Part shown: positions 1-64,000 of the stretch, piece by piece
How positions within the stretch are numbered: the stretch's first letter is position 1
How the letters are laid out: every line of letters starts with the position of its first letter
From: Aliigemmobacter aestuarii
GTDB lineage: Bacteria > Pseudomonadota > Alphaproteobacteria > Rhodobacterales > Rhodobacteraceae
Direction: 5' to 3'
Length of the DNA stretch: 64,000 bases
NCBI RefSeq assembly: GCF_004799285.1
Contig: NZ_SSND01000001.1
Span: 682,001 to 746,000, forward strand
The notes under the pieces: model-generated
What the model saw: only the letters and a program-made list of their open reading frames with translations
Database searches by the model: none
Told to the model about the DNA's origin: nothing
Made by a program: the position numbers and the translations under genes

Positions 1-1
1 G

Positions 2-352
2 TCGAACGTCATCCTGGCCACGGAATTCGCCCGGCGGTTCGACGGCTTTTCGATCGGGTCGAACGACCTGACGCAGCTCACGCTGGGGGTGGACCGCGAC
101 TCCGCCGAGCTGGCGGGCCTTTTCGACGAACGTGACCCGGCGGTGCGCTGGATGATCGAAACGGTGATCGCCAAGGCCCATGCGGCGGGCGCCAAGGTGG
201 GGCTTTGCGGGCAGGCGCCCAGCAACGATCCGGCCTTCGCCCGCCTTCTGGTCGAGGCGGGGATCGATTCCATCTCGGTCACGCCCGACAGCTTCCTTGC
301 GGTCAAGACGCATGTCGCCGCCGCCGAAAAGGAGCTTTCGACGAAGGGCTGA
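2..352 (+). CDS. ppsA: Phosphoenolpyruvate synthase, C-terminal part (5' end outside window)
   Basis: This is the last ~116 residues of a PEP-utilising enzyme, open at the left edge of the window. The GSNDLTQLTLGVDRD segment and the GLCGQAPS segment near the C-terminus match the TIM-barrel domain of PEP synthase (pyruvate, water dikinase). In that family the cysteine of the second segment acts in pyruvate/PEP conversion. The stop is TGA at 350-352. The next gene is convergent. PEP synthase is preferred over PPDK or EI because of the GVDRDSAEL wording and the short tail, but only the end is visible. Confidence 0.85.
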   Translation, partial: SNVILATEFARRFDGFSIGSNDLTQLTLGVDRDSAELAGLFDERDPAVRWMIETVIAKAHAAGAKVGLCGQAPSNDPAFARLLVEAGIDSISVTPDSFLAVKTHVAAAEKELSTKG

Positions 353-371
353 TCGCGCGGCGCAAGGCCCG

Positions 372-1067
372 TCAGCCGCGTTCCTCGATCTTGACGATGC
401 GCCCGTCCTCCAGCGTCAGGATCCGGTCGGCACGGTCAAGGATGCGGTTGTCGTGGGTGACGAGAAGCGTCGTCGTGCCGCGCGCCTCGCCCATTCGTTT
501 CAGCAGGTCCACGACCTCGGCGGCGCTGTCCTTGTCCAGCGCGGCGGTCGGTTCATCGGCCAGCACCAGCGCGGGGCTTGCGACCAGCGCGCGTGCCACC
601 GCCACGCGCTGTTTCTGCCCGCCCGACAGGTTCGCAGGCAGATAGGTCGTGCGGTCGGACAGGCCGACAAGCCCAAGCGCGTGGATCGCGGCCTGTTGGG
701 CCAATCCGTCGGGCACACCGCCATGCACCTGCACCCCCATCATCACGTTCTGCGCGGCGGTGAGGCTTTCATGCAGGTTATGCGCCTGGAAGATGAACCC
801 CAGACGGCGGCGCAGCGCCACCAGCTCCGCCTCGGCCGCGCCGTTCAGTTCGTGATCCAGCAGGCGCACGGACCCGTCCTGCACCGCACGCAGGCAGCCG
901 ATCAGCGTCAGGACCGTCGTCTTGCCCGATCCCGACGGCCCCATCAGCACCGTGAAACTGCCGCGCTTCAGCGTCAGGTTCACGTCGAACAGGGCCTGCT
1001 TTCTGGCTTCGCCGCTGCCGAACCAATGGTTCAGGCCGCGCGCCTCGACTATGGTATCGCTGTCCAT
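372..1067 (-). CDS. ABC exporter ATP-binding protein, DevA/LolD-like
   Basis: This 231-residue ATPase is the last gene of a three-gene leftward exporter operon. Walker A is GPSGSGKTT at residues 43-51, the signature is LSGGQKQRVAVARAL, and Walker B is LVLADEPTAALD followed by the H-loop TLLVTHD. The ATG at 1067 was chosen because it lies 8 bp after the permease stop and leads directly into the conserved N-terminal ABC fold. The family powers FtsX/MacB-type permeases (lipoprotein release or DevBCA export). With the permease and membrane-fusion protein upstream it should form a DevBCA-type efflux pump. The substrate is unknown. Confidence 0.9.
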   Translation of the reverse strand: MDSDTIVEARGLNHWFGSGEARKQALFDVNLTLKRGSFTVLMGPSGSGKTTVLTLIGCLRAVQDGSVRLLDHELNGAAEAELVALRRRLGFIFQAHNLHESLTAAQNVMMGVQVHGGVPDGLAQQAAIHALGLVGLSDRTTYLPANLSGGQKQRVAVARALVASPALVLADEPTAALDKDSAAEVVDLLKRMGEARGTTTLLVTHDNRILDRADRILTLEDGRIVKIEERG

Positions 1068-1075
1068 GATGCTCC

Positions 1076-2248
1076 TCAGAACAGGTCGGCCGGATCGGCG
1101 GCGGCAAGGCGGCGGGTGGCGATGGCCCCCGAGACCGCCGAAAAGACCACCGTGCCAAGAAAGACGCTGACCGCCATCGACGGTGTCATGGCCAGCGGCA
1201 AGGTCGTGATCGCCCCCATCAGCGTCAGGATCGCTGTGCCCACGATCAGGCCGGGGACAAAGCCCATGATGCCGAGAACCAGCGCCTCTTCGAAGACGAT
1301 CCCCAGAAAGAAGCGCGGGCCGTAACCCATCGCCTTGAAGGTCGCGTATTCGCGAAGGTGGTCGGCCACATCGGTGGAAAGCACCTGATAGACGATCACC
1401 AGCCCGACGAGCACCCCGATCAGCACGCCAAAGCCAAAGATGATGCCGGTCGGGCGCTTCGTCTGCTGATAGCGCAGGTCGTCCTCGGCGGCGGCAGTGT
1501 AGGTCCGGATGCGCAGGGACGGGTCCGAGATCAGCGTTTTCAGCCGCGCGATCACGGCCTCGGGCCGGGCGCCGGGCCGCAGGGTCAGAAGGATGTGGTC
1601 GGGCGCGGCGGAGGCGCGGGCGGGAAAAAGCGACAGGAACGTCTGGTCCGACACCAGCATGTAGCCATCGCCGCCGAACCCGCCGCCACCAGCGAAGGTG
1701 GCATAGGCGGTGACGGTGCGGCCCTGCGTTTCGAAGGCCAGCGGCGACTGCGGGCGGATCGCGGCGGCCTCTTCCTTGCCCAGACCGCGCGCCAGACGGT
1801 CGAGGATGGCCGCGTCCTGCACCTGCAACAGCCCGATATCGCCGGCGATTTCCGCAGACAGAAAGCCCGGTTTCGCGGGATCGACGCCGAAGGTCGTCAG
1901 GCTGATGTCCTTCTCGCCCCGGTCCCAGGGCACATTGGCGATGAAAAGCCCCGTGCCGTCGGCCACGTCCGGATCGGCCATCGCCTGCAACAGCCATTGC
2001 CGCGCGACATTGCCGCCATCGGCCAACGCGTTCGCGTCGCCGGCCGAAATCATCACGTCAGCCTGAAAAAAATCGTAGGGCCGCAGGGTCGCCGCGCCCA
2101 TCGAGTTCATGATGCCCAGTTGCACGAAGACCAGCACATTGGCGAAGGCCACGCCCGCCAGCGCCGCGGCAAAGCGGGTGCGGTTGTGCGACAGTTGCAG
2201 CCAGCCGATCGGCAGCCGCCCGAACAGTGCTTGCAACAGGCGGCTCAC
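1076..2248 (-). CDS. ABC exporter permease, DevC-like (FtsX family)
   Basis: This 390-residue inner-membrane permease has one transmembrane segment near residues 25-45, a large extracytoplasmic domain of roughly 200 residues, and three C-terminal membrane segments. That is the MacB/FtsX topology. The opening PIGWLQLSHNRTRFAAALAG is typical of DevC proteins, whose mechanism is mechanotransmission from the ATPase to periplasmic partners. Its ATG overlaps the end of the membrane-fusion gene by 4 bp, which suggests translational coupling. With the neighbouring HlyD and ATPase genes it makes a complete exporter lacking only an outer-membrane channel, which may be TolC encoded elsewhere. Confidence 0.88.
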   Translation of the reverse strand: MSRLLQALFGRLPIGWLQLSHNRTRFAAALAGVAFANVLVFVQLGIMNSMGAATLRPYDFFQADVMISAGDANALADGGNVARQWLLQAMADPDVADGTGLFIANVPWDRGEKDISLTTFGVDPAKPGFLSAEIAGDIGLLQVQDAAILDRLARGLGKEEAAAIRPQSPLAFETQGRTVTAYATFAGGGGFGGDGYMLVSDQTFLSLFPARASAAPDHILLTLRPGARPEAVIARLKTLISDPSLRIRTYTAAAEDDLRYQQTKRPTGIIFGFGVLIGVLVGLVIVYQVLSTDVADHLREYATFKAMGYGPRFFLGIVFEEALVLGIMGFVPGLIVGTAILTLMGAITTLPLAMTPSMAVSVFLGTVVFSAVSGAIATRRLAAADPADLF

Positions 2249-3459
2249 GGCGTGCCCCGCGCCGTGGTGTCGATCCGTGCGATGACCTCGAGATTGGTGA
2301 AGCGCGCCGCAAGCCCCGACGAGGCCGCATCAAGCGCGACCAGAACCCGGATGACGCGGGCGTCCTTGTTTTCGGCGGCGTCGTCGGAAATCAACCCCTG
2401 CCGCCCCACGGTCAGGCCAAGGCTTTCCACCCTGCCCTGCAGCGTGGTCCCAAGCGCGGCGGCGACCAGTTCGACGGCCTGGCCCTCGCGCACGGAACCG
2501 ATCCGGTCCTGCCAGACTTCGACCTCGGCCATCATCTGGCCGGTGTCGCCCATATCCATGATGCCCTGCGCGGGCGGGCGCTGGCCGGGTGTCGCATGGA
2601 TGTCAAGGACCGTGCCCGCGATCGGGGCCACGACCTCGGCCCGGGCCATGTCCAGCCGCGCGCGCTCCAGATCGGCGCGGGCGGCCTCGACATTGCGGGT
2701 CGCCACGATCACGTCGGGCTGATCGTCCAGCGCGACCGCCGAAAACCGTTTCAGCGTCGCCTCGGCCCGCGCCACGGCCAGTTTCGCGCCCTCGGCCGCG
2801 GTGCGGACGGAATCGAGCGTGGCCTCGGTCGCCACAGCGCGGGAAAAAAGTTCTTCCGTCCGGGCCAGCGTCGCCCCCGCCTCGGACGCGTTCGCCACGG
2901 CCTGATCAAGCGCCGCCTGCGCCTCGTCCCGGCTGGCCTGAACGGCGGCGCGGGTCTGCATCAGCGTGGCCTCGCGCACGGCGAGGTTCGCCTCGGCCAT
3001 CAAAACCGCGCCTTCCAGCGCCGTGGCATTGTCAAGCCGCGCCAGAACCGCGCCCTTTTCCACCCTGTCCCCGACCGAGACAAGGATTTCGGCCACCCGC
3101 GCATCCCCCGCGCCATAGGGCGCCGCCACGACCGAGACATCGCCGCGCGGCATCACGCGGGCCAAGCCGACGACATCGGTGGGCAGCATGGTTTCGGCCA
3201 TCTTCGGCGGCAGGTCGATTTCGGGCGGGAGCGCAATGGGCGCATCCGACCCGGCACCGGGTTGCAGGCCGGTCAGGGCATAGAACTTCTGCAAACCCGG
3301 CGGCTGGAAATAAAGGCCGAGCACCGCGCCCGTGAACATGAAGACCGGGATCAGCAGAACCAGCAGATAGCGCTTGCGGAACCAGCGGCGCTGCGCGGAT
3401 TTCGGGCCGGTATCCAGCGGCAGGTCAAGCGGCAGGTCTGTCTTGGCAGGGTCGGTCAT
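2245..3459 (-). CDS. Membrane-fusion (HlyD/DevB-like) periplasmic adaptor
   Basis: The 404-residue protein has a short cytoplasmic tail, one membrane anchor (about residues 28-50, rich in L/V/I/F), a biotinyl-lipoyl-like segment and a long alpha-helical hairpin rich in Ala/Glu/Arg (about residues 150-260), then a beta-barrel region. This is the standard RND/ABC adaptor layout bridging an inner-membrane exporter to an outer-membrane channel. The ATG at 3459 was chosen because the reading frame further upstream is low-complexity and precedes no recognisable domain. As first gene of the devBCA-like operon it follows a 580-bp region with two palindromes that are likely operators. Confidence 0.87.
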   Translation of the reverse strand: MTDPAKTDLPLDLPLDTGPKSAQRRWFRKRYLLVLLIPVFMFTGAVLGLYFQPPGLQKFYALTGLQPGAGSDAPIALPPEIDLPPKMAETMLPTDVVGLARVMPRGDVSVVAAPYGAGDARVAEILVSVGDRVEKGAVLARLDNATALEGAVLMAEANLAVREATLMQTRAAVQASRDEAQAALDQAVANASEAGATLARTEELFSRAVATEATLDSVRTAAEGAKLAVARAEATLKRFSAVALDDQPDVIVATRNVEAARADLERARLDMARAEVVAPIAGTVLDIHATPGQRPPAQGIMDMGDTGQMMAEVEVWQDRIGSVREGQAVELVAAALGTTLQGRVESLGLTVGRQGLISDDAAENKDARVIRVLVALDAASSGLAARFTNLEVIARIDTTARGTP

Positions 3460-3673
3460 CAGTGTCTTTCGCTTCTTCTTTCGCCGCTCTTGCGCGGCCG
3501 CTTTGGTCGGGTCATCGCCCGCGCTTTTCACGGCCCGCACATGGTTGTGCGGACACGCATCCTGAACGCCGCAGCGCCGTGGTTCCGTCGGCACGGTCCC
3601 GATCCGGCCCAGGGCGCCCATTGCGGCGCAGGCGACCGGCTCCGTGAAAACGATACCCCCGCCCGCGCGACAA

Positions 3674-3695
3674 CATATGCAAAATAGCGCATATG
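3674..3695. promoter_or_regulatory. Inverted repeat CATATGC-N8-GCATATG, candidate operator of the exporter operon
   Basis: There is a perfect 7-bp inverted repeat with an 8-bp AT-rich spacer, set in otherwise very GC-rich DNA about 215 bp upstream of the adaptor start. A dyad of this size is typical of a dimeric ArsR-, MarR- or TetR-type repressor site. No regulator gene is adjacent, so the cognate factor is unknown. Confidence 0.45.
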
Positions 3696-3708
3696 ATGGG
3701 CGTGGGCT

Positions 3709-3722
3709 TTGACATCTGTCAA
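3709..3722. promoter_or_regulatory. Palindrome TTGACA-TC-TGTCAA, possible -35 element/operator
   Basis: A perfect 6-bp dyad with a 2-bp centre lies 13 bp from the CATATGC dyad. Each arm is a consensus sigma-70 -35 hexamer, one on each strand. The leftward copy (reading 3722 to 3717) points to the exporter operon, with an imperfect -10-like CATCAT 18 bp on. The rightward copy has no clear -10. It could be a promoter element, a second operator, or both. Confidence 0.35.
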
Positions 3723-4045
3723 GTCCAGGCGCCGACCGGGCGCGCTGCGACCCTGTCAGAGCCCGTCTGGCACTCGGGGCCTGCGCCAGCAACGCGACGC
3801 AGGGTCACGCCCCTGCAGATCCACAACGCCCGGTCCCGCAGATCACGGACCGGACAGGACCATGGTTCCGTGCCCCGCCCCTGCTTGAGATATCCCGGCG
3901 CGCGGATATGCTGCCCCGATGATCCACCGATCGCCCAAACCCTGCCCCGGCTCGCCCGGTCGCGCTGCGAAAGCCCGGTCGCGTCCGGCCATGCCGCCGT
4001 TCCGGGATGCCCCGGACCGCCACCGGCCAGGGGTCGCGTGACCGG

Positions 4046-4477
4046 ATGCTGGCGCTGTCCGGCCTGTTCGCGGCGGCCTTTCTTGCCGCCACGCTGATCC
4101 CCGCGCAGTCCGAGGCGGTTCTGGTCGCGTTGATCGTTGCGGGCGGGCACCCTCTGTGGCTGCTGCTGACCGTCGCGACGGTGGGCAATGTGCTGGGTTC
4201 GGTCGTCAACTGGGTGATCGGACGCTTCATGATGCGCTTTGCCGGGCATCCCCGCTTTCCCTTTTCCGAAACGCAGGTCGCGCGGGCGCAGGGCTGGTAT
4301 GGCCGCTGGGGATGGATCAGCCTGTTCGGCGCGTGGCTGCCGGTCGTGGGTGACCCGCTGACGCTGGCCGCCGGCCTGATGCGCGAGCCGCTCTGGCGGT
4401 TCCTGATCGTCGTCACGCTGGCGAAGTTCGGGCGATATGCGGCCCTTGCCGCCATCACGCTTGGCGCTGCGGGCTGA
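4046..4477 (+). CDS. YqaA-family (SNARE-associated/DedA-superfamily) inner-membrane protein
   Basis: A protein of 143 residues with about four hydrophobic segments. The opening LSGLFAAAFLAATLIPAQSE and the later WLPVVGDPLTLAAG and LAKFGRYAALA stretches match E. coli YqaA in order and spacing, and the length is the family norm. YqaA belongs to the DedA/VTT superfamily of membrane proteins linked to lipid transport or envelope homeostasis, but its own role is not established. The ATG at 4046 was chosen because homology starts there. It ends 30 bp before a convergent gene. Confidence 0.82.
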   Translation: MLALSGLFAAAFLAATLIPAQSEAVLVALIVAGGHPLWLLLTVATVGNVLGSVVNWVIGRFMMRFAGHPRFPFSETQVARAQGWYGRWGWISLFGAWLPVVGDPLTLAAGLMREPLWRFLIVVTLAKFGRYAALAAITLGAAG

Positions 4478-4507
4478 CGCTCGGCCGCCGGTCGGGCCGC
4501 CCCCCTA

Positions 4508-5335
4508 TCACGGTAGCGACAGGCCCGGCTCGGCGCAGCGATAGGGCCGCCCGTCCGGCAGGACGCAGAGCCGCTGAAAGAAATCGCCGGACAGTCGGGC
4601 TGACCCCCGCAACAGATGCCCGCGGTCCTCGCGGTCAAGATAGTCGCTGCAACTCGACAGGTAGTAGAGTTCGCGCCGTTCCTGCCCGGCATACCACTGC
4701 GCAAAGGCCAGAGCCGCAGCCGCGGGAAGGTCCGCCCCCGCCTCTGCCGCGGCCGCGAACTGCGCGGCGATGTCGGCCTGTTGCGGCCAGGCGGCCAGCG
4801 CCTCCCATGCGGTTGCATCGCCTTTGGCACGCAGTTGCCATGCCAGAAGCAGGCTGACCGCGCTGGCATCGGCTTCAAGCGCATAGGTCGCGCGGGAATT
4901 GTCGAGAGGTGTAAGATCGTTGGCCGGACAGAAGCCGCGCAGAAGTTGATCGAGATGGCGCAACTCGTGCAGCAGGATGCCCCGCCGCAGCGAAACCGGA
5001 ACGCGCAGGTCGATCACGATCCGCGGCCCTTCGACATCCAGATACCCCCTGGCCCCGAACAGCCTTGTCGAAAGGCACAGGTCCGGCGCGACGGTTCTTA
5101 GCGCCTTTTCCATCGAAGGGGCCGCGGCCAGAACCGGTTCGACCCAGAGCGCCAGCGCGGCAAGTTCGGGGATGGCGGCCTGTTGCGCGGCTGCGGCGTC
5201 CCAGGGGGCTGGCAGGCAGGCGTCGCCGGCTTCTGCCTCGACCGAAAAAAGCGACAGGCATGCGACGGCAAGGGCCGCGCGGCTAAGGGCCGACACCGAC
5301 GCCAGAAAACGGAACGGCGATCCGTTGGCGGTCAT
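4508..5335 (-). CDS. Putative secreted metallopeptidase (DUF6782-like) with HELRH motif
   Basis: The 275-residue protein has a likely signal peptide (about residues 1-37, hydrophobic core ending in a VEAEA-GDA cleavage region). LLHELRHLDQLL places an HExxH-type zinc-protease motif at H123-H127, followed by an aspartate/alanine-rich helix with LEADA that could give a third ligand. Cysteines are scattered as in a periplasmic protein. I recognise it as a small conserved putative metallopeptidase of Rhodobacterales without a known substrate. It stands alone between a convergent YqaA gene and the DUF411 gene. Confidence 0.7.
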   Translation of the reverse strand: MTANGSPFRFLASVSALSRAALAVACLSLFSVEAEAGDACLPAPWDAAAAQQAAIPELAALALWVEPVLAAAPSMEKALRTVAPDLCLSTRLFGARGYLDVEGPRIVIDLRVPVSLRRGILLHELRHLDQLLRGFCPANDLTPLDNSRATYALEADASAVSLLLAWQLRAKGDATAWEALAAWPQQADIAAQFAAAAEAGADLPAAAALAFAQWYAGQERRELYYLSSCSDYLDREDRGHLLRGSARLSGDFFQRLCVLPDGRPYRCAEPGLSLP

Positions 5336-5445
5336 GGCGTTCCTCCGACTAGCATCCCAACATGCCCGAGCCATCCGGCGGGGGCAAGCACCGGGACCGG
5401 ACAGGCCTTGGCGCATCCCGAGGCCGGGACAGCAGTTTCGGAAGT

Positions 5446-5490
5446 CAGGGTTCCGGCACTGGGGGTTCCGGCACTGGGGGTTCCGTTACT
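5446..5490. repeat. Three-copy 15-bp tandem repeat
   Basis: The unit GGGGGTTCCGGCACT recurs with exact 15-bp period; the first copy begins TCAGG and the third has GTT for GGC. It sits in the gap between the metallopeptidase and DUF411 genes and ends just before the DUF411 stop. No function is evident; slippage expansion is likely. Confidence 0.7.
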
Positions 5491-5519
5491 GGGGGGGCCG
5501 GAAAGCGGCGCGCGGATCG

Positions 5520-5999
5520 TCAGGCGGCCTTGTAGCTGGCAAAGACCCGGGTCCGGCCATCGCGCAGGATCAGGTGAACGTCATAGGCGTCGCGTTCATC
5601 CTCCGGTCCCATGCCGGGTGCGCCATAGGGCATGCCGGGCACCGCAAGGCCGACGGCGTCGGGGCGTTCCTCCAGAAGGCGGCGGATGTCCGCAACCGGA
5701 ACATGGCCTTCGATCACATAGCCCTCGATCCGGGCGGTATGGCAGGAGGCCATCGACGGGGGGATGCCGTTTTCCCGCTTGAAGGCCTGCAGCGCATCTG
5801 CACCGAGGTGTTCGGTCGTCACGCCAAACCCCTCTTGCGCAAGGATGTCGATCCATGCGCCGCAGCAGCCGCAATCGGGGTCCTTCACGACATGGATCGC
5901 GGGGGCGGCGGCACGGGCAAGGGCCGGGGCAGCTCCGGCCAGGATCACGGCGGCTCCACCGACAAGAAGGTGGCGACGGGATACGAGGGGATGGTTCAT
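5520..5999 (-). CDS. DUF411 periplasmic metal-binding protein
   Basis: This 159-residue exported protein has an N-terminus (residues 1-30) with a twin-arginine-like SRRHLLVGGAAVILAG signal. The mature part starts with a thioredoxin-like strand and VKDPDCGCCGAW, giving a cysteine cluster at C43, C45 and C46, then conserved CHTARIEGYVIEGHVP and a LAVPGMPYGAPGM stretch typical of DUF411. DUF411 proteins are small, often copper-linked periplasmic metal binders. It lies downstream of the P1B ATPase in the same orientation, so it probably buffers or delivers the metal that pump moves. The metal specificity is inferred, not shown. Confidence 0.88.
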   Translation of the reverse strand: MNHPLVSRRHLLVGGAAVILAGAAPALARAAAPAIHVVKDPDCGCCGAWIDILAQEGFGVTTEHLGADALQAFKRENGIPPSMASCHTARIEGYVIEGHVPVADIRRLLEERPDAVGLAVPGMPYGAPGMGPEDERDAYDVHLILRDGRTRVFASYKAA

Positions 6000-6150
6000 G
6001 ATGGTCTCCTTCGCGGTGCCGGTTCGGGCAAGGCGTTCATAGCAGGGAACCACCAAAGCCGACCGGACAAAAGTCAAGCCCGCGTGAAGAGTGCATGATC
6101 GGGCGGGCCGGATCGGGTGGGCCGTTCGCCTCAGGCAGCGCCCGCCCCCG

Positions 6151-8079
6151 TCAGCCCGACAGGCCCGGTGCGCGGGGTTCCGGGCGCGTCATTCCCTCGG
6201 GCGCGATGCGCAGGGCACGCAGCGCGTTCAGGATCACGGCAACGTCTATCGCCTCCTGGATCAGCGCCCCCTGGACGGGGTTGAGATGGCCAAGCGCCGC
6301 CGCGATCATCCCCAGAACCGAAAGGCCGATGCCCACAACCACGCTTTCCAGTGCGATCCGCCGCGACCGGCGCGCGACCTCGACACCCGGCGCGATCCGG
6401 TCGACCCGGTCGACAAGAAGCACCACGTCAGCCGCCTCGGCGCTGGCCGCGGCACCGCGCGCGCCCATGGCAACGCCGACATCCGCCGCCGCGAGTGCCG
6501 GGGCATCGTTGACGCCGTCGCCCACCATCATGACGGGGCCGTTCTTGCGTTCGCTCAGGACCAGCAGGACCTTCTCGTCCGGCGTCAGCCCCGCCCTTAT
6601 GCCATCAAGGCGCAGGCCACGGACGACGCGGCGGGCGACCTCGGGCCGGTCGCCGGTGGCCAGCAGGATGCGGCCGATCCCTTGCCGCCGCAGGTGATCC
6701 AGCATGTCGCCCGCCCCTTCGCGCAGGGGGTCGGACATCACCAGATGACCGGCGAGGCGGCCGTCCACGGCCACGGCCACCATGACCGATCCCGCCGCCA
6801 GTTCCGGATGATCGCCCGGACCGCGGCCGACGCGCTGCGCGACGAACCGGTCGCCGCCCAGGATCACCTGCCGCCCGTCGATGAAGCCGATGACGCCCTC
6901 GCCGGGGATTTCGGCGACGCCCACGGGGATCGGCAGGGTCAGGCCACGGTCTTTCGCGGCGGCAACGATGGCCTGCGCGACAGGATGCTTCGAGGCCTGA
7001 TCCAGCGCCGCGGCAAAGCGAAGGATGTCTTCCGGCGCCATCCGATCTTGTCCCACGCCCGCGCCGTCGCCCGAACCGGCGCCTGCTCTGGCGCCCGCAC
7101 TGTCGATCGACACGATCTGCGGCCGCCCGTCGGTCAGGGTGCCCGTCTTGTCGAGGATCAGGGTGCGGATGCGGGCCATCGCCTCCAGAGGCCGCGCGCC
7201 CTTCACCAGCACCCCGAAATGCGCCGCGCGCGACAGCCCCGCGACCAGCGCGACCGGCACGGCGAGGATCAGCGGGCAAGGCGTGGCCACCACCAGCACC
7301 GCCACCGCACGGATCGGATCGCCCGTGAACCACCATGCGGCAAAAGCCAGCGCGACGGTGACGGCGAGAAACCCCAGCGACCAGCGGTCGGCCAGACGCG
7401 CCATCGGCGCCTTCGATGCCTGCGCCTCCTCCACCAGCCGCACGATCCCGGCGTAGGTGCTGTCCTTCGCCTCATGCGTGGCCTCAAGGTCGAAGGCCTC
7501 GCCCGCGTTCGTCGAACCGCTCATCGCACCGGCGCCGCGTTCCAACCGCACGGGCAGGGATTCCCCGGTCAGCGCCGATGTGTCAAGGAAGGCCGTCTGC
7601 GACAGGATCAGCCCATCGACCGGCACGACATCCCCCTGCCGGATCAGCAGACGGTCACCGGGGGCAAGGTCATCCAGCGACACCTCTTCCAGCCCGCCGT
7701 TGCGGTGGCGGGTGGCGGTGCGCGGCACGCGGGACAAGAGATCGCGCATCTCGCGGCGGGCGCGGCCTTCGGCATAGGCTTCCAGAAAGGTGCCACCCGA
7801 ATACATCACGGCCACCACCGCCGCGGCCAGCGTCTCGCCGAAGGTCAGCGCCGCCGACATCGACAGCGCGGCCACGATATCAAGGCCTACCTCGCCCCGC
7901 GCAACGCTGCGCAGGATCTCTGCGACGAGGGCCGCCAGAACGGGGACGACGCCCGCGAACCAGACCGTCTGCGCAACCGCGCCCCGCCCGCTGAGACTGA
8001 GCGCCAACCCGCCCGCAAGACCGGCAAGCGCGATGGCAAGAAGCAGTGTCTTGAAACGGTCCGTCGCTGCGGTGTCCAA
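6151..8079 (-). CDS. P1B-type heavy-metal-translocating ATPase with TPC motif and no N-terminal metal-binding domain
   Basis: A 642-residue metal pump. It starts directly with membrane helices and has no CxxC HMA domain. Signatures are the actuator SALTGESLPV, the membrane motif ATPCPLIL with C268, phosphorylation site DKTGTLT with D310, nucleotide-domain SKHPVA (usually SEHP), and the hinge GDGVNDAPALAAADVGVAMG. The last helix region has QEAIDVAVILNALRALR. TPCPL instead of CPC argues against a standard copper or ZntA-type pump, so the metal is open. It lies 3 bp downstream of apbE, within the flavin/PepSY operon and before DUF411, which suggests a joint metal role. Residues 324-346 form an Ala/Gly-rich insertion after the phosphorylation site. 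Confidence 0.93.
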   Translation of the reverse strand: MDTAATDRFKTLLLAIALAGLAGGLALSLSGRGAVAQTVWFAGVVPVLAALVAEILRSVARGEVGLDIVAALSMSAALTFGETLAAAVVAVMYSGGTFLEAYAEGRARREMRDLLSRVPRTATRHRNGGLEEVSLDDLAPGDRLLIRQGDVVPVDGLILSQTAFLDTSALTGESLPVRLERGAGAMSGSTNAGEAFDLEATHEAKDSTYAGIVRLVEEAQASKAPMARLADRWSLGFLAVTVALAFAAWWFTGDPIRAVAVLVVATPCPLILAVPVALVAGLSRAAHFGVLVKGARPLEAMARIRTLILDKTGTLTDGRPQIVSIDSAGARAGAGSGDGAGVGQDRMAPEDILRFAAALDQASKHPVAQAIVAAAKDRGLTLPIPVGVAEIPGEGVIGFIDGRQVILGGDRFVAQRVGRGPGDHPELAAGSVMVAVAVDGRLAGHLVMSDPLREGAGDMLDHLRRQGIGRILLATGDRPEVARRVVRGLRLDGIRAGLTPDEKVLLVLSERKNGPVMMVGDGVNDAPALAAADVGVAMGARGAAASAEAADVVLLVDRVDRIAPGVEVARRSRRIALESVVVGIGLSVLGMIAAALGHLNPVQGALIQEAIDVAVILNALRALRIAPEGMTRPEPRAPGLSG

Positions 8080-8082
8080 GGT

Positions 8083-9069
8083 CTAGCCTCCAGTGGTCGG
8101 GCCGCCTGCCGTGGCCCTGCCCGCGAAAATCCGGCCCACCGGCCGACCTTGCACGCCCCCCTGTTCATCGCGCAGCAGGAACAGCGCATCAAGGCCGATC
8201 TGTCCGGCCATCCGCGCCCCTTCGGTCGCACCGGCGACCATCAGCGCCGTCGCCCAGGCATCGGCCTCGGCGCAGGTGGCCGCGACCACGGTAACCGAGG
8301 CGGGCGAGGCGACCAGCGGTGCGCCCCGCCTCGGATCCATCGTGTGCGACAGCGGGCGACCCTGCACGATGACCTGATGGCGGTAGTCTCCGGATGTGGC
8401 CACGGCAGCGTCCTGCAGGGTCAGGATGGAATGGGGCGCCCGTCGATCCGGATCGGGGGCCTCCACCGCGATGGTCCAGGGCCGCCCCTCAGGGCGCAGG
8501 CCCATGGCGCGCATCTCGCCGTCGATGCCCACAAGGGCGTTGGCGATGCCATGCCCGGCCAGAACTTCGGCCAGCCGGTCGACGCCGTGGCCCTTGGCGA
8601 TCCCGTTCAGGTCAAGGACAAGCGGCGCGGACTTGCGGACGCGCGAACCGTCGATCTGAAGCAACTCGTGGACGGGACGACGCGCGGCATCGAGGGCCGC
8701 ACGGATGGCCTGCGGATCAGCCGCGCCGGGGCCGAACCCCCAGGCCGTCACCGCATCGCCCATCCCGATGTCGAACGCCCCGCCCGAGGCGCGGCCAATT
8801 TCCAGCGCCATCGCCAGGACCCGCGCCAGATCGGGCGGAACCTCAACCCAGTCGCCCACCGGCGCCCGGTTCAGCGCCATCAGGTCGCTCGTGGGCTTCC
8901 AGGTGGACATCTGGTTGTCCACGCTGTCCACCGCCGCCTGCAGCGCAGCCGACAGGGTCACCGGGTCCGGGCCGTCATCGGGCGCCGCGAAATAGAGCGC
9001 CGACCAGCGGGTGCCCATCGTCGGCCCGTTCAGGGCGTGGCGGATCGGGTCAGTAGAGGTCTTCGACAT
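8083..9069 (-). CDS. apbE: FAD:protein FMN transferase
   Basis: The 328-residue ApbE attaches FMN through a phosphoester bond to Thr/Ser of target proteins outside the cytoplasm. Visible hallmarks are GPTMGTRWS near the N-terminus, SGGAFDIGMG, LDLNGIAKGHGVDRLAE (FAD/Mg site), and a C-terminal ATCAEADAWATALMVAG with the conserved metal-binding D/T region. There is no lipoprotein signal, so export is not obvious. Its start overlaps the end of the PepSY flavoreductase gene by 20 bp, so the two are translationally linked. A fitting substrate is the DUF2271 protein two genes upstream, which has a DGITGAS motif. Confidence 0.93.
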   Translation of the reverse strand: MSKTSTDPIRHALNGPTMGTRWSALYFAAPDDGPDPVTLSAALQAAVDSVDNQMSTWKPTSDLMALNRAPVGDWVEVPPDLARVLAMALEIGRASGGAFDIGMGDAVTAWGFGPGAADPQAIRAALDAARRPVHELLQIDGSRVRKSAPLVLDLNGIAKGHGVDRLAEVLAGHGIANALVGIDGEMRAMGLRPEGRPWTIAVEAPDPDRRAPHSILTLQDAAVATSGDYRHQVIVQGRPLSHTMDPRRGAPLVASPASVTVVAATCAEADAWATALMVAGATEGARMAGQIGLDALFLLRDEQGGVQGRPVGRIFAGRATAGGPTTGG

Positions 9070-11257
9070 AGCGCCCCTCGGCCTTCAGCATGGCGGGTGT
9101 GAGGCCCACGGGCAAAAGGATTTCATCCAGGGCCTGCGCGACGCCTTTCGCCATGTCGCGGCCACCGCAGACCATCACCCTGGCCCCACCGGCCAGCAAG
9201 GCCGCGACCTGCACCGCCTCGGCGCGAAGGGCATCCTGCACATAGCCGGGCCGCTCGCCGCGCGATACGGCCGTGACGAGACGGGAAAGCCGCCCCTCGG
9301 CCCGCCATCGGGACAGATCTTCGCGGTAAAGGAAATCGCTGCCGGGATGGCGCATCCCGAAGAACAGATGCATCGGTCGGCGGCGGTCGTTTGCGCGGAT
9401 GAACCCGACCAGCGGCCCGATCCCGGTGCCCGCCCCGATCAGGATGAGCGGCGCGCGGTCCCGCCCGGCATGGAAATCGGGATTGCGGCGCAGGAAGGCC
9501 TGCACCCGGTCGCCGGGTTGGAGCGACATCAGCTGGCCCGAACAAAGGCCGCCGGGAAGTCTGCGCACCACGATCTCGGCAAAGCCGTCACGGCTGCCGG
9601 AGGCCAGCGAATAGAACCGTGGAATGGATGACCCTTCGGGCAGGATGCCCAGAAGATCGCCCGCCTGAAACCGCGCCAGGCCCCGGCCCGTCAGCCGCGC
9701 CCAAAGGGACGCCTTCGGCAGGGCAAAACGCAGGATCGCGGTCGGGGCCTGCACCTCTGCCCCAAGGTCGCGGCGCGTGGCCAGGGTCAGGCTTTCGGCG
9801 GCGGGGCGGCCGGGCCGGTGGTCAAGCTCCAGCGTGATGCCCAGGGCATCGCCAAGCGCCCGGCCCCAGCGCGCGAATTCCTGCGGCGACTGGCGGTCCA
9901 CCATGTCCAGCGGCAGAAGGGAGGCCCAGCCCATGGCACGGGCGGTCGCCTCCACCTCGGCGGCAAAGGCGCAGAAGGCGGGAAAGCTGCGGTCGCCGAA
10001 ACCCAGAACGGCCAGCGGGGCGGCCGGAACCTTGGTCAGCCGCGCCAGCCGGTCCAGGAACCCTTTGGCCGAAGCGGGGGCTGCGCCTTCGCCATAGGTG
10101 GCGGCGAGGATCAGGAAACGTTCGGCGCAGGGATGGTGCGCAGGGTCGAAGCCTGACATCGGGGCCACATGCACCGATTGACCGGCCTCCCGCAGGGCCC
10201 GCGCCAGCGTCGCGGCAAAGCCCCAGGTGCTGCCGCCTTCGGAGCCGACAAGGATCACCGTCCGCGCCCGCGCGGCCGGGGCATTGTCGCGCAGCACGGG
10301 GCGGCCCCGCCGCCCGGCCACCCAGATCAGGGCGCCCGTCGCCCCCATCACCGGCACGGCAAGCGCCATGAGACCGAGGATCAGCCCCAGCACCGCCGCC
10401 CCCTGGCCGGTGTGCAGCATGTAGATCGTCTCGGACATCCGTTGCCAGGGCGTCGGATCGGCCCATGACAGCAGCCGCCCGGTGCCCTGGTCAACAAGGC
10501 CCGTGCCCGCATCGGTGGACAGTGTGAACACGTCCTGCGCATCGCCGGCATAGGGAAAGCCCAGCTTGCGGAAGCTGTCCACCGGGACATCCCGCAGCGC
10601 CGCCATCTGGCTGGGGGAAAGTCCGGTCTCGCTGCTGACCGCCGCAGGCGCGGGCGGGCGCAACCCGCCATCGGGCAGAAGATCGAAGGTCGAGGCCGTC
10701 ATCCAGAGCGCGGTCGACGCCGACAGCATCAGCCCCGGAACGGCGATCCGGGCTATGGCCACATGCAGACGACCGGCCCCTGGCCCGCGCAGGCGGGCGA
10801 ACCATCTCGTCCAGCCGCCGTTGCGACGCGCCACAAGCGCCGCGCCTGACAGCGCCAGAACCAGCATCGCCGCAGCCCCCGACGCCATGACCAGGCGCCC
10901 GGCATCGTCCAGAAAGAGCGACCGGTGCAGGGTGGTCAGCCAGCGTTTGGTCGGATTCGGATCAGCCGGGCCGACATCCGCCCCGGTAGCCGGGTCGATC
11001 ACCGCCGACCCCGGCTTTCCGCCATCGAACCACCATGCGGTGATCCTGCCCGACGGCGAGCGGCGAATCTCCTCAAGCCCCGGATGCCGGGCAAGGACCA
11101 GGCTCGCAAGTTCCGCGACGGTCTGTCCCGCCACGGGTTGTGGTGCCGAAAGTCGTTCGGCCGTGGGAAAGACAGACAGCGCCGCACCGCTGAGCGCAAG
11201 GATGGACAGAAGCAGGGCCGCCACCAGCCCCGGCCAACGGTGAAGCACGCGGACCAT
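9050..11257 (-). CDS. PepSY-TM / flavodoxin / CPR-type membrane flavoreductase
   Basis: This 735-residue fusion has an N-terminal PepSY-associated membrane region (about residues 1-335, four to five hydrophobic helices with His at VLHRWPG, TLHRSLF and RLHVAIA that could bind heme), a flavodoxin-like FMN domain (about 345-480, LVGSEGGSTWGFAATLAR), an FAD domain with RFYSLAS (about 510-610), and an NAD(P)H domain with LIGAGTGIGPLVGF and a C-terminal YVEDLY. The layout suits moving electrons from cytoplasmic NAD(P)H across the membrane. Partners in the operon are DUF2271, ApbE and the ferric-reductase-like protein. The final acceptor is unknown. Confidence 0.9.
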   Translation of the reverse strand: MVRVLHRWPGLVAALLLSILALSGAALSVFPTAERLSAPQPVAGQTVAELASLVLARHPGLEEIRRSPSGRITAWWFDGGKPGSAVIDPATGADVGPADPNPTKRWLTTLHRSLFLDDAGRLVMASGAAAMLVLALSGAALVARRNGGWTRWFARLRGPGAGRLHVAIARIAVPGLMLSASTALWMTASTFDLLPDGGLRPPAPAAVSSETGLSPSQMAALRDVPVDSFRKLGFPYAGDAQDVFTLSTDAGTGLVDQGTGRLLSWADPTPWQRMSETIYMLHTGQGAAVLGLILGLMALAVPVMGATGALIWVAGRRGRPVLRDNAPAARARTVILVGSEGGSTWGFAATLARALREAGQSVHVAPMSGFDPAHHPCAERFLILAATYGEGAAPASAKGFLDRLARLTKVPAAPLAVLGFGDRSFPAFCAFAAEVEATARAMGWASLLPLDMVDRQSPQEFARWGRALGDALGITLELDHRPGRPAAESLTLATRRDLGAEVQAPTAILRFALPKASLWARLTGRGLARFQAGDLLGILPEGSSIPRFYSLASGSRDGFAEIVVRRLPGGLCSGQLMSLQPGDRVQAFLRRNPDFHAGRDRAPLILIGAGTGIGPLVGFIRANDRRRPMHLFFGMRHPGSDFLYREDLSRWRAEGRLSRLVTAVSRGERPGYVQDALRAEAVQVAALLAGGARVMVCGGRDMAKGVAQALDEILLPVGLTPAMLKAEGRYVEDLY

Positions 11258-11268
11258 GAACCAGGCCC

Positions 11269-11748
11269 TTACCTGTAGGTGAAACTGGCAACGTAACGGC
11301 GACCGGCGACCGGCGTGCCCGCGCCTGCGGCGGTCAGGGGCACCGCGATCTCGTTGGGGCTGTCGCGCATGTCTTCGACCGCGGCGTCGATGTGCAGCGT
11401 ATAGCCCGCATCGAACAGCGCATCCGCCAGATCGAGGGTGATTTCCAAAGACCGCCCCGCGCCGACACTGGCACCGGTGATGCCGTCGATCTGCGCCGGG
11501 TCGCCACCGGTGGCGGCATACCAGTCGCTCAGGTGTTCATGGTATTTCGACTTGCCTCCTGCCATCCAGAGGCTGCCCACGTAGCGGCCCGACGGATCGG
11601 TGACGTAAAGCACCAGATAGGCACCGTCGCCGCCGTATTCGGTCAGCGTTGTGGTCATGGTGACCGGGCGGGCGATGGCCAGACCCGGCAGGGCCACTGC
11701 GGTGGTCAGGGCGGTGGTCAGGGCAAGCGTGGCAAGACGGGATTTCAT
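11269..11748 (-). CDS. DUF2271 exported protein with flavinylation motif
   Basis: A 159-residue protein with a Sec signal peptide (cleavage near AIA-RP, residue 26). The YLVLYVTDPSGRYVGSLW and KSKYHEHLSDWY stretches identify DUF2271. Residues 88-94 read DGITGAS, which fits the ApbE target pattern D-x-x-(S/T)-G-A-(S/T) and makes T91 the candidate FMN-bearing residue. The gene is 11 bp upstream of the PepSY flavoreductase and in an operon with apbE, so it is probably a periplasmic one-flavin electron carrier reduced by that enzyme. Flavinylation is inferred from the motif; I have not seen it tested for this protein. Confidence 0.88.
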   Translation of the reverse strand: MKSRLATLALTTALTTAVALPGLAIARPVTMTTTLTEYGGDGAYLVLYVTDPSGRYVGSLWMAGGKSKYHEHLSDWYAATGGDPAQIDGITGASVGAGRSLEITLDLADALFDAGYTLHIDAAVEDMRDSPNEIAVPLTAAGAGTPVAGRRYVASFTYR

Positions 11749-11810
11749 CGGATGTCCTTTGACTGGAAACGCGGGTTCGGATCGGGCGGGCGAAGGATCG
11801 GCCTCCCGGA

Positions 11811-12200
<390 letters not shown>

Positions 12201-12340
12201 CTCGGGTTCTCCTTTCGTGGATGGGCCGATCCTGATCCGCCCGGCTGATCGCTTGCTGACGGCGGCGCGGGATCTGCTTCAGCCTGCCGTCAGGAAAACC
12301 GCGCCTCGATCCGGCGCGCCGGGACGCGGAACGGGTGGGC

Positions 12341-13690
12341 TCAGCGCAACTCGAAGGCTTCGCAATGGTCGCGGCGGGGGGATTTCCCCATCTCCCGCAG
12401 GCCCGCAAGGATCGAGGCGCGCAGGGCGGTCGGCCCGCAGAAGAACAGTTCGGACTGCGCGATGTCGAAGGGCACCATGGCCGCCAGCCGCGCCGCGGTC
12501 AGGCGCCCGTCGGTCTTGCTAGCCACGACCTGGACCGTCAGGCCCGGATGACGATCCGCGATGGCCTTCAGGCGTCCGGCGGCAAAGGCCTCGTCCGGGG
12601 TGGCCACGGCCCAGACCAGCGCGATCTGCTGCCGGTCGGTTTCGACAAGGGACTCGGCCCAGGCAAGGAAGGGCGTGATCCCGATCCCGCCTGCCAGCCA
12701 GACCTGACGCGGGACCCGGCGACGGAACAGGAAGCGGCCATACGGCCCCTCGACCCGCAGGCCCTGCCCCGGAACAAGGCGTTCCGGCAGGCGCGATGTC
12801 CAGTCGCCGAGCGCCTTGATCCCGAAGCGGAGCCGTCCGTCGCCATGCGGGGCCGCGGCGATGGTGAAGGGATGCGCCTCGGCCATGCCGGCATCGGGGG
12901 CCGAGACGAAGGCGAACTGACCGGGGCGCCAGCGCATCGGGCGTCCGGTCGGGCGCAGGATGATCTCGGTCGTGGTGCCGTGACGGTCGATCCGGTCCAG
13001 CACATGGGCCCTGGGCCGCAGGACGAGCGCCACGAACTGGGTGAACAGCCATGCGGCCAGCCCGGCCAGGCTGAAGGCATTCAGATAAAGCCCAAGCGCG
13101 GGGTCGATTCCGGCGGGCTTGTCGATGGCCAGCTGGTGAAAGGCGGCGATGGCGAACAGCAGCCCGGTGAAGCGGTGCGTGAAGCGCCACAGAGGCCAGG
13201 GCAGTTCCAGCCGGGTGAACGGGATGCGCTTGATCCAGGACAGCAGGATCAAACCGATGAATCCGTTCAGGGCAAATTCGCCCACATCCCCGGCAAAGTC
13301 GCCCAGATCGGTTTCGCGCACGAAATCCTCGACCTCGGGTTCGATCATGTTGTGCGCGATCATCAGGGCCAGTGCCGCGATGCCCAGCCATTTGTGCAGC
13401 CGGTACATCCGGTCCAGCCCGCCGCACAGCGGTTCGGCCACAGGGGGCCGGGCGGCCAGGATCAGCGCAAGGCCCATGGCAACGATGGACGCGGCACCGA
13501 AGGCAATGCCAAGCGCCGTGTCCACGCGATAGGGCGCATAGGCCGCAAAGCCAAGGACGGCTCCGGCCATCACCGCCAGGGCGGCAAGACCGGGCCCGGC
13601 GAGGTTCAGCCGCACCCACGGTGCGAACGCCGCGCCCCGGACGCCCGCACCGGCGGGCCTGCCGCCACGGGCGGCCTGCACGTCAGTCAT
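12341..13690 (-). CDS. Ferric-reductase-like transmembrane oxidoreductase with FAD/NAD-binding domain
   Basis: This 449-residue protein has six or so N-terminal helices (about residues 25-230) carrying paired histidines for b-type hemes (RLHKWLG with LMIAHNM, and FTHRFTG with FHQLAI), then an FAD-binding domain (WRPGQFAFVSA, AHPFTIAAAP) and an NAD-binding domain (LAGGIGITPFLAW, FFCGPTALR) ending in FELR. This is the NOX/ferric-reductase superfamily. The ATG at 13690 overlaps the upstream PepSY gene by 8 bp. In this operon it is a second route for electrons from NAD(P)H to the periplasm. Acceptors could be Fe(III), Cu(II) or the flavinylated DUF2271 protein. Confidence 0.9.
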   Translation of the reverse strand: MTDVQAARGGRPAGAGVRGAAFAPWVRLNLAGPGLAALAVMAGAVLGFAAYAPYRVDTALGIAFGAASIVAMGLALILAARPPVAEPLCGGLDRMYRLHKWLGIAALALMIAHNMIEPEVEDFVRETDLGDFAGDVGEFALNGFIGLILLSWIKRIPFTRLELPWPLWRFTHRFTGLLFAIAAFHQLAIDKPAGIDPALGLYLNAFSLAGLAAWLFTQFVALVLRPRAHVLDRIDRHGTTTEIILRPTGRPMRWRPGQFAFVSAPDAGMAEAHPFTIAAAPHGDGRLRFGIKALGDWTSRLPERLVPGQGLRVEGPYGRFLFRRRVPRQVWLAGGIGITPFLAWAESLVETDRQQIALVWAVATPDEAFAAGRLKAIADRHPGLTVQVVASKTDGRLTAARLAAMVPFDIAQSELFFCGPTALRASILAGLREMGKSPRRDHCEAFELR

Positions 13691-14015
13691 CGTCCCTGAC
13701 CTCGCGTTCACGTTCGCGTTCGCGTTCGCGGACGGGCGGGGCCTCGCCATCATCGTATTCGAGTTCGATGATCCGCAGCGTGCCGGGGTCGACCTTGGCC
13801 TCGATCGCGCGGCCCGTGGCATCGCGGCCGTCGATTTCATAGCAGCCGTCGTCGATCTTGATGCGCCGCACCGTCCAGCCCTGTTCGGCGGCAAGGCCCG
13901 CGACCGCCTCGCGCGGTTGCCAGTCTGCCATGGGGACGTAACAATCATCATCGGCAAAGGCCGCCCCGGCGGGAAGACCCGCGAGGAAAGCAAGAATTGT
14001 CAGTGTCTTTCGCAT
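13683..14015 (-). CDS. Small exported PepSY-domain protein with acidic/basic tail
   Basis: A 110-residue first gene of the leftward operon. The signal peptide is about 1-22 (LTILAFLAGLPAGAAFA), and the mature part is one PepSY_2-like domain (EAVAGLAAEQGWTVRRIKID, then EIDGRDATGRAIEAKVDPGT and LRIIELEYDD), ending in an (RE)n run and DDD. The ATG at 14015 was preferred to GTG at 14024 because a GGAG lies 8 bp upstream. PepSY_2 proteins are periplasmic and linked to two-component-regulated metal or antimicrobial responses. The tail's hexanucleotide repeat is at about 13702-13730. Confidence 0.82.
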   Translation of the reverse strand: MRKTLTILAFLAGLPAGAAFADDDCYVPMADWQPREAVAGLAAEQGWTVRRIKIDDGCYEIDGRDATGRAIEAKVDPGTLRIIELEYDDGEAPPVREREREREREVRDDD

Positions 14016-14075
14016 GGGCCACACTCCGTGTCAGGGCCTGTCCGCAGGAAGTGATGCCGGTGAAACCTTACAGGA

Positions 14076-14117
14076 GCCTGAAGCCCGCTTTCCGTCCGCT
14101 TCAGGCCCTTGTCAGGC
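14076..14117. promoter_or_regulatory. Inverted repeat and 11-bp direct repeats in the divergent promoter
   Basis: GCCTGAAGC (14076-14084) and GCTTCAGGC (14098-14106) are a perfect 9-bp dyad with a 13-bp spacer. The right arm's TCAGGC recurs at 14112, an 11-bp period. This spacing is what OmpR/PmrA-family dimers bind. It lies between the operon starting at 14015 and the response-regulator gene at 14171, so it probably controls both. Confidence 0.5.
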
Positions 14118-14170
14118 AGTCCCGTCAATCGGGGCGCGAACCGAACCGAGCCGAGGGAACGATGTGAACC

Positions 14171-14830
14171 ATGCGAATCCTGCTGATCGAGGATGACACC
14201 GTCCTGGGGGCCGCCGTGCGCGATCAGGTCGCCGCCGATGGCCATTCGGTGGATTGGGTGCAGCGGCTCGACGCGGCGGGGGATGCCCTGGCGGGCGCGG
14301 CCTTCGACCTTGTCCTTCTGGACCTGATGCTGCCCGACGGAAGGGGCATCCCCTTCCTGCGCCGGCTGAGGACGCGGGGCGATGTGACGCCGGTCATCAT
14401 CCTGACGGCGCTCGACCAGATCAGCGACCGGATCGAGGGGCTGAACGCCGGGGCCGACGACTATCTGGTCAAGCCGTTCGATCTGGCGGAACTGTCCGCC
14501 CGCATCGGATCGGTCGCGCGGCGTTATGCGGGCAACCCGAACCCGATCGTTGCGCACGGGCCTCTGGAAATCGATCTTGCCGCCCGCAGCATCCACCGCG
14601 ACGGTCGCCCGGTGACGCTGACCGCGCGGGAATGGGCGCTGTTCGAGGCGTTCCTGTCCCGTCCGGGCCAACTGCTTTCGAAGGCGCAGCTTGAAGACAA
14701 GCTTTATGCCTTCGATGCCGAGGTCGAAAGCAACACGATCGAGGTTCACGTCAGCCGCCTGCGCAAGAAACTCGGCGCAGGGATCATCGAGACGGAACGC
14801 GGCCTCGGGTATCGGCTGGGGCGCGGATGA
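14171..14830 (+). CDS. OmpR-family response regulator (PmrA/QseB-like)
   Basis: The 219-residue protein has a receiver domain (acid pocket E7-D8-D9, phospho-acceptor D51 in LLDLMLPDG, T-loop ILTALDQ, K in LVKPFD) and a C-terminal winged helix ending in NTIEVHVSRLRKKLG and RGLGYRL. It overlaps the following histidine kinase by 4 bp. It is divergent from the PepSY/flavin/metal operon and is the obvious regulator of it. The stimulus cannot be read from sequence; QseB/PmrA relatives respond to metal ions or envelope stress. Confidence 0.93.
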   Translation: MRILLIEDDTVLGAAVRDQVAADGHSVDWVQRLDAAGDALAGAAFDLVLLDLMLPDGRGIPFLRRLRTRGDVTPVIILTALDQISDRIEGLNAGADDYLVKPFDLAELSARIGSVARRYAGNPNPIVAHGPLEIDLAARSIHRDGRPVTLTAREWALFEAFLSRPGQLLSKAQLEDKLYAFDAEVESNTIEVHVSRLRKKLGAGIIETERGLGYRLGRG

Positions 14831-16158
14831 GGGCGCCGCGAAGCCTTCAGGGGCGGCTGGGGCTGTGGCTGGGCCTGGCGCTGACGCTGGTCTGGATCAC
14901 AGCGGCCAGCCTGACGGCCCTGATCGCACGGGCCGAGATGGAAGAGGTTTTCGACGCCGCCCTGCAGGAAACGGCGCAGCGTATCCTGCCGCTGGCCGTG
15001 ATCGACATCCTGAACCGCGAGGAAGAGGGCATCAGCCAGCGCCTGTCCGCGATCCGCGCGCATGACGAGTTCTTCACCTACGTCGTGCGCGACGACCGGG
15101 GGCGTGTCCTTCTGCAATCCCATGCCGCCGATCCGGCGATCTTTCCGGCCTGGGACGGGATCGGCTTTCGGCAGACCGCGACGCATCGGATGTTCAATGA
15201 CGAGGCCGTGCAGGGCACGATCCGCATCACGGTGGCCGAACCCCTGGACCACCGCGCCAGGGTCGCGCGCGAATTGCAGATGGGCCTTGGCCTGCCGCTT
15301 CTGATCGTGCTGCCGGTCGCGCTTCTGGTGATCGCCCTGGGGGTCAGGGCCAGCCTTGCACCGCTGCGGCAATTCCGCGACGGGCTGGCCGCGCGGGGCG
15401 CGCGCGATCTGAGCCCGGTGGCCTTGACCGGCCTGCCCTCCGAGGTCGCCCCGGTGGCAGAGACGATGAACGGCCTTCTGTCCCGCCTGTCCGCCGCCTT
15501 CGAGGCCGAACGCAGCTTTGCCGCCAACGCCGCGCACGAGTTGCGCACGCCCCTGGCTGGGGCCATCGCGCAGGCGCAAAGGTTGCAGGCCGAAACCGGG
15601 GACTCCGTGGCGAGGACCCGCGCGGGCGAGATTGAGGCGACGCTGAAGCGCCTGACACGGGTGTCCGAACGGCTGATGCAACTTGCCCGTGCGGAGGGCG
15701 GGCGGCTTCGGCTGGACAGGGCAAGCGATATCCGCCCCGTGCTGCGGCTGGTGCTGGACGACATCGCCCGCCAGCAGGATGGGGGCCGGCTGATCCTGTC
15801 CTTTCCGGAAACGCCGGTGCTGTCGGACCTCGATCCCGATGCCCTTGCCATCCTTCTGCGCAACCTGACGGAAAACGCGCTGCGGCATGGCCGGGCGGAC
15901 GGCCCGGTGAGCGTTACGCTGACCGCGGATGGCGCGCTGGTGGTCGAAAACGAAGGCCAGGTCATTCCGCCCGAGGCCCTTGAGGGGCTGACCGGCCGCT
16001 TCGTGCGGGCAGGCACCGAGCCGGGCAGCGGCCTTGGCCTCGCGATCGTGACGGCCATTGCCGAACGCAGCGGCGCCACACTTCGGATCGCCTCGCCCCG
16101 TCCGGGGCGGCAGGATGGCTTTTCCGTCCGTTTCGTCCTTCCGGCCGCGCGGGCCTGA
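14827..16158 (+). CDS. Sensor histidine kinase, QseC/PmrB-like
   Basis: A 443-residue membrane kinase: TM1 about residues 13-36, periplasmic sensor of about 120 residues, TM2 about 158-178, HAMP, then HisKA with NAAHELRTPLAG (H237 predicted phosphorylation site) and an HATPase domain with LRNLTENALRHG and GSGLGLAIV. The start overlaps the regulator's stop (ATGA), a typical co-translated pair. The periplasmic domain is acidic near the membrane (ARAEMEEVFDAAL), as in metal- or polycation-sensing QseC/PmrB relatives. It ends about 40 bp from the convergent dgkA gene. Confidence 0.93.
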   Translation: MRAPRSLQGRLGLWLGLALTLVWITAASLTALIARAEMEEVFDAALQETAQRILPLAVIDILNREEEGISQRLSAIRAHDEFFTYVVRDDRGRVLLQSHAADPAIFPAWDGIGFRQTATHRMFNDEAVQGTIRITVAEPLDHRARVARELQMGLGLPLLIVLPVALLVIALGVRASLAPLRQFRDGLAARGARDLSPVALTGLPSEVAPVAETMNGLLSRLSAAFEAERSFAANAAHELRTPLAGAIAQAQRLQAETGDSVARTRAGEIEATLKRLTRVSERLMQLARAEGGRLRLDRASDIRPVLRLVLDDIARQQDGGRLILSFPETPVLSDLDPDALAILLRNLTENALRHGRADGPVSVTLTADGALVVENEGQVIPPEALEGLTGRFVRAGTEPGSGLGLAIVTAIAERSGATLRIASPRPGRQDGFSVRFVLPAARA

Positions 16159-16199
16159 AGCGCCCGCCCGAGTGCGGGAAGATCGGGCCAACGCCGCCG

Positions 16200-16595
16200 T
16201 CAGATCAGCCGCGCAAGGACAGCCGCGACGAACCCACCCGCGACCAGCAGCATCAGCCCCACCGCCAGCGATCCCAGATCCTTGGCATCCCGCGCCATTT
16301 CGGACCATTCGGGCGAGATGCGGTCGGTCAGCACCTCGATGGCGGTGTTCAGCGCCTCGACCACCAGGATCAGCGCCAGAAGCAGCAGGGCCGTCAGCCA
16401 GTGCCACGCCTCTGCCCCGCGCCAGAGAAAGGCCAGCGCGACAAGCACCGCGCCGCCGATTTCAAGCCGCGCGGCGGTTTCGGCCCAAAGCCTTTTGAAC
16501 CCGGCCAGCGAATAGCTGGCGGCATCCACCACATGCAAAAGGCCCTTTCGCGGCGGAATGACCTTCCGGTCCGGGTCTCCGCGATCCCCCGCCAT
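16200..16595 (-). CDS. dgkA: Diacylglycerol kinase
   Basis: A 131-residue integral-membrane enzyme that phosphorylates diacylglycerol to phosphatidic acid. The length, the N-terminal KRLWAETAARLE helix, LVVEALNTAIEVLTDR (ENTAIE-type active-site motif with the catalytic Glu) and RDAKDLGSLAVGLML fit bacterial DgkA. The ATG at 16595 overlaps the eptA stop as TGATG, and AGAGGG lies 7 bp upstream. The coupling makes sense because EptA releases diacylglycerol when it takes phosphoethanolamine from phosphatidylethanolamine, and DgkA can recycle it. Confidence 0.92.
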   Translation of the reverse strand: MAGDRGDPDRKVIPPRKGLLHVVDAASYSLAGFKRLWAETAARLEIGGAVLVALAFLWRGAEAWHWLTALLLLALILVVEALNTAIEVLTDRISPEWSEMARDAKDLGSLAVGLMLLVAGGFVAAVLARLI

Positions 16596-18235
16596 CAGCT
16601 TGCCCTCTGGATGCGGCAACCGTCCGTCAGGTCCAGCGCCGGGTCACGCGCCGTCGTCGTGACATCCAAAAGGCCGAGGATGCTGTGAAACAGGTTGTCG
16701 TGACTGGCCGGGGCGCGGGCCTTGTCGCCAAGGCAGGCTGCGTCCAGCCCCATCGTCCGCCGGAAACCCTCGCCAAGCCACATGACCATCGGCACCCTTG
16801 TCTGGGTCTCGGGGGCCATGAACAGGGGCGCCGCGTGCAGGTAAAGCCCGCCCTCCCCCAGCGACTCGCCATGATCCGAAAGAAAGACCATCGCGGCATC
16901 CGCCTTGTCGCTGGCCGCAAGCATGTCGATCGTCCGCGCCAGGACCCGGTCGGTTTCCAGCACCGCGTTGTCATAGGCATTCACGATCCCGGCAACCTCG
17001 CATTTGGCGAATTCGGCGGTCCGGCAATCCGGGGTGAAGACGGCCTGATCCTGAGGATAGCGCAGGAAATAGGCCGGACCGTGATTGCCGATCATGTGCA
17101 GCACGAGGACCGTATCCTGCGTGATCGTGTCAAGCGTCCGTTCGATCAGGGGCAGGAACACCCGGTCCGTGCATTCGACGGCACAGGCTTCGGGGTCGAG
17201 CGTGGCATCGACCCGGTCCCATCCGGTGCGGGTCGCGATCTTCTGGTCGCCGGTGTTGTTGTCCACCCAACGCACCGCAAACCCCGCGCGCGCCAGCACG
17301 TCCAGCAGGTTTTCCTGCGACAGGAACCGGTCCCGCGAATAGCCTGCCTGCGCCAGGGGCGAGAACATGCAGGGCAGTGAAACGGCGGTCGAGGTGCCGC
17401 AGGCGCCGACATCGGGGAAGTTGATCACCTCGCGGCGCGCCAGTTCGGGTGTCGTGTCGCGGGCATATCCGTTCAGCCCGAAGTTCTGGGCCCGCAGCGT
17501 TTCGCCCACGAACAGCACCAGCAGAACGGGCTTTTCCGCACCGGCCAGATGCGGGCCCGGCCTTGCGTCGGGTCCGACCGGATGCAGTACGGCGGCCTCG
17601 GCGGCGAACTGTTGCTTGCCATAGCGGGCAAGCGCCCCGATCGTCGCCCCCGGCTGATACGAGGCCATCAGTTCCTTGCGTTCGCGCAGCACGGCCGAAA
17701 AGGTCTTGAAATCGGCAAACAGCCCGCCCGCGAGGACGGCGAAGGACAGCGCCACCCCCAGCGGCCAGCGCCACAGGTGATGCCAGCGCGATACCCTGTC
17801 GATCCGCGGCCAGAACACCAGTGCCGCGGGCAGGACCCCTGTCAACACGATGGTGCCCGCCGCCGCGGGCGTGACCAGATGGCGCGATTCGGTGACTGTC
17901 GTTTCGAAGACGTTGCGCACCATCTCGCGGTCGATCAGCACCCCGAAGCTCTGTTCAAAGTGATTGGCCGCGGCCGCGATCAGGATCAGCGCGGCCGCCA
18001 CGGGTTTCTGCAACCGGCCGGGGCCGAAGAATTCCAGCGTCAGCACCGTCAGCGCGAAGATGGCCAGCGCGAACAGGGCCATCCGGGCCGGGCTGTCGCC
18101 CAGAATATCGGCCAGACGCTGCCAGAACCCCGTGTTCAGCGCGGCCATGATGTAGCTGGCCACGGCAAGGTTGAGGCCAAGCTGCGAAAGTGTCGGGCGG
18201 AAAAGCCTGACGGGGGCAATGTTCGTATCGGTCAT
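16595..18235 (-). CDS. eptA: Lipid A phosphoethanolamine transferase
   Basis: The 546-residue enzyme has five N-terminal helices (about residues 18-170) and a periplasmic alkaline-phosphatase-like domain. Catalytic features are FVGETLRAQNF, CGTSTAVSLPCMF with T283 as the expected nucleophile and C279-C289 as the usual disulfide, and SDHGESLGEGG. It transfers phosphoethanolamine from PE to lipid A, lowering negative charge and giving polymyxin tolerance. It is transcribed with dgkA and diverges from a PmrAB-like pair, the typical regulators of eptA. The start at 18235 begins the conserved N-terminus (RPTLSQLGLNLAVASYI). Confidence 0.93.
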   Translation of the reverse strand: MTDTNIAPVRLFRPTLSQLGLNLAVASYIMAALNTGFWQRLADILGDSPARMALFALAIFALTVLTLEFFGPGRLQKPVAAALILIAAAANHFEQSFGVLIDREMVRNVFETTVTESRHLVTPAAAGTIVLTGVLPAALVFWPRIDRVSRWHHLWRWPLGVALSFAVLAGGLFADFKTFSAVLRERKELMASYQPGATIGALARYGKQQFAAEAAVLHPVGPDARPGPHLAGAEKPVLLVLFVGETLRAQNFGLNGYARDTTPELARREVINFPDVGACGTSTAVSLPCMFSPLAQAGYSRDRFLSQENLLDVLARAGFAVRWVDNNTGDQKIATRTGWDRVDATLDPEACAVECTDRVFLPLIERTLDTITQDTVLVLHMIGNHGPAYFLRYPQDQAVFTPDCRTAEFAKCEVAGIVNAYDNAVLETDRVLARTIDMLAASDKADAAMVFLSDHGESLGEGGLYLHAAPLFMAPETQTRVPMVMWLGEGFRRTMGLDAACLGDKARAPASHDNLFHSILGLLDVTTTARDPALDLTDGCRIQRAS

Positions 18236-18300
18236 CTGTCCTGTTGCGGCCGGTCTGCCGCCTGCTCGGGTTATCGTCGCCCCCCTTTGGCGCGCCGAAC

Positions 18301-18318
18301 CTTGCAGCAGGCTTACAG
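18301..18318. promoter_or_regulatory. PmrA-box-like direct repeat CTTGCAG-N4-CTTACAG
   Basis: Two 7-bp half sites differ at one base and are spaced 11 bp, in the 124-bp divergent region between eptA and the response regulator. The pattern CTT(N8)CTT resembles PmrA/OmpR-family boxes. The regulator may thereby control both eptA-dgkA and itself. Confidence 0.5.
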
Positions 18319-18359
18319 CGCCCCCTCGCGCCGGATGTCGTGCCGGGATAGAAAGGGCC

Positions 18360-19013
18360 ATGCGCCTTCTTCTGGTCGAGGACACAGCCGAACTTGCCCG
18401 ATCCGTCCTGCAGTTCCTGCGGGCCGAGGGACATGCCGTGGACCACGCCCCCGATGCCGCGACGGCGATCGAGGCGATGGCGGTGGCCGACTATGCCTGC
18501 GTGATCCTGGATCTGGGCCTGCCCGACGGGTCCGGGCTTGACCTGCTGAAGACATGGCGCCGGGCCGGCAGGCGCACGCCCGTCCTGATCGCCACCGCCC
18601 GCGACCAGATCAGCGACCGGATCGCCGGGCTGGACGCAGGGGCCGATGATTATGTGGTCAAGCCCTTCGATCTGCACGAACTCGCCGCCCGCATCCGTGC
18701 CCATGCCCGGCGCGGTCAGGGGGCGCCCGAAAGTCGGGTCGAGATCGCCGGGCTTGAGGTGGACCGCGCGGCTGCCCGCGTCTGGCGCGATGGCGGCGAA
18801 ATCCGCCTGACCTCGCGGGAATGGGCGCTGTTCGACGCGCTTCTGGGGGCGCGGGGGCGCGTGCTGCCGAAACCCGCGCTGGAGGAGGTGCTGGAGGGCT
18901 TCGATGCCGTTATCGAGGGCAACGCGGTCGAGGTCTATGTCTCGCGGCTGCGCAGCAAGCTTGGGCAAGGCGTGATCGAGACGCGCCGGGGCCTGGGGTA
19001 TATCCTGCCATGA
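18360..19013 (+). CDS. OmpR-family response regulator, PmrA-like
   Basis: The 217-residue protein has a receiver domain with VEDTAEL, phospho-acceptor D51 (VILDLGLPDG), IATARDQ and VKPFD, and a winged-helix domain ending NAVEVYVSRLRSKLG. The ATG at 18360 starts the canonical MRLLLVED. It overlaps the histidine kinase gene by 4 bp and is divergent from eptA-dgkA, so regulation of lipid A modification in response to metals or cationic peptides is likely. It is strongly similar in layout to the pair at 14.2-16.2 kb, and the two may be paralogues. Confidence 0.92.
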   Translation: MRLLLVEDTAELARSVLQFLRAEGHAVDHAPDAATAIEAMAVADYACVILDLGLPDGSGLDLLKTWRRAGRRTPVLIATARDQISDRIAGLDAGADDYVVKPFDLHELAARIRAHARRGQGAPESRVEIAGLEVDRAAARVWRDGGEIRLTSREWALFDALLGARGRVLPKPALEEVLEGFDAVIEGNAVEVYVSRLRSKLGQGVIETRRGLGYILP

Positions 19014-20248
19014 CAGCGCGCGCCCGTCCCTGGTCCTTGCGCCGGCGCCTGACAGGGGGTGTGCTGGCGCTGGTGCTGGGTGGATGGATCGCCACCGTCG
19101 TCCTTTCGGCCTTCGTGCTGGAACACGAGATGGACGAGATGTTCGACGAAGAGCTGCGGGCCCTGGTCGAAACGACGGTCCTGTATCTCGACACGGCGCA
19201 GGGGGGCTCGATCCCGCGCACGCTGGGGGTGGAAACGAACGACGGCGAACGCGTGCTGCGCATCCTTTCGCCCGGACGCGCCGCCGCGCCTGCGCCATGG
19301 CCCGCGCTTGCGGGCGATGGGTTCCATGACGCGCCCGGCTGGCGCATCCTGCGCATCAGCGCCGAGGGTGTGGTGATCGAAGCCGCCCACGCCACCACAT
19401 GGCGGCGCGAAGAGATGCTGGAGGCGGCCTCGGCCTTCCTCGCGCTGGCGGTTCCGCTGATCGTGCTTCTGCTCTGGGGTCTCAGCCGGATCGTGACGAG
19501 GACGACGGCACCCGTGGTGCGGCTGGCCGACGAGGTCGCGTCGCGCGGCCCGGATGACCTGTCCCCGACGGGTGCTGACGGGCTGCCGCAAGAGCTTCGC
19601 CCCCTGGCCGCCGCGCTTGACGCCTACCTCGCCCGGATCGGGGCGCTGCGGCAATCGGAACGCGATTTCATCGCCAATGCCGCGCATGAACTGCGCACGC
19701 CGCTGGCCGGGCTGCGCAACCGGCTGCTCCTGTCCTCCGATCCCGAGGCGCAGGCGACCATCGGCATGGTCGATGCGCTGACCCGGCGGGTCGAACGGTT
19801 ATTGCAGGTGTCGCGGCTTGAGGCGGGGCTTGGCCTGGGCCGGGGGCCTGCCGACCTGATCCGCATCCTGCGGTTGCTGGTCGACGAACTGGCCCCCCGC
19901 GCGGGCCATGCGATCCGGCTGGACGACTCGGACCTGGACCGGCTGGAAGTCGCGGCAGACCCGGACGCGCTGGCGATCCTCTTGCGCAACCTGATCGAGA
20001 ACGCGCTGGAACACGGCACGGGGGACGTGCGGATCACCGTCCTCGCCGACGGGCGCATGGCGATCGAGAACCCCGCGTCCCGGCCCGACCTGCCCGAGGC
20101 ACGCTTTGCGCGCGGCCCCGGATCATCCGGCGCGGGCCTCGGGCTTTCGATCGTGGAAGCGCTGGCCAGCGCCATGCAGGTGCCGCTTTCGCGGACGGTG
20201 CGCGCGGATCTTGTCCGGTTCGACCTGCGGTTCGATCTGGCCCGCTGA
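19010..20248 (+). CDS. Sensor histidine kinase, PmrB-like
   Basis: A 412-residue kinase: TM1 about residues 14-37, a small periplasmic sensor of about 110 residues with acidic EHEMDEMFDEEL just after the membrane, TM2 about 143-165, HAMP, HisKA with NAAHELRTPLAG (H226), and a HATPase with LRNLIENALEHG and GLGLSIVEAL. The acidic patch resembles the iron/cationic-peptide-sensing motifs of PmrB. The ATG overlaps the regulator stop (ATGA). With eptA-dgkA this makes a complete lipid A modification and control locus. Confidence 0.92.
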   Translation: MTARARPWSLRRRLTGGVLALVLGGWIATVVLSAFVLEHEMDEMFDEELRALVETTVLYLDTAQGGSIPRTLGVETNDGERVLRILSPGRAAAPAPWPALAGDGFHDAPGWRILRISAEGVVIEAAHATTWRREEMLEAASAFLALAVPLIVLLLWGLSRIVTRTTAPVVRLADEVASRGPDDLSPTGADGLPQELRPLAAALDAYLARIGALRQSERDFIANAAHELRTPLAGLRNRLLLSSDPEAQATIGMVDALTRRVERLLQVSRLEAGLGLGRGPADLIRILRLLVDELAPRAGHAIRLDDSDLDRLEVAADPDALAILLRNLIENALEHGTGDVRITVLADGRMAIENPASRPDLPEARFARGPGSSGAGLGLSIVEALASAMQVPLSRTVRADLVRFDLRFDLAR

Positions 20249-20602
20249 CGGGTAGCGGGCAAGATCGAGTGGACAGCTTTCGCTCAGTCCACGACCGTAT
20301 CCGAAACCGGCACGGCGCGGCGGCGTCTGGTCGGCCGCGACCTGCCCCGGTACTTCGCACAAGGGGCTGTCCGGGCCGCGATAGGGGATATTGCCTTCAA
20401 GGTGGTCTGGCGACGGCTGCGCCGCATCGCCCGGGTCAGGTGCACACTCAAAGAATTCGACACCAGATTTCAGGATCGTACCGGATATCGAGCGCCGGAA
20501 GGGGACAGCGCAGCACGGCTGCCAGCGCCCCCTTCCAGTCGCCGGGCGGAGATGCCATCAGGCCAAAGCTGGCGGCAAGGTTTGTGTGCCGGCCGATGCT
20601 GT
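20249..20602. other. Intergenic region between convergent genes
   Basis: No gene is supported. A 6-bp arm hairpin (GTGGAC 20269-20274 with GTCCAC 20287-20292) follows the kinase stop and could be its terminator, though it has no T run. The rest looks like decayed sequence with short open frames; I recognise no protein in either direction. Confidence 0.5.
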
Positions 20603-21451
20603 TCAATCGAAAAGGTCAATCTCTTCGTTGATCTCGCTGATGACCGAAAGGCGCTGCAGTGCAGGTTCTCCGGCCTGCCCGATATAGGCCACGGCCAGCA
20701 ACCGCAGAAGGCTTGTCAGCGTCGTATGCGTTGGAACCGCGCCATAGGTCGCGACATGGCTGCCGATGACCAACCGGGAAAAGCGCTGAGCGCGGGCGAG
20801 GTAGCGATGGTCCGTCAACGTGATGACGTTCATCCGCGAGGTGCGGGCATAGGCGGTCAGCGCCGACTGGAATTTTGGCCGCGGTTCCAGCGTCAGCAGC
20901 AAGAGCACGTCGCGCGGCCCCGTCATCGCCAGGTCTTCGGCCCATGCGCCCGGGCTGGCCGCCAGCATATGCACATCGGGCCGCAGCCGCGCAAAGGTGA
21001 CGCGAGCAAGACGCGCGAGCCCCTCCTCCGCCCCGAAGCCCATGCACCAGACACGGGGCGCATCCAGGATCAAGCGCGCTGCCTCTGTCAGAAGGTCAGG
21101 GCGCATCTCTTCGAATGTGCGGGTCAGGTTCAGCACTTCCAGTTCCAGATGGTCGGCGATCGACCTGCCCAATGCGCCCGGCTCGGCCGCTGTCTGGGAA
21201 TAGGCGTAGGGCTGGGTGCGGTTCCTCTCTTCGCGCGCCTGGGTTCGGGCTTCGTCGAAATCGGTATAGCCGAGGTTGCGGAAAAACCGCGCGGTCGTGG
21301 CCTTGGAGACCCCGGCGAGCGACGAAAGCTCGGTCGCGCTGTGGGTTTCTATCAGCGTCTGATTCTCAAGCAGGAGAACGGCCAAACTTTGCTCGGACTT
21401 CGTCAGCCGAGAAATTCGTTCCTGAATTCTGAGCGTTAGCCGCGTCGCCAT
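20603..21451 (-). CDS. RpiR-family transcriptional regulator (HTH_6 + SIS)
   Basis: A 282-residue regulator with an N-terminal HTH_6 (LTKSEQSLAVLLLENQ ... SAAELSSLAGVSKATTARFFRNLGY-like, written here as ELSSLAGVSKATTARF) and a C-terminal SIS sugar/phosphate-sensing domain (VWCMGFGAEEGLARLARV, TGPRDVLLLLTLEPRP, VITLTDHRYL). The ATG at 21451 is used, since further upstream codons fall in the operator. It is divergent from the COG0212/ABC transporter operon, and a TGAAAC dyad sits between them, so it is the likely controller. RpiR effectors are usually phosphorylated sugars, but the effector here is not deducible. Confidence 0.88.
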   Translation of the reverse strand: MATRLTLRIQERISRLTKSEQSLAVLLLENQTLIETHSATELSSLAGVSKATTARFFRNLGYTDFDEARTQAREERNRTQPYAYSQTAAEPGALGRSIADHLELEVLNLTRTFEEMRPDLLTEAARLILDAPRVWCMGFGAEEGLARLARVTFARLRPDVHMLAASPGAWAEDLAMTGPRDVLLLLTLEPRPKFQSALTAYARTSRMNVITLTDHRYLARAQRFSRLVIGSHVATYGAVPTHTTLTSLLRLLAVAYIGQAGEPALQRLSVISEINEEIDLFD

Positions 21452-21487
21452 GTGCCTTTTTGTTGCGCATCTGCGCTCTTGATTTAA

Positions 21488-21503
21488 TGAAACTACCGTT
21501 TCA
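21488..21503. promoter_or_regulatory. Candidate RpiR operator TGAAAC-TACC-GTTTCA
   Basis: A perfect 6-bp dyad with a 4-bp spacer lies in the 86-bp region between the RpiR gene and the divergent operon. Additional half sites, GAAAC at 21511 and GAAAC at 21519, follow. Its position between the divergent genes favours autoregulation plus control of the operon. Confidence 0.5.
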
Positions 21504-21537
21504 ATCTGATGAAACACTGAAACGGCACAGGTCGATC

Positions 21538-22275
21538 ATGTCGAAATCGAAGATCATCCGCCAGCAGATTTGGTCGAAGCTCCACCATGTAGCCAAGCCC
21601 GACACGCGGTTTCACCTGAATTTTGCCGAGGTGATCCCCGATTTCGAAGGCTCCGAGACGGCGACCGACCATCTGGTGGCGATGCCGGCTTATCGGGATA
21701 CGCGTTTCGCCTTCATCACACCGGACAATTGCCTTGTCGATCTGCGCCGCCGAATGATCGCCGAGGGAAAGCCATTCGTGATGTCGACCTACGGGATCTA
21801 CCGCGGCTTCCTGCTGATGGAACCGGGGATGGTGCCCGAGGGGGCCGAACTCTATGCCGCCTGGCTGGACGGGATGGAGCATTTCGGCAGACCCATCACC
21901 CTGGAAGAGATTGCACAGCGGGGGCGGTTCGATTTCATGGTCACCGGGGCTTCGGCGGTGTCGGTGGACGGGGTGCGCTTTGGCAAAGGTCATGGGTTCT
22001 TTGACCTTGAATGGGGAATGTTCACCGACCTGGGTCTGGTGGACGAGACGACCCCGGTCGTGGCCGTCGTTCATGACTGCCAGATGGTGCAGGAGACACT
22101 GACCCCATCCGAGACAGATATCCTCGTGGACTGGATCGCCACTCCGTCGGGACTGCACAAGGTGGCACGCCGTGCAAAGCGCCCGTCGGGCGTGAAGTGG
22201 AACCTGCTGGACCCTCAGCAGATCGCAGAAACGCCGCCGCTGAAGGAGTTGCAGCGGATTCAAGGAATTGCCTGA
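21538..22275 (+). CDS. 5-formyl-THF cycloligase-like protein (COG0212 paralogue)
   Basis: A 245-residue protein of the MTHFS fold. Instead of the ATP-binding GRGxGYYD motif it has GKGHGFFDLEWGMF, which is the wording of the COG0212 paralogue rather than of true 5-FCL. The N-terminal basic HTxxxRFxx-like substrate region is present (DTRFHLNFAEVIPDFEG). The paralogue was linked to thiamine metabolism by comparative genomics (Pribat et al. 2011, from memory). It is followed 39 bp later by a thiamine-precursor-like binding protein, which supports a salvage role. A canonical 5-FCL function is less likely, since the ATP loop differs. Confidence 0.85.
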   Translation: MSKSKIIRQQIWSKLHHVAKPDTRFHLNFAEVIPDFEGSETATDHLVAMPAYRDTRFAFITPDNCLVDLRRRMIAEGKPFVMSTYGIYRGFLLMEPGMVPEGAELYAAWLDGMEHFGRPITLEEIAQRGRFDFMVTGASAVSVDGVRFGKGHGFFDLEWGMFTDLGLVDETTPVVAVVHDCQMVQETLTPSETDILVDWIATPSGLHKVARRAKRPSGVKWNLLDPQQIAETPPLKELQRIQGIA

Positions 22276-22314
22276 AGACCCCTTCCCCTTTCCACAAACA
22301 ACAGGACCGCTGCC

Positions 22315-23286
22315 ATGAGAGTCTCACTGTCCCGCCGTTCGTTCCTATCCGCAGCCGCCGCCACTTCGGCCCTGCCAATGCTGCCGCGCATGGCCCGAGC
22401 CGCGTCGCCCCTGACGATGCAGGCGGCATGGATCAACGACGCCGAATTCGCGGGATATTTCCTTGCGATGGATCAGGGGTATTACGCGGCCGAGGGGCTC
22501 GATCTGACCTATCTGTCGGGGGGGCCGGATGTGATTCCGGAAAGCACCATCGTGGCAGGGCGTGCCGACCTCGCGCTGACAACGCCCGACACGACGGTCA
22601 AGGCGATCACGGATCAGGGCGCGAAATTCAAGATCATCGGCGCGCAATATCAGAAGAACCCGATCGGCATCGTCAGCCTGAAGAAGGCCCCGATCACCAG
22701 CCCCGCCGAGATGGTGGGCAAGACCATCGCCGTCCCGCCCGTCAACACGATCAGCGTTGAGGCGGTGCTGGCCGCCAACGGGATCGACCGGGCGAGTGTG
22801 AACATCGTGCCTTATGCCTACGACCCGACCCCGCTCATCAAGGGCGAGATCGACGCAAGCCTCGATTTCACGACAAACGTCCCCTACAGCATCGCGCAGG
22901 CTGGCGAGGAGGCGACGTCCTTCCTGCTCTATGATTTCGGCTACACGATCTACAACGACACGGTGGTCGTGACCGAGGATGTTCTGGCGGCCAAGCGCAA
23001 GGAATTGGTCGCGTGGCTCCGGGCCAGCCGGAAAGGCTGGGACGAAAACTTCATCGATCCCGCCGCATGGCCGCCGAAATGGTCCGAGACCCATTTCGCA
23101 GGTACGGGCCGGACGATCGAGAACGAGGTCTACTTCAACACCGCGCAGAAGCCGCTGATGGTCGCCGATGGCGGCATCTTTGCGATGAGCGAGGAAGGCA
23201 TCGCGGCGAATATCGAGGCGCTGTCCAAGGTCGGCATCAAGGCCACGCGCGACATGTTCGACACGACGCTTCTGGAAGAAATCTGA
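22315..23286 (+). CDS. ABC transporter substrate-binding protein, NMT1/THI5-like
   Basis: The 323-residue periplasmic binding protein has a Tat-type signal (SLSRRSFLSAAAATSAL, cleavage near ARA-AS). The mature part has AWINDAEFAGYFLAMDQGYY, the AEGLDLTYLSGG strand and PESTIVAGRADLALTTPD, as in NMT1/THI5, ThiY and related pyrimidine- or sulfonate-binding proteins. Its TGA overlaps the ATP-binding gene's ATG. The aromatic and acidic residues around the ligand pocket cannot be assigned without alignment. With COG0212 upstream, a formylaminopyrimidine- or HMP-like ligand is more likely than taurine. Confidence 0.86.
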   Translation: MRVSLSRRSFLSAAAATSALPMLPRMARAASPLTMQAAWINDAEFAGYFLAMDQGYYAAEGLDLTYLSGGPDVIPESTIVAGRADLALTTPDTTVKAITDQGAKFKIIGAQYQKNPIGIVSLKKAPITSPAEMVGKTIAVPPVNTISVEAVLAANGIDRASVNIVPYAYDPTPLIKGEIDASLDFTTNVPYSIAQAGEEATSFLLYDFGYTIYNDTVVVTEDVLAAKRKELVAWLRASRKGWDENFIDPAAWPPKWSETHFAGTGRTIENEVYFNTAQKPLMVADGGIFAMSEEGIAANIEALSKVGIKATRDMFDTTLLEEI

Positions 23287-24056
23287 TGACGGCACCCGCA
23301 GGGATCGCGCTGTCCGGCCTGTCAAAGACCTTCACGGGTCGAGGCAAGCGGATTGAGGCCCTGCGGGATGTAACCCTGACCTGTCCGCCCGGCAGCTTCA
23401 CCGCTTTGATCGGGCCGTCGGGTTGCGGCAAGTCCACCATCCTGCGCGCCTCTCTTGGACTGGAGCCAGTTGATACGGGGAGGGTGGAGATCGCCGGACG
23501 CCCCCCGGCGCAGGCGACCGCCGCCGGGCTTACGGGCGTCGCTTTTCAGGATGCGGGGCTTCTGCCCTGGCGCAGTGTTTCGCGGAACATCGCCCTGCCG
23601 CTGGAGGTTCTGGGGCGGGACGTCGGATCCGCCACGGGCCGCATCCGCGACCTGATCACCCTGGTGGGCCTGAGCGGCTACGAAGACGCCTTGCCCGGCG
23701 AGTTGTCTGGCGGAATGCGTCAGCGCGTGGCCATCGCCCGTGCGCTGGTCAGCGAACCGCGTGTCTTGTTCCTCGACGAACCCTTCGGTGCGCTGGACCA
23801 GATCCTTCGGCGCCAGATGAACATCGAGTTGCAGCGCATCTGGGCCGAGACCGGGGCGACAACGCTGCTTGTCACCCACGGGATCGACGAGGCGGTCTTT
23901 CTGGCCGACCGGGTTGCGGTGATGCAAGCCAACCCGGGACGCATCGTGGAGGTCATCGAAATCGATCTTCCCCGGCCACGGGAACCGTCACTCTTTTCGG
24001 CACCGCATTTCCACGAGTTGTGCGACCGGATTGCCGGGGTGCTGCATGGCGGGTGA
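23286..24056 (+). CDS. ABC transporter ATP-binding protein (NitT/TauT family)
   Basis: A 256-residue ATPase with Walker A GPSGCGKST (residues 43-51), signature LSGGMRQRVAIARAL, Walker B VLFLDEPFGALD and H-loop LLVTHGIDEAV. The family energises nitrate, sulfonate and thiamine-precursor importers. Its start shares TGATG with the binding protein stop, and its end overlaps the permease start by 11 bp (ATG at 24046), so the three are co-translated. No C-terminal regulatory domain is present. Confidence 0.92.
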   Translation: MTAPAGIALSGLSKTFTGRGKRIEALRDVTLTCPPGSFTALIGPSGCGKSTILRASLGLEPVDTGRVEIAGRPPAQATAAGLTGVAFQDAGLLPWRSVSRNIALPLEVLGRDVGSATGRIRDLITLVGLSGYEDALPGELSGGMRQRVAIARALVSEPRVLFLDEPFGALDQILRRQMNIELQRIWAETGATTLLVTHGIDEAVFLADRVAVMQANPGRIVEVIEIDLPRPREPSLFSAPHFHELCDRIAGVLHGG

Positions 24057-25596
24057 CCTGCGCCGATGGCTGCCCCCCGTCCTGCTGCTGCTGGCGTGGG
24101 AAGTCGCCGGGCGGCTGGACCTTGTCGCCTCTGGCGCGCTTCCGGCGCTTTCAGAAATCCTTTCGCGGCTCTGGCAGGACCGGGCGGATTACCCCGCGCA
24201 TGTGTCGGCAACGCTGGCTGCCTCTGGCCTGGGGTTCGTGATCGGGAATGCTCTGGCCGTGCTGGCGGGTCTGATCTTTGTCCTGTCGCCCGTTACCGAG
24301 CGGCTGGCGCGGGGCGTGAACATCGCCATCTTCACCCTGCCCCCCATTGCCATCGCGCCGATCCTGACGCTGACGCTGGATGGCATGACACCACGGATCG
24401 TTCTGGCGGCTCTGGGTGTCTATTTCGTCACCATGCAGGCGACGGTGACGGGCCTGACGCAATATGACAGTCGCGCGGCTGATGTGGTGCGTGCCTATGG
24501 CGGCGGTCGCGGCGCGGTGCTGCGTCTGGTGCGGGTGCGGGGCGCGGTTCCGGCGATCCTTTCCGGATTCCGTGTCGCGGCCCCCAATGCCGTTCTGGGC
24601 GCGATCCTTGCGGAATTCGGTGGAGGCGGGCGGTTCGGTCTTGGCGCCTACCTTCTTGGTTCCCTGGGCCGCGGAGAGCCGGACCGGCTCTGGGGGATCG
24701 GGTTGGCCGCGACACTGATCGCCGGGCTTTCCTATGCTGTCTTCGCGGTGATCTCGCGACGGATGCTGGGCGCATCGCTCTCGCTGAGCCTGAATCCCGC
24801 CGGACCGGAGGCAGAGGCAGGCGGACGGATGTCGCCACTGATCGGTCTGGGGGCGGTGGCGATGCCCTTCGTGCTTTGGTGGGTGATCCTCTGGGTGATG
24901 CGGGTGCCCGAGATGCTTGGCAAGACGCCTTGGGGGGTCTTCGACTACCTGTTCCTTGCCGAGGGTGCACCGGTGGCTCGCGAGCGGCTTCTGGCGGCGC
25001 TGGCCGAGACGCTGCCCATCACGCTGGCGGGCATGGCGGCGGGACTGGCATTTGCGTTCGGCCTTGCCGTCGCAGGACGGCTGACGCCGACCTTCACGCG
25101 GGTTTTCCTGCCCGTTGCAATTGTCACGCAGACGATGCCCCTGGTCGCGCTCACGCCTCTTCTGGTGCTGTTGCTTGGGCGGGGCACCGCGGTGACGCTG
25201 TGGATCACTATATCGGTGACGTTTTTCCCGGCCTACGTGATGATCGCACAGGGCATCGCACAGGTTCCGCGCGCCGCGCTGGAACTGCCGCGCGCCTACG
25301 GGGCGAGCGGCTGGCGCGAGTTACGGCTGGTCACGCTGCCCGCCTCGCTGCCGTGGCTCTTTGCAGCGATGAGGCTGACCGCTCCGCGTGCGCTTCTGGG
25401 CGTGATGATCGCGGAATGGCTGGCCACGGGGCGGGGATTGGGCAACCTGCTGAACCAATCGCGTGGCTATCTGGATTTCGGCATGATCTGGACCGTCGCG
25501 GTGGTGAGCGTTATGCTGTCGGTGGCACTCTACCTTGCCGCCCTGTGGATCGAGCGGCTCGTCATGACGCGCAAAGGCATTGGGGCGATGGAGTGA
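24046..25596 (+). CDS. Fused two-domain ABC permease (two BPD_transp_1 units)
   Basis: A 516-residue permease with about twelve hydrophobic segments. Two EAA-type cytoplasmic loops can be seen, RAYGGGRGAVLRLVRVRGAVP (near residue 150) and RAYGASGWRELRLVTLPASL (near residue 415), each followed by the usual (G)FRVAAPNAVLGAIL / MRLTAPRALLGVMI helix. NitT/TauT importers normally use a single permease as a dimer, so this is a fused pseudo-dimer with diverged halves. It pairs with the ATPase upstream. The internal linker at about residues 235-260 is hydrophilic. Confidence 0.88.
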   Translation: MAGDLRRWLPPVLLLLAWEVAGRLDLVASGALPALSEILSRLWQDRADYPAHVSATLAASGLGFVIGNALAVLAGLIFVLSPVTERLARGVNIAIFTLPPIAIAPILTLTLDGMTPRIVLAALGVYFVTMQATVTGLTQYDSRAADVVRAYGGGRGAVLRLVRVRGAVPAILSGFRVAAPNAVLGAILAEFGGGGRFGLGAYLLGSLGRGEPDRLWGIGLAATLIAGLSYAVFAVISRRMLGASLSLSLNPAGPEAEAGGRMSPLIGLGAVAMPFVLWWVILWVMRVPEMLGKTPWGVFDYLFLAEGAPVARERLLAALAETLPITLAGMAAGLAFAFGLAVAGRLTPTFTRVFLPVAIVTQTMPLVALTPLLVLLLGRGTAVTLWITISVTFFPAYVMIAQGIAQVPRAALELPRAYGASGWRELRLVTLPASLPWLFAAMRLTAPRALLGVMIAEWLATGRGLGNLLNQSRGYLDFGMIWTVAVVSVMLSVALYLAALWIERLVMTRKGIGAME

Positions 25597-25662
25597 ACCC
25601 CATTGAAGGCGCAATCCGCACCGGTTGCCCGTTCGCTTCCCGCCCTTGCCGCCCCGCATCCA

Positions 25663-25684
25663 TCAAGACCTCGGCCGGTCTTGA
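25663..25684 (+). terminator. Hairpin after the ABC operon, no T tract
   Basis: TCAAGACC and GGTCTTGA form an 8-bp stem with a 6-base loop, 67 bases after the permease stop. No run of T follows, so it may only protect or pause the transcript. A better terminator candidate lies at 25891-25938. Confidence 0.35.
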
Positions 25685-25890
25685 CGCATGCGCCGCCTCT
25701 CAGGGGCGATGATCGTCGTCTTGCATCGGGAAGGGACCTGGTCTGAGCCCAGCGTTCAAGCTACAATGGGGAGATGACTGGTTCGCCTTTCTGCGACCCA
25801 CGCATCGAAACAAAACACTGTGACCAACCCAGTCTCCTTTAGCCCACCCGGTGCCCGCCAAACGCACACAAAAAAACTGCGATGACTGCT

Positions 25891-25938
25891 AAGCGCGGCA
25901 AGCGAGAACCCCGCGCTTGCAAGCATTTTGATTTTTTT
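25891..25938 (+). terminator. Candidate terminator next to the island boundary
   Basis: AAGCGCGG (25891-25898) pairs with CCGCGCTT (25911-25918), 8 perfect base pairs, followed seven bases on by a T-rich tract with two T runs up to 25938. On the minus strand a run of T also follows after some bases, so it could act both ways. It sits just left of the first tRNA-Phe-derived repeat. Confidence 0.4.
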
Positions 25939-25994
25939 GATTTAAGTGGTGCCCAGAGCCGGAATCGAACCAGCGACACGCGGATTTTCAATCC
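25937..25994. repeat. Displaced tRNA-Phe 3' end, attachment-site copy (distal)
   Basis: Bases 25947-25994 duplicate the last 48 bases (T arm, acceptor, CCA) of tRNA-Phe on the minus strand, plus 10 bases downstream. After 25994 the match stops abruptly (CTGACA instead of GCTGCT). There is no 5' half, so this is a tRNA fragment, not a gene. The flanking 96 bp to the left are also partly similar to 27109-27204. Confidence 0.85.
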
Positions 25995-26102
25995 CTGACA
26001 TGATAACGCCGCCGCCCAAGTGAAACGTCAAAGGCTGCTCGGCGTGTCAACTCAATCGAATTCCCTCCTACAGCTGCCCCGAGAAGGATCAGCCACGCCC
26101 CC

Positions 26103-26918
26103 TCAGGAACGGATCCCCCCAACATAGAGATTGCGCATCTTCATAGTGATTCCGGAGTCTGGGAACGGCGGAAACGGACTCGGAAATCCAAAGCCGCGGT
26201 AATTCATGCCATGCCCTTTCAAGCTTGGACCTACAGACCACAAGATCGGTTTCTTGAGATCCTGAAGCTCTGGTTTGCATTGCAATTTTGCTTCCGTCCC
26301 GCAGCCAGGAGGGATGACGTTTGGTCCATTAACCGAATAAACTAGTTTTCCGTTGCAGATCACCTGCAGGAACCCATCACTGCCATTTGACCACTTCACC
26401 CGCATAACCACACTGTTCCACTTGCCGAATTGACGTGGCGTAAAACAAGTCTTGTCCTCGAATGTCGCGCCCTTTGAAGAGTCCAGGTACATCTCGTACA
26501 TATGGTTCTTGATCGTGTTCGATCTTTGCCATTCGGCGATCCACAGGCGGCTGCGGTAGTTCACAGACCCCCAACCACGACCATTGTAGCGAAAGCCGGG
26601 AGCAACCCAGATTTCCATCGCATACTCGTAAGAGCGCCCCATCCGCTGCTGATTTCGCGCATTAAGCTGCGAGCGACTATTCCCGTTCAAACAATCACTT
26701 TCACCGCGTCCGTCACCATAAGTCCGCTTCTGGCAATCGCCGCGACGCATTACGAAGGTCACTTCGCCGTTCTTCCATTTCGGAGCCACTCCGGAGTTCT
26801 TGCCAACGTAGAAGCCCGAGGGCGTGTCTGCCCGCGCAACGCCAGCGAAACACTGAACTGCGAGGGTCAAGACCACAAGCGCAGCGAATAATCGACTGGT
26901 GATCCTTGAGTTTGGCAT
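26103..26918 (-). CDS. Secreted polysaccharide-lyase-like protein (heparin lyase I/PL20-type fold)
   Basis: A 271-residue protein with a clear signal peptide (cleavage ARA-DT, residue 31). The mature part has YEYAMEIWVAPGFRYNG, SRLWIAEWQRS, NSVVMRVKWSNGSDGFLQVICNGKLV and the closing MKMRNLYVGGIR, the concanavalin-like beta-sandwich pattern of Polysaccharide lyase proteins. Cysteines form pairs (QKRTYGDGRGESDC, CFTPRQ, CNGKLV, CGTEAKLQC). Codon use and composition are much more AT-rich than the neighbours, as expected for horizontally acquired DNA. It is the only gene of the tRNA-Phe island. Enzyme activity and substrate are not established by sequence alone. Confidence 0.7.
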   Translation of the reverse strand: MPNSRITSRLFAALVVLTLAVQCFAGVARADTPSGFYVGKNSGVAPKWKNGEVTFVMRRGDCQKRTYGDGRGESDCLNGNSRSQLNARNQQRMGRSYEYAMEIWVAPGFRYNGRGWGSVNYRSRLWIAEWQRSNTIKNHMYEMYLDSSKGATFEDKTCFTPRQFGKWNSVVMRVKWSNGSDGFLQVICNGKLVYSVNGPNVIPPGCGTEAKLQCKPELQDLKKPILWSVGPSLKGHGMNYRGFGFPSPFPPFPDSGITMKMRNLYVGGIRS

Positions 26919-27214
26919 CTGACCGGCCTCTTCGACCTCTCAGTTAAAGTCTTGCAAATCTTGTGCGGTGTGACAAGGCGCTGCCATCGACTGTGTCCAA
27001 AACGTTGTGGGCAAGAACTGTGTTCGAGTTACTGTGGGGCAAACGCTGTGTCGCACTTGCTGTGGCCAACACATTGATTCCAAACACAGTGTTCGACACA
27101 GCTTTTTCAGCCAGCCCAGCGCCAGTTCAACGCACGCAAAAACTGTGCGATGAGTGTGTAACGCACGAAGTTAAAACTGTGCCACAGCTAATGCACTGAT
27201 CTTGTTGATTTAAG
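26919..27214. other. Non-coding part of the island, upstream of the lyase gene
   Basis: About 300 bases containing the promoter side of the lyase gene and the CTGTG array listed separately. A 78-codon frame (26963-27199, plus strand) is open but its product has no recognised features, and it lies in the repeat region, so I do not call it. Confidence 0.5.
26991..27064. repeat. Six-copy degenerate 14-bp repeat beginning CTGTG
   Basis: CTGTG (TTGTG in the second copy) starts at 26991, 27005, 27018, 27032, 27046 and 27060, a period of 14 (one copy 13). The remainder of each unit is loosely TCCAAAACG or GGCAAGAA. Inverted CACAG occurrences follow at 27085 and 27096, and CTGTG recurs at 27143 and 27177. 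It lies about 70-150 bp upstream of the lyase gene start. Arrays like this can be regulator-binding arrays or iterons. I do not recognise the family. Confidence 0.65.
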
Positions 27215-27262
27215 TGGTGCCCAGAGCCGGAATCGAACCAGCGACACGCGGATTTTCAATCC
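27205..27262. repeat. Attachment-site copy at the tRNA-Phe 3' end (proximal)
   Basis: The 58-bp identical partner of 25937-25994. Bases 27215-27262 are the 3' 48 bases of the intact tRNA-Phe gene and the other 10 bases lie downstream of it. The left flank to 27109 is weakly similar to that of the other copy at the same offset. Confidence 0.85.
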
Positions 27263-27290
27263 GCTGCTCTACCAACTGAGCTATCTGGGC
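27215..27290 (-). tRNA. tRNA-Phe (anticodon GAA)
   Basis: A 76-base gene with encoded CCA. The acceptor stem GCCCAGA pairs with TCTGGGC, the D arm has AGTTGGTAGAG, the anticodon loop TTGAAAA gives GAA, and the T arm has GGTTCGATTCC. It lies about 145 bases downstream of yacG on the same strand, as is usual in Rhodobacterales, and its 3' end is the integration site for the adjacent small island. Confidence 0.95.
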
Positions 27291-27436
27291 ACCGTTTGCA
27301 ACTCGCGTCGCGTTGGTGGGGCGGTATTATGCGACGGCGCGGGGGCTGTCCAGAGGGTTCGGGCAAATTTTTCCGCCCCTTGCCCTGCGCGCGGGGAACG
27401 GCGCGGGACCGGATGGGCCGCGCGGCATCGGCGGGT

Positions 27437-27625
27437 TCAGTGCGGTCGGCCCTGCGGGGGATCGTCCGGCAGATCGGGGCGTTCGGCCTCGTCCTCTTCC
27501 TCGGGGCGGACAGGGACGCGATAGCCTTCGGTCAGCCAGCGGCCAAGGTCCACATCCGCGCAGCGCCGCGAACAGAAGGGGCGATAGGCCGGATCGCCGG
27601 GCTTGCCGCAGATCGGGCAGGTCAT
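27437..27625 (-). CDS. yacG: DNA gyrase inhibitor YacG
   Basis: A 62-residue zinc protein. The four cysteines C3, C6, C18 and C22 form the CPIC...CSRRC site of YacG, followed by VDLGRWLTEGYRVP and an acidic C-terminus that in E. coli YacG contacts gyrase. It overlaps the RNase E/G stop by 4 bp and is the last gene before tRNA-Phe in a leftward infA-maf-rng-yacG run. Confidence 0.92.
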   Translation of the reverse strand: MTCPICGKPGDPAYRPFCSRRCADVDLGRWLTEGYRVPVRPEEEDEAERPDLPDDPPQGRPH

Positions 27626-28674
27626 GGCGTGCGCCCCAGAACTTCGGCCAGAGGCAGGCGGTCACGCTTGCGGACAAGCTCGAACAGGCCAAGCGTCGTC
27701 CATCCCGCCAGGCTGGTTTCCGCGGCCTCACCCTTGAAGACGGCGCGCAGCGACTGTTCCAGCGGCGTGCGGTCGCGTTTCGGCATGGGCGCGAAATCCA
27801 CCACGATCTGCCCGCCCAACCCGCGCAGGCGCAACTGGCGCGGCAGGTCGCGGGCGGCAGCGATATTGGCCTTCAGGCTGGCCGCGGGCGAGGTATCGGC
27901 ACCGGTGTTCACATCCACCGCCACAAGGGCGCGCGTGGGTTCGATGGTCATCGACGCGCCACCCGGCAAGCGAACGAGGGGCGACAGCAGGTCATCGACC
28001 AGTTCCGCCACGCCATGCGCGGCAAAGGCGCCCTCGCCCTCGGCCACCTCATCGGGCGGGGGATCGGCCCAGTCGCGCCAGGCGGCGGTCCAGGCCCCGG
28101 CCCCATCGACCAGAAGCTCGGGCCCGCCCTCAAGATCGGCCAGCACCGATTGCGCGAGGTTGCGGAGGTCCATCAGCTCTTCGCCGATCTCGTCCTCTTC
28201 GGCCAGCGCAGAGGCCGATCGCAGGATCAGCCCCAGCCGGGCATCGGCCCCTTCCATCACCGCCTCGGCCAGCGGCTGAAGGGCGGCCCGCAGGTCCTCG
28301 TCCTGGATCCGGCGCGAGATGTTCAGGCCCGGCGCGTCGGGCGTGACGATGCCGTACCGCCCCTTGAACAAAAGCCGGGTCGTCACCGGCACCGCCTTGC
28401 CGGGTTCGGCGGCCCCGGTCACCTGCACAAGGACGGGCCTGCCCGGAGCCAGCCCCGACACCTGACGCAGAAAGCCGGTTTCGCCCCCGGGCAGTTTCAC
28501 GAACATGCCGCCCTGCCCCTTCATAGGGCGGTCGGCGATGGCACGGTAGATCGCGCCGGGAACGGGGGCGTCGTCGGCCGGGTCGACCAGCAGGTCCTCC
28601 AGCCGGCCATCGACGATCAGGGCCGCGGCCTCGCGCCCCTCCAGGTGGTCCAGAACGACGATCCGGCCCTTCAT
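27622..28674 (-). CDS. Ribonuclease E/G family protein
   Basis: A 350-residue protein, shorter than E. coli RNase G (489) but carrying the catalytic core: [55 protein letters not shown] (Mg-binding DVNTG) and [17 protein letters not shown] with the metal Asp. An early S1 domain is weak here (residues 20-90). It belongs to the short alphaproteobacterial RNase E/G group. Its ATG overlaps the maf stop as ATGA and its end overlaps yacG, so the run is co-translated. The function is RNA processing or decay. Confidence 0.9.
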
Positions 28675-29246
28675 GCCTGCCTCCAGACCGGCCAGCCCGC
28701 GGCGGCCAGAAGTTGCGCGGTTTCCGCGACAGGCAGGCCCATCACGGCGGTGAACGATCCCGATATCCACGGGATGAAGGCCCCGGCCAGGCCCTGGATG
28801 CCATAGCCCCCCGCCTTGCCCTGCCATTCGCCGCTGGCCAGGTAGCCGTTCAATTCGTCATCGGACAGCCGTTTCATCTTCACGGCCGTGATCACGTCGC
28901 GGGCCCAGAGGCGGTCACCACGCCGGACCGCGATCGCGGTGATGACCTGATGCCGCCGCCCGCCCAGAAGGGTCAGGAAGGCCGCCGCCTCGCCCGCGTC
29001 GGCGGGTTTGCCAAGGATGCGCCGGCCAAGCGCCACCGTCGTGTCGGCACAAAGAACGACATCGTTCACGCCCGCCGGGACGGCCAGCGCCTTTTCCCGC
29101 GCCAGCCGCGCACAATAGGGCCGCGGCAGTTCGCCCCGCTGCGGGTCCTCGTCGATGTCGGGGGGCAGGATGGCATCAGGCACGATGCCCAGTTGCGCCA
29201 GAATCTCTTTCCGGCGCGGGCTGCCAGATCCAAGGATCAGGCGCAC
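28671..29246 (-). CDS. maf: Maf-family nucleotide pyrophosphatase
   Basis: A 191-residue Maf protein. Hallmarks are [34 protein letters not shown], and [19 protein letters not shown], the latter being the wording of dTTP/UTP pyrophosphatases (YhdE-type). It hydrolyses noncanonical or modified nucleoside triphosphates. The start ATG at 29246 lies directly against the infA stop. It is in a conserved infA-maf-rng-yacG operon. Confidence 0.93.
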
Positions 29247-29465
29247 TTACTTGAAGCGGTAGTTGATGCGCCCCTTGGACAGGTCGTAGGGCGTCATTTC
29301 AACCTGCACCTTGTCGCCGGCCAGAACGCGGATGCGGTTCTTGCGCATCTTGCCTGCCATCGTCGCGATCAGTTCATGGCCATTGTCAAGCTCGACCCTG
29401 AACGTCGCATTGGGCAGGAGTTCCTTCACGACGCCGGGGAATTCGAGGATGTCTTCCTTGGCCAT
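29247..29465 (-). CDS. infA: Translation initiation factor IF-1
   Basis: A 72-residue OB-fold protein, reading [20 protein letters not shown] and ending in [11 protein letters not shown], diagnostic of IF-1. The ATG at 29465 was used because a second upstream codon adds only two unconserved residues. It is the first gene of the leftward infA-maf-rng-yacG run. In related genomes infA normally follows the phosphatase now located at 48.9 kb, so the order is disturbed here. Confidence 0.97.
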
Positions 29466-29562
29466 GGTCACTCCGAATAGGGGTTGTGCCCGCGCAACGC
29501 GCAGGCCTCATGGGGCGGCATATGCGCCCGAAAGGGCCGCAATTCAAGGGAAAAGTGCAGGA

Positions 29563-30432
29563 TCATCCGCGCCGGATGCGCGCGGCCTGTTCGTCCCAGT
29601 GGCGGTGGTTCAGAACGCCGCCGTCGCGGCGCACCTCGGCGATGGCCTCGAGGCTGGCCTCGGCCAAGGTCCAGCCGGGCTGGTTCAGCCCGCCTTCAGC
29701 CAGGATACCGGTTTCGGGCCAGCCCCTGTCGGGCGGGCCGTAGATCGCGGCGCGGCCCACATTTTCATCCACCGCCGGGCAGAAATCGCAGGGGCCGACC
29801 GTGGGCGAATGGACGACAACGCACTGGTTTTCCAGCGCCCGCGCCATCGACCCCACGCGCACGCGGGTGAAGCCTGCGAAACTGTCGGTGCAGGACGGGG
29901 CCAGCAGGATCTGTGCGCCCTTTTCGACCAGGTCGCGGGCCAGAAGCGGGAATTCGCTGTCATAGCAGATCACCACGCCGATCCGGCCGATGGGCGTGTC
30001 GAAGGCGCGCTGCCCGTCCTGCCCCGGCACGACATCCCATGTCTCGCGTTCAAAGCGGGTCATGATCTGCTTGTCCTGATGGCCGATGATTCCCTGCGGG
30101 CCGTAGAACGTCGCGCGGTTGACCGGGCGCGCGCCTTCGAAGACGGGGCCGGAGGCACCCAGGATATGCACCCCGTGTCGCGCGGCAAGGCCTGCGTGGA
30201 CGCGATCAACCTCGGGCTTCCAGCGGGCGACTTCACGCAGGGCGGCCTCCAGATCCTCGGAAACGGCGCGGCCACCAAGGCTCGACAGTTCCATCGCGCC
30301 GTATTCGGGAAAGACCAGAAGCCCGGCCCCCGCGCCCGCGGCCTCGGCCACCCAGGCGGAAAGCTTGGCCTCGTAGGCCGCGAAATCCTCGAACCAGTCC
30401 AGCGGATAGGCCGCCGCCGCGATCCTGACCAT
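29563..30432 (-). CDS. Carbon-nitrogen hydrolase (nitrilase superfamily)
   Basis: A 289-residue hydrolase. The catalytic triad is visible as E43 (LVFPEYGAME), lysine in HQDKQIMTRFE and cysteine in VVICYDSEFPLLA. It probably hydrolyses an amide or nitrile bond; substrate prediction is not possible. The ATG at 30432 precedes the conserved VRIAAAAYP. It stands between infA (98 bp downstream) and the DctD-like regulator, both on the same strand. Confidence 0.9.
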   Translation of the reverse strand: MVRIAAAAYPLDWFEDFAAYEAKLSAWVAEAAGAGAGLLVFPEYGAMELSSLGGRAVSEDLEAALREVARWKPEVDRVHAGLAARHGVHILGASGPVFEGARPVNRATFYGPQGIIGHQDKQIMTRFERETWDVVPGQDGQRAFDTPIGRIGVVICYDSEFPLLARDLVEKGAQILLAPSCTDSFAGFTRVRVGSMARALENQCVVVHSPTVGPCDFCPAVDENVGRAAIYGPPDRGWPETGILAEGGLNQPGWTLAEASLEAIAEVRRDGGVLNHRHWDEQAARIRRG

Positions 30433-30545
30433 GTGATGCCCCTTCCTGCCCTTGCCGCGCCCGTGGCGCGATGTCGCGCGCAACCTGCGCCAAGGCGCGG
30501 CCCGGCGCAACCCGCCGCGACGCGCGCTTGGGGCCGCATGGGGCC

Positions 30546-31916
30546 TCAGTCGCGCAGGCCGTAGCGGTTCATCTTGTCGTTCAGCGTCCGGCGCGGCAGG
30601 CCAAGCGCCTTCGCCGCAAGGTCGGTGTTGCCGCGAAACCGCTCCAGCGCGGCACGGATCTCGCGCGCCTCGAAGGCGGCGACGCGATCGGGCAGGCTGC
30701 CGCCCGCGGGCGCGGCCCCCGGCGTCTCGGACGGTTGGGCAAGGGGTGCAAGACCCAGGGCATGCGCCTCGGCCGCGGCCTTCAGTTCGCGCACATTTCC
30801 GGGCCAGGGCCGCGCCAGCAGCGACTTGCGCAGGGAAAAGCCCACCTCGGGATCGGGACGGCCATAGCGGCGAGCGGCAAGCTGGGCGTAATGGGTGAAG
30901 ATCAGCACGATGTCATGTCCCATCGCGCGCAGGGGTTCGGTTTCCACCGTCGCGCCCGCCAGGCGCCAGTAGAGATCGGCCCGGAAATCGCCCTGCCGCA
31001 CCAGCGTGGCCAGATCGGCCTTCGAAGTGGCGATCACCCGGATATCGACCGACCGCAGCCGGTTTTCGCCCAGCCGTTCGACCTGCCGTTCCTGAAGCGC
31101 GCGCAAAAGCTTGGCCTGCACCGCGGGGGCCATCGCCTCGACCTCGTCCAGAACCAGCGTGCCGCCGTGGGCGGCTTCGATCTTTCCCGGCTTGGCGGCC
31201 CCTGCCCCGGGAAAGGCGCCATCGGCATGGCCGAACATCAGGCTTTCGACCATCGCCTCGGGCAGGGCCGCGCAGTTGACCGCCACATAAGGCGCCGCCG
31301 CGCGCGGGCTTTGGTCGTGCAGGGCCCGGGCGACCAGTTCCTTGCCGGTGCCGGTCTCACCCGTCACCACCACATCGACATCCAGGGGTGCCAAGGCCGC
31401 GATGCGCGCGCGCAGCCGTTCCATGCCGCTGCTTTCCCCCAGAAGCCGGTGCGCCTCTTGCGCCTGCACCAGCGCTTGCAGCCGCGTCAGTTCCGATTGC
31501 GCCGCCTTCGCCCGCAGGGTCCGGGCCAGCACCGCCAGGAGATGCGCGGCGTCATAGGGCTTTTCCAGGAAATCCTCGGCCCCCGCCCGCATCGCGCGCA
31601 CCGCATGGGCCACGTCGCCATGCCCGGTCAGCATGATGACCGGCACGGCCAGCCCCGCCTCGCCCAGGGCCGAGGTCAGGGCCAGCCCGTCCATCCCCGG
31701 CATCCTGAGGTCGGTGATCACCGCATCGGGCGGGGTGGCGCGCGCAGCCTGAAGCGCGCTTTCGGCATCGGTGAAGGCGGTAGCGCGATATCCGGCCGCG
31801 CCGATCAGATCGGCCAGCGCCGCCAGATGATCGGCGTCATCGTCCACGACAAAGACAGCAGCAGGCGGGGCGGCGGCGGGAGTGGTAGCGGCGGGGGTGG
31901 TGGCGGGTGCGGTCAT
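30546..31916 (-). CDS. DctD-like response regulator with AAA+ and Fis-type HTH, degenerate GAFTGA
   Basis: A 456-residue protein: receiver (V-DDD at 25-27, phospho-acceptor D69 in ITDLRMPGMDG), AAA+ domain (Walker A GETGTGKE, Walker B-like TLVLDEVEAM, RADLYWRL sensor region) and a Fis-type HTH (NTDLAAKALGLPRRTLNDKM). The sigma-54 contact loop, normally GAFTGA, reads GAFPGA at 233-238. An acidic-poor Thr/Ala/Pro N-terminal leader (about residues 2-20) is unusual. The start overlaps the histidine kinase stop (ATGA). It should regulate the TAXI-TRAP operon to which it is joined. Confidence 0.9.
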   Translation of the reverse strand: MTAPATTPAATTPAAAPPAAVFVVDDDADHLAALADLIGAAGYRATAFTDAESALQAARATPPDAVITDLRMPGMDGLALTSALGEAGLAVPVIMLTGHGDVAHAVRAMRAGAEDFLEKPYDAAHLLAVLARTLRAKAAQSELTRLQALVQAQEAHRLLGESSGMERLRARIAALAPLDVDVVVTGETGTGKELVARALHDQSPRAAAPYVAVNCAALPEAMVESLMFGHADGAFPGAGAAKPGKIEAAHGGTLVLDEVEAMAPAVQAKLLRALQERQVERLGENRLRSVDIRVIATSKADLATLVRQGDFRADLYWRLAGATVETEPLRAMGHDIVLIFTHYAQLAARRYGRPDPEVGFSLRKSLLARPWPGNVRELKAAAEAHALGLAPLAQPSETPGAAPAGGSLPDRVAAFEAREIRAALERFRGNTDLAAKALGLPRRTLNDKMNRYGLRD

Positions 31917-33664
31917 TCGGCGGCCTCGCGGCTTTCAGCCACGTCGGGAAGGCGCACCGTCACCGTCGTCCCCGCGCCGGGGCGTGAGGCGATGTCCATC
32001 CGGCCGCCGAATTCCTCGACGATGGCGCGGCTGATCGACAGGCCAAGCCCAAGCCCCTCGCCCGAGACCTTGGTGGAAAAGAACGGTTCGGTCACGCGGG
32101 GCAGGTCGGCCTCGGCGATGCCGGGGCCATTGTCGGACACTGCCAGAACCGGACCCGGCCCAAGCGTCAGGCGCACCTCGCCCGCCGTCCGGCCCTCGAC
32201 CGCATCGAGTGCGTTCAAGAGAAGGTTGACGCAGACCTGTTCCATCCGCACAGGACCCACACGGGCAGGCAAGGCATGGGGTGGCAGCGCAAAGGCCGGG
32301 GCGACCCCCACCGCGCGGGCGCGCGGCGCGACCAGTTCCAGCGCGTTCGTCGCGACGTCGCGCAGGTCGATCACGTCAAGCTGGCCGCGATCGGGCCGGG
32401 CGAAGCTTTTCAGGTGCTTTGTCGTCCGCTGCATCCGGCGCACCAGCCCGCGCGCCTTTTCGATCCTCCCAGCCGTCGGCGCATCCGCCGGGGGCAGGCC
32501 GATTTCGGCGGCGGCCAGCGTCGCCTCCATCGCGGCCAGGGGCTGGCTGATCTCGTGCACGATGGCGGCCGACATCCGGCCAAGGGCGGCCATCTTCTCG
32601 GACTGGACAAGATTGTCCTGCGCGGCGCGCAGATCGGCCTCGGTGCGCCGCCGCGCCTCGACCTCGCGCGCCAGATCGGCGGTGCGTTCCGCGACCCGCG
32701 CCTCAAGCTCGGCCGACTGGCGCAGCCGCAGCTGGATCAGTTCGTGGCGCTGGTGGCGGATCTTGGCGATCCCGGTCAGAAGGGCCGCCAGCAGCGCGGC
32801 CCCCAACGCCCAGAGCTGCGCCGCCCCTTGGACCGGAGCCAGGGGCGCAGCGGCGATGAGCTGCCAGTTCTCGCGCGGCAGGGGCGCAAGCCGGTGGCGC
32901 ATCGCACCAGCCCCCGCCAGCGTCAGCCGGCCATCGGCCAGAAGCGGCGCGGCCTGTTCCAGCGCCACGCCGTCATAGGTGCGTTCCGACGCAAGGCGCA
33001 CCAGCGCCTCGGTCGCCAGAGGCGCCAGCGGGCGGTAAAGCCATTCCTCGGCCCCGGATAGGAACACGACCCCGTCACGGTCGGCCACGGCGGTCGCCTG
33101 TTCGGCCGATTGCCAGGCGCCCTGAAGCGCCTCCAGTTCGATCTTGACGACCAGAACGCCCGGCCCCGCCCCCGCGTCCGGGATGCGGACCGAATGGAAA
33201 TAGCCCGGCCGCCCGGTCGTCACCCCGATCGCGAAATAGGTGCCGCGACCCGCCTCCAGCGCCTGCCGGAAATAGGGGCGGAAGGCATAAACCTCGCCCA
33301 CGAAACTGTCAGGCGCGGCATAGTTCGACGCGGCGATCGCCAGGCCCGTCTGATCCAGCAGGAACAGTTGCGCCGCACCGGAATGGCGCACCACGGTTTC
33401 CAGATAGCGGTTCGCGGTGTCGATGGCATCGGGGTCCGCCGGGCGCGCCACGGCGGCCTTGATGCGGGCATCCTCGGCGGCGACATCCGGCAGCGCGCGA
33501 AAGCGTTCGATCTCGGCCTCGACGGCGCGCGACGACAGGATCAGCGACCGGTCAAGCTGCGCGTCGAGGTCCGACAGCAGGACCCGCAGCGCCACGAAAT
33601 GCGCCAAGAGCGCGGCGGCCAGCCCGACCAGGGCCAGAAGCGCAAGGGCACGGATCCCGGTCAC
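31913..33664 (-). CDS. DctB-like sensor histidine kinase
   Basis: A 583-residue membrane kinase: TM1 (about 4-24), a large Cache-type periplasmic sensor (about 30-290, with AIAASNYAAP and RPYFRQALEAGRGTYFA), TM2 (about 295-315), coiled coil, HisKA with MSAAIVHEISQPLAAME (H370) and a HATPase (LLLNALDAV, GLGLGLSISRAIV). The GTG start overlaps the LhgO stop (GTGA), and its stop overlaps the DctD-like gene, so three proteins are co-translated. The ligand is probably the dicarboxylate taken up by the TRAP system. Confidence 0.92.
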   Translation of the reverse strand: MTGIRALALLALVGLAAALLAHFVALRVLLSDLDAQLDRSLILSSRAVEAEIERFRALPDVAAEDARIKAAVARPADPDAIDTANRYLETVVRHSGAAQLFLLDQTGLAIAASNYAAPDSFVGEVYAFRPYFRQALEAGRGTYFAIGVTTGRPGYFHSVRIPDAGAGPGVLVVKIELEALQGAWQSAEQATAVADRDGVVFLSGAEEWLYRPLAPLATEALVRLASERTYDGVALEQAAPLLADGRLTLAGAGAMRHRLAPLPRENWQLIAAAPLAPVQGAAQLWALGAALLAALLTGIAKIRHQRHELIQLRLRQSAELEARVAERTADLAREVEARRRTEADLRAAQDNLVQSEKMAALGRMSAAIVHEISQPLAAMEATLAAAEIGLPPADAPTAGRIEKARGLVRRMQRTTKHLKSFARPDRGQLDVIDLRDVATNALELVAPRARAVGVAPAFALPPHALPARVGPVRMEQVCVNLLLNALDAVEGRTAGEVRLTLGPGPVLAVSDNGPGIAEADLPRVTEPFFSTKVSGEGLGLGLSISRAIVEEFGGRMDIASRPGAGTTVTVRLPDVAESREAAE

Positions 33665-34875
33665 GCCGCATCCCCCAGAAGCCGGTCGGCCACATGGGCG
33701 GCAATCGGGATGGCGGCGGTCGCCGCGGGCGAGGGCGCGTTGCAGACATGCAGCGAATTGGCCGTGCGCGCGAACAGGAAATCGTCGATCAGCCGCCCGT
33801 CGCGCGCCACCGCCTGCGCCCGGACGCCCGCGCGATAGGGTGCGAGGTCGGCCAACGCGATCCGGTCGCAATACTTGCGCACGCGGGCCAGATAGAGCCG
33901 GGTCGAGGCGCTGGCAGCAAGTTCACCCATCGCGGGGGTGAAATTGCGCGCCACCAGCCGCCAGAAGCCCGGCCAGACAAGCGACCCCGCAAGGTCGCGC
34001 GGCGCGACGGCAAGCCGCGAATAGGCCTCGCGCCCGCCGGCCAGCACGGCGTTCGGCCCCACGGTGAACCCGCCATCCATCTTGCGCGTCAGATGGACGC
34101 CAAGGAAGGGACGGTCAGGATCGGGAACGGGATAGATCAGGTGGTTCACCAGATTGTCAGGCTGATGCAGGATGCGGAAGTATTCGCCCCGGAAGGGGAT
34201 GATGCGGAAGGCTGCGCCGGTATCCGTCTGCGCGCCGAAGGCCAGGGCCAGGCGGTCGGCGTGAAGCCCCGCGCAGATCACCGCCTTGCCCGCCGTCAGC
34301 GCCCCCTGATCGGTGCGCAGGATCACCCCGCCCGGCAGGTCGCCGCCCCCCGTGACGCGCAGGCCGGTGCGGATCTGTCCGCCACGGGCTGTGAAAAGCT
34401 CGGCCATCCGCCGGGCCACGGCGGCATAATCGACAATGCCGGTGCTGGGTGACAGCAGCGCCGCCTCGGCCCGGATGTTGGGTTCCAGCGCCCGCGCCTC
34501 GGCCCCCGTCAGGGGCTCGATCGGGATGCCGTTCGCCTCGGCCCGGTCCTGAAGCGCGCGCATCCGCACCACCTCGTTCGCGTCGGTCGCCACGATCAGC
34601 TTGCCGCAGGTCTGGTGGGGGATGGCGTGTTCGTCGCAGAAATCACGCGTCGCCGCCACGCCGGCCCGGCAGAACCGTGCCTTCAGGCTGCCCGGCGCAT
34701 AGTAGACGCCCGCATGGATCACGCCCGAGTTGCGCCCGGACTGATGCAGGGCGACGGCGGCCTCCTTCTCGATCAGGATCAGGCGGGCGCGGCCCATGCG
34801 GCGTTGCAGTTCCAGCGCCGTGGCAAGCCCGACGATGCCGCCGCCCAGAATGATGACATCCGCCGTCCGTTCCAT
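33661..34875 (-). CDS. lhgO: L-2-hydroxyglutarate oxidase
   Basis: A 404-residue FAD enzyme of the DAO family. The dinucleotide motif is DVIILGGGIVGLATALEL (residues 6-23), followed by HQSGRNSGVIHAGVYY and FLGVHLTRKMDGGFTVGPNA, which are hallmarks of LhgO. It oxidises L-2-hydroxyglutarate to 2-oxoglutarate with electrons to the quinone pool. It starts one base after the DUF1850 stop and overlaps the DctB-like start. Being within a TRAP/regulator operon, it suggests that the transporter imports a C5 dicarboxylate. Confidence 0.92.
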   Translation of the reverse strand: MERTADVIILGGGIVGLATALELQRRMGRARLILIEKEAAVALHQSGRNSGVIHAGVYYAPGSLKARFCRAGVAATRDFCDEHAIPHQTCGKLIVATDANEVVRMRALQDRAEANGIPIEPLTGAEARALEPNIRAEAALLSPSTGIVDYAAVARRMAELFTARGGQIRTGLRVTGGGDLPGGVILRTDQGALTAGKAVICAGLHADRLALAFGAQTDTGAAFRIIPFRGEYFRILHQPDNLVNHLIYPVPDPDRPFLGVHLTRKMDGGFTVGPNAVLAGGREAYSRLAVAPRDLAGSLVWPGFWRLVARNFTPAMGELAASASTRLYLARVRKYCDRIALADLAPYRAGVRAQAVARDGRLIDDFLFARTANSLHVCNAPSPAATAAIPIAAHVADRLLGDAA

Positions 34876-34876
34876 C

Positions 34877-35242
34877 CTACTCTCCGCAGGGGGCAAGGCG
34901 CAGGGCCTGACCCGGCGCCTTCCCCACTTCATGGCATTCGCCCGCGCTGCACAAGGTCCAACCGGCACCCGTCGCCCCCGACGAGGCCAGCCACAGTTCG
35001 GGCACCTCCGGCCCATCCGGGGCCCAGACCCACCAGCCGTCCTCGATCCGCGCGCCCTCGCCCGGTTCCATCCCCGCGCCCGATCCCCTGACCGCCGCGC
35101 GGATCAGACGCAGCCCGCCGGGAACCGCGCGCCAATCCTCGCGCCACTCGACATGCTCGACCGAATGGCGCCAGGACAGCGTGATCTCCGGCGCGGCCAG
35201 CGTCAACAGGACCGCCGCACCGGAGAAAAGGCACAGGCTCAA
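34877..35242 (-). CDS. DUF1850 small membrane-linked protein
   Basis: A 121-residue protein. A short hydrophobic N-terminus (about 2-20) is followed by EITLSWRHSVEHVEWREDW, the DUF1850 signature, and a GAGMEPGEGARIEDGWW stretch. No ATG exists in a sensible position. The TTG at 35242 overlaps the TRAP stop (TTGA) and an AGGGGG run lies 7 bp upstream, so TTG is the start. DUF1850 genes regularly follow TAXI-type TRAP permeases. The function is unknown, perhaps an accessory subunit. Confidence 0.83.
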   Translation of the reverse strand: MSLCLFSGAAVLLTLAAPEITLSWRHSVEHVEWREDWRAVPGGLRLIRAAVRGSGAGMEPGEGARIEDGWWVWAPDGPEVPELWLASSGATGAGWTLCSAGECHEVGKAPGQALRLAPCGE

Positions 35243-37341
35243 GCCACGGCCCCCTTGCGCCGGGTGAACCACATCAGCCCGGCAAAGACCGCGACCAGGG
35301 CAAAGCCGATCTCGTCGGTCAGGGGCAGTGCGGCGACCAGGGTGAAGGCAGCGGCCATCGCCAGCCCGCGTTCCCACAGGGCCAGCGGCCTGCCCAGCCA
35401 TCCGATCACCGCCACACCCCAAAGCCCGATCGACAGCGCGGCCTTGACCACCACATAGGCCACCGCCGGAACAAGGCCGATCGCTTCGGCCACCGGCCCA
35501 CCGGGCTGCAGCATCAGCGCGGGCGAATAGACCGCCATGAACGGGATGACAAACCCGGCTGCCGCGATCTTGACCGCGTTCAGGCTGATCGTCAGCCCGC
35601 GCTCCTTCGCGATCGGGGCGGCCGCGAAACAGGCCAGCGCGACCGGCGGCGTCAGGTCGGCGAGGATGCCGAAGTAGAAGACGAACATGTGGCTGACGAT
35701 CAGCGGCACGCCCAGTTCCAGAAGCGCGGGCCCCGCGATCGACGAGGTGATGATGTAGTTGGGGATCGTGGGAATCCCCATGCCCAGGACGATGCAGGTC
35801 AGCATGGTCAGCACCAGCGACAGGAACAGGCTGCTTTCGCCCACGCCCACGATGAACTGGCCAAAGGTATTGGCGGCCCCGGTCAGGGTCATCGTGCCGA
35901 TGATCACGCCCACCAGCGCACAGGCGATGCCGACCGGAAGCGCCGTCTTGGCCCCGTCGGCCAGGCTGTCGCGGCACAGCACAAGCGTTTCGCGTCCGCC
36001 CTTCGACAGCGCGTTCCAGCCGATCAGCACCGCCAGCGCCACCACGACCACCATGATCCCGAACTGCAGGAAGGATGCCGCCACCAGCCCCAGCCCGATC
36101 CAGAAGATGTAGCGGATCGCGCCGTCGGGCAGCCCCAGGGCCACCGATGCGCCAAGAATCAGAAGCGCGGTCAGCGCCAGCCCGACGGTGCCCGCGAACA
36201 GGGGCGTGTAGCCGGAAAACAGCAGCCACACGAGGACCGCCAGCGGCAGGACAAGGTGCCATCCCTCGCGGATCGCGCGGCGCGGCGAGGGCAGGTCTTC
36301 GCGCGCCATGCCGCGCAGGCCCATGCGCCCGGCTTCCAGGTGGACCATCCAGAAGGCCGAGGCGAAATAGAGGATCGCCGGGATCAGCGCGGCCTTGACC
36401 ACCTCGACGTAATCGACCCCCAGGGTTTCGGCCATGATGAAGGCGACCGCGCCCATGACGGGGGGCATGATCTGGCCGCCCATGCTGGCCGTCGCCTCGA
36501 CCCCGCCGGCGAAGGCCGGGCGGTAGCCGAAGGATTTCATCAGCGGGATGGTGAATTGCCCGGTCGTCACCACATTGGCCACCCCCGACCCCGAGATCGT
36601 GCCCATCAGCCCCGAGGACAGGACCGAAACCTTGGCAGGCCCCCCCATCCGGTGGCCGACAAGCCCCAGCGAGACATCGGTGAACAGCTTGATCATCCCG
36701 GCCTTTTCCAGAAAGGCCCCGAACAGGATGAACAGAAAGATGAAGGTCGACGAGACATAGGTCGGGATGCCGTAGATGCCTTCGGTCCCATAGGCCATGT
36801 GGTCGATCACCTGCGCAAAGTCATAGCCGCGATGGTTCAGCGGGCTTGGCAGGTGCTGGCCGAACAGGCAGTAGGCCAGGAACATCCCCGCGATGATCGG
36901 CAGGGCCGGCCCCATCAGCGCCCAGGCGGCCGCAAAGACCAGCGCCAGCGCGATCACCCCCATGACGATGTCGCGGAAAAGCGGGTCGCCCGCCCGCATC
37001 AGCAGCGGCACATATTCCCACCACTGGTAGGCCGCGACGGACACCGCCAGCACGGCAGCGCCCCAGGCGGCCCATTTCACCGCCCCGGTCTTCTTCTTCG
37101 CGATCGCCAGCAGCGGAAAGCCCAGAAGCCCCAGAAAGCCCACGTGGAAGGCGCGCGCGACCTGGCTTGTCATGTCGACCAGATGCGCGGCGGTGACGAT
37201 CTGGAACGTCGAGAAGGCCACCGCGATCCAGAACAGGATGCGCCCCTCGCGCCCGCCCGGAAAGCTGTCGGCCAAAGGATCATGCAGGCCGAGGTCGGCC
37301 GCGCCTTCGGGCATGTCGTGATGATCTCCGGGCTTTTGCAT
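35239..37341 (-). CDS. TRAP transporter fused permease (TAXI family, 4TM/12TM)
   Basis: A 700-residue permease joining the small DctQ-like part (about residues 30-170) to the large DctM-like part (about 190-690). Diagnostic stretches are TYVSSTFIFLFILFGAFLEKAGM, SVLSSGLMGTISGSGVANVVTTG, GMGIPTIPNYIITSSI and FVFYFGILADLTPPVALACFA. It couples uptake to a sodium gradient. A 4TM+12TM fusion is normal for TAXI systems. It lies 83 bp downstream of its binding protein and overlaps the DUF1850 gene. Confidence 0.95.
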   Translation of the reverse strand: MQKPGDHHDMPEGAADLGLHDPLADSFPGGREGRILFWIAVAFSTFQIVTAAHLVDMTSQVARAFHVGFLGLLGFPLLAIAKKKTGAVKWAAWGAAVLAVSVAAYQWWEYVPLLMRAGDPLFRDIVMGVIALALVFAAAWALMGPALPIIAGMFLAYCLFGQHLPSPLNHRGYDFAQVIDHMAYGTEGIYGIPTYVSSTFIFLFILFGAFLEKAGMIKLFTDVSLGLVGHRMGGPAKVSVLSSGLMGTISGSGVANVVTTGQFTIPLMKSFGYRPAFAGGVEATASMGGQIMPPVMGAVAFIMAETLGVDYVEVVKAALIPAILYFASAFWMVHLEAGRMGLRGMAREDLPSPRRAIREGWHLVLPLAVLVWLLFSGYTPLFAGTVGLALTALLILGASVALGLPDGAIRYIFWIGLGLVAASFLQFGIMVVVVALAVLIGWNALSKGGRETLVLCRDSLADGAKTALPVGIACALVGVIIGTMTLTGAANTFGQFIVGVGESSLFLSLVLTMLTCIVLGMGIPTIPNYIITSSIAGPALLELGVPLIVSHMFVFYFGILADLTPPVALACFAAAPIAKERGLTISLNAVKIAAAGFVIPFMAVYSPALMLQPGGPVAEAIGLVPAVAYVVVKAALSIGLWGVAVIGWLGRPLALWERGLAMAAAFTLVAALPLTDEIGFALVAVFAGLMWFTRRKGAVA

Positions 37342-37424
37342 GGCCCCCTCCCCTTCCCCGTCATGTTATACGAAAACGGGGGCGGAGACAGGCTCCGCCC
37401 CTCGGGTCAGACCCGCAGAAGGCC

Positions 37425-38390
37425 TTACATCAGGCCTTTTTCCTTGAAATAGCGCTCGGCGCCAGGATGCAGCGGGATCGGCATGCCCGACAGGGCATTT
37501 TCCAGCGTGATCGCGGCGGCGGCATTGTGAGCGGCGGCAAGGTCGGGAAGGCTTTCGTACAGAAGCTTCGTCATCTGATAGGCGGTTTCCTCGGAAACAT
37601 CCTCATGCGTGACGAAATAGTTCATCACGGCGACCGTCGGCACGTCGGCGGTCTGGCCTTCGTAGGTGCCGGCGGGAATCGTGGCCGCGATATAGGGCGC
37701 GCCCAGCTTTTCGGCGATTTCGGCGGGAATGGCGACCATCGTCGTCGGCATCGAGGTCGACAGATCCTTCAGCGAGGCGACGCCCAGACCCGCGGATTGC
37801 AGCGTGGAATCGAGCTGGCGGTTCTTCATCAGTTCGACCGATTCCGCGAAGGGCAGGTATTCGGTCTTGCCGAGGTCGTCATAGGTCATGCCGGCCGCCG
37901 ACAGGATGGCGCGGGCGTTCAGTTCGGTGCCCGACTTGGCCGCGCCCACCGACATCGACTTGCCTGCGAGATCGGCCAGCGTGGCCGCGCCGCTGTCGGC
38001 CGAGGCCGCGATCTGGATGAAGTTCGGGTAGGCGGCGCCGATCCCGCGCAGCTTGCCCAGGGGCGCCGAGAAACCGGCATCGGCATTGCCTTCCCATGCA
38101 TATTTCACACTGTCGCCAAGGGCGATGGCCAGCTCGCCCTTGCCCTGCTGCAGCAGGTTCAGGTTCTCGACGCTGGCCTTGGTGGACTGCACCTGGGTGC
38201 GCGCGCCGGGGATGTTGTCGCCGTAGATCTTCGACAGGGCCACCCCCACCGGATAATAGACACCCGAGGTGCCGCCGGTCAGGATGTTGATGAATTCCTC
38301 GGCCTCTGCCGCCATCGGGGCCGCCGACAGGGCCGCCGCCGCCACGGTGCCAAGGCAGAACGCCCGGCGGGTCGTCGCAAGTTTCGTCAT
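37425..38390 (-). CDS. TAXI-family TRAP solute-binding protein
   Basis: A 321-residue periplasmic protein. The signal peptide with TTRRAFCLGTVAAAALSAAPM (residues 6-26) looks Tat-like. The mature start EEFINILTGGTSGVYYPVGVALSKIYGDNIP and the later AGKSMSVGAAKSGTELNARAILSAAGMTYDD are the TAXI signature. It is the first gene of the operon and delivers ligand to the fused permease. Given LhgO downstream, the ligand may be a C5 dicarboxylate such as 2-oxoglutarate or 2-hydroxyglutarate, but this is inference. Confidence 0.93.
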   Translation of the reverse strand: MTKLATTRRAFCLGTVAAAALSAAPMAAEAEEFINILTGGTSGVYYPVGVALSKIYGDNIPGARTQVQSTKASVENLNLLQQGKGELAIALGDSVKYAWEGNADAGFSAPLGKLRGIGAAYPNFIQIAASADSGAATLADLAGKSMSVGAAKSGTELNARAILSAAGMTYDDLGKTEYLPFAESVELMKNRQLDSTLQSAGLGVASLKDLSTSMPTTMVAIPAEIAEKLGAPYIAATIPAGTYEGQTADVPTVAVMNYFVTHEDVSEETAYQMTKLLYESLPDLAAAHNAAAAITLENALSGMPIPLHPGAERYFKEKGLM

Positions 38391-38631
38391 GGTTTCCTCC
38401 TCCGGAAAGACGGGCGCGGGGTGGTCCCGCGCCGAAATCGGCCACGGGGTTGCCGGTCGTCCGGTCCCCGCGTGCAGACGGAACGCTATGCCCAAGTGCG
38501 CAAAATGCCAGCACTTGCAGCCTTCGGGCGCCCAATCTCTTGGCAAGGCGGCGCATAGTGCCGCGCAGGATTTCGCCACGGATCGCCCCGACCGGGGGCC
38601 GCTGCCCGATCCTTCGGTGCGTTTGGCGATG

Positions 38632-39246
38632 TCAGGGGCGCCCCTGCGTCCGCTTTCGGGTCCAGGTCAGCTGCCGCCAGACATAAAGCGCCGCGATGGC
38701 CAGGATCACGGCAAGCGACACAGGCCCCATCACCGCCTCGATCCGGTCGAAGTGCAGGCCCGCCGCCCATCCCGCAGCGGCAAGGCCCGCGCTCCAGATC
38801 GCGGTTCCGACCGTCGACCAGATCAGGAAACGCCCGAGTTCCATCCTGAGGATTCCGGCCGGGATCGAGATCACCGAGCGGATCGTCGGGATCATCCGGC
38901 CAAGGAACACGATCGCGCCGCCGAACCGCCCGAAGGCCGCCTGCGCGCGTTCCACATCGGGCCAGTCGATCGTCAGCCAGCGGCCATGCCGCAGGATCAG
39001 GGGCTGGAACCTGTCGATCCCGGTGATCCGCGCCAGAAAATACCAGGCAGTGTTGCCCAGCATCGCGCCCAGGGTCCCCGCAAGAATCACGCCGGTCAGG
39101 GTCATCCCGCCCGAGGCTGCGACGATTCCGGCGACGGGCATGATCACTTCGGACGGGATCGGCGGGAACACGGTTTCAAGGAACATCAGGAACGCGACCC
39201 CGGCATAACCGCCCCGCTCCACCAGATCGAACACCAGATCCTGCAC
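38632..39246 (-). CDS. DedA-family inner-membrane protein
   Basis: A 204-residue DedA/VTT protein with about five hydrophobic segments. The signature pieces are FLETVFPPIPSEVIMPVAG, FLGRMIPTIRSVISIPAGI and GTAIWSAGLAAAGW. The family takes part in membrane-lipid transport and envelope maintenance. No ATG fits; GTG at 39246 has AGGGGA 6 bp upstream and starts the conserved VQDLVFDLVERGGYAG. It stands alone, 241 bases from the TAXI gene. Confidence 0.87.
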   Translation of the reverse strand: MQDLVFDLVERGGYAGVAFLMFLETVFPPIPSEVIMPVAGIVAASGGMTLTGVILAGTLGAMLGNTAWYFLARITGIDRFQPLILRHGRWLTIDWPDVERAQAAFGRFGGAIVFLGRMIPTIRSVISIPAGILRMELGRFLIWSTVGTAIWSAGLAAAGWAAGLHFDRIEAVMGPVSLAVILAIAALYVWRQLTWTRKRTQGRP

Positions 39247-39480
39247 GCCACGTCCCCTGCCAGCCCGGATGCGGATGCCGCATCGCCTGTCGCCCAGATG
39301 GGTAGTTTCGCGCCGTTGCAAAGACGCAGGGCGCAGAAAAGACAGGTTTACCGCGAATCTTTCGGCCAGGGGGTTGCACCGTGTCGGGGCATCCACATCT
39401 TCGGGTCAGGGTGCATGTGCGATGGATCGGGCCAACCCGCCACGGGCGCGGGACCGGCGCGACCGGGGGGGTGCAGACAG

Positions 39481-40422
39481 GTGCGGATCACCGCGACGGA
39501 GACGATGGAAAAGGGCGCGGGCGATCAGCAGAGGGCCGCGGCCGACACCTTCGTTTCGCGCCACCTGACCTGGCCCGGCACGATCCGCCTGCACCGGCAC
39601 GCGCTTGGCTGGGATATCCTCAGAGCACCCGTGAACGTCATCCTGTCGCCGGTTTTCCTGCTGACCCGGCTTGCGGCGTGGCTTTTCAGGCGCATGCGCC
39701 TGCGCGGGGCAGCCGACTGGCTTGGGCGCAGGCAGATCATCCTGCGCACTTCGGTCGCGGCCAGGGTCGAGGCGCTGGTTGTCACCGATCTTCTGCGCGT
39801 TCCCCTGCCGCCGCATGCAGCGGCCCCGGACCGCGAGGCGCTGTCCATTGCGATCCTGGCCGCGCCCCGATACCGTGACGTCTTTCGCCGGCAGGGCAGC
39901 CCCGAAGCGGCGCGCGCCCTGTCGGACCGGATCGTCGCTGCGATCGGGGATTACGCCGGAACGCGTTCGGCCATCTCCGAATTCACCACGGCGCTTTTCA
40001 CCCTTGCGGTCGGGGCCATCGCCTTTCAGGCGCTCACGCCGGGCGTCATCTCGATGGCGCCGGGCGTGGCCGGGGCGTTGTCGCATAGCGCGGCGATCGA
40101 GGGCTTTCCGCTGGGGCGGACCCTGGGAAGCGCATGGTATGGGGTCTTTCCGGTGGGTCCCGAACCCTGGATGGTCGCCGCAACGGTTCTTTGCCTCGTG
40201 ATGGCCGGGGCGGTGGTCGCGGCCTTCGCGGGCATCCTTGCCGATCCGGTCCAGGCACGGCTGGGCATCCATCGGCGGCGTCTGATCCGCCTGATGGAGA
40301 CGCTGGAGGCCGAAACCGGCGGGCGCCGGGACGGACCCTTCGTCGCCAGGGAACATCTGCTGGTCCGAGTCTTCGACCTGTGGGACGCGGCGCTTTCGGT
40401 CTTGCGGGTGCTGCGCGGCTGA
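39481..40422 (+). CDS. DUF6635-like conserved membrane protein
   Basis: A protein of about 313 residues. The core TWPGTIRLHRHALGWDILRAPVNVILSPVFLLTRLAAWLF is the Rhodobacterales-type DUF6635 pattern, with further hydrophobic segments near residues 170-200 and 235-260. Function is unknown. The start is uncertain: GTG at 39481 is used, but ATG at 39505 (GGAG close upstream) also keeps the whole conserved core. It is divergent from the DedA gene. A soluble tail with RRRLIRLMETLEAE forms the C-terminus. Confidence 0.65.
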   Translation: MRITATETMEKGAGDQQRAAADTFVSRHLTWPGTIRLHRHALGWDILRAPVNVILSPVFLLTRLAAWLFRRMRLRGAADWLGRRQIILRTSVAARVEALVVTDLLRVPLPPHAAAPDREALSIAILAAPRYRDVFRRQGSPEAARALSDRIVAAIGDYAGTRSAISEFTTALFTLAVGAIAFQALTPGVISMAPGVAGALSHSAAIEGFPLGRTLGSAWYGVFPVGPEPWMVAATVLCLVMAGAVVAAFAGILADPVQARLGIHRRRLIRLMETLEAETGGRRDGPFVAREHLLVRVFDLWDAALSVLRVLRG

Positions 40423-40823
40423 CACGCGGCGGATGGAAGCCCCCCGCGCAGCCGTTCACATTTTCCGGACGCAAAAGATTGGCGACCGGGCCTTGTCATC
40501 CTATCTTCGGGACGAGTGCAGAAACAGTGTCATGGCCCCCGAAAGCATCCCCCGCGCCGCGCGCCCGGCCCTTCCCGATGACGGCCCGCAGGCTGGTGAG
40601 GCTGGTGAGGGCGGTGATCATGGCGACGACGACCGACGCGGCGACGCGAAGTTGCGCCGGATTTCGGCGGGCGACCTGTGCGCTGGAAGGCGCGCCAACC
40701 TTCCCGGTGGCCGCCTGACGACCCGCCCCCGCACGCCGGCCAAACCCGCCGCACCCGCGCCCTGCCCGCCTGCCCGCCTGATCGTCCGATCGCCAACGCC
40801 CAACCGCACCGGAACCTGAACCC
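40423..40823. other. Intergenic region upstream of the CNNM-like gene
   Basis: About 400 bases. Short frames are open on both strands but encode low-complexity Pro/Arg/Gly sequence without any recognised domain. A small tandem GCTGGTGAG duplication lies at about 40595-40612. A promoter for the CNNM-like gene is presumed, but I see no clear consensus. Confidence 0.5.
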
Positions 40824-42107
40824 ATGTTTGCCGAACTTCTGATCGTCCTTTCCCTCACGCTTGTGAACGGCGTGCTGGCGATGTCCGAACTGGCCATCGT
40901 CTCATCCCGCACGGCACGACTGAAGGTGATGGCCGACAACGGCAGCCGGGGCGCGGCCATCGCGATGCAACTGGCGGCCGATCCGGGCCGGTTCCTGTCC
41001 AGCGTCCAGATCGGGATCACGCTGGTGGGCGTCCTTTCAGGGGCGTTCTCCGGGGCGACGCTGGGGGTCAGGCTGGCCGAGGCGCTGGCCGCGGCAGGGA
41101 TGGGCACCGGACTTGCGCAGACGCTGGGGGTGGGTGGCGTGGTCGTCGGGATCACCTACCTGTCGCTTGTCTTCGGGGAACTCGTGCCGAAGCAGATCGC
41201 GTTGCGCGCGCCCGAAGCCGCCGCGACCCGCATCGCCCCGCTTCTGAACATGATCTCGATCGTGGCGGCGCCGGTCGTCTGGGTGCTGGACCGGTCCGGT
41301 CGCGTGGTGCTGGCCCTGCTGGGCCAGTCCGGCGCGGCCGACCGCAGCGTCACCGATGAAGAGGTCAGGCTGGTGCTGTCCGAAGCGCAATCCGCCGGGG
41401 TGATGGAAAAGGCCGAGGGCGAGATGATCGCGGGCGTCATGCGAATCGCCGACCGCAGTGCCCGGGGACTGATGGTGCCACGCCACGAGGTCGAGACGGT
41501 CGAAGTGACCGATCCGCCCGCCGCGATCATCCGGCGATTCCGGGAAACCGGCCATTCCCGGCTTCCGGTCCGGGATGGCGGGCCGGACACCATCATCGGG
41601 GTGCTGAAGTCGCGCGATTTCCTGAACGCCGGACGGTCAGGATCCGCGCCCGACCCGCGGGCACTGGTCGTCGAGGCGCCGGTCGTACGTGACGGAATGG
41701 CCGCGCTGGACGTGCTGGACACCCTGCGCAAGGCCCCCGCCCATATGGTTCTGGTCTATGACGAATACGGCCATTTCGAAGGGATCATCACGCCGATGGA
41801 CGTGCTTCAGGGTATCGCGGGCGACTTCATCGAGGGCGAGGAGGCCGAGGCCAAGATCGCCGAACGCGCGGATGGCAGCCTGCTGGTGGCAGGCTGGATG
41901 CCGGTCGACGAATTCGCCGAACAGCTTGGTTTTGCACTGGAAGAGGGCCGCGACTACGAAACTGTCGCCGGCCTCGTAATCGACCGGATGGGCATGCTGC
42001 CCCGGCTTGGCGACCATGTGGACATCGCGGGATGGCGGATCGAGGTGATCGACCTTGACGGGCGGCGGATCGACCGGCTGCTGGTTCACAGGCTGCAGGC
42101 CCGTTGA
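40824..42107 (+). CDS. CNNM/CorC-type (hemolysin C-like) membrane protein with CBS domains
   Basis: A 427-residue protein: DUF21 transmembrane domain (about 1-190, with MSELAIVSSRTARLK and LVFGELVPKQIALR), then CBS-pair (about 210-330, RGLMVPRHEVETVEV, HSRLPVRDGG, VLVYDEYGHFEGIITPMD) and a C-terminal CorC_HlyC domain (ADGSLLVAGWMPVDEF ... DYETVAGLVIDRMG). Such proteins act in magnesium/cobalt efflux or sodium-coupled ion transport; the substrate is not defined. An RBS GGAACC lies 7 bp upstream. Confidence 0.9.
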   Translation: MFAELLIVLSLTLVNGVLAMSELAIVSSRTARLKVMADNGSRGAAIAMQLAADPGRFLSSVQIGITLVGVLSGAFSGATLGVRLAEALAAAGMGTGLAQTLGVGGVVVGITYLSLVFGELVPKQIALRAPEAAATRIAPLLNMISIVAAPVVWVLDRSGRVVLALLGQSGAADRSVTDEEVRLVLSEAQSAGVMEKAEGEMIAGVMRIADRSARGLMVPRHEVETVEVTDPPAAIIRRFRETGHSRLPVRDGGPDTIIGVLKSRDFLNAGRSGSAPDPRALVVEAPVVRDGMAALDVLDTLRKAPAHMVLVYDEYGHFEGIITPMDVLQGIAGDFIEGEEAEAKIAERADGSLLVAGWMPVDEFAEQLGFALEEGRDYETVAGLVIDRMGMLPRLGDHVDIAGWRIEVIDLDGRRIDRLLVHRLQAR

Positions 42108-42137
42108 GCCGCACCGCACCGCATCGCGCCGGGCCGG

Positions 42138-42695
42138 TCAGTAGAACCCGACCTCGCGCACCTCGATTTCCGCGTCGTGATCGCGCCCGAAGGCCACGAC
42201 CGCGACCGAGGTCAGGGCCGGTGCCGACGGAACGCGGCGCAGAAGGCTGCCCGAGGGCTTGAAGGCCTCAAGGGGTAGGCGCACCTCGGCCCAGGTTCCG
42301 GTCACGTCGAACCCGGCCTGATAGTATTGCCAGGGCAGGATCGTGCCGCTGGTGCGAAGATGCGCGAAATACCGCTGCCCGTTTCCGCGCACCACAAGGC
42401 GCAATCCGGTGGTACCTTCGGGGGGCGAGCTGGCAAGGTCCATCCGCATCTGGATGAACCCGCCCCGGTTTTCGGTGCTGACACGCCCGGTCATGCGCGC
42501 ATGGGGGCGTCCGTCCTCTTGCAGGAACTCGACCCTGCCGGTGGAGACCCCGCCCATGACCTGATCGGTGAAGAAACGCCAGCGGGTTTCGGGCTGCATC
42601 CGGAAATCCTCGATCACCAAGGTTTGGGCCGCGGAAGGCACATCGAAGGATGCGGCCAGCAGCACGGCAAGGAAAAGACAGGACAAGCGTCGCAT
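42138..42695 (-). CDS. Exported CIA30-like protein
   Basis: A 185-residue protein with a signal peptide (about 1-22, FLAVLLAASFDVPSAAQ). The mature part has the CIA30 galactose-binding-like core: RWRFFTDQVMGGVSTGRVEF, ENRGGFIQMRMDL, TTGLRLVVRGNGQRYFAHLRT and WAEVRLPLEAFKPS. CIA30 (complex I intermediate-associated) homologues in bacteria are of unknown role. Here a periplasmic location is likely. The second ATG at 42695 was taken because GGAG is 6 bp upstream of it. It lies just downstream of the agmatinase-like gene. Confidence 0.82.
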   Translation of the reverse strand: MRRLSCLFLAVLLAASFDVPSAAQTLVIEDFRMQPETRWRFFTDQVMGGVSTGRVEFLQEDGRPHARMTGRVSTENRGGFIQMRMDLASSPPEGTTGLRLVVRGNGQRYFAHLRTSGTILPWQYYQAGFDVTGTWAEVRLPLEAFKPSGSLLRRVPSAPALTSVAVVAFGRDHDAEIEVREVGFY

Positions 42696-42738
42696 CCACA
42701 TCTCCGATGTTGCGGCCCTGGCGCGCCCCGTCGCCCCG

Positions 42739-43677
42739 TCAGGCCGTGCCGCCAAGCGCCGCGCCGATCCCGTTGATCAGAAGGCGACCCGCCGTGACCG
42801 AGGTGATCGCGTTGGGCAGATCGACCGACGGCGCGACCTCGACCACATCCATGGCCCTGAGCCCGCCTTCAGCCGCAAGGTGGCAAAGGATGCGCCGCAC
42901 CTGTTCGAACCGCAAGCCCCCCGGCACCGGGCCAAGCACCGCGGGCATGACCGACGGGTCAAGCCCGTCGGCATCGACCGTCAGGAAAAACGGGCCGCGC
43001 CCGGCCAGATGCGCCAGCACCGGGGCAAGCCCTTCGTCGTGAATCGCATGGGCGGTGAAGATTGTCGCGCCATGATCGCGCGCGGCCTCCAACTCTGTGC
43101 TGCGGGCGCTGCCGGTTCCCCGAATGCCGATCTGGGTGATCCCCGAGATCCACGGCAGTTCCGAGGCCCGCCGGATCGGGCTGGAATAGCCGCGCCGCAC
43201 GCCGCCGACATCGTCGCGCCAGTCGATATGCGCGTCGATCTGCACCAGATGGACCGGTCTTCCCAGAACCTCGAGCGCGTGCAGGGTCGGGATTGTGACG
43301 CCGTGATCCCCGCCAAGAACGGCCGAAAATCGCGAGGTGGCGATGTGCCGTTTCATCACGGCAATGCTTTCGGCGAAATGCGCGTCGAACGCGGCATCCC
43401 CCTCGATCAGGTTGCCGGCATCGCGCCCGCCCGACGGCAGCAGACGCGACAGGGGCGCGCCGATGTCGAAATCCCAATGCGCCGGGCCGTCGCAGAACTG
43501 GCCGGATTGCGCGCGGATCGCATCGGGCGCGGCGGCCTGATCGTTCGGGCGCGGCTCGCCCGGATAATGTTCGCTGAGGGGCAGACCGATGATCGCGGTT
43601 TCCACCATGTCCCAGTCATCGGGGCGGGTATCGACGGCCCAGTCCAGAAAGGGGCGTGGCGGCGGGATCAAGGGCAT
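42739..43677 (-). CDS. speB: Agmatinase/arginase-family ureohydrolase
   Basis: A 312-residue metallohydrolase with the two-manganese site: GGDHG (H of the first motif), DAHIDWRDD, and DADGLDPS. It hydrolyses a guanidino or similar amidine bond, most likely agmatine to putrescine plus urea, but guanidinobutyrase or formiminoglutamase is possible. GGAG lies 6 bp upstream of the ATG. Its 5' end overlaps the degraded integrase frame, so it abuts the scar at tRNA-Thr, and its promoter region may have been rearranged by that event. Confidence 0.85.
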   Translation of the reverse strand: MPLIPPPRPFLDWAVDTRPDDWDMVETAIIGLPLSEHYPGEPRPNDQAAAPDAIRAQSGQFCDGPAHWDFDIGAPLSRLLPSGGRDAGNLIEGDAAFDAHFAESIAVMKRHIATSRFSAVLGGDHGVTIPTLHALEVLGRPVHLVQIDAHIDWRDDVGGVRRGYSSPIRRASELPWISGITQIGIRGTGSARSTELEAARDHGATIFTAHAIHDEGLAPVLAHLAGRGPFFLTVDADGLDPSVMPAVLGPVPGGLRFEQVRRILCHLAAEGGLRAMDVVEVAPSVDLPNAITSVTAGRLLINGIGAALGGTA

Positions 43678-44047
43678 CTTCGGCTCCAGTCAGTTCCGAT
43701 GATCCTAGCGCGACTTTTCGCCGTGCAAAACGGATCTTGCGGTTGTTGCCGGAACCGGTCGCGATGCGACTGATCCGGCGGATCGGCCTGCCGGCGATGC
43801 CGGCATGTTCGATCAGTCGCCAATGCTCCAGCAAGGCTGCTGCAGCTTCCTTGTAGCGCCCCTTCGCCTCGGTTGCGTCTTTCGTCCGCACGGACAGCTT
43901 GGCCCAATGCCCCCGCTTGATCGGATGAGGCTTACCATCAAGGGGAACGATGACCGTTCTGCATTTGGCGTTGTCTACCAGCTTGGAAGGGACACGTTCG
44001 AGAAGGTAGTAGATTCCCGAATTGGGATGCTTCCAAGGGGTCGCCAT
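43616..44047 (-). pseudogene. Remnant of a tyrosine integrase, N-terminal part only
   Basis: A frame of about 143 codons beginning MATPWKHPNSGIYYLLERVP, the DUF6538-type N-terminal domain of phage/island integrases, then a KDATEAKGRYKEAAAALLEHW helix. The SAM-like and catalytic domains (RxxR-Y) are absent: after about residue 85 the sequence becomes unrelated and runs into the 5' end of the agmatinase gene. It is about 90 bp downstream of tRNA-Thr in the same orientation, as in tRNA-targeted islands. The fragment is almost certainly non-functional. Confidence 0.65.
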
Positions 44048-44138
44048 TTTCAAACCCACGTGCACCCGTCCTGTGCACCAGATGGGCGGGCCATCTCCCT
44101 GATAAGACAGGAAGATCTTGCAAATCAACAAGAAGGTA

Positions 44139-44213
<75 letters not shown>

Positions 44214-44327
44214 AAACCGCTGTGCGGACGGGTCGTCATCCGCAGTGTGGCGGGGAGATAGACGCAATCGCGGCGGCGTGCAAGCGCAATCTGGACCCTT
44301 TTTCGCGGCTGCGTTAGGAAGGGGGCC

Positions 44328-44516
44328 ATGAGCAAGGATCCGGCAGCCCCTCCTTCCCCCGATCGCCCCCCGAAGCGCGCGAACCCCGCGCCCGAGGGTG
44401 GGCGCGACACGCGCGAGGACAGGCTCAAGGCCGCGCTCAAGGCGAACATGGCCCGCCGCAAGGCCCAGGCGCGGGCGCGCGCCTCGGACAGCGGCCGGAC
44501 CGACAACGAAAACTGA
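44328..44516 (+). CDS. Small basic conserved hypothetical protein upstream of murA
   Basis: A 62-residue protein with a Pro-rich acidic/basic head and a helical, very basic second half, RLKAALKANMARRKAQARARAS. The same pattern, REARLKAALKANLARRKAQARAR, occurs in many Rhodobacterales just before murA, which supports its reality. It has AGGAAGGGGG before the ATG and ends 19 bp before murA. RNA binding is possible from the charge but is a guess. Confidence 0.75.
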   Translation: MSKDPAAPPSPDRPPKRANPAPEGGRDTREDRLKAALKANMARRKAQARARASDSGRTDNEN

Positions 44517-44535
44517 GGACGAGTGAGGCAGGCGC

Positions 44536-45807
44536 ATGGATTCGATTATGGTCAGGGGTGGCGGTGAACTGCACGGGGATATCCCGATCGCAGGGGCAAA
44601 GAACGCCTGCCTGACGCTGATGCCCGCCACGCTTCTGTCGGAGGAACCGCTGACGCTGACCAATGCGCCGCGGCTTTCCGACATCCGCACGATGACGCAG
44701 CTTCTGCAATCTCTGGGGGCCGAGGTCGCCTCGCTTCAGGGTGGGCAGGTGCTGGCGATGTCCTCGCACCGGATCACCAACCACACCGCCGATTATGACA
44801 TCGTGCGCAAGATGCGCGCCTCGATCCTTGTCCTCGGGCCGATGCTGGCGCGCGACGGGCATGCGGTGGTCTCGCTTCCCGGAGGCTGCGCGATCGGCGC
44901 GCGCCCTGTCGACCTGCATCTGAAGGCGCTTGAGGCGATGGGGGCGGAACTTGACCTGCGCGATGGCTATGTCCATGCCAAGGCCCCCGGCGGGCGGCTG
45001 AAGGGCGCGGTGGTGGATTTCCCCTTCGTGTCGGTCGGAGCCACTGAGAACGCGCTTCTGGCGGCGACGCTGGCGAAGGGCACGACCGTCCTGCAGAACG
45101 CCGCGCGCGAACCCGAGATCGTCGATCTGGCGCAATGCCTGCGCCGGATGGGAGCGCATATCGAAGGCGAAGGCAGCGGCACGATCACCGTCGAGGGCGT
45201 GGACCGGCTGGGCGGGGCGACCCATCCCGTCGTCACCGACCGGATCGAACTGGGTACCTACATGCTGGCCCCGGCGATCTGCGGCGGCGAGGTGACCTGC
45301 CTGGGCGGGCGCATCGACCTTGTCGGCGCCTTCTGCGAAAAGCTGGACGAGGCGGGCATCTCGGTCACCGAAACCGATCGCGGCCTCAAGGTGGCACGCA
45401 AGAACGGTCGGGTCCGGGGCGTCAACGTGCGCACCGAACCCTTCCCCGGTTTTCCCACCGACCTTCAGGCGCAGATGATGGCGCTGTTGTGCACTGCCGA
45501 CGGAGTCAGCGTGCTTGAGGAAACCATCTTCGAGAACCGTTTCATGCACGCGCCCGAACTGATGCGCATGGGGGCGCGGATCGACGTGCACGGCGGGCAT
45601 GCGACCGTGACCGGTGTGGACCGGCTGCGCGGCGCGCCGGTGATGGCCACCGATCTGCGCGCTTCGGTCAGCCTGATCCTTGCGGGTTTGGCCGCCGAGG
45701 GCGAAACCGTGGTCAGCCGGGTCTATCACCTTGACCGCGGATATGAACATGTCGAGGCCAAGCTGGGCGCCTGCGGGGCCCGCATCGAACGGATCTCGGG
45801 GCAGTAG
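44536..45807 (+). CDS. murA: UDP-N-acetylglucosamine 1-carboxyvinyltransferase
   Basis: A 423-residue enzyme for the first step of peptidoglycan synthesis, transfer of enolpyruvate from PEP to UDP-GlcNAc. It has the duplicated inside-out barrel, the active-site loop [16 protein letters not shown] with catalytic C118 (fosfomycin target), and the N-terminal [13 protein letters not shown]. It starts a conserved block (murA-DUF2948-GNAT-hisD-UPF0262-phosphatase). Confidence 0.96.
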
Positions 45808-45824
45808 GAAAGCGGGAGAGGCCG

Positions 45825-46301
45825 ATGACCGACGCGCGGTTCGAAGACGGCGGCGAACGCCCGGTCAACCTGGGGGCCGAGGATGCCGACGACCTGAAGG
45901 TGATTTCGGCGCTGCTTCAGGATGCGGTCCTGACGGCAGCCGACATGGATTACCGCCGCCGCAAGCGCCAGTTCGCCATGCTTTTGAACCGGTTCCGCTG
46001 GGAGGACCGCAGCGCCGCCGAACGCGAAGGGCGCCGTTATGAGCGGGTCCGCGCGCTGCTGGTGATCGGCGATGTGCTGGCCGTCCGGTCGATGGGGATC
46101 GCGCCCGGCGACAAGGACACCGTGCTGTCGCTTCTGGCGCTGGACTGGCAACCGGGCGAGGACGGCACCGGGCGGATCGTCCTGACCTTCGCGGGCGACG
46201 GGGCGATCGCCGTGGATGTCGAGGCGCTCGAGGTCACGCTCAAGGACGTCACCCGCCCCTATGCCGCGCCGTCGCGCAAGGCGCCCCAACACCGGGACTG
46301 A
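45825..46301 (+). CDS. DUF2948 family protein
   Basis: A 158-residue conserved protein of Alphaproteobacteria that normally lies next to murA and hisD. Visible blocks are NLGAEDADDLKVISALLQDAVL, ADMDYRRRKRQFAMLLNRFRWED and KDTVLSLLALDW, then a beta-rich end with GDGAIAVDVEALEVTLKDVT. No catalytic motif is apparent and function is unknown. It follows murA by 17 bp in the same direction, so it is in the same transcript. Confidence 0.9.
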   Translation: MTDARFEDGGERPVNLGAEDADDLKVISALLQDAVLTAADMDYRRRKRQFAMLLNRFRWEDRSAAEREGRRYERVRALLVIGDVLAVRSMGIAPGDKDTVLSLLALDWQPGEDGTGRIVLTFAGDGAIAVDVEALEVTLKDVTRPYAAPSRKAPQHRD

Positions 46302-46311
46302 CGGGGCGGGG

Positions 46312-46809
46312 ATGGGGATGGACCCGTTCACGATCCGCCGCGCCCTGCCCGACGATGCCGCCGCCTGCGCCGAAACCGTCGCCGCCTCGATCCGCATGCT
46401 GTGCGAGGCAGACCATCACCGCGATCCGGCGATCCTGTCGCGCTGGCTGGCCGACAAGACGCCCGAACATCTCGTCTCCCGGATCGCCGGGCCGGGGCGG
46501 GTCTTTGTGGCCGAGTGCCGGGGCGCCGTGGTCGGCGTGGGCGAGGTCGAGGCCGATCCACATCCGCCCGGCACCGGCAAGATCACGCTGAACTACGTCG
46601 CCCCTGCCTTTCGCGGTCAGGGCATCAGCCGGGCCCTTCTGGCCGCGATGGAGGCGGACCTGCGGGGCCTTGGCCGCCCTGAGGCCAGCCTGACCGCCAC
46701 AGCGACCGCGCGCGACTTCTACCTTGCCCACGGCTGGCAGGTTGCCGCGCCGCCGCGTCAGGGCCGCTGGATCGTGGGCCATCCGATGCGCAAGGATCTG
46801 AACGCCTGA
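46312..46809 (+). CDS. GNAT-family N-acetyltransferase
   Basis: A 165-residue acetyltransferase (or 163 from the second ATG at 46318). The acetyl-CoA motif is LNYVAPAFRGQGISRALLAAMEADL (Q/RxxGxG/A), followed by AREF-like ATARDFYLAHGW. It adds an acetyl group to an unknown amine. It is inserted between DUF2948 and hisD, which in related genomes are closer together. Confidence 0.85.
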   Translation: MGMDPFTIRRALPDDAAACAETVAASIRMLCEADHHRDPAILSRWLADKTPEHLVSRIAGPGRVFVAECRGAVVGVGEVEADPHPPGTGKITLNYVAPAFRGQGISRALLAAMEADLRGLGRPEASLTATATARDFYLAHGWQVAAPPRQGRWIVGHPMRKDLNA

Positions 46810-46931
46810 CCGGGGAGGTACCGGGGCGGGACCGGGGAGGGAGCGGGGCGGACGGGGGTCGGCAGATGACGCGCGCGGGTTGCCGCCCGGTTCCGCGCAG
46901 GCTAATTGGGCGGGCAGACAAGGAGTGCACC

Positions 46932-48242
46932 ATGCCCCAGTTCCTCAATGCCGCCGACCGGGATTTCGAAGCCGCCTTCGCGGCCCTTCTGGGCATGAAG
47001 CGCGAGGATGCGCCCGATGTGGATGCCGCCGTGGCGGCGATCATCGCCGATGTCCGCGCCCGCGGCGACGCTGCGGTGATCGAACTGACCGCGCGTTTCG
47101 ACCGGCTGGAACTGACGCCCGAAACCCTGGCCTTCACGCCGGCGGAAATAGCGGCCGAGGTGGCGCGCGTTTCCCCCGAGGACCGCGCCGCGCTGGAACT
47201 GGCTGCCGAACGAATCCGCGCCTATCACGACCGCCAGATGCCCCCGCGCGAGGAACGCTGGACCGGGCCGCATGGCGAATCCCTCGGCTGGCGGTGGGGC
47301 GCGGTTTCGGCGGCGGGGCTTTACGTGCCCGGCGGGCTGGCCTCGTACCCGTCGTCGGTGCTGATGAACGCCATTCCCGCGAAGGTCGCCGGGGTTGAAC
47401 GGCTGGCCATTGCCTGCCCGACGCCGGGCGGGGCGGTCAATCCGCTGGTGCTTCTGGCCGCGGAACTGGCCGGGGTGGACGAGGTCTATCGCATCGGCGG
47501 CGCGCAGGCGATCGCGGCGCTAGCCTATGGCACCGAAACGATCCGCCCGGTGGACAAGATCACCGGGCCGGGTAACGCCTATGTCGCCGCCGCCAAGCGC
47601 CGGGTCTTTGGCCGGGTGGGGATCGACATGATCGCGGGGCCGTCCGAGATCCTTGTCATCGCCGACCGCGACAACGACCCGGACTGGATCGCGCTCGATC
47701 TTCTGTCGCAGGCCGAACATGATGAAAGCGCGCAGTCGATCCTTGTAACCGACGATGCCGACTTCGGCCGGGCGGTCGCCGCCGCCGTGGAAAAGCGGCT
47801 GGAAACGCTGGACCGGCGCGCGATTGCAGGGGCCAGCTGGCGCGACTATGGCGCGGTGATCGTCGCGCGCGATCTGGAACAGGCGGCGGCATTGTCGAAC
47901 CGCGTGGCGCCCGAACACCTGGAACTTTGCGTGGCCGATCCCGAGGCGCTGGCGGAAAAGATCACCCATGCCGGGGCGATCTTCATCGGCGCCTGGACGC
48001 CCGAGGCGATCGGCGATTATGTCGGTGGGCCGAACCATGTGCTGCCCACGGCGCGTTCGGCCCGGTTCTCGTCGGGCCTGTCGGTGATGGATTTCCTCAA
48101 GCGCACGACACTGGCGCGGATGACGCCCGAGGCGCTGGCCGCCATCGGCCCCGCCGCCGAGCGGCTGGCCAACAGCGAAAGCCTTGAGGCCCACGGCCTG
48201 AGCGTTCGGGCGCGGCTGGACAGGTTGAATTTCCCCGACTGA
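46932..48242 (+). CDS. hisD: Histidinol dehydrogenase
   Basis: A 436-residue zinc enzyme for the last two steps of histidine synthesis. Key parts are the nucleotide-binding region AGLYVPGG, KITGPGNAYVAAAKRRVFG, zinc ligands in SQAEHDESAQ, and VAPEHLEL with the catalytic Glu-His pair. The ATG at 46932 has AGGAG 8 bp upstream. The full-length C-terminus with ARFSSGLSVMDFLKR is intact. Confidence 0.95.
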   Translation: MPQFLNAADRDFEAAFAALLGMKREDAPDVDAAVAAIIADVRARGDAAVIELTARFDRLELTPETLAFTPAEIAAEVARVSPEDRAALELAAERIRAYHDRQMPPREERWTGPHGESLGWRWGAVSAAGLYVPGGLASYPSSVLMNAIPAKVAGVERLAIACPTPGGAVNPLVLLAAELAGVDEVYRIGGAQAIAALAYGTETIRPVDKITGPGNAYVAAAKRRVFGRVGIDMIAGPSEILVIADRDNDPDWIALDLLSQAEHDESAQSILVTDDADFGRAVAAAVEKRLETLDRRAIAGASWRDYGAVIVARDLEQAAALSNRVAPEHLELCVADPEALAEKITHAGAIFIGAWTPEAIGDYVGGPNHVLPTARSARFSSGLSVMDFLKRTTLARMTPEALAAIGPAAERLANSESLEAHGLSVRARLDRLNFPD

Positions 48243-48270
48243 CGCGCTGCATGACACCCCCCTGCGGATT

Positions 48271-48292
48271 GCCGGCGAAGCCCCACGCCGGC
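48271..48292 (+). terminator. Hairpin shortly downstream of hisD
   Basis: GCCGGCG and CGCCGGC form a perfect 7-bp stem with an 8-base loop, 29 bp after the hisD stop. No T run follows, so strength as an intrinsic terminator is doubtful. It is the first of three hairpins in the 185-bp hisD-UPF0262 gap. Confidence 0.4.
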
Positions 48293-48336
48293 CGCCTCTG
48301 CTGTTTGGGGAAGGGGCAGACCATCACAGGAAGAAG

Positions 48337-48408
48337 AGGCGCGCCCCGGGCCGCGCCTGCCCCTCACGAGGGCTTGCATGCCCCTGCCCTGTCGGGCATC
48401 ACGGGCAG
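48337..48408 (+). promoter_or_regulatory. Structured leader upstream of UPF0262 with alternative hairpins
   Basis: AGGCGCG (48337-48343) pairs with CGCGCCT (48352-48358). Next, TGCCC (48385-48389) can pair with GGGCA (48394-48398) or, extended to CTGCCC from 48384, with GGGCAG (48403-48408), which ends just before the AAAAGGA Shine-Dalgarno of UPF0262. The two pairings exclude each other, a pattern seen in attenuators. Regulation is only suggested. Confidence 0.35.
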
Positions 48409-48427
48409 TGGAAAAGGATAAGTGCCC

Positions 48428-48907
48428 ATGACCAACCGTATCTGTGCCATCGACATCGACGAACAGGGGCTTGCGCGGCCTACGCCCGAGATCGAACAGG
48501 AACGCAAGGTTGCGATCTTCGACCTGCTCGAGGACAATTCCTTTGCCCTGCCGGTCCGCGACGGGCGCGAGGTGCCACCGGGCCCCTACCGTCTGGGCCT
48601 TGCGATCCGCGAAGGGCGGCTTGTCTTCGACATCGCCACCGAGGACGGTACGAAGGTTGGGGAATTCCACCTGTCTCTGGGCCCGTTCCGTCAGGTGGTG
48701 AAGGATTACTTCCAGATCTGCGAAAGCTATTTCGATGCGGTCAAACGCCTGCCTCCCAGCCAGATCGAGGCGATCGACATGGCGCGGCGCGGCATCCACA
48801 ACGAAGGCGCGCGGGTGTTGCAAGAGCGGCTTGAGGGTAAGGCCGATGTCGATATCGACACCGCGCGGCGCCTGTTCACCCTGATCTGCGTCCTGCACTG
48901 GGGGTAA
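48428..48907 (+). CDS. UPF0262 family protein
   Basis: A 159-residue conserved alphaproteobacterial protein. Blocks seen are RICAIDIDEQGLARPTPEIEQ, KVAIFDLLEDNSFALP and LGPFRQVVKDYFQICESY. Function is unknown. The ATG at 48428 is used, with AAAGGA 9 bp upstream. It precedes the low-molecular-weight phosphatase by 4 bp. In related genomes the order is hisD-UPF0262-phosphatase-infA, while here infA lies at 29.4 kb. Confidence 0.9.
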   Translation: MTNRICAIDIDEQGLARPTPEIEQERKVAIFDLLEDNSFALPVRDGREVPPGPYRLGLAIREGRLVFDIATEDGTKVGEFHLSLGPFRQVVKDYFQICESYFDAVKRLPPSQIEAIDMARRGIHNEGARVLQERLEGKADVDIDTARRLFTLICVLHWG

Positions 48908-48911
48908 GGTC

Positions 48912-49367
48912 TTGGGTGAGTTTCCCCAGTCTGTCCTGTTCTGTTGCGATCATAACGCCGTGCGTTCGCCCATGGCCGAAGGGTTGATGAAAAAGCTCTA
49001 CGGCCAACGCGCCTATGTGCAGTCGGCGGGCGTGAAGAACGACATGGAGGTGGACGGCTTTTCCATCGCCGTCTGCCGCGAACTGGGGATCGAGCTTTCG
49101 CGCCACCGCGCCCGGTCGTTCGAGGAAATGCAGGAATGGGGCGATGATCTGGGCCAGTTCGACCTGATCGTGGCCCTGTCGCCCGCCAGCCAGCGCATGG
49201 CGCTGGAACTGACGCGGCACTATCACCTCGATGTGGAATACTGGCCGATCCTCGACCCGACGGGCCTGGGCGAAACGCGCGAGGCAAAGCTTGCCGCCTA
49301 CCGCCAGGCGCGCGACCAGATCCGCGACCGCATGATCGCCCGGTTCGGCCCGCCGACCGTCGATTGA
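48912..49367 (+). CDS. Low-molecular-weight protein tyrosine phosphatase/arsenate-reductase-like
   Basis: A 151-residue LMW-PTP-fold protein. The phosphate loop is VLFCCDHNAVRSPMAEGL with C12-x5-R18, and LIVALSPAS and WPILDPTGLGE follow, the latter giving the general-acid Asp. It is a phosphatase for phosphotyrosine or a related substrate. TTG at 48912 is the only start that keeps the N-terminal strand. The last 16 bp are duplicated after the stop. Confidence 0.85.
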   Translation: MGEFPQSVLFCCDHNAVRSPMAEGLMKKLYGQRAYVQSAGVKNDMEVDGFSIAVCRELGIELSRHRARSFEEMQEWGDDLGQFDLIVALSPASQRMALELTRHYHLDVEYWPILDPTGLGETREAKLAAYRQARDQIRDRMIARFGPPTVD

Positions 49368-49384
49368 CCGCCGACCGTCGATTG
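49351..49384. repeat. 16-bp direct repeat across the phosphatase stop
   Basis: CGCCGACCGTCGATTG occurs at 49351-49366 and 49369-49384. A second pair, CGATTGGCTGCG, starts at 49379 and 49396. Together these look like recent slippage duplications at the gene end. The second copy lies after the phosphatase stop, so it does not alter the protein. Confidence 0.8.
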
Positions 49385-49434
49385 GCTGCGACCAACCGAT
49401 TGGCTGCGGGCCCACTATTCAACGCGGGCGCGCC

Positions 49435-51063
49435 TCAGTTGATGAGATCGTCCCAGAAATTGTAGAACTGCCGCGCAGTCATCACATCGCCCCCGTTCAG
49501 GACGAACTTCTCGATCGAGGCAAAGGTGATCCGTCCGCCGTCGCTGCCGATCAGGGTGATCTGGCTGCCGTTGCGCACGATGTCGCGGACGGAATCAAGC
49601 GTGTCGACCTCGACCCGGTCCACACCGGCGCCGCCGATCAGCTTGCTGCGCTGGCCGGATGAGGCCGTCAAGGCCAGAACGAAAGTGTCCGCGCCAGCCC
49701 CGCCATTCATCACGTTCACGCCGGCATGATAGGCCAGGATCGTGTCACGGCCGCCCTCGCCGCGAACAATGCTGCCGTTCCCGCTGCTGGCATCGAGCGT
49801 GTCGTTGCCCGCCCCGCCCAGAACGGTATCGCGTCCGAGGCCGCCCTTGATCGAATCCGCACCGCCGTTTCCTTTCAGAAGCGAATTCCCTGACGAGCGT
49901 TCGATCCGGTCATTCCCGGCCCCGCCGAAGACAGTGTCATTCCCGGCCCCGGTGATCGTGTCGTTTCCGGCATCGCCCGAAATCCGGTTCGTGCCGCCCG
50001 TGATCCCGGTGCCTTCCTCGATCCTGTCGTTCCCGGCACCACCGAAGACGATGTCAAGAACGTCCGGACCGTTGATGGCGCCGCCGAAGACATAGCCATC
50101 GGCATAGATGCGGTCATCCCCGTCGCCGCCGCGAACGATGTCCGCCCCCCAGTCGGCGATCAGCGTGTCGTTTCCGGCACCGCCATCCAGTTGATCGTTG
50201 CCAAGCCCGCCGGAAAGCTCATCCCGCCCCGCCTCGCCAAGCAACTGGTCATTTCCGGCATCGCCGGACAGATCGTCATCATCATTCCCGCCCCAGAGCG
50301 TATCGTTGCCGTCGCCGCCTTCCTGCCGGTCATTCTGGTCGCCGCCCTGCAGACGGTCATTTCCCGTTCCTCCGACAAGCCGGTCGGCACCTGCGTCCCC
50401 GGTCAGAAGATCGTCGCCGCCATCGCCCGACACGTCGTCATTGTCGGCCCCGCCATAAAGCGCGTCGTTGCCCTCGCCGCCGAAGATGTCATCCGCGCCT
50501 GCCCCGCCGGTGGCCGTGTCGTTCCCGATCCCGAGGCTGATGTCGTCCGGACCGGTGCCGCCGACATAGACATCGTTTTCCGAGAACGTCCCCTGCAACT
50601 GCGACAGCGACTGCACCGTCCCGCTAAAGGGCGTGGTGCCCGTGATGGACGCAAGGAACGCCCGCAAGGCAGTGGTCGATGCGGTTCCGCCAAACGCCTG
50701 GCCGCTGGTCGCAAGCGGGATCAGAATCTCGACATCCGTGGCCGCCTCCTGCCCGATGAGGGCAATGATCTGCCCGCCCGACCAGGTGACGACGCCGAAC
50801 CGGTAGGTCCAGGATTGCGTGGCAGGCAGGCCCGTTCCCACGACCGATATCTGCACGTCATGCGGTGTGGGGTCGGAAAACGACGCGCCCGGCCCGACCC
50901 GCATGATCGAGGTCAGCGACTGGGACGCGGCCGAAAAGATGGTGACACCATCCGCCCCGGTTTCCGCCACCACCTTTAGCCGGACCGTGCCCAGAAGCAG
51001 GGCATTCGCGCCGCTTTCGTCCGACTGGAAGACAACGCCTTCGGTGCTGAAATAGGTGGTCAT
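49435..51063 (-). CDS. RTX-type calcium-binding secreted protein
   Basis: A 542-residue protein with no N-terminal signal peptide. Residues 1-165 are non-repetitive; from about residue 170 to 465 it carries more than twenty RTX nonapeptides of the GGxGNDxLx type, forming Ca-binding beta-rolls. The end ITFASIEKFVLNGGDVMTARQF is typical of the C-terminal secretion signal region of type I secretion substrates. No T1SS genes are in the window. It is likely released to the outside; the function is unknown. Confidence 0.9.
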   Translation of the reverse strand: MTTYFSTEGVVFQSDESGANALLLGTVRLKVVAETGADGVTIFSAASQSLTSIMRVGPGASFSDPTPHDVQISVVGTGLPATQSWTYRFGVVTWSGGQIIALIGQEAATDVEILIPLATSGQAFGGTASTTALRAFLASITGTTPFSGTVQSLSQLQGTFSENDVYVGGTGPDDISLGIGNDTATGGAGADDIFGGEGNDALYGGADNDDVSGDGGDDLLTGDAGADRLVGGTGNDRLQGGDQNDRQEGGDGNDTLWGGNDDDDLSGDAGNDQLLGEAGRDELSGGLGNDQLDGGAGNDTLIADWGADIVRGGDGDDRIYADGYVFGGAINGPDVLDIVFGGAGNDRIEEGTGITGGTNRISGDAGNDTITGAGNDTVFGGAGNDRIERSSGNSLLKGNGGADSIKGGLGRDTVLGGAGNDTLDASSGNGSIVRGEGGRDTILAYHAGVNVMNGGAGADTFVLALTASSGQRSKLIGGAGVDRVEVDTLDSVRDIVRNGSQITLIGSDGGRITFASIEKFVLNGGDVMTARQFYNFWDDLIN

Positions 51064-51192
51064 CGGCGGCAACTCCTCTCACTCGCACATTCCGACACAT
51101 GCGTCGGATCACCCGGGGACCTTAACGGCGGGACAAAGCGGAATTCAAGCGCTACCTTCCCATGCGTCAACCGGCTGTATCCGACCGCCTGT

Positions 51193-52302
51193 TCAGGCGA
51201 ACAACCGGCGGAGGGCCTCCCGGTCGATCCCGCGCACGATCAGGCCCTCGGGCTTTACGGCGGGCGTGTCCTCGCCCGCCACGATGGCGTTGACCACGGC
51301 CTCGTCCACCGCCTCGACCACCGCCAGGTAGAGCGGGTCGATGCGCTCGGGGTTCATCGTTTCGCGGGTCACGAAATCGGTGTCCCGCTCGGGCATCGGG
51401 CCGGGGCCCGCGGTCGAGAAGGCCAGAAAGATATCGCCCGAACTGTTTCCGCCCGGCGTGCCGCCCCGCCCGATCCCAAGCGCCGCGCGCCGCGCCACCG
51501 CGCGCAACGACAGCTGCGACAACGGCGCATCGGTCGCGATCACCACGATGATCGACCCGGTTTCCTTCTGGCGGAAGGCGCCTTCGGGCATCAGCCGCCC
51601 GACCGGCCGCCCCAGCACGGTGAGCCAGTCGCGCCGCCCGTGGTTGGCCTGCACCAGCACCCCCACGGTAAATCCGCGCCCGCCGATCGCCACCCGGCGC
51701 GAGGCGGTGCCCGTCCCGGCCTTGAACTCATAGGCGATCATACCGGTGCCCCCGCCGACCGAGCCTTCGGCCACCGGACCCGACCGCGCGGCGCGGATTG
51801 CCTCGATCGCATGGTCGGGCGTCACGTGAAGCGCGGTGATATCGTTCAGGACCCCGTCATAGGTTTCCGCGACCACCGGCATGGCCCAGGAATGTTCCTC
51901 GCGGAAATAGCTGCCATACTGCTCCATCATCCAGCGGACCGTGCCATGATGGACCGCGCCAACCGAATGGGTGTTGGTGATGCAGACCGGCCCGGTGAAA
52001 TAGCCCGCATGGTCGACCCAGTGCGTTCCCGTCATCTCGCCGTTGCCGTTCAGCGCATGAAAGCCCGCCGTTACAGGCACCGGATGGCCGGCATCGGGGC
52101 GCGGGCGGATCGCGGTGACGCCGGTGCGCATCCGCCGGGCGGGATCGATAAGGGTGCAGAACCCCACCTCGACCCCCGCGACATCGGTGATGGCGTTCCA
52201 GGGCCCCGGCGTGCCGGGAAAGGGCAGGCCCAGGTCGCGGGCGCGGGGCCTCGCGCGATCTTGGGCGGGACCTTGGGCGGAATCGGGGGCGGGGTTGGAC
52301 AT
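51193..52302 (-). CDS. P1-family peptidase (DmpA-like L-aminopeptidase/D-esterase)
   Basis: A 369-residue protein of the N-terminal nucleophile DmpA family. Markers are RDLGLPFPGTPGPWNAITDVAGVEVG, ITNTHSVGAVHHG, VGGGTGMIAYEFKAGTGTASR and GTPGGNSSGDIFLAF, where the second Ser of NSSGD is the expected autoprocessing nucleophile. It cleaves D- or L-amino-acid amides or dipeptides. AGGAG lies 7 bp before the ATG at 52302. Confidence 0.92.
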   Translation of the reverse strand: MSNPAPDSAQGPAQDRARPRARDLGLPFPGTPGPWNAITDVAGVEVGFCTLIDPARRMRTGVTAIRPRPDAGHPVPVTAGFHALNGNGEMTGTHWVDHAGYFTGPVCITNTHSVGAVHHGTVRWMMEQYGSYFREEHSWAMPVVAETYDGVLNDITALHVTPDHAIEAIRAARSGPVAEGSVGGGTGMIAYEFKAGTGTASRRVAIGGRGFTVGVLVQANHGRRDWLTVLGRPVGRLMPEGAFRQKETGSIIVVIATDAPLSQLSLRAVARRAALGIGRGGTPGGNSSGDIFLAFSTAGPGPMPERDTDFVTRETMNPERIDPLYLAVVEAVDEAVVNAIVAGEDTPAVKPEGLIVRGIDREALRRLFA

Positions 52303-52474
52303 GGCCGGTCTCCTGCTGTGACCCGGCAAGGAAGGACCCGCCGGCCCCCCCTGTCAATCGCCCCGCGCCCAACCGTGGTGTCGCAAACCTGCCCCGATCC
52401 GTCCGCATCGGCCTTTTCCCCGGCCCGGACTTCGCGCTAAACCTTTCCCAAACCCGAACACGAGGATGACCGCC

Positions 52475-52882
52475 ATGACCCAAGCCACACGCGACCTGAT
52501 CGCCCGCTACTACGCCGCCTTCAATGCGGGCGATGCGAAAGCCATGCTCGACTGCGTCTCCTCCGATATCGAGCATCGGGTGAACGAAGGCGGGGTCCGC
52601 CGTGGCAAGGTGCTGTTTGGCGAATTCTGCTCGCACATGGGCGTCAGCTATCGCGAGGAACTGAAGGACATCGTGATCTTCTCGAACGAGGACGGCAGCC
52701 GCGCCGCGGCCGAATTCGTCGTGCATGGCACCTATCTCAAGACCGATCCGGGCCTGCCCGAGGCGAAGGGACAGGGCTACATCCTGCCAGCGGGCGGCTT
52801 TTTCGACGTCAAGGACGGCCGGATCACGCGCGTGACCACCTTCTACAACCTCAACGACTGGATCCGGCAGGTTTCCGAATGA
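52475..52882 (+). CDS. Ketosteroid-isomerase-like (SnoaL/NTF2-fold) protein
   Basis: A 135-residue alpha+beta barrel. The opening RDLIARYYAAFNAGDAKAMLDC and the GRITRVTTFYNLNDWIRQV end are typical of NTF2-like proteins. The start is ATG at 52475 because GAGGA lies 8 bp upstream. It overlaps the following GNAT gene by 4 bp, which suggests co-translation. Reaction and ligand are unknown. Confidence 0.85.
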   Translation: MTQATRDLIARYYAAFNAGDAKAMLDCVSSDIEHRVNEGGVRRGKVLFGEFCSHMGVSYREELKDIVIFSNEDGSRAAAEFVVHGTYLKTDPGLPEAKGQGYILPAGGFFDVKDGRITRVTTFYNLNDWIRQVSE

Positions 52883-53463
52883 TTGAGGTCCGCGCGCTGC
52901 AGGGGGCGGAACTCGAGACCGCGCTCGATGACGTCGCGGCGCTGCGCATCGCGGTGTTCCGCGACTGGCCCTATCTTTATGACGGCACGCTCGACTACGA
53001 ACGCCAGTATCTGGCCACCTATCGCGACACGCCGGGGGCGCTTCTGGTGGGGGCCTTCGATCTGGGGCGGCTGGTGGGGGCGTCCACCTCGACCCCGATG
53101 GAGGATCACGCGGCCGAATTCGCCGCGCCCTTCCGCGATCTCGGCATTCCGCTGACCGACATCCTTTACGGCGCGGAATCCGTGCTGCTTCCGGCCTATC
53201 GCGGCCAGGGGATCGGCCATCGCTTCTTCGACCTGCGCGAAGACCACGCCCGCCGGATGGAACGCGGCCATGTGGCCTTCTGCTCGGTCGTGCGGCCGGG
53301 CGACCACCCGATGAAACCCGCCAACGCACGCACCAACGATGCATTCTGGCGCGGCCGCGGCTATGCCCCCCTGCCGGGCGTGGTGGCCGAATTCTCGTGG
53401 CGGGATGTCGGCGACACGGCCGAGACGAAGAAGCCCCTGCAATTCTGGATGCGCAAGCTGTGA
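52879..53463 (+). CDS. GNAT-family N-acetyltransferase
   Basis: A 194-residue acetyltransferase. Acetyl-CoA binding motif is SVLLPAYRGQGIGHRFFDLRED, with GHVAFCSVVRPGDHPMKPA and NDAFWRGRGYAPLPG. It lies in a two-gene unit with the NTF2-like protein (4-bp overlap). Substrate unknown. Confidence 0.88.
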   Translation: MIEVRALQGAELETALDDVAALRIAVFRDWPYLYDGTLDYERQYLATYRDTPGALLVGAFDLGRLVGASTSTPMEDHAAEFAAPFRDLGIPLTDILYGAESVLLPAYRGQGIGHRFFDLREDHARRMERGHVAFCSVVRPGDHPMKPANARTNDAFWRGRGYAPLPGVVAEFSWRDVGDTAETKKPLQFWMRKL

Positions 53464-53641
53464 CCGGAAGGACAAGGGGGCGCTGCCCCCTCGGGCCTTG
53501 CGGCCCTCACCCCCGGGATATTTGAGCCAAAGCAAAACAAGTTTGACTCAAATGGCTTTCAACCTGACGAAAATATCCTCGGGGGGTGAATTTGGCGAAG
53601 CCAAAGAGGGGGGCAGACAGCCCCCCTTCCCCCCTCCCCGA
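53464..53641. repeat. Intergenic Rhodobacterales-type palindromic repeat and terminator-like hairpins
   Basis: The gap begins with GGGGGC-GCT-GCCCCC, and has the arms CCCCCGGGATATTT (about 53510-53523) and AAAATATCCTCGGGGG (about 53570-53586), an imperfect long inverted repeat. It ends with AGGGGGGC-AGACA-GCCCCCCT, a strong GC-rich stem followed by C-rich sequence. I recall this kind of CCCCCGGGATATTTGAGCC element as frequent in Rhodobacterales intergenic DNA. It may terminate transcription between the two convergent genes. Confidence 0.65.
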
Positions 53642-54148
53642 TCATTCCGCCGCGCGGCGTGGAAGCACCCAGGCGGGACGCGGGAAGTGGCAGGTATAGC
53701 CGTTCGGGAAGCGCAGCAGGTAATCCTGATGCTCGGGCTCGGCCTCCCAGAAATCTCCGGCGGGTTCGACCTCGGTCACGACCTTCCCGGGCCAGAGGCC
53801 TGAGGCCTCGACATCCGCGATCGTGTCGAGGGCGATCTGGCGCTGCGCTTCTGTCAGCCAGTAGATCCCCGACCGGTAGGACAGGCCAATGTCATTGCCC
53901 TGCCGGTTCGGTGTGGTCGGGTCATGGATCTGGAAGAAGAACTCCAGAAGTTGCCGGTAGCTGATCCCGGCGGGGTCGAAGATCACCTCGATCCCTTCGG
54001 CATGGGTGCCATGGTTGCGATAGGTGGCGTTGGCCACATCGCCGCCGGTGTATCCGACGCGGGTCCGGATCACGCCGGGCAGCCTGCGGATCAGGTCCTG
54101 CATCCCCCAGAAACAGCCGCCTGCAAGGATCGCGCGTTCTTCCGTCAT
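53642..54148 (-). CDS. msrA: Peptide-methionine (S)-S-oxide reductase
   Basis: A 168-residue MsrA. The active-site motif GGCFWGMQ places C12 as catalytic; [19 protein letters not shown] and [25 protein letters not shown] follow. It reduces S-sulfoxide methionine with thioredoxin. It is 3 bp downstream of msrB on the same strand, so the two repair enzymes share an operon. Confidence 0.95.
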
Positions 54149-54151
54149 GTC

Positions 54152-54598
54152 TCAGCCCTCCACCTGATCGAGATAGTCGCCATAGCCTTCTGCCTCCATC
54201 CGGTCCTTGGGAATGAAGCGCAGCGCCGCGGAATTGATGCAATAGCGCAGGCCGCCAAGCTCGCGCGGGCCGTCGGGAAAGACGTGGCCCAGATGGCTGT
54301 CGCCATGGCGCGAGCGAACCTCGGTGCGGATCATGCCATGGGTCGCGTCGCGCAACTCGACGATGTTGTCCGGCTCAACGGGCTTTGCGAAGGCGGGCCA
54401 GCCGCAGCCCGAGTTGTATTTCATCGACGAGGCGAACAGCGGTTCGCCCGACACGACATCGACATAAAGCCCGGGGGCGAAATGATGGTCGTATTCCCCG
54501 GTGAACGGGCGTTCGGTGCCGTTCTGCTGGGTGATGCGGTATTGCTCGGGCGTGAGCCGGGCAATCGCATCGGGCGTCTTGGCATAGGTCCTGGTCAT
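54152..54598 (-). CDS. msrB: Peptide-methionine (R)-S-oxide reductase
   Basis: A 148-residue MsrB. Conserved parts are [46 protein letters not shown] and [12 protein letters not shown] with the catalytic Cys near the end. The structural-zinc CxxC pairs are absent, as in one of the MsrB subgroups. GAGGAAG lies 6 bp upstream of the ATG. It precedes msrA. Confidence 0.94.
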
Positions 54599-54671
54599 CT
54601 GCGTCTTCCTCTGCTTGCCCGCAAGGATATGGGGTCTTCGGGCGCGCTTGTCCAATCCCCGCGCGTTATTC

Positions 54672-54719
54672 CCCCGGCATCCTCCCCGGCATCCTCCCCG
54701 GCGTCATCCCCGGCCGGTC
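54672..54719. repeat. Four-copy 12-bp tandem repeat at the oxidoreductase end
   Basis: CCCCGGCATCCT twice, then CCCCGGCGTCAT and CCCCGGCCGGTC, with exact 12-bp period. It runs over the stop codon of the FAD oxidoreductase (54704-54706). Length polymorphism here could alter the C-terminus, ending TGRG. Confidence 0.75.
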
Positions 54720-56074
54720 AGCCGGTTGCCGAGGGCGGCAAGACCCGACCGGCGGCCGGTGCGGTCTTCCTGACGGTCGGCCAGCCCATAAAGCGCATAC
54801 ATCCCGTGCACGCCCAGCCAGCGCAGGGGTTCGGGTTCCCATTTCCGGACACCGCGATTGACCCAGGGCAACCGCGCCAGATCACTGTCGCGGCCAAGCG
54901 CCAGATCGGCCAGCGTGCGTCCGGCGAGGTTCGAGGTCGACACGCCCACGCCGACATAGCCCCCGGCAAAGCCGATCCGGCTGTCCGCGTCGAAGCCCAC
55001 GGTCGCGCACCAGTCGCGTGGCACGCCGAGAACGCCGCACCAGGCATGATCGATCCGGGCCGTCCGCGCCGCCGGGAAATGGCGGTGCAGGATGGCGATG
55101 AGGCGGCGGATCGTCTCGCCATCGGGCGCGCCGTGATCATCCACGGTCGAACCGTAGCGATAGGGAACACCCCGCGCGCCCACCGTGATCCGGCCCTCGC
55201 GCGTTCGCTGGCAATAGCAATAGGCATTGGCGAAATCGCCGAGGATCTCGTGCCCCTGCCAGCCGATCTGCTGCCAGACCGCCTCGGGCAGGGGTTCGGT
55301 GACGACCTGCGCGGAATTCAGCGGAAGCCACTCGCGCTTCAGCCCCGGCAGGGTGGCGGTGAAACCTTCGGTGCAGCGCAGGATCACCCCCGCGCTGACC
55401 GTGCCCTGCGGGGTCTTGACCCGGCCGGGGGCGATATCCGTGACCTCGGTTCCCTCGCAGATCGTGACGCCCCGCCGTTCGACCGCCGCCGCCAGCCCGC
55501 GCACCAGCTTGGCCGGCTGCACCCGGGCCACGCCGCCCACAACCATCGCGCCCCGGATGCCGGGAATGTTCACCCGCGCCCGCGCCGCGTCGGCGCCGAT
55601 CGCGTGCACGCGGTCCTCGCCCCAGTGGCGTCGGTGGGCGACCTCGGCCTCCAGCCGTTCCATCTGCGGGGCGGTGACGGCGACCATCAGCTCGTCGGTG
55701 CGCAGGATGTCGGCGTCGATCCCCTCGGCCTCGGCCACGGCGATCACCTCGTCGACCGTGCCGCCCATGGCCGCGACCATCGCGCGGACGCCGGCCTCGC
55801 CGCCGTTTTCCAGATACCGGTCGTGGTTCCAGGCAAATCCGCCGGTGAGCCAGCCGCCATTCCGGCCCGATGCACCGAACCCGGCGAATTCCTTTTCCAA
55901 AACCACGATCCGCAGGGTCGGATCGGCCTTGGCCAGATACAAGGCGGACCACAGCCCGGTATAGCCCGCGCCGATGATCGCCACATCGGCCGCTATGTCG
56001 CCCGCCAGCGCCGGGCGGCGCGCGGGCATCCCGATGTCGGCATACCAGAAGGAAACCTCACCCTTGCGCATCAC
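54704..56074 (-). CDS. FAD-dependent oxidoreductase (PuuB-like, DAO family)
   Basis: A 456-residue flavoenzyme. FAD motif ADVAIIGAGYTGLWSALYLAK lies near residues 27-47, then FGASGRNGGWLTGGFAWNHDRY, and RLPWVNRGVRKWEPEPLRWLG at the end. This is the gamma-glutamylputrescine oxidase type. It is adjacent to a PuuA-like ligase, 35 bp downstream in the same direction. Pathway specificity (putrescine or another amine) cannot be set from sequence. Confidence 0.85.
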   Translation of the reverse strand: MMRKGEVSFWYADIGMPARRPALAGDIAADVAIIGAGYTGLWSALYLAKADPTLRIVVLEKEFAGFGASGRNGGWLTGGFAWNHDRYLENGGEAGVRAMVAAMGGTVDEVIAVAEAEGIDADILRTDELMVAVTAPQMERLEAEVAHRRHWGEDRVHAIGADAARARVNIPGIRGAMVVGGVARVQPAKLVRGLAAAVERRGVTICEGTEVTDIAPGRVKTPQGTVSAGVILRCTEGFTATLPGLKREWLPLNSAQVVTEPLPEAVWQQIGWQGHEILGDFANAYCYCQRTREGRITVGARGVPYRYGSTVDDHGAPDGETIRRLIAILHRHFPAARTARIDHAWCGVLGVPRDWCATVGFDADSRIGFAGGYVGVGVSTSNLAGRTLADLALGRDSDLARLPWVNRGVRKWEPEPLRWLGVHGMYALYGLADRQEDRTGRRSGLAALGNRLTGRG

Positions 56075-56109
56075 CTACCCCCGTTCCTGCCTCTGACCCC
56101 TGCCCGCCG

Positions 56110-57435
56110 TCACAGATACCAGTCGTGTTCGCGGGGCAGGATATCGGCCAGGAAGGCCTCGAACTCTGCCCGCTTGATCGCGGCATAGGCGGCAGGATAG
56201 CGCGGCCCCAGATAATCCGCCATCAGCGCGGACCCTTCCAGCCGGTCAAGCGCCCTCCAGAGCTTCATCGGCATCTCGGGATCGGCCTCGGCCCCGGCGT
56301 TGCCGGTCGAGGGTGCGCCGGGTTCCCGCCCCGTGGCGATGCCATGATGCACGCCCGCAAGGACCGCCGCCATCACAAGGTAGGGGTTCGCCTCGGCCCC
56401 TGCGATGCGGTGTTCGATACGCCGCGCGGCAGGATCGCCCCCCGGCACGCGGAAGGACACAGACCGGTTGTTCACCCCCCAGGAGGTATTCACCGGCACG
56501 AACTGGTCGGGCGCGAAGCGGCGATAGGCGTTCAGGTTCGGCGCGAAGATCGCCATCGCGTCATAGGCGGCGGCCTGCATCCCCGCGATCGCCTGCCCCA
56601 GCAGGCGGTCATCGGTGGCGAACAGGTTCCGCCCTTCGCCATCGGCCAGCGAAAGATGGATGTGCAGGCCCGAACCCGACTGGTCGGCGAAGGGCTTTGA
56701 CATGAACGTGGCTTCAAGCCCGTGGCGCGCGGCCACGCCCTTGACGATGCGCCGCAACAGAAGCGCATGATCGGCCGCGGCGACCGGATCGGGCAGATGG
56801 GCGAGGTTAACCTCGAACTGGCCGCCGCCGTATTCGGCGCTGGCCGCCCCGGCGGGCACGCCCTGCGCGGCACAGGCGGCGTCGATGTCCGCCAGAAGGT
56901 CGGCCCATTCGTCCAGCTTGTCGAAGGCCAGCACCCGCGGCGCGTCGGGGGCACGCCCCCGGCGCAGCGGGGTCGCCGGGATCACCCTGCCTTCTTCATC
57001 GCGCGTGGTCAGGTAGAATTCCAGTTCACAGGCGACGACGGGCCTCAGCCCCGTATCCGTCAGACGCTTGACCACCGCGGCAAGGATCGCGCGCGGGTCG
57101 AACCACCACGCCGCGGCGCCTTCTGGCGGGGCGGGGGCGATCAGGACCTGCGCCGTGTGGGCCGCCCACGGCACCGGCACCAGCGTGCCCGGCACCGGGA
57201 ACGAGATCGCGTCGGGATCGCCATCGGAAAAACCGATCCCCTCCACATCCCAGCAGGCCCCAAGCGCATCGAGCGTGGTGATCCCGGCGCAGAAGGCCAC
57301 GCCAGAGGACCAGACTTTGCCCGCCTCGCGCGCGGGATAGCGTTTGCCCACGGGCGTGCCGCAAAGATCGAACATCACCGCATCCAGAAACCGCACCCCC
57401 GGATGCCGCGCCCTGAACTCCTCCCATTCCGACAT
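56110..57435 (-). CDS. Glutamine-synthetase-like gamma-glutamyl ligase (PuuA-like)
   Basis: A 441-residue GS-fold ligase. It has CELEFYLT (metal Glu), AEYGGGQFEVNL, SGSGLHIHLSL (His of the nucleotide/metal site), LNAYRRFAP and EANPYLVMAAVLAG. PuuA-like proteins join glutamate to an amine such as putrescine, the first step of gamma-glutamylation, and the neighbour is the matching oxidase. Alternative substrates such as isopropylamine or ethanolamine are possible. The ATG at 57435 has GGGGGGAAG 6 bp upstream. Confidence 0.88.
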   Translation of the reverse strand: MSEWEEFRARHPGVRFLDAVMFDLCGTPVGKRYPAREAGKVWSSGVAFCAGITTLDALGACWDVEGIGFSDGDPDAISFPVPGTLVPVPWAAHTAQVLIAPAPPEGAAAWWFDPRAILAAVVKRLTDTGLRPVVACELEFYLTTRDEEGRVIPATPLRRGRAPDAPRVLAFDKLDEWADLLADIDAACAAQGVPAGAASAEYGGGQFEVNLAHLPDPVAAADHALLLRRIVKGVAARHGLEATFMSKPFADQSGSGLHIHLSLADGEGRNLFATDDRLLGQAIAGMQAAAYDAMAIFAPNLNAYRRFAPDQFVPVNTSWGVNNRSVSFRVPGGDPAARRIEHRIAGAEANPYLVMAAVLAGVHHGIATGREPGAPSTGNAGAEADPEMPMKLWRALDRLEGSALMADYLGPRYPAAYAAIKRAEFEAFLADILPREHDWYL

Positions 57436-57740
57436 GCCGATCTTCCCCCCTGCGCTTCCGCACCTTCGCCTGTTGGCCAAGGCTAACGCGGGTTCTGGAT
57501 TTGATCAAATGGGAAAGCCGCTGCCGCAACACCTGCCGCACGCGCGCCGCGCCAAGGCGAACGGCCGGCGTGCCTTCCCCCTCGTTCGGGGTGCGGGGAT
57601 AGAGGGCATGGCAGGGGCCAAAGGGGGGGGGCGGAAGGGGGAGAGACTACTCTTTAGTATAGGTCAATAACCTTTTTGCGCAGCCCGCCGATGCGTTATC
57701 CTGACCCGGATATTCAGCTTTATTTCCAAAGGAGTTTTCC
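57436..57740. other. Intergenic region with promoter of the large RTX gene
   Basis: About 300 bases between two divergent genes. G-rich stretches precede an AT-richer segment at 57650-57700, with CTTTAGTATAGGTCAATAACC that could hold a -10 element and a small AGGT-CAATA-ACCT dyad. AAAGGAG lies 7 bp upstream of the GTG start of the RTX gene. No coding gene was seen. Confidence 0.5.
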
Positions 57741-60398
57741 GTGGCCCGTTTCCGCCTGAGTGCCGGCCCCGACCGTCTGATCGGAGGGGCCAATATCGCC
57801 GACAGGTTCATCCTGTCCACGCCCGGGCACCTGACCGGGGCAGATACGATCAAGGGCGGCGCGGGGGCTGGCGACCAGCTTGTCATCCGGGCGGGCATGA
57901 CGCTGGGGGCAGCGGCCTTCCAGAAGGTGGCGGGGATCGAGGCGATCCTGATCAACACCGCCTCGCCGGTCGCGCTGACACTCGTGAACCGGCTCACGGC
58001 CTTTTCTGCCCTGCCGGTTTTCACCGTCACCGGCGGGGGCGGCGGCGATACGATCAATGCGGGCGCGATCACCAATCGCGCGCTTCTTATGAACGGGCGC
58101 GGCGGCAATGACATCCTGACCGGCGGCGCGCGGGCCGATGTGATCCGCCCCGGTTCGGGCAACGACCGCGCCAGCGGTGGCGCGGGCGATGACCGGTTCG
58201 AAATCACCGCCGCCGATCTGACCTCGGCCGACCTGCTGGATGGCGGCATCGGCTCCGCCGACACGCTGCGCGTGCTGGCGGGCGGGGTGCTGGCGCCCAC
58301 CGCCCTCACAGGCCTGCGCGGGATCGAACGGATCGACCTGACGGCGCTGGGGTCTGCGAACCTTAGCCTGCTTCTGCCCGGCACGCTTGCGCCCACGTCG
58401 GGCGCGCAGGTCACGCTGATCGGCACGGCGGGCGCGAATTCCTTTGCTGCGGCGCTTGCCTCGATTTCGGTGAACCTGATCGGCGGGCTGGGCAATGACA
58501 CGCTGACCGGCGGGGCGGCGAATGACCGGCTGGACGGGGGCGACGGCAACGACCGGCTGAACGGGCGCGGGGGAAATGACCAGCTGTTCGGCGGCAGCGG
58601 GAACGACACGCTGTCGGGCGGTGCAGCGAACGATCTGATAGCCATCGGAAGCGGCACCGACGTGGCCGACGGTGGAGAGGGCAACGATACCTATCTTGTC
58701 GCGGCGGGCGATCTTTCGGCCGATGACCTGATCGCCGACGAATCCGGCACGGGCGACGTTCTGCGCGGCACGGGAACGGCGGCCATCGTCATTTCGGCGG
58801 CCATCGCCGACCGGATCACCGGGATCGAAAGCATCGTTCTGGGCGCCGGCGCCGACCGGCTGACGCTGACCGACACGCTGATCGCGTCCCATGACGCGGC
58901 GTTCCTGACGGTGGACGGCGGGGCGGGGAACGATTCGATCACGGCGGCGGCGATGACGGTGCTGGCCGGGGGGCGCGGGCTGCTGCTGCGCGGGGGCGAC
59001 GGGATCGACACGCTGATCGGCGGGCTTGGCAACGACACGATCGACGGCGGCACGGGCACCGGCCTTTACGACGGCGGCAGCGGAAACGACCGGTTCCTGA
59101 TCCGCCGGACCGAGATGCTGCTGGCCCCCACGGTGAACGGGGGCGCGGGGAACGAGGACGAAATCGTCTTCAACGGCGGCGGCGCCATCACCGCAGCCCA
59201 TCAGGCGAACGTGACCGGGATCGAACGTTTCGTCCTGTCCGACGAGGGCATGAGCCTTGCCCTGGCGGGGTCGGCGACGGCCGCCACCAATGTTTTCGCC
59301 TTCACCGTCATCGGCGGCACGGGCGATGACCTGATCGACCTGACCGGTTCCACCAAAAGGACGCAAGTGGTTGCCGGCCACGGGGACGATACCGTTCTGG
59401 GCAGCGCGTTCCGCGACACCATCGAGGGCGGGCGTGGCATCGACCGTCTGGAAGGAGGAGGCGAGGCCGACCAGTTCATCTTTGCCGCCGGCGAATTGAC
59501 GGGCGCCGATACGGTGAGCGGCGGGGCGGGCTTTGACAGCCTCGAGATCGGACTTGCTCCGGGGCAGTTCATGGGCCCGACGGCCTTCACGGGGGTATCC
59601 GGCATCGACAGGCTGTGGCTTCAACCGACCGGAGAAGGCGCGACGGTCATCCTTCCGGCGAATCTTTTGCTGCAAAGCGATCTGTCCACGTTGAATGTGA
59701 CCTCGTCAGGATCATTCGGCATCAGGATCGACGCGCGACTGGTCACTGGCGGGGGCATAAGGCTGGACGGCGCCAACGGCGCGGATACGCTTTATGGATC
59801 ATCGGGTTCCGAATCCCTTGTCGGGAATGCGGGCAACGATGACCTGATCGGGGGGCCGGGCGGAGATTCGATCTTTCTTGGCACCGGCGAGACCACCCTC
59901 GACCGCGCGATCTATACCTCGATCACGGACGGCACGATCGACATCAACGGCACGCTCTCTGCGGGCCAACTGGCGATGGCGGACACCGTGAACGGCACCG
60001 AATTCGTCAACAACTTCATCGTCGTGAGCAGGGTGGCCTTCGGCCTGCTCGACGCGACGACCTGGTTCGTCGGAGCCGCCCAGGACATCAGCCTCAATTT
60101 CAGCGCGGCACGGCTTACAGGGGTCAGCATCGCGGGGGATGCTTTCGGGTCGCTTACGGCTGTGCGAAACGCGGTCGGCTCGCGTCTTGCAGACAACGAC
60201 CCGACCGAGAACGAGGGCCTCATCCTCGTGATCACCGGTGCCAGCGCAACCCGGTTCGGCGTCTACTACTTTGAGGATCGCGACCAGAACAGCACGGTGG
60301 ATGCGGCAGACCTCTTGCACCTTCTGGCGATCGGCACCGGCGAAGGACCCACGTTCGGCGGAAACAGCGGCTTCCGCCTGACATCCGACCTGTTCTGA
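57741..60398 (+). CDS. Large RTX-type calcium-binding protein with EF-hand-like end
   Basis: An 885-residue protein, GTG start with AAAGGAG 7 bp upstream, no N-terminal signal peptide. RTX nonapeptides are grouped in several blocks (about 95-145, 245-320, 390-450, 550-580, 680-710) between longer non-repeat parts, a looser pattern than in the gene at 49.4 kb. Near residues 855-866 [12 protein letters not shown] is an EF-hand-like loop. The end [10 protein letters not shown] is an Asp-Leu-x terminus common in T1SS substrates. It is probably secreted. The adhesion or enzyme role is unknown. Confidence 0.88.
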
Positions 60399-60478
60399 GC
60401 CTGCCCCCGGCCGGTTCCCGGCCAGGACAGCACGGGCGCGCAGGCGGGGCGATTAGGCCCGCACGTCCGGAACGCCCG

Positions 60479-61576
60479 TCAGGCGTTGAAAAGGAAGTGC
60501 AGCACGTCGCCGTCCTTGACCTCATAGGTCTTGCCCTCGACGCGGAACTTGCCGGCCTCTTTCGCGCCCGCTTCGCCCTTGCCGGCGATGTAATCGTCAT
60601 AGGCGATGGTTTCGGCGCGGATGAAACCCTTTTCGAAATCCCCGTGGATCACGCCTGCCGCCTGAGGGGCCAGCATGCCCTTCGTGATCGTCCAGGCGCG
60701 GGCCTCCTTGGGGCCGACGGTGAAATAGGTCTGCAGCCCCAGAAGCTGGTAACCGGCGCGGATCAGGCGATCGAGCCCGGCTTCCTCAAGCCCCATTTCC
60801 TCAAGGAACATCGCAGCCTCGTCCTCGGGCAGTTGCGCCAGTTCCTCTTCGATCCGGGCCGAGATCACGACCGTGCCCGCGCCCTGCGCCGCGGCCATCT
60901 CGGCCACGCGGGCGGACTGGCTGTTGCCCTTGGCCGCCGCCGATTCCTCGACGTTGCAGACATAAAGCACGGGCTTCGCGGTCAGAAGCTGAAGCATCCG
61001 CCAGGCGCGTTCGTCCTCGTCCGAGACCTTGATCACACGGGCGGGGCGGCCGTTTTCCAGTTCCTTCTGCGCCAGGGCCAGCAGGCGGTCCTGATCGGCG
61101 GCTTCCTTGTCGTTGCCCTTCAGCTTCCGCGCCAGGTTGGCGCGGCGGCGTTCGATGGATTCCAGATCGGCCAGCATCAGTTCGGTTTCGATCGTCTCGG
61201 CATCGGCGACCGGGTCGATCCGGCCTTCGACATGGGTGATGTCGCCGTCCTCGAAACAGCGCAGCACATGGGCGATAGCATCGCATTCGCGGATGTTGGC
61301 GAGGAACTGGTTGCCCAGGCCTTCGCCCTTCGAGGCACCACGGACCAGCCCCGCGATATCGACGAAGGTCATCCGCGCCGGGATGATCTGTTTCGATCCG
61401 GCAATCGCGGCCAGCTTGTCCAGCCGCGCGTCGGGCACCGCAACCTCGCCCACGTTGGGTTCGATCGTGCAGAAGGGGAAATTCGCAGCCTGCGCCGCCG
61501 CGGTGCGGGTCAGCGCGTTGAACAGGGTGGATTTGCCCACGTTCGGCAAGCCCACGATCCCCATCTTGAAGCCCAT
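60479..61576 (-). CDS. ychF: Redox-regulated ATPase YchF
   Basis: A 365-residue Obg-family protein. G1 is GLPNVGKST (residues 9-17), the switch has [20 protein letters not shown], and the fourth motif is NVEE rather than NKxD, the reason YchF prefers ATP. A TGS domain with the KSF-like end closes the protein ([13 protein letters not shown]). It is a conserved ribosome-associated factor. It is convergent with the large RTX gene. Confidence 0.96.
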
Positions 61577-61652
61577 GTCAGACCCTCCATCAAACCGCCG
61601 CCTCCCTAGCGCGCGGGGCGCGTCGAGGCAAGGCCGCGTGCGGGGGCGCCGA

Positions 61653-62066
61653 TCAGAACGGCTTGACGACGACGACCCACAGGATCGCCAGCGTGCCGAT
61701 CACGCTGATTTCGTTGAAGACGCGCAGGAAGACCTCGCTTTCGCGGAACACCCCGCGGCGGGCGCGCACGACCAGAACGCCGGTCCAGACATAATGCGCC
61801 GCCAGCAGCGAGACGAGCGCCAGCTTGACATGAACCCAGGGCGCCCAGCCCCAGACCTGCCAGCCCAGCCACAGGCCGGTGATGACCCCGATCACCGCCA
61901 GCCCCGCCGAAAAGCGGTAGAGTCGCACGGTCAGGTCGCCCGTCGGGCCGAATTCGCCAAGCTGCGCCCATTCGCGCTTCCAGTAGATCAGCGCGCGCGG
62001 CACGGCAAAGACGGATGTCATCCAGCCCATGACGCACAGAAGATGAATGATCTTGACCCAGTCCAT
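61653..62066 (-). CDS. HemJ/CopD-like four-helix membrane protein
   Basis: A 137-residue protein with four hydrophobic segments. The [26 protein letters not shown] start and [18 protein letters not shown] match the HemJ (UPF0093/CopD superfamily) pattern, with heme-binding His in HLL and VHVK. HemJ oxidises protoporphyrinogen IX. This protein could do the same or be a paralogue, since the motif order is preserved but not every residue. It is divergent from the racemase-like gene. Confidence 0.75.
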
Positions 62067-62207
62067 GCGCCCCTTCTGCCCCGGCGCGGGCAGCAAGGCA
62101 AGGGGCGCGCGTGCCGCAGGTCGGGGCCGCAGGCGCACCGGCGGTGTAGCGATTGACAGGCCGCCGACCCGGCGGGATGATCGGGGCCAGCCTGACGGGA
62201 GGGGCAC

Positions 62208-62894
62208 ATGAATGTCGGCCTGATCACGGGGCTCGGGCCCGCGGCCACCGTCGCCTATTACCGCCACCTGACCGGGGTGGCGGCAGAGCGGGGCCACCGG
62301 CTTGACCTGACGATGGTCGAGGCCAACATCCGCGACGTGCTGTCCAACAACCTTTCCGGCCGCGCGCAGGAGCAGGCCGAAATCTTTGCCCGATTGCTTC
62401 ACCGCCTGAAGGCCGCCGGGGCGGAATGTGCCAGCATCACCGCCATCGGGCCGCATTTCTGCTGGGCCGAGACGCGTGCGCTCAGCCCGCTGCCGCTGGT
62501 GTCGGCGATCACGCCGCTTGACCGGTTCTGTGCCGGTCGGGGCTTTGGGGCCGTCGGGCTTCTGGGGACCGGGCGGGCGATGGCGACGGCGCTGTTCGGC
62601 CAGATGGTGCGGACAGCGGTGATCGTGCCCGAGAACCTCGACGAGGTCGGGACGGCCTATCAGGACATGGCCGTTCAGGGCCGTTGCGACGCGGCGACAC
62701 GCGACCTTCTGTTCGCCGCAGGTCGCCGGTTGATGGATCGCGGGGCCGAGGCGGTCGCCCTTGCGGGGACCGACCTTCTGCTGGCCTTCGACGGGCGCGA
62801 TCCGGGATATCCGGTGATCGACGCGCTGGAGGTCCATGCCGATGTGCTTGCCGATCTGGCCACCGGTCGCGCGACCCTTGCGGATGTGCTTTGA
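62208..62894 (+). CDS. Asp/Glu racemase-fold protein lacking both catalytic cysteines
   Basis: A 228-residue protein of the YgeA/aspartate racemase family. MNVGLITGLGPAATVAYYRHL and the internal FGAVGLLGTGRAMAT match, but the first catalytic segment (normally xACNTxH) reads ITAIGPHF, and the second (normally GCTE) reads LAGTDLLL, so both Cys appear replaced (by Ala and Gly). No other cysteine stands in those positions. Racemase activity by the two-thiol mechanism is therefore unlikely. It starts at ATG 62208 and is 72 bp upstream of trpA. Confidence 0.8.
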   Translation: MNVGLITGLGPAATVAYYRHLTGVAAERGHRLDLTMVEANIRDVLSNNLSGRAQEQAEIFARLLHRLKAAGAECASITAIGPHFCWAETRALSPLPLVSAITPLDRFCAGRGFGAVGLLGTGRAMATALFGQMVRTAVIVPENLDEVGTAYQDMAVQGRCDAATRDLLFAAGRRLMDRGAEAVALAGTDLLLAFDGRDPGYPVIDALEVHADVLADLATGRATLADVL

Positions 62895-62966
62895 CAGCCG
62901 CGACTTGCCCTTGATTTCCGCCCCCGCCCCGTGCAAACCGCTGAAAGCCACCAGAGGGGACGACAG

Positions 62967-63758
62967 ATGACACGGATCGACGCGACATTCGCCAGACTGC
63001 GGGCCGAGGGCCGCAAGGCCTTTGTCTCCTACATCATGGGCGGCGATCCGGATCAGGCGACCTCGCTTGCCGTGATGAAGGGCCTGCCGGCGGCGGGCGT
63101 GGACATCATCGAACTTGGCATGCCCTTCACCGACCCGATGGCGGATGGCCCGACGATCCAGCTGGCCGGCCAGCGCGCGCTGGAAGCGGGCATGACGATG
63201 GACCGCGTGCTGGACATGGTGCGCGATTTCCGGGCCGGGGATGCCACGACGCCCATCGTGCTGATGGGCTATTACAACCCGATCTATTCGCGCGGCGTCG
63301 ATCGCTTTCTTGCCGAGGCGACCGAAGCCGGGATCGACGGGCTGATCGTCGTTGACCTGCCCCCCGAAGAGGATGACGAGCTTTGCATCCCGGCGCAGAA
63401 GGCGGGGATCAACTTCATCCGGCTCGCGACGCCGACGACCGACGACCGGCGCCTGCCGAAGGTGCTGCAGAACACCAGCGGCTTTGTCTATTACGTCTCG
63501 ATCACCGGGATCACCGGGGCCGCCGCCGCGCAGGCCACCGACGTTGGCCCCGAGGTCGCCCGGATCAAGGCAAAGACCGACCTGCCGGTGATCGTGGGCT
63601 TCGGCATCACCACCCCCGAAGCCGCGCGCGCGATCGCCAGCGTGGCGGATGGCTGCGTGGTAGGGTCCGCCATCGTCAAGGATATCGGCGCGGGCAAGCC
63701 CGTGGCCGAGGTTCTGGCCAATGTCGCGGCGCTGGCCAAGGGCGCCCATTCGGCCTGA
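62967..63758 (+). CDS. trpA: Tryptophan synthase alpha chain
   Basis: A 263-residue TIM barrel that splits indole-3-glycerol phosphate to indole and G3P. Catalytic residues are E49 (DIIELGMPF) and D60 ([10 protein letters not shown]), with [12 protein letters not shown] and [16 protein letters not shown] following. AGGGGA lies 7 bp upstream of the ATG. A terminator follows the gene. trpB is not visible in the window. Confidence 0.97.
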
Positions 63759-63782
63759 CCGCCGCGATTTCGCGTGTGCAGG

Positions 63783-63809
63783 GGGTCGCCCACGGGGGCG
63801 GCCCTTTTT
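63783..63809 (+). terminator. Rho-independent terminator after trpA
   Basis: GGGTCGCCC (63783-63791) and GGGCGGCCC (63796-63804) pair through 9 bp with one G-U, loop ACGG, followed directly by TTTTT (63805-63809). It lies 25 bp past the trpA stop. This is the cleanest intrinsic terminator in the window. Confidence 0.85.
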
Positions 63810-63867
63810 CATTGCATTGCGCCGCCACGATTGGTAAAACTTTCTGACCAAAAAGGGGACAGCCGCC

Positions 63868-64000
63868 ATGCCCGTGATCACCTGCATCGACGACCTCAAG
63901 CGCCTGCACAAGCGGCGTGTGCCGAAGATGTTCTACGACTACGCGGAATCGGGCAGCTATACCGAACAGACCTTCCGCGAGAACACGTCGGATTTCGCGC
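63868..64000 (+). CDS. lldD: L-lactate dehydrogenase (FMN alpha-hydroxy-acid oxidase), N-terminal part
   Basis: The first 44 codons of a gene cut by the right edge. MPVITCIDDLKRLHKRRVPKM and YDYAESGSYTEQTFREN are the N-terminal part of LldD-type FMN dehydrogenases, where YDY and the acidic surroundings are part of the active-site region. AAAAAGGGGA lies upstream of the ATG. It is probably a quinone-linked lactate dehydrogenase, but glycolate/hydroxy-acid oxidases of the same family cannot be excluded. Confidence 0.8.
   Translation, partial: MPVITCIDDLKRLHKRRVPKMFYDYAESGSYTEQTFRENTSDFA

Follow-up and report, generated by a model that had tools for sequence, protein, structure and literature searches.

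A DUF2271 operon of Aliigemmobacter aestuarii and its plasmid-borne relatives: a candidate metal-sensing branch of the PepSY-like flavinylation systems

Overview

The window analyzed here, a stretch of 64,000 nucleotides from Aliigemmobacter aestuarii, carries a further member of the PepSY-like flavinylation systems, in which a secreted DUF2271 protein is encoded together with a PepSY membrane reductase and the FMN transferase ApbE. The operon belongs to a group of loci, here termed clade B, that appears to constitute a distinct, self-regulated branch of these systems and that often travels on conjugative plasmids. We favor, with moderate confidence, the view that it specifies a metal-sensing, NADPH-driven periplasmic reductase acting through an FMN-bearing DUF2271 protein, with Fe(III) as the most likely acceptor. 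The clade B branch appears to be undescribed, as do its regulation and its spread on plasmids, and in the literature we found no experiments on any clade B protein.

Organization of the operon

Relatives of the operon were collected as 80 loci recovered by protein similarity, along with regions around DUF2271 matches across the phylum; most of these loci are close relatives, and the counts given below overstate their independence. In the usual clade B order, genes for a sensor kinase and a response regulator diverge from those for a PepSY_2 protein, a second membrane redox protein, a protein with a characteristic C-terminal tail, DUF2271, a PepSY_TM-diflavin reductase and ApbE, and the operon frequently extends to a P1B ATPase and a VIT-family transporter. 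The features of the window copy are as follows.

6151..8079, minus strand: P1B-type metal ATPase with the membrane motif TPCPLILAVP (TIGR01525, 495.7 bits, above the cut-off)
8083..9069, minus strand: ApbE, FAD:protein FMN transferase (PF02424, 258.6 bits)
9050..11257, minus strand: PepSY_TM domain with four transmembrane segments fused to a flavodoxin and FAD/NADPH diflavin reductase (735 aa; Pfam; His6, His111, His165 and His282)
11269..11748, minus strand: secreted DUF2271 protein of clade B, the predicted covalent-FMN electron shuttle (159 aa; PF10029)
11467..11487, minus strand: flavinylation motif DGITGAS, residues 88-94, with predicted FMN acceptor S94 (codon 11467-11469)
11811..12200, minus strand: secreted Asp-rich protein (29 Asp in 105 mature residues; positional equivalents in relatives)
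11811..11894, minus strand: constant C-terminal tail of the Asp-rich protein (last 27 residues)
12278..12293, plus strand: candidate operator, a TTCAG-N6-GTMAG copy without mismatch, upstream of the Asp-rich/DUF2271/reductase/apbE unit
12341..13690, minus strand: ferric-reductase-like membrane protein with FAD and NAD domains (PF01794, PF08022, PF00175)
13683..14015, minus strand: small secreted acidic PepSY_2 protein (PF13670, 99.5 bits)
14067..14082, minus strand: candidate operator TTCAG-N6-GTAAG without mismatch, facing the PepSY_2 gene
14100..14115, plus strand: candidate operator TTCAG-N6-GTCAG without mismatch, facing the response-regulator gene
14171..14830, plus strand: OmpR-type response regulator, PmrA/QseB-like (profile matches)
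14827..16158, plus strand: sensor histidine kinase (2CSK_N) with a conserved periplasmic E37-x-x-E40 (profile matches, alignment)

The second membrane protein varies among the 98 loci with a linked PepSY_TM gene: it is ferric-reductase-like in 32 and cytochrome b561-like in 37, the two never occur together, and neither was recognized in 29. The small PepSY_2 protein is probably a sensor accessory or a metal-binding protein. Beside the operon, at 16200-20248, are genes for DAGK and for an EptA-like phosphoethanolamine transferase, along with another response regulator/kinase pair, and a DUF411 protein with a CGCC motif is encoded downstream of the P1B ATPase (5520-6077). The DAGK, EptA-like and DUF411 queries found no match in the loci of relatives, and these genes are therefore treated as neighbors rather than as operon members.

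The secreted Asp-rich protein matched no Pfam or NCBIfam model and has no second copy in the genome. Its tail, NPAPAGTVAPPxNGLFGNGxPPxxxxN, is found in 85 of the 98 PepSY_TM-linked loci, where the N-terminal part preceding it is Asp-rich in some and PepSY_2-like in others, and it is nearly constant among relatives in which the Asp runs vary in length. As a guess, the tail might be a docking element.

The DUF2271 protein as a predicted substrate of ApbE

The product of the central gene matches PF10029 (DUF2271) with 111.8 bits against a cut-off of 27.3, spanning positions 3-135 of the 136 in the profile, and its N-terminus, MKSRLATLALTTALTTAVALPGLAIA, was judged by eye to be a Sec-type, signal-peptide-like segment. 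Together with the motif scan, these matches confirm an earlier note on this DNA, which had recognized DGITGAS, residues 88-94, in a secreted DUF2271 protein; the gene order and Pfam matches likewise bear out its placement of apbE as the second gene away on the same strand, with a PepSY flavoreductase between. Among the six-frame open reading frames of the window that reach 100 aa or more, DGITGAS is the sole match to D-x-x-[ST]-G-A-[ST], a pattern that arises in 0.6% of shuffles of the DUF2271 protein sequence. Profile searches of the genome recovered one DUF2271 protein and two ApbE proteins, and no match to the FMN_bind domain.

ApbE attaches FMN to the C-terminal Ser/Thr of its motif (PMC12052999), and hence the predicted site is S94 rather than T91, where the earlier note had put the FMN phosphoester. 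T91 can be set aside on this literature and on the alignment, in which position 4 of the motif is variable (S/T/A) and position 7 is fixed within each clade. The same note had called the motif perfect, a description that holds for the window copy but does not extend to clade B as a whole: while G-A is invariant and the acceptor is Ser in all 100 sequences, position 1 is Asn in 76, Asp in 21, Ser in two and His in one. As the replacement of Asp by Ala in an assayed ApbE substrate had minor effects only (PMC12052999), Asn at this position is no strong argument against flavinylation. The note would have counted DUF2271 homologues beside apbE without the motif as a refutation; instead, all 93 homologues encoded with both apbE and PepSY_TM retain [ST]GAS. 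We thus predict with high confidence that S94 is flavinylated by the adjacent ApbE.

This prediction has precedents. In Amantichitinum ursilacus, the cognate ApbE flavinylates the DUF2271 protein, a modification lost when the Thr at the site is replaced by Ala (Meheust et al. 2021, eLife, PMC8238504). The same survey, which published in 2021 the genomic association of DUF2271, ApbE and PepSY proteins to which the note had alluded, found DUF2271 in 2833 PepSY-like clusters and VIT1 in 167 clusters, and an NAD-binding domain in 1077 PepSY genes (PMC8238504). The flavinylation prediction is hence already in the literature. The window operon has in common with these systems the DUF2271 substrate, ApbE, the PepSY membrane protein and the links to VIT1 and MsrQ-like genes, as well as the NAD-binding domain, which there is present in a subset (PMC8238504). 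It differs in that the assayed DUF2271 protein has a Thr acceptor, which would place it in clade A, and the window protein has Ser. Further, in the main text of that paper we found no dedicated two-component system, operator, Asp-rich tail protein, P1B ATPase or plasmid carriage (PMC8238504).

A sequence search of the DUF2271 protein against the PDB returned nothing useful, and a fold assignment was dropped, the structure model being of modest confidence (pLDDT 62) and its best PDB match not significant (E 0.033).

Two clades of DUF2271

In a maximum-likelihood tree, the DUF2271 proteins fall into two groups with 100/100 support, separated by a long branch. The acceptor is Thr in 60 of 61 members of clade A and Ser in all 100 of clade B, counts that follow the tree-based reassignment of four rows: one is a long-branch row whose placement in the tree is opposite to its context label (L188), and the other three lack only a recognized PepSY_TM gene (L087, L098, L165). 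The window protein, with its Ser acceptor, groups with clade B and falls outside the Thr-acceptor type. The apbE gene lies inside the locus in 93 of the 98 PepSY_TM-linked loci; clade B loci without apbE in view include L158, L164, L165 and that of the Citrobacter plasmid pPSV.

Two further observations emerged from the sample. ApbE-DUF2271 fusions, found among loci L172, L173, L186 and L189-L191, bear the motif DGVTRPT or DGVSRPT, with HGIARET and DAMSGPT in others; the last Thr is kept and G-A is mostly lost, and the specificity of ApbE may be relaxed where enzyme and substrate are fused. Tropicibacter alexandrii has the clade B operon three times in a single genome (L046, L089, L105).

The PepSY_TM-diflavin reductase and the electron path

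The 735-aa protein encoded between the DUF2271 and apbE genes matches PF03929 with 122.2 bits, which, beside DUF2271 and apbE, identifies the operon as a PepSY-like flavinylation system. Its model, likewise of modest confidence (pLDDT 72), has predicted membrane helices at residues 2-37, 118-146, 160-190 and 284-317. His6, His111, His165 and His282 are invariant in 93-94 of 94 relatives. The predicted order of the helices, given a cytoplasmic reductase half, would bring His6 and His165 to the cytoplasmic face and His111 and His282 to the periplasmic face, i.e., two conserved His on each face of the membrane, as in FoxB, and heme binding is predicted on this layout. A profile of the membrane half searched against the PDB had FoxB (7abw) as its best match, a weak one (E 0.046), in which His6, His111 and His282 align with FoxB His residues. 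FoxB shares the four-helix PepSY_TM di-heme layout with His at both faces (PMC13038864), but the NADPH diflavin module is present only on the window protein.

The C-terminal half of the model resembles the P450 reductase, NOS reductase and CysJ folds (Z about 26), in keeping with a diflavin reductase composed of flavodoxin and FAD/NADPH domains, and these matches favor NADPH as the donor. The matches listed in this structure search belong to the reductase half, without FoxB among them, and are uninformative on the PepSY_TM half. An electron path from NADPH to the FMN is, in our estimate, very likely. The earlier note had suggested a periplasmic shuttle with covalent FMN that receives its electrons from NAD(P)H by way of the membrane; as a prediction, this finds good support in the flavinylation of a homologue (PMC8238504) and in the four invariant His and P450-reductase-like module of the PepSY protein. 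The two-component system, operators, Asp-rich tail protein, metal ATPase and mobility had no part in that suggestion.

A dedicated two-component system and its operators

The divergently encoded response regulator is nearest to the PmrA and QseB models, with both regulator and kinase scoring under the PmrA, PmrB and Qse equivalog cut-offs. Directly after its first helix, the kinase has an ExxE motif, with E37 conserved in 97% and E40 in 91% of relatives. The TTCAG-N6-GTMAG boxes of the window recur at matching places in relatives: the 89 intergenic regions between regulator and PepSY_2 genes hold 128 sites, where 0.06 would be expected, and a clade A locus of 16 kb holds 0.1 on average. The 11-base spacing of the repeats suits OmpR-type regulators, and the neighboring regulator presumably binds these boxes. 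Of seven perfect sites genome-wide, three are in the operon and the other four, by eye, seemingly lie within coding frames; for this reason we claim no wider regulon. The two-component system is apparently dedicated to a single electron-transfer operon.

An ExxE-type motif is also present in the Fe2+ sensor BqsS (PMC12666569). Small PepSY proteins encoded beside two-component genes are common, and one of them, DbfQ, binds its own kinase (PMC12714742). The window system shares with BqsRS/DbfQRS the secreted PepSY protein next door and, with BqsS, the periplasmic ExxE of the kinase (PMC12666569, PMC12714742), but differs in its TTCAG-N6-GTMAG operator and its apparent dedication to one operon. 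In the UipA system, too, an extracytoplasmic PepSY protein with an acidic face is encoded beside a two-component system, and no flavinylated reductase is described there (PMC8963506). We consider it likely that the operon is under metal control.

Plasmid carriage

A search of PLSDB recovered a homologue on 97 plasmids, 71 of them predicted to be conjugative; 38 of these records are from Pseudosulfitobacter, probably all Pseudosulfitobacter pseudonitzschiae, and are not independent. On two repABC/MPF_T plasmids, the complete unit, including P1B ATPase and VIT, adjoins repABC. More distant copies are present on plasmids of Xanthobacter, Rhizobium and Cupriavidus and on an IncHI1B plasmid of Citrobacter. 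The last of these, pPSV of Citrobacter freundii (L204), has a clade B-type operon that includes VIT and lies close to genes for phosphite dehydrogenase and phosphonate transport; it has no adjacent apbE and would need an ApbE encoded elsewhere. The evidence for mobility comes from the plasmids of relatives, the window copy being on a draft-genome contig.

Proposed mechanism and alternative explanations

We propose that ApbE would link FMN by a phosphoester to S94 of the DUF2271 protein, turning it into a periplasmic carrier. Electrons from cytoplasmic NADPH would enter the diflavin module, pass its FAD and FMN and reach two b-hemes, held by His6/His165 on the cytoplasmic side and His111/His282 on the periplasmic side, and go on from these to FMN-DUF2271 and an external acceptor. 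The most likely acceptor is Fe(III), or else some other reducible metal, carried by the acidic proteins of the operon, Asp-rich or PepSY_2; Fe(III) as the main acceptor is, to our mind, slightly favored. Extracytoplasmic metal would be sensed by the divergent PmrA/QseB-like system, with the PepSY_2 protein probably as its accessory sensor, and the operon would be switched on via TTCAG-N6-GTMAG. The reduced divalent ion could then be moved by the P1B ATPase and, in many relatives, by VIT as well. Observed here are the order of the genes, the motif and clade of the DUF2271 protein, the conserved His, the operator and the mobility, and flavinylation and the di-heme PepSY_TM come from the work of others on relatives; the acceptor, the signal and the direction of metal movement are what we infer. 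Although the earlier note regarded the biological role as open, iron reduction has already been proposed for PepSY-like flavinylation clusters (PMC8238504) and partly tested in related systems (PMC12004947).

The metal transport genes bear directly on the identity of the acceptor. The P1B ATPase is present in 57 of 98 clade B-type loci against three of 63 clade A loci, and VIT in 45 of 98 against one of 63; near relatives are included in all of these counts, so that P values computed from them are no more than indicative. The TPCPLILAVP motif is identical in 42 of the 43 readable relatives adjoining apbE, and the sequence assigns the ATPase to the P1B class, which transports many metals, rather than to a particular metal or named P1B subgroup. 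It is possible, if doubtful, that the target is not iron and that the operon instead serves redox detoxification or homeostasis of copper, chromate, uranyl or another metal, with efflux by the P1B ATPase. Besides the frequency of this ATPase, such a role would suit the copy on the Cupriavidus metallidurans CH34 megaplasmid, the C. pinatubonensis copy that adjoins a cation diffusion facilitator and a P-type ATPase, and the support of copper enzymes by CrpH, a PepSY_TM protein; UipA, moreover, is reported to bind both uranyl and iron (PMC8963506). It fits less well with the recurrent linkage to VIT, an iron/manganese transporter family, with the ExxE of the sensor, and with the TPC of the ATPase beside apbE, where copper pumps have CPC.

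A role in iron starvation is suggested by an operon of Caulobacter crescentus (CCNA_03155-03159), which likewise encodes DUF2271, ApbE, a PepSY-family membrane protein and a flavoprotein reductase (PMC3751524, PMC12004947). It is strongly Fur-regulated and induced by low iron (PMC3751524), and insertions in it reduce fitness in EDTA (PMC12004947). By analogy, the window operon could reduce siderophore-bound Fe(III) in the periplasm for import as Fe(II), and the association of PepSY-like clusters with VIT1 and TonB receptors (PMC8238504) and the activity of FoxB as a ferrisiderophore reductase (PMC13038864) lend weight to the analogy. The Caulobacter operon differs from that of the window in its Fur control, its DUF4198 gene and its separate reductase and PepSY genes. 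We deem an uptake role of this kind unlikely for the window operon: clade B loci encode a two-component system of their own, with operators that are conserved, and a P1B ATPase of the heavy-metal type; a deep split divides the DUF2271 clades; and no TonB receptor or DUF4198 partner was recognized within the window operon.

Other ApbE targets function in respiration (PMC12052999), and the second membrane protein is ferric-reductase/MsrQ-like or cytochrome b561-like, both of which would accord with a shuttle serving a periplasmic respiratory or repair enzyme, as NqrC, RnfG and MsrPQ do; this is improbable, neither the operon nor the examined cargo units of plasmids having yielded a recognizable substrate enzyme. 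Finally, that the protein is unflavinylated, its motif a conserved structural loop and its dependence on ApbE lost in this clade, might be read from the prevalence of Asn over Asp and the loci with apbE out of view, but is very improbable given apbE within 93 of 98 loci, the near harmlessness of Asp-to-Ala in the assayed substrate (PMC12052999), and the invariant Ser acceptor and G-A.

The preferred reading, a metal-sensing, NADPH-driven reductase acting through FMN-DUF2271, is thus supported by homologue flavinylation (PMC8238504), the clade B motif, His conservation, the operators, the VIT/P1B linkage and the kinase ExxE, and by the Fur regulation of the related Caulobacter operon and its requirement under EDTA (PMC3751524, PMC12004947). 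It is weakened by the lack of an adjacent VIT in the window operon (one weak VIT match lies elsewhere in the genome), by the operon having no recognized iron importer or TonB receptor, and by the departure of most relatives from the described motif, Asn being its first residue in these. More tentatively, the unit might be a self-contained metal island borne by conjugative plasmids, combining a dedicated metal-sensing two-component system, a covalent-flavin reductase and modular acidic metal carriers whose NPAPAGTVAPPxNGLFGNGxPP tail docks onto FMN-DUF2271 or the PepSY_TM reductase.

Implications

Clade B bears on the roles of DUF2271 flavoproteins beyond iron starvation. With its private-looking switch, defined operators, recurring partners and mobility, it makes the signal, the substrate and the electron path testable in one transferable operon. 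Further, the occurrence of Ser or Thr as the acceptor and of Asn or Asp at motif position 1 provides a natural contrast for the requirements of ApbE.

Follow-up and report, generated by a model that had tools for sequence, protein, structure and literature searches.

Tycheposons are cargo elements at the tRNA genes of other hosts that use a tyrosine recombinase, and we know of no array of CTGTG arm sites in them or in other tRNA-targeting cargo elements. In integrons, the ends of attC sites follow the consensus RYYYAAC and GTTRRRY. ICEMlSym-R7A of Mesorhizobium, whose integrase is IntS, has a phe-tRNA gene as its target. Its attP, 283 bp in length, is reported to lie beside the integrase gene and to contain several arm-type motifs of about 10 bp; five arm-type sites are reported, all of which are required for efficient integration (PMC11963761). 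The general role of arm-binding domains (PMC8138268) is a further basis of comparison for the P' arm reading that we propose below.

Here we analysed a short periodic array beside a tRNA-Phe gene of Aliigemmobacter aestuarii in a window of 64,000 nucleotides (contig NZ_SSND01000001.1, positions 682,001 to 746,000), to which all coordinates in this text refer. We conclude that the array is likely to be the P' arm in the attachment site of an integrative element that targets tRNA-Phe. Like the attP of ICEMlSym-R7A, the attachment sites of this family carry several putative arm-type motifs of about 10 bp beside an integrase gene. The motif itself differs, being TGKTGGTATC in R7A and of the CTGTG type here; furthermore, the P' arm alone holds five to nine TGTG sites phased at about 13.5 bp, and the window copy has neither an integrase nor a P arm. 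The likeness to tycheposons is that of a cargo element at a tRNA gene with a tyrosine recombinase. Within the limited set of literature searched, we found no description of the array, of the integrase family or of the module that is the subject of later paragraphs.

Results

The first-pass annotation of this region had reported six CTGTG/TTGTG copies, followed by an inverted pair of CACAG and two more CTGTG. All of these were found where they had been placed: YTGTG starts at 26991, 27005, 27018, 27032, 27046 and 27060, with spacings of 14, 13, 14, 14 and 14 bp, inverted CACAG at 27085 and 27097, and additional CTGTG at 27143 and 27177. Extra sites are CACAG at 27183 and TTGTG at 26961. Between 25700 and 27214, up to six YTGTG sites follow one another at steps of 13-15 bp, and the maximum in 2000 dinucleotide-preserving shuffles was two. 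When any 4-mer at a spacing of 8-40 bp (±1) was admitted, the observed chain was again six, a length that was never reached in the shuffles, of which 4 of 2000 gave a chain of five. A three-site pattern with at most one mismatch matched the window twice, compared with 0.01 matches expected, and together the shuffles and the expected pattern counts rule out a chance origin of the array. The background had been described as AT-rich, which does not apply: the GC content here is about 51-54%, low for the genome yet not AT-rich.

Several other explanations were tried and rejected. An open reading frame of 78 aa runs over the array (26963-27199) and has no Pfam match; a coding explanation was discarded because a period of 13/14 bp is no codon period. 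An RNA family was dismissed as well, the only Rfam matches at the gathering threshold being two tRNAs, and so was a general regulatory site, the own genome yielding no further significant copy apart from the decayed arm described below. Elsewhere in the window, a 27-bp tandem repeat of 5.7 copies lies at 58476-58630.

The array is located on the element side of tRNA-Phe(GAA), adjoining the 3' end of the tRNA and the core. The tRNA gene (27215..27290, minus strand; ARAGORN and Rfam tRNA) is the integration target, and comparison of att copies places the core, TTTTCAA, in its anticodon loop (27253-27259, plus strand). Two direct repeats of 66 nt, 97% identical and 1268 bp apart, bound the element: the tRNA-proximal copy (27197..27262, plus strand) comprises the 3' half of tRNA-Phe and the downstream flank, and the distal copy (25929..25994, plus strand) is a truncated tRNA-Phe 3' half at the element's far end. 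Such direct repeats of a tRNA 3' end are the usual footprint of insertion at this position. The inserted element (25995..27214, strand undefined) consists of one cargo gene and the putative P' arm; an integrase gene is absent, and the left end is without CTGTG sites. The cargo gene (26103..26918, minus strand) encodes a polysaccharide lyase of family PF14099 (34.1 bits, cut-off 29.9). We considered whether this lyase is common to the window element and to that of Marimonas lutisalis (genome G110) and rejected the idea: one of two G110 genes matches PF14099, and BLASTP found no real similarity between it and the window gene.

The array extends from 73 bp upstream of the start codon of the lyase gene nearly to the tRNA, forming the outer part of a conserved region of about 230 bp between the tRNA-Phe 3' end and the body of the element. 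Five phased YTGTG sites make up the outer module (26987..27054, plus strand), which is 81% identical to a module of genome G317 that occurs without a core. The rest of the outer block (27055..27110, plus strand) contains CTGTG at 27060, a TTGAT unit at 27074, AGTGT at 27088, which is CTGTG in most relatives, and the CACAG pair at 27085-27101. The core-proximal block (27139..27188, plus strand), with TGTG at 27144, 27155 and 27178 (11 and 23 bp apart), shows the strongest conservation within the region. A decayed, older copy of the P' arm lies beyond the distal att copy, at 25747..25913 (or to 25928) on the plus strand, and is matched by model R1 (see below) with E=1.1e-9. Its CTGTG sites are mostly gone, and its identity of 72%, measured over 241 bp, takes in the near-identical att copy. 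This decayed arm is probably the trace of an earlier related insertion, and at least two related insertions have probably taken place at the locus. The window genome yielded this arm and the decayed one, with no other copy. It has six PF00589 loci and, at the thresholds used, no match to the array-associated integrase family.

Across 15 homologous arms, the TGTG sites of the outer block are mostly spaced by 13 or 14 and by 27 bp, and also by 40/41 bp. While the sites on which the first-pass annotation had based a 14-bp period are real, a period of about 13.5 bp, that is 27-bp units with a half-way site, fits the 15 copies better. In the core-proximal block, spacings of 11 and then 22 or 23 bp were found in 14 of the 15 arms. 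The gap between the two blocks measures 42-44 bp in six arms and 52-54 bp in eight (14 of 15 arms) and therefore shifts in length by about one helical turn; in the window it reads 83 bp because the unit at 27088 is AGTGT, and counted from 27088 it is 55 bp. We also compared 14 truncated att copies. In 12 of them the core is TTTTCAA of the anticodon loop. Six have, on the other side of the core, a P arm whose sites are of like kinds; the remaining eight, the window copy among them, have no P arm. Of the eight armless att ends, five read TTTTCAATCC, and of the six armed ones, four read TTTTCAAGACTTG (25985-26000 in the window, and the compared att copies).

Homologous arms were found in other genomes by several searches. 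Among the matches listed in a DNA search of the own genome and 100 relatives, one relative (G011) had similarity extending beyond the tRNA-Phe 3' end; the array recurs in its flank and is followed, about 1.2 kb downstream, by an open frame of 212 aa that represents the first part of a tyrosine-integrase gene. A search with the CTGTG pattern added G317 and G114, and a second DNA search added G110. The generic CTGTG pattern scan matched 39 of 295 genomes and its reversed-pattern control also matched many; since such a scan mostly finds unrelated tandem repeats, only array-like matches were pursued. The array region was aligned in 13 copies from nine genomes, and R1, a sequence-only model built from 11 arrays, matched 24 of the 295 family genomes, the own genome included (E<=0.01). 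For control, TGTG/CACA sites were counted in the 200 bp beyond the tRNA at 24 of the 30 tRNA loci that the first DNA search had given, one of which was dropped as it had only 7 bases of flank. Counts were 0-4 in 21 of the 23 loci; only the window genome and G011 reached 10-11.

Comparison of the G110 integrase with 84,980 species genomes, using a method sensitive to close relatives only, gave nine loci in seven genomes, with three loci in Salibaculum griseiflavum. At seven of the nine, the array and the tRNA-Phe 3' end lay inside the fetched flank. The fetched flank of L091 (Marimonas arenosa, G335) held arrays only; after extension of the contig, an intact tRNA-Phe with a full array was found about 13.5 kb from the integrase, bringing the count to eight of nine. 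At L097, whose integrase is 81% identical, neither an array nor a tRNA-Phe copy was present in 21 kb, and the genome is without the module. The order tRNA or att copy, array, integrase was observed at L093, L094, L096 and L098 and in G011; the L098 integrase gene ends at the contig end, and the G011 frame is short. In G045, which was outside model training, three of five array matches overlap the starts of its three related integrase genes (identity 60% in two cases and 38% in the third) or lie at most 140 bp from them.

When integrase (E<=1e-40) and array were scored in the 295 family genomes, the integrase was found in 11, and the array was carried by 8 of these 11 compared with 16 of the 284 others (Fisher p=8e-8). 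Removal of the four genomes used in training changed the figures to 6 of 9 and 14 of 282 (p=3.6e-6), and with strong array matches only and the training genomes removed the association was weaker (3 of 9 versus 7 of 282, p=0.002). Sixteen of the 24 array genomes are without an integrase at E<=1e-40, and three of the 11 integrase genomes are without an array at E<=0.01. The cargo genes near homologous arrays differ and stand in either orientation. A check for the same repeat in other tRNA islands had been proposed in the first-pass annotation, and its conservation at constant spacing was indeed observed in homologous islands at tRNA-Phe; this agrees with the protein-binding array inside an island that had been predicted there.

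The closest group of integrases (81-100% identity) is found with tRNA-Phe in eight of nine loci, a relative at 60% identity has its start beside tRNA-Met, and relatives at 37-39% lie beside tRNA-Cys in seven of eight loci. This is an integrase family with changing tRNA targets. The motif test in the tRNA-Met and tRNA-Cys branches was mixed, with CTGTG/CACAG enriched (p<0.03) downstream of tRNA-Cys in only three of seven loci; on account of these three, the motif may follow the integrase and not the tRNA, which is only suggestive. At the loci L104, L106-L109, L111, L112 and L114, where integrase relatives adjoin tRNA-Met (one) or tRNA-Cys (seven), CACAG sites are partly similar.

The family shares with the lambda, Tn916 and P4-like integrases a PF00589 catalytic domain, predicted N-terminal strands and a helix, a tRNA target and repeats adjoining the core. 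Unlike these, the integrase matched neither a Pfam arm-binding family nor an NCBIfam model, and its fold match is weak. A fold of four strands with one long helix is predicted for the N-terminal 68 residues (pLDDT 83). Among 50 second-look matches to this domain, the arm-binding domains 3rmp, 3ju0, 2wcc and 3jtz scored Z 4.1-4.8 and unrelated folds up to 6.2, so the fold is compatible with arm binding and is no proof of it. Foldseek with the N-terminal domain gave no match at E<=0.001, the full-length AF2 model was too poor for use (pLDDT 44), and a sequence search of the PDB with the integrase gave XerA at E 0.28 and one stray match as the only results. A phage origin was considered and rejected, the integrase having no match in 50,697 phage records (E<=1e-20), while viral contigs yielded no confirmed match. 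Six compared loci from four genomes have, close to the integrase, a second tyrosine recombinase of 188-194 aa (L088:9606-10187). In G110 it consists of the catalytic domain only, and DNA homologues lie near the integrase in G335 and at L093, L094, L095 and L096.

The outer ~65 bp of the arm recur without a core between cargo genes, in ten copies from four genomes: G317 has three, G110 one, G335 five, including a diverged one, and Marivita geojedonensis (G336) one. On contigs that hold both, these coreless modules share the orientation of the full arm, and the cargo genes near them are in mixed orientation. Projected on the 228-nt G110 arm, the right ends of the modules, taken as the ends of local alignments, fall at 65, 67 and 68 in G317, at 65 in G110, at 68, 61, 62, 45 and 74 in G335 and at 67 in G336; eight of the ten thus end at positions 61-68, within 8 bp, and the other two at 45 and 74. 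Because the G110 copy and one G317 copy have common cargo, seven of the eight clustered junctions are independent. Three different genes come after a small cysteine-rich gene and its module; in the case of G335, the module is the one with its end at 45. G335 and G336 have in common a methyltransferase unit of 1008 bp that stops at the right module edge, with different DNA beyond, and a 1313-bp ketopantoate-reductase unit common to G110 and G317 (96.4%) starts at the left module edge. The reductase and an acetyltransferase were named by Pfam, the other cargo by reading translations.

From the integrase to tRNA-Phe in G335 (L187 and L188, G335:C31 about 296375-307136), four coreless CTGTG modules are interspersed with unrelated small genes. 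This row resembles a gene-cassette array. As in integron attI/attC arrays, a short recurring site in one orientation separates genes, and the cargo of G335 lies between the target site and the integrase. By sequence and folding, however, the coreless modules are not attC. In an alignment of 17 module copies, read by eye, GTTRRRY/RYYYAAC ends were not seen, the module edge being GTTGCGA or diverging after GTT, and no significant single-strand folding was found in eight strands of four modules (z -1.46 to +1.32). The recombinases of G110 are not of the integron type either: the second recombinase reached 38.9 bits against a cut-off of 265 for TIGR02249, the Phe integrase had no NCBIfam match, and, unlike in integrons, the target is tRNA-Phe.

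Discussion

Homology, position and phasing of the array are direct observations: in other genera a homologous region with conserved site spacing separates tRNA-Phe, or a truncated copy of it, from a tyrosine-integrase gene. For the proteins involved we reason by analogy: it is probably the integrase that binds the array sites. Each CTGTG-type site, about 10 bp long, would be an arm-type site gripped by the small N-terminal domain of the integrase, and the phased sites would wrap the DNA into a complex that places the catalytic domains on the core in the tRNA anticodon loop. This arm complex would set the direction of the reaction, that is whether the element inserts or excises. Some of the arm sites may be held by an excision factor instead, and such a factor perhaps also assembles on the P' arm.

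A different assignment within the same att site, in which the array binds a recombination directionality (excision) factor or a host architectural protein, is possible but on balance unlikely. RdfS and Cox-type factors oligomerise on att DNA (PMC11963761), the palindromic AACACTGTGTT and CTGTGTTCAACACAG found in many array copies would suit a dimer, and two differently spaced blocks suggest two proteins; where a P arm is present, however, like sites stand on both sides of the core, as for integrase arm sites. The proximity of the array to the lyase start codon could also point to an operator or promoter array of that gene, a possibility for which the first-pass annotation had proposed a test, and attachment arms can double as promoters, the attP region of R7A also driving intS (PMC11963761). 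We nevertheless regard this as very unlikely: homologous arrays adjoin unrelated cargo that points either way, no sigma-70-type promoter match was found in 26880-27330, and the array tracks tRNA-Phe and the integrase family. The same annotation had also proposed an iteron-like control site, with a test of the region as an origin. Iteron-type replication origins or plasmid remnants would account for direct repeats in phase, but here the repeats belong to an attachment site at a chromosomal tRNA gene with target repeats, and elsewhere they lie between tRNA-Phe and an integrase gene. The element offers no Rep gene or plasmid context, its only gene being that of the lyase, the related outer module of G317 has no match in 72,556 plasmid records, and the integrase has only distant plasmid relatives (three records, 27-35%) besides lacking the phage-record matches mentioned above. 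We consider an origin exceedingly improbable.

The coreless modules raise a further question, namely whether the outer ~65 bp serve as the junction site for cassettes in a system that resembles integrons and has its anchor at tRNA-Phe, with units of a module plus one or few genes. This is a tentative idea, which we hold to be rather unlikely. Units would be added beside the tRNA-proximal arm, each leaving a coreless module of the same orientation; the second recombinase would be a candidate for the junction reaction, and the window would hold a one-cassette array. A stricter version, according to which the outer module is chiefly a recombination site for cassette junctions and its use as an integrase arm is secondary, appears less probable again. 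Both the common right edge of most coreless modules (8/10) and the fact that homology of cargo units stops at module edges speak for it. On the other hand, once modules exist, cargo could be shuffled between them by ordinary homologous recombination of the host, the modules fold unlike attC, and in the window genome the searches found no copy besides the arm and its decayed counterpart.

Taking the array as a P' arm, the window copy is probably an orphan, one-armed and with a single lyase gene, which is either stranded or dependent on an integrase from outside. Since the own genome yielded no integrase of the family, the element would be mobile only with such an outside integrase, or never, and because it has neither an integrase nor a P arm, its function is read from its relatives.

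What had been an anonymous repeat becomes a recognisable marker of a family of tRNA-Phe integrative elements in Rhodobacteraceae-type Alphaproteobacteria (the family being taken from organism names), related integrases of which adjoin tRNA-Met and tRNA-Cys. With the array as a marker, orphan islands that lack an integrase can be recognised. If the coreless modules are true junctions, they would represent another route, besides integrons, to line up genes at a fixed chromosomal site.
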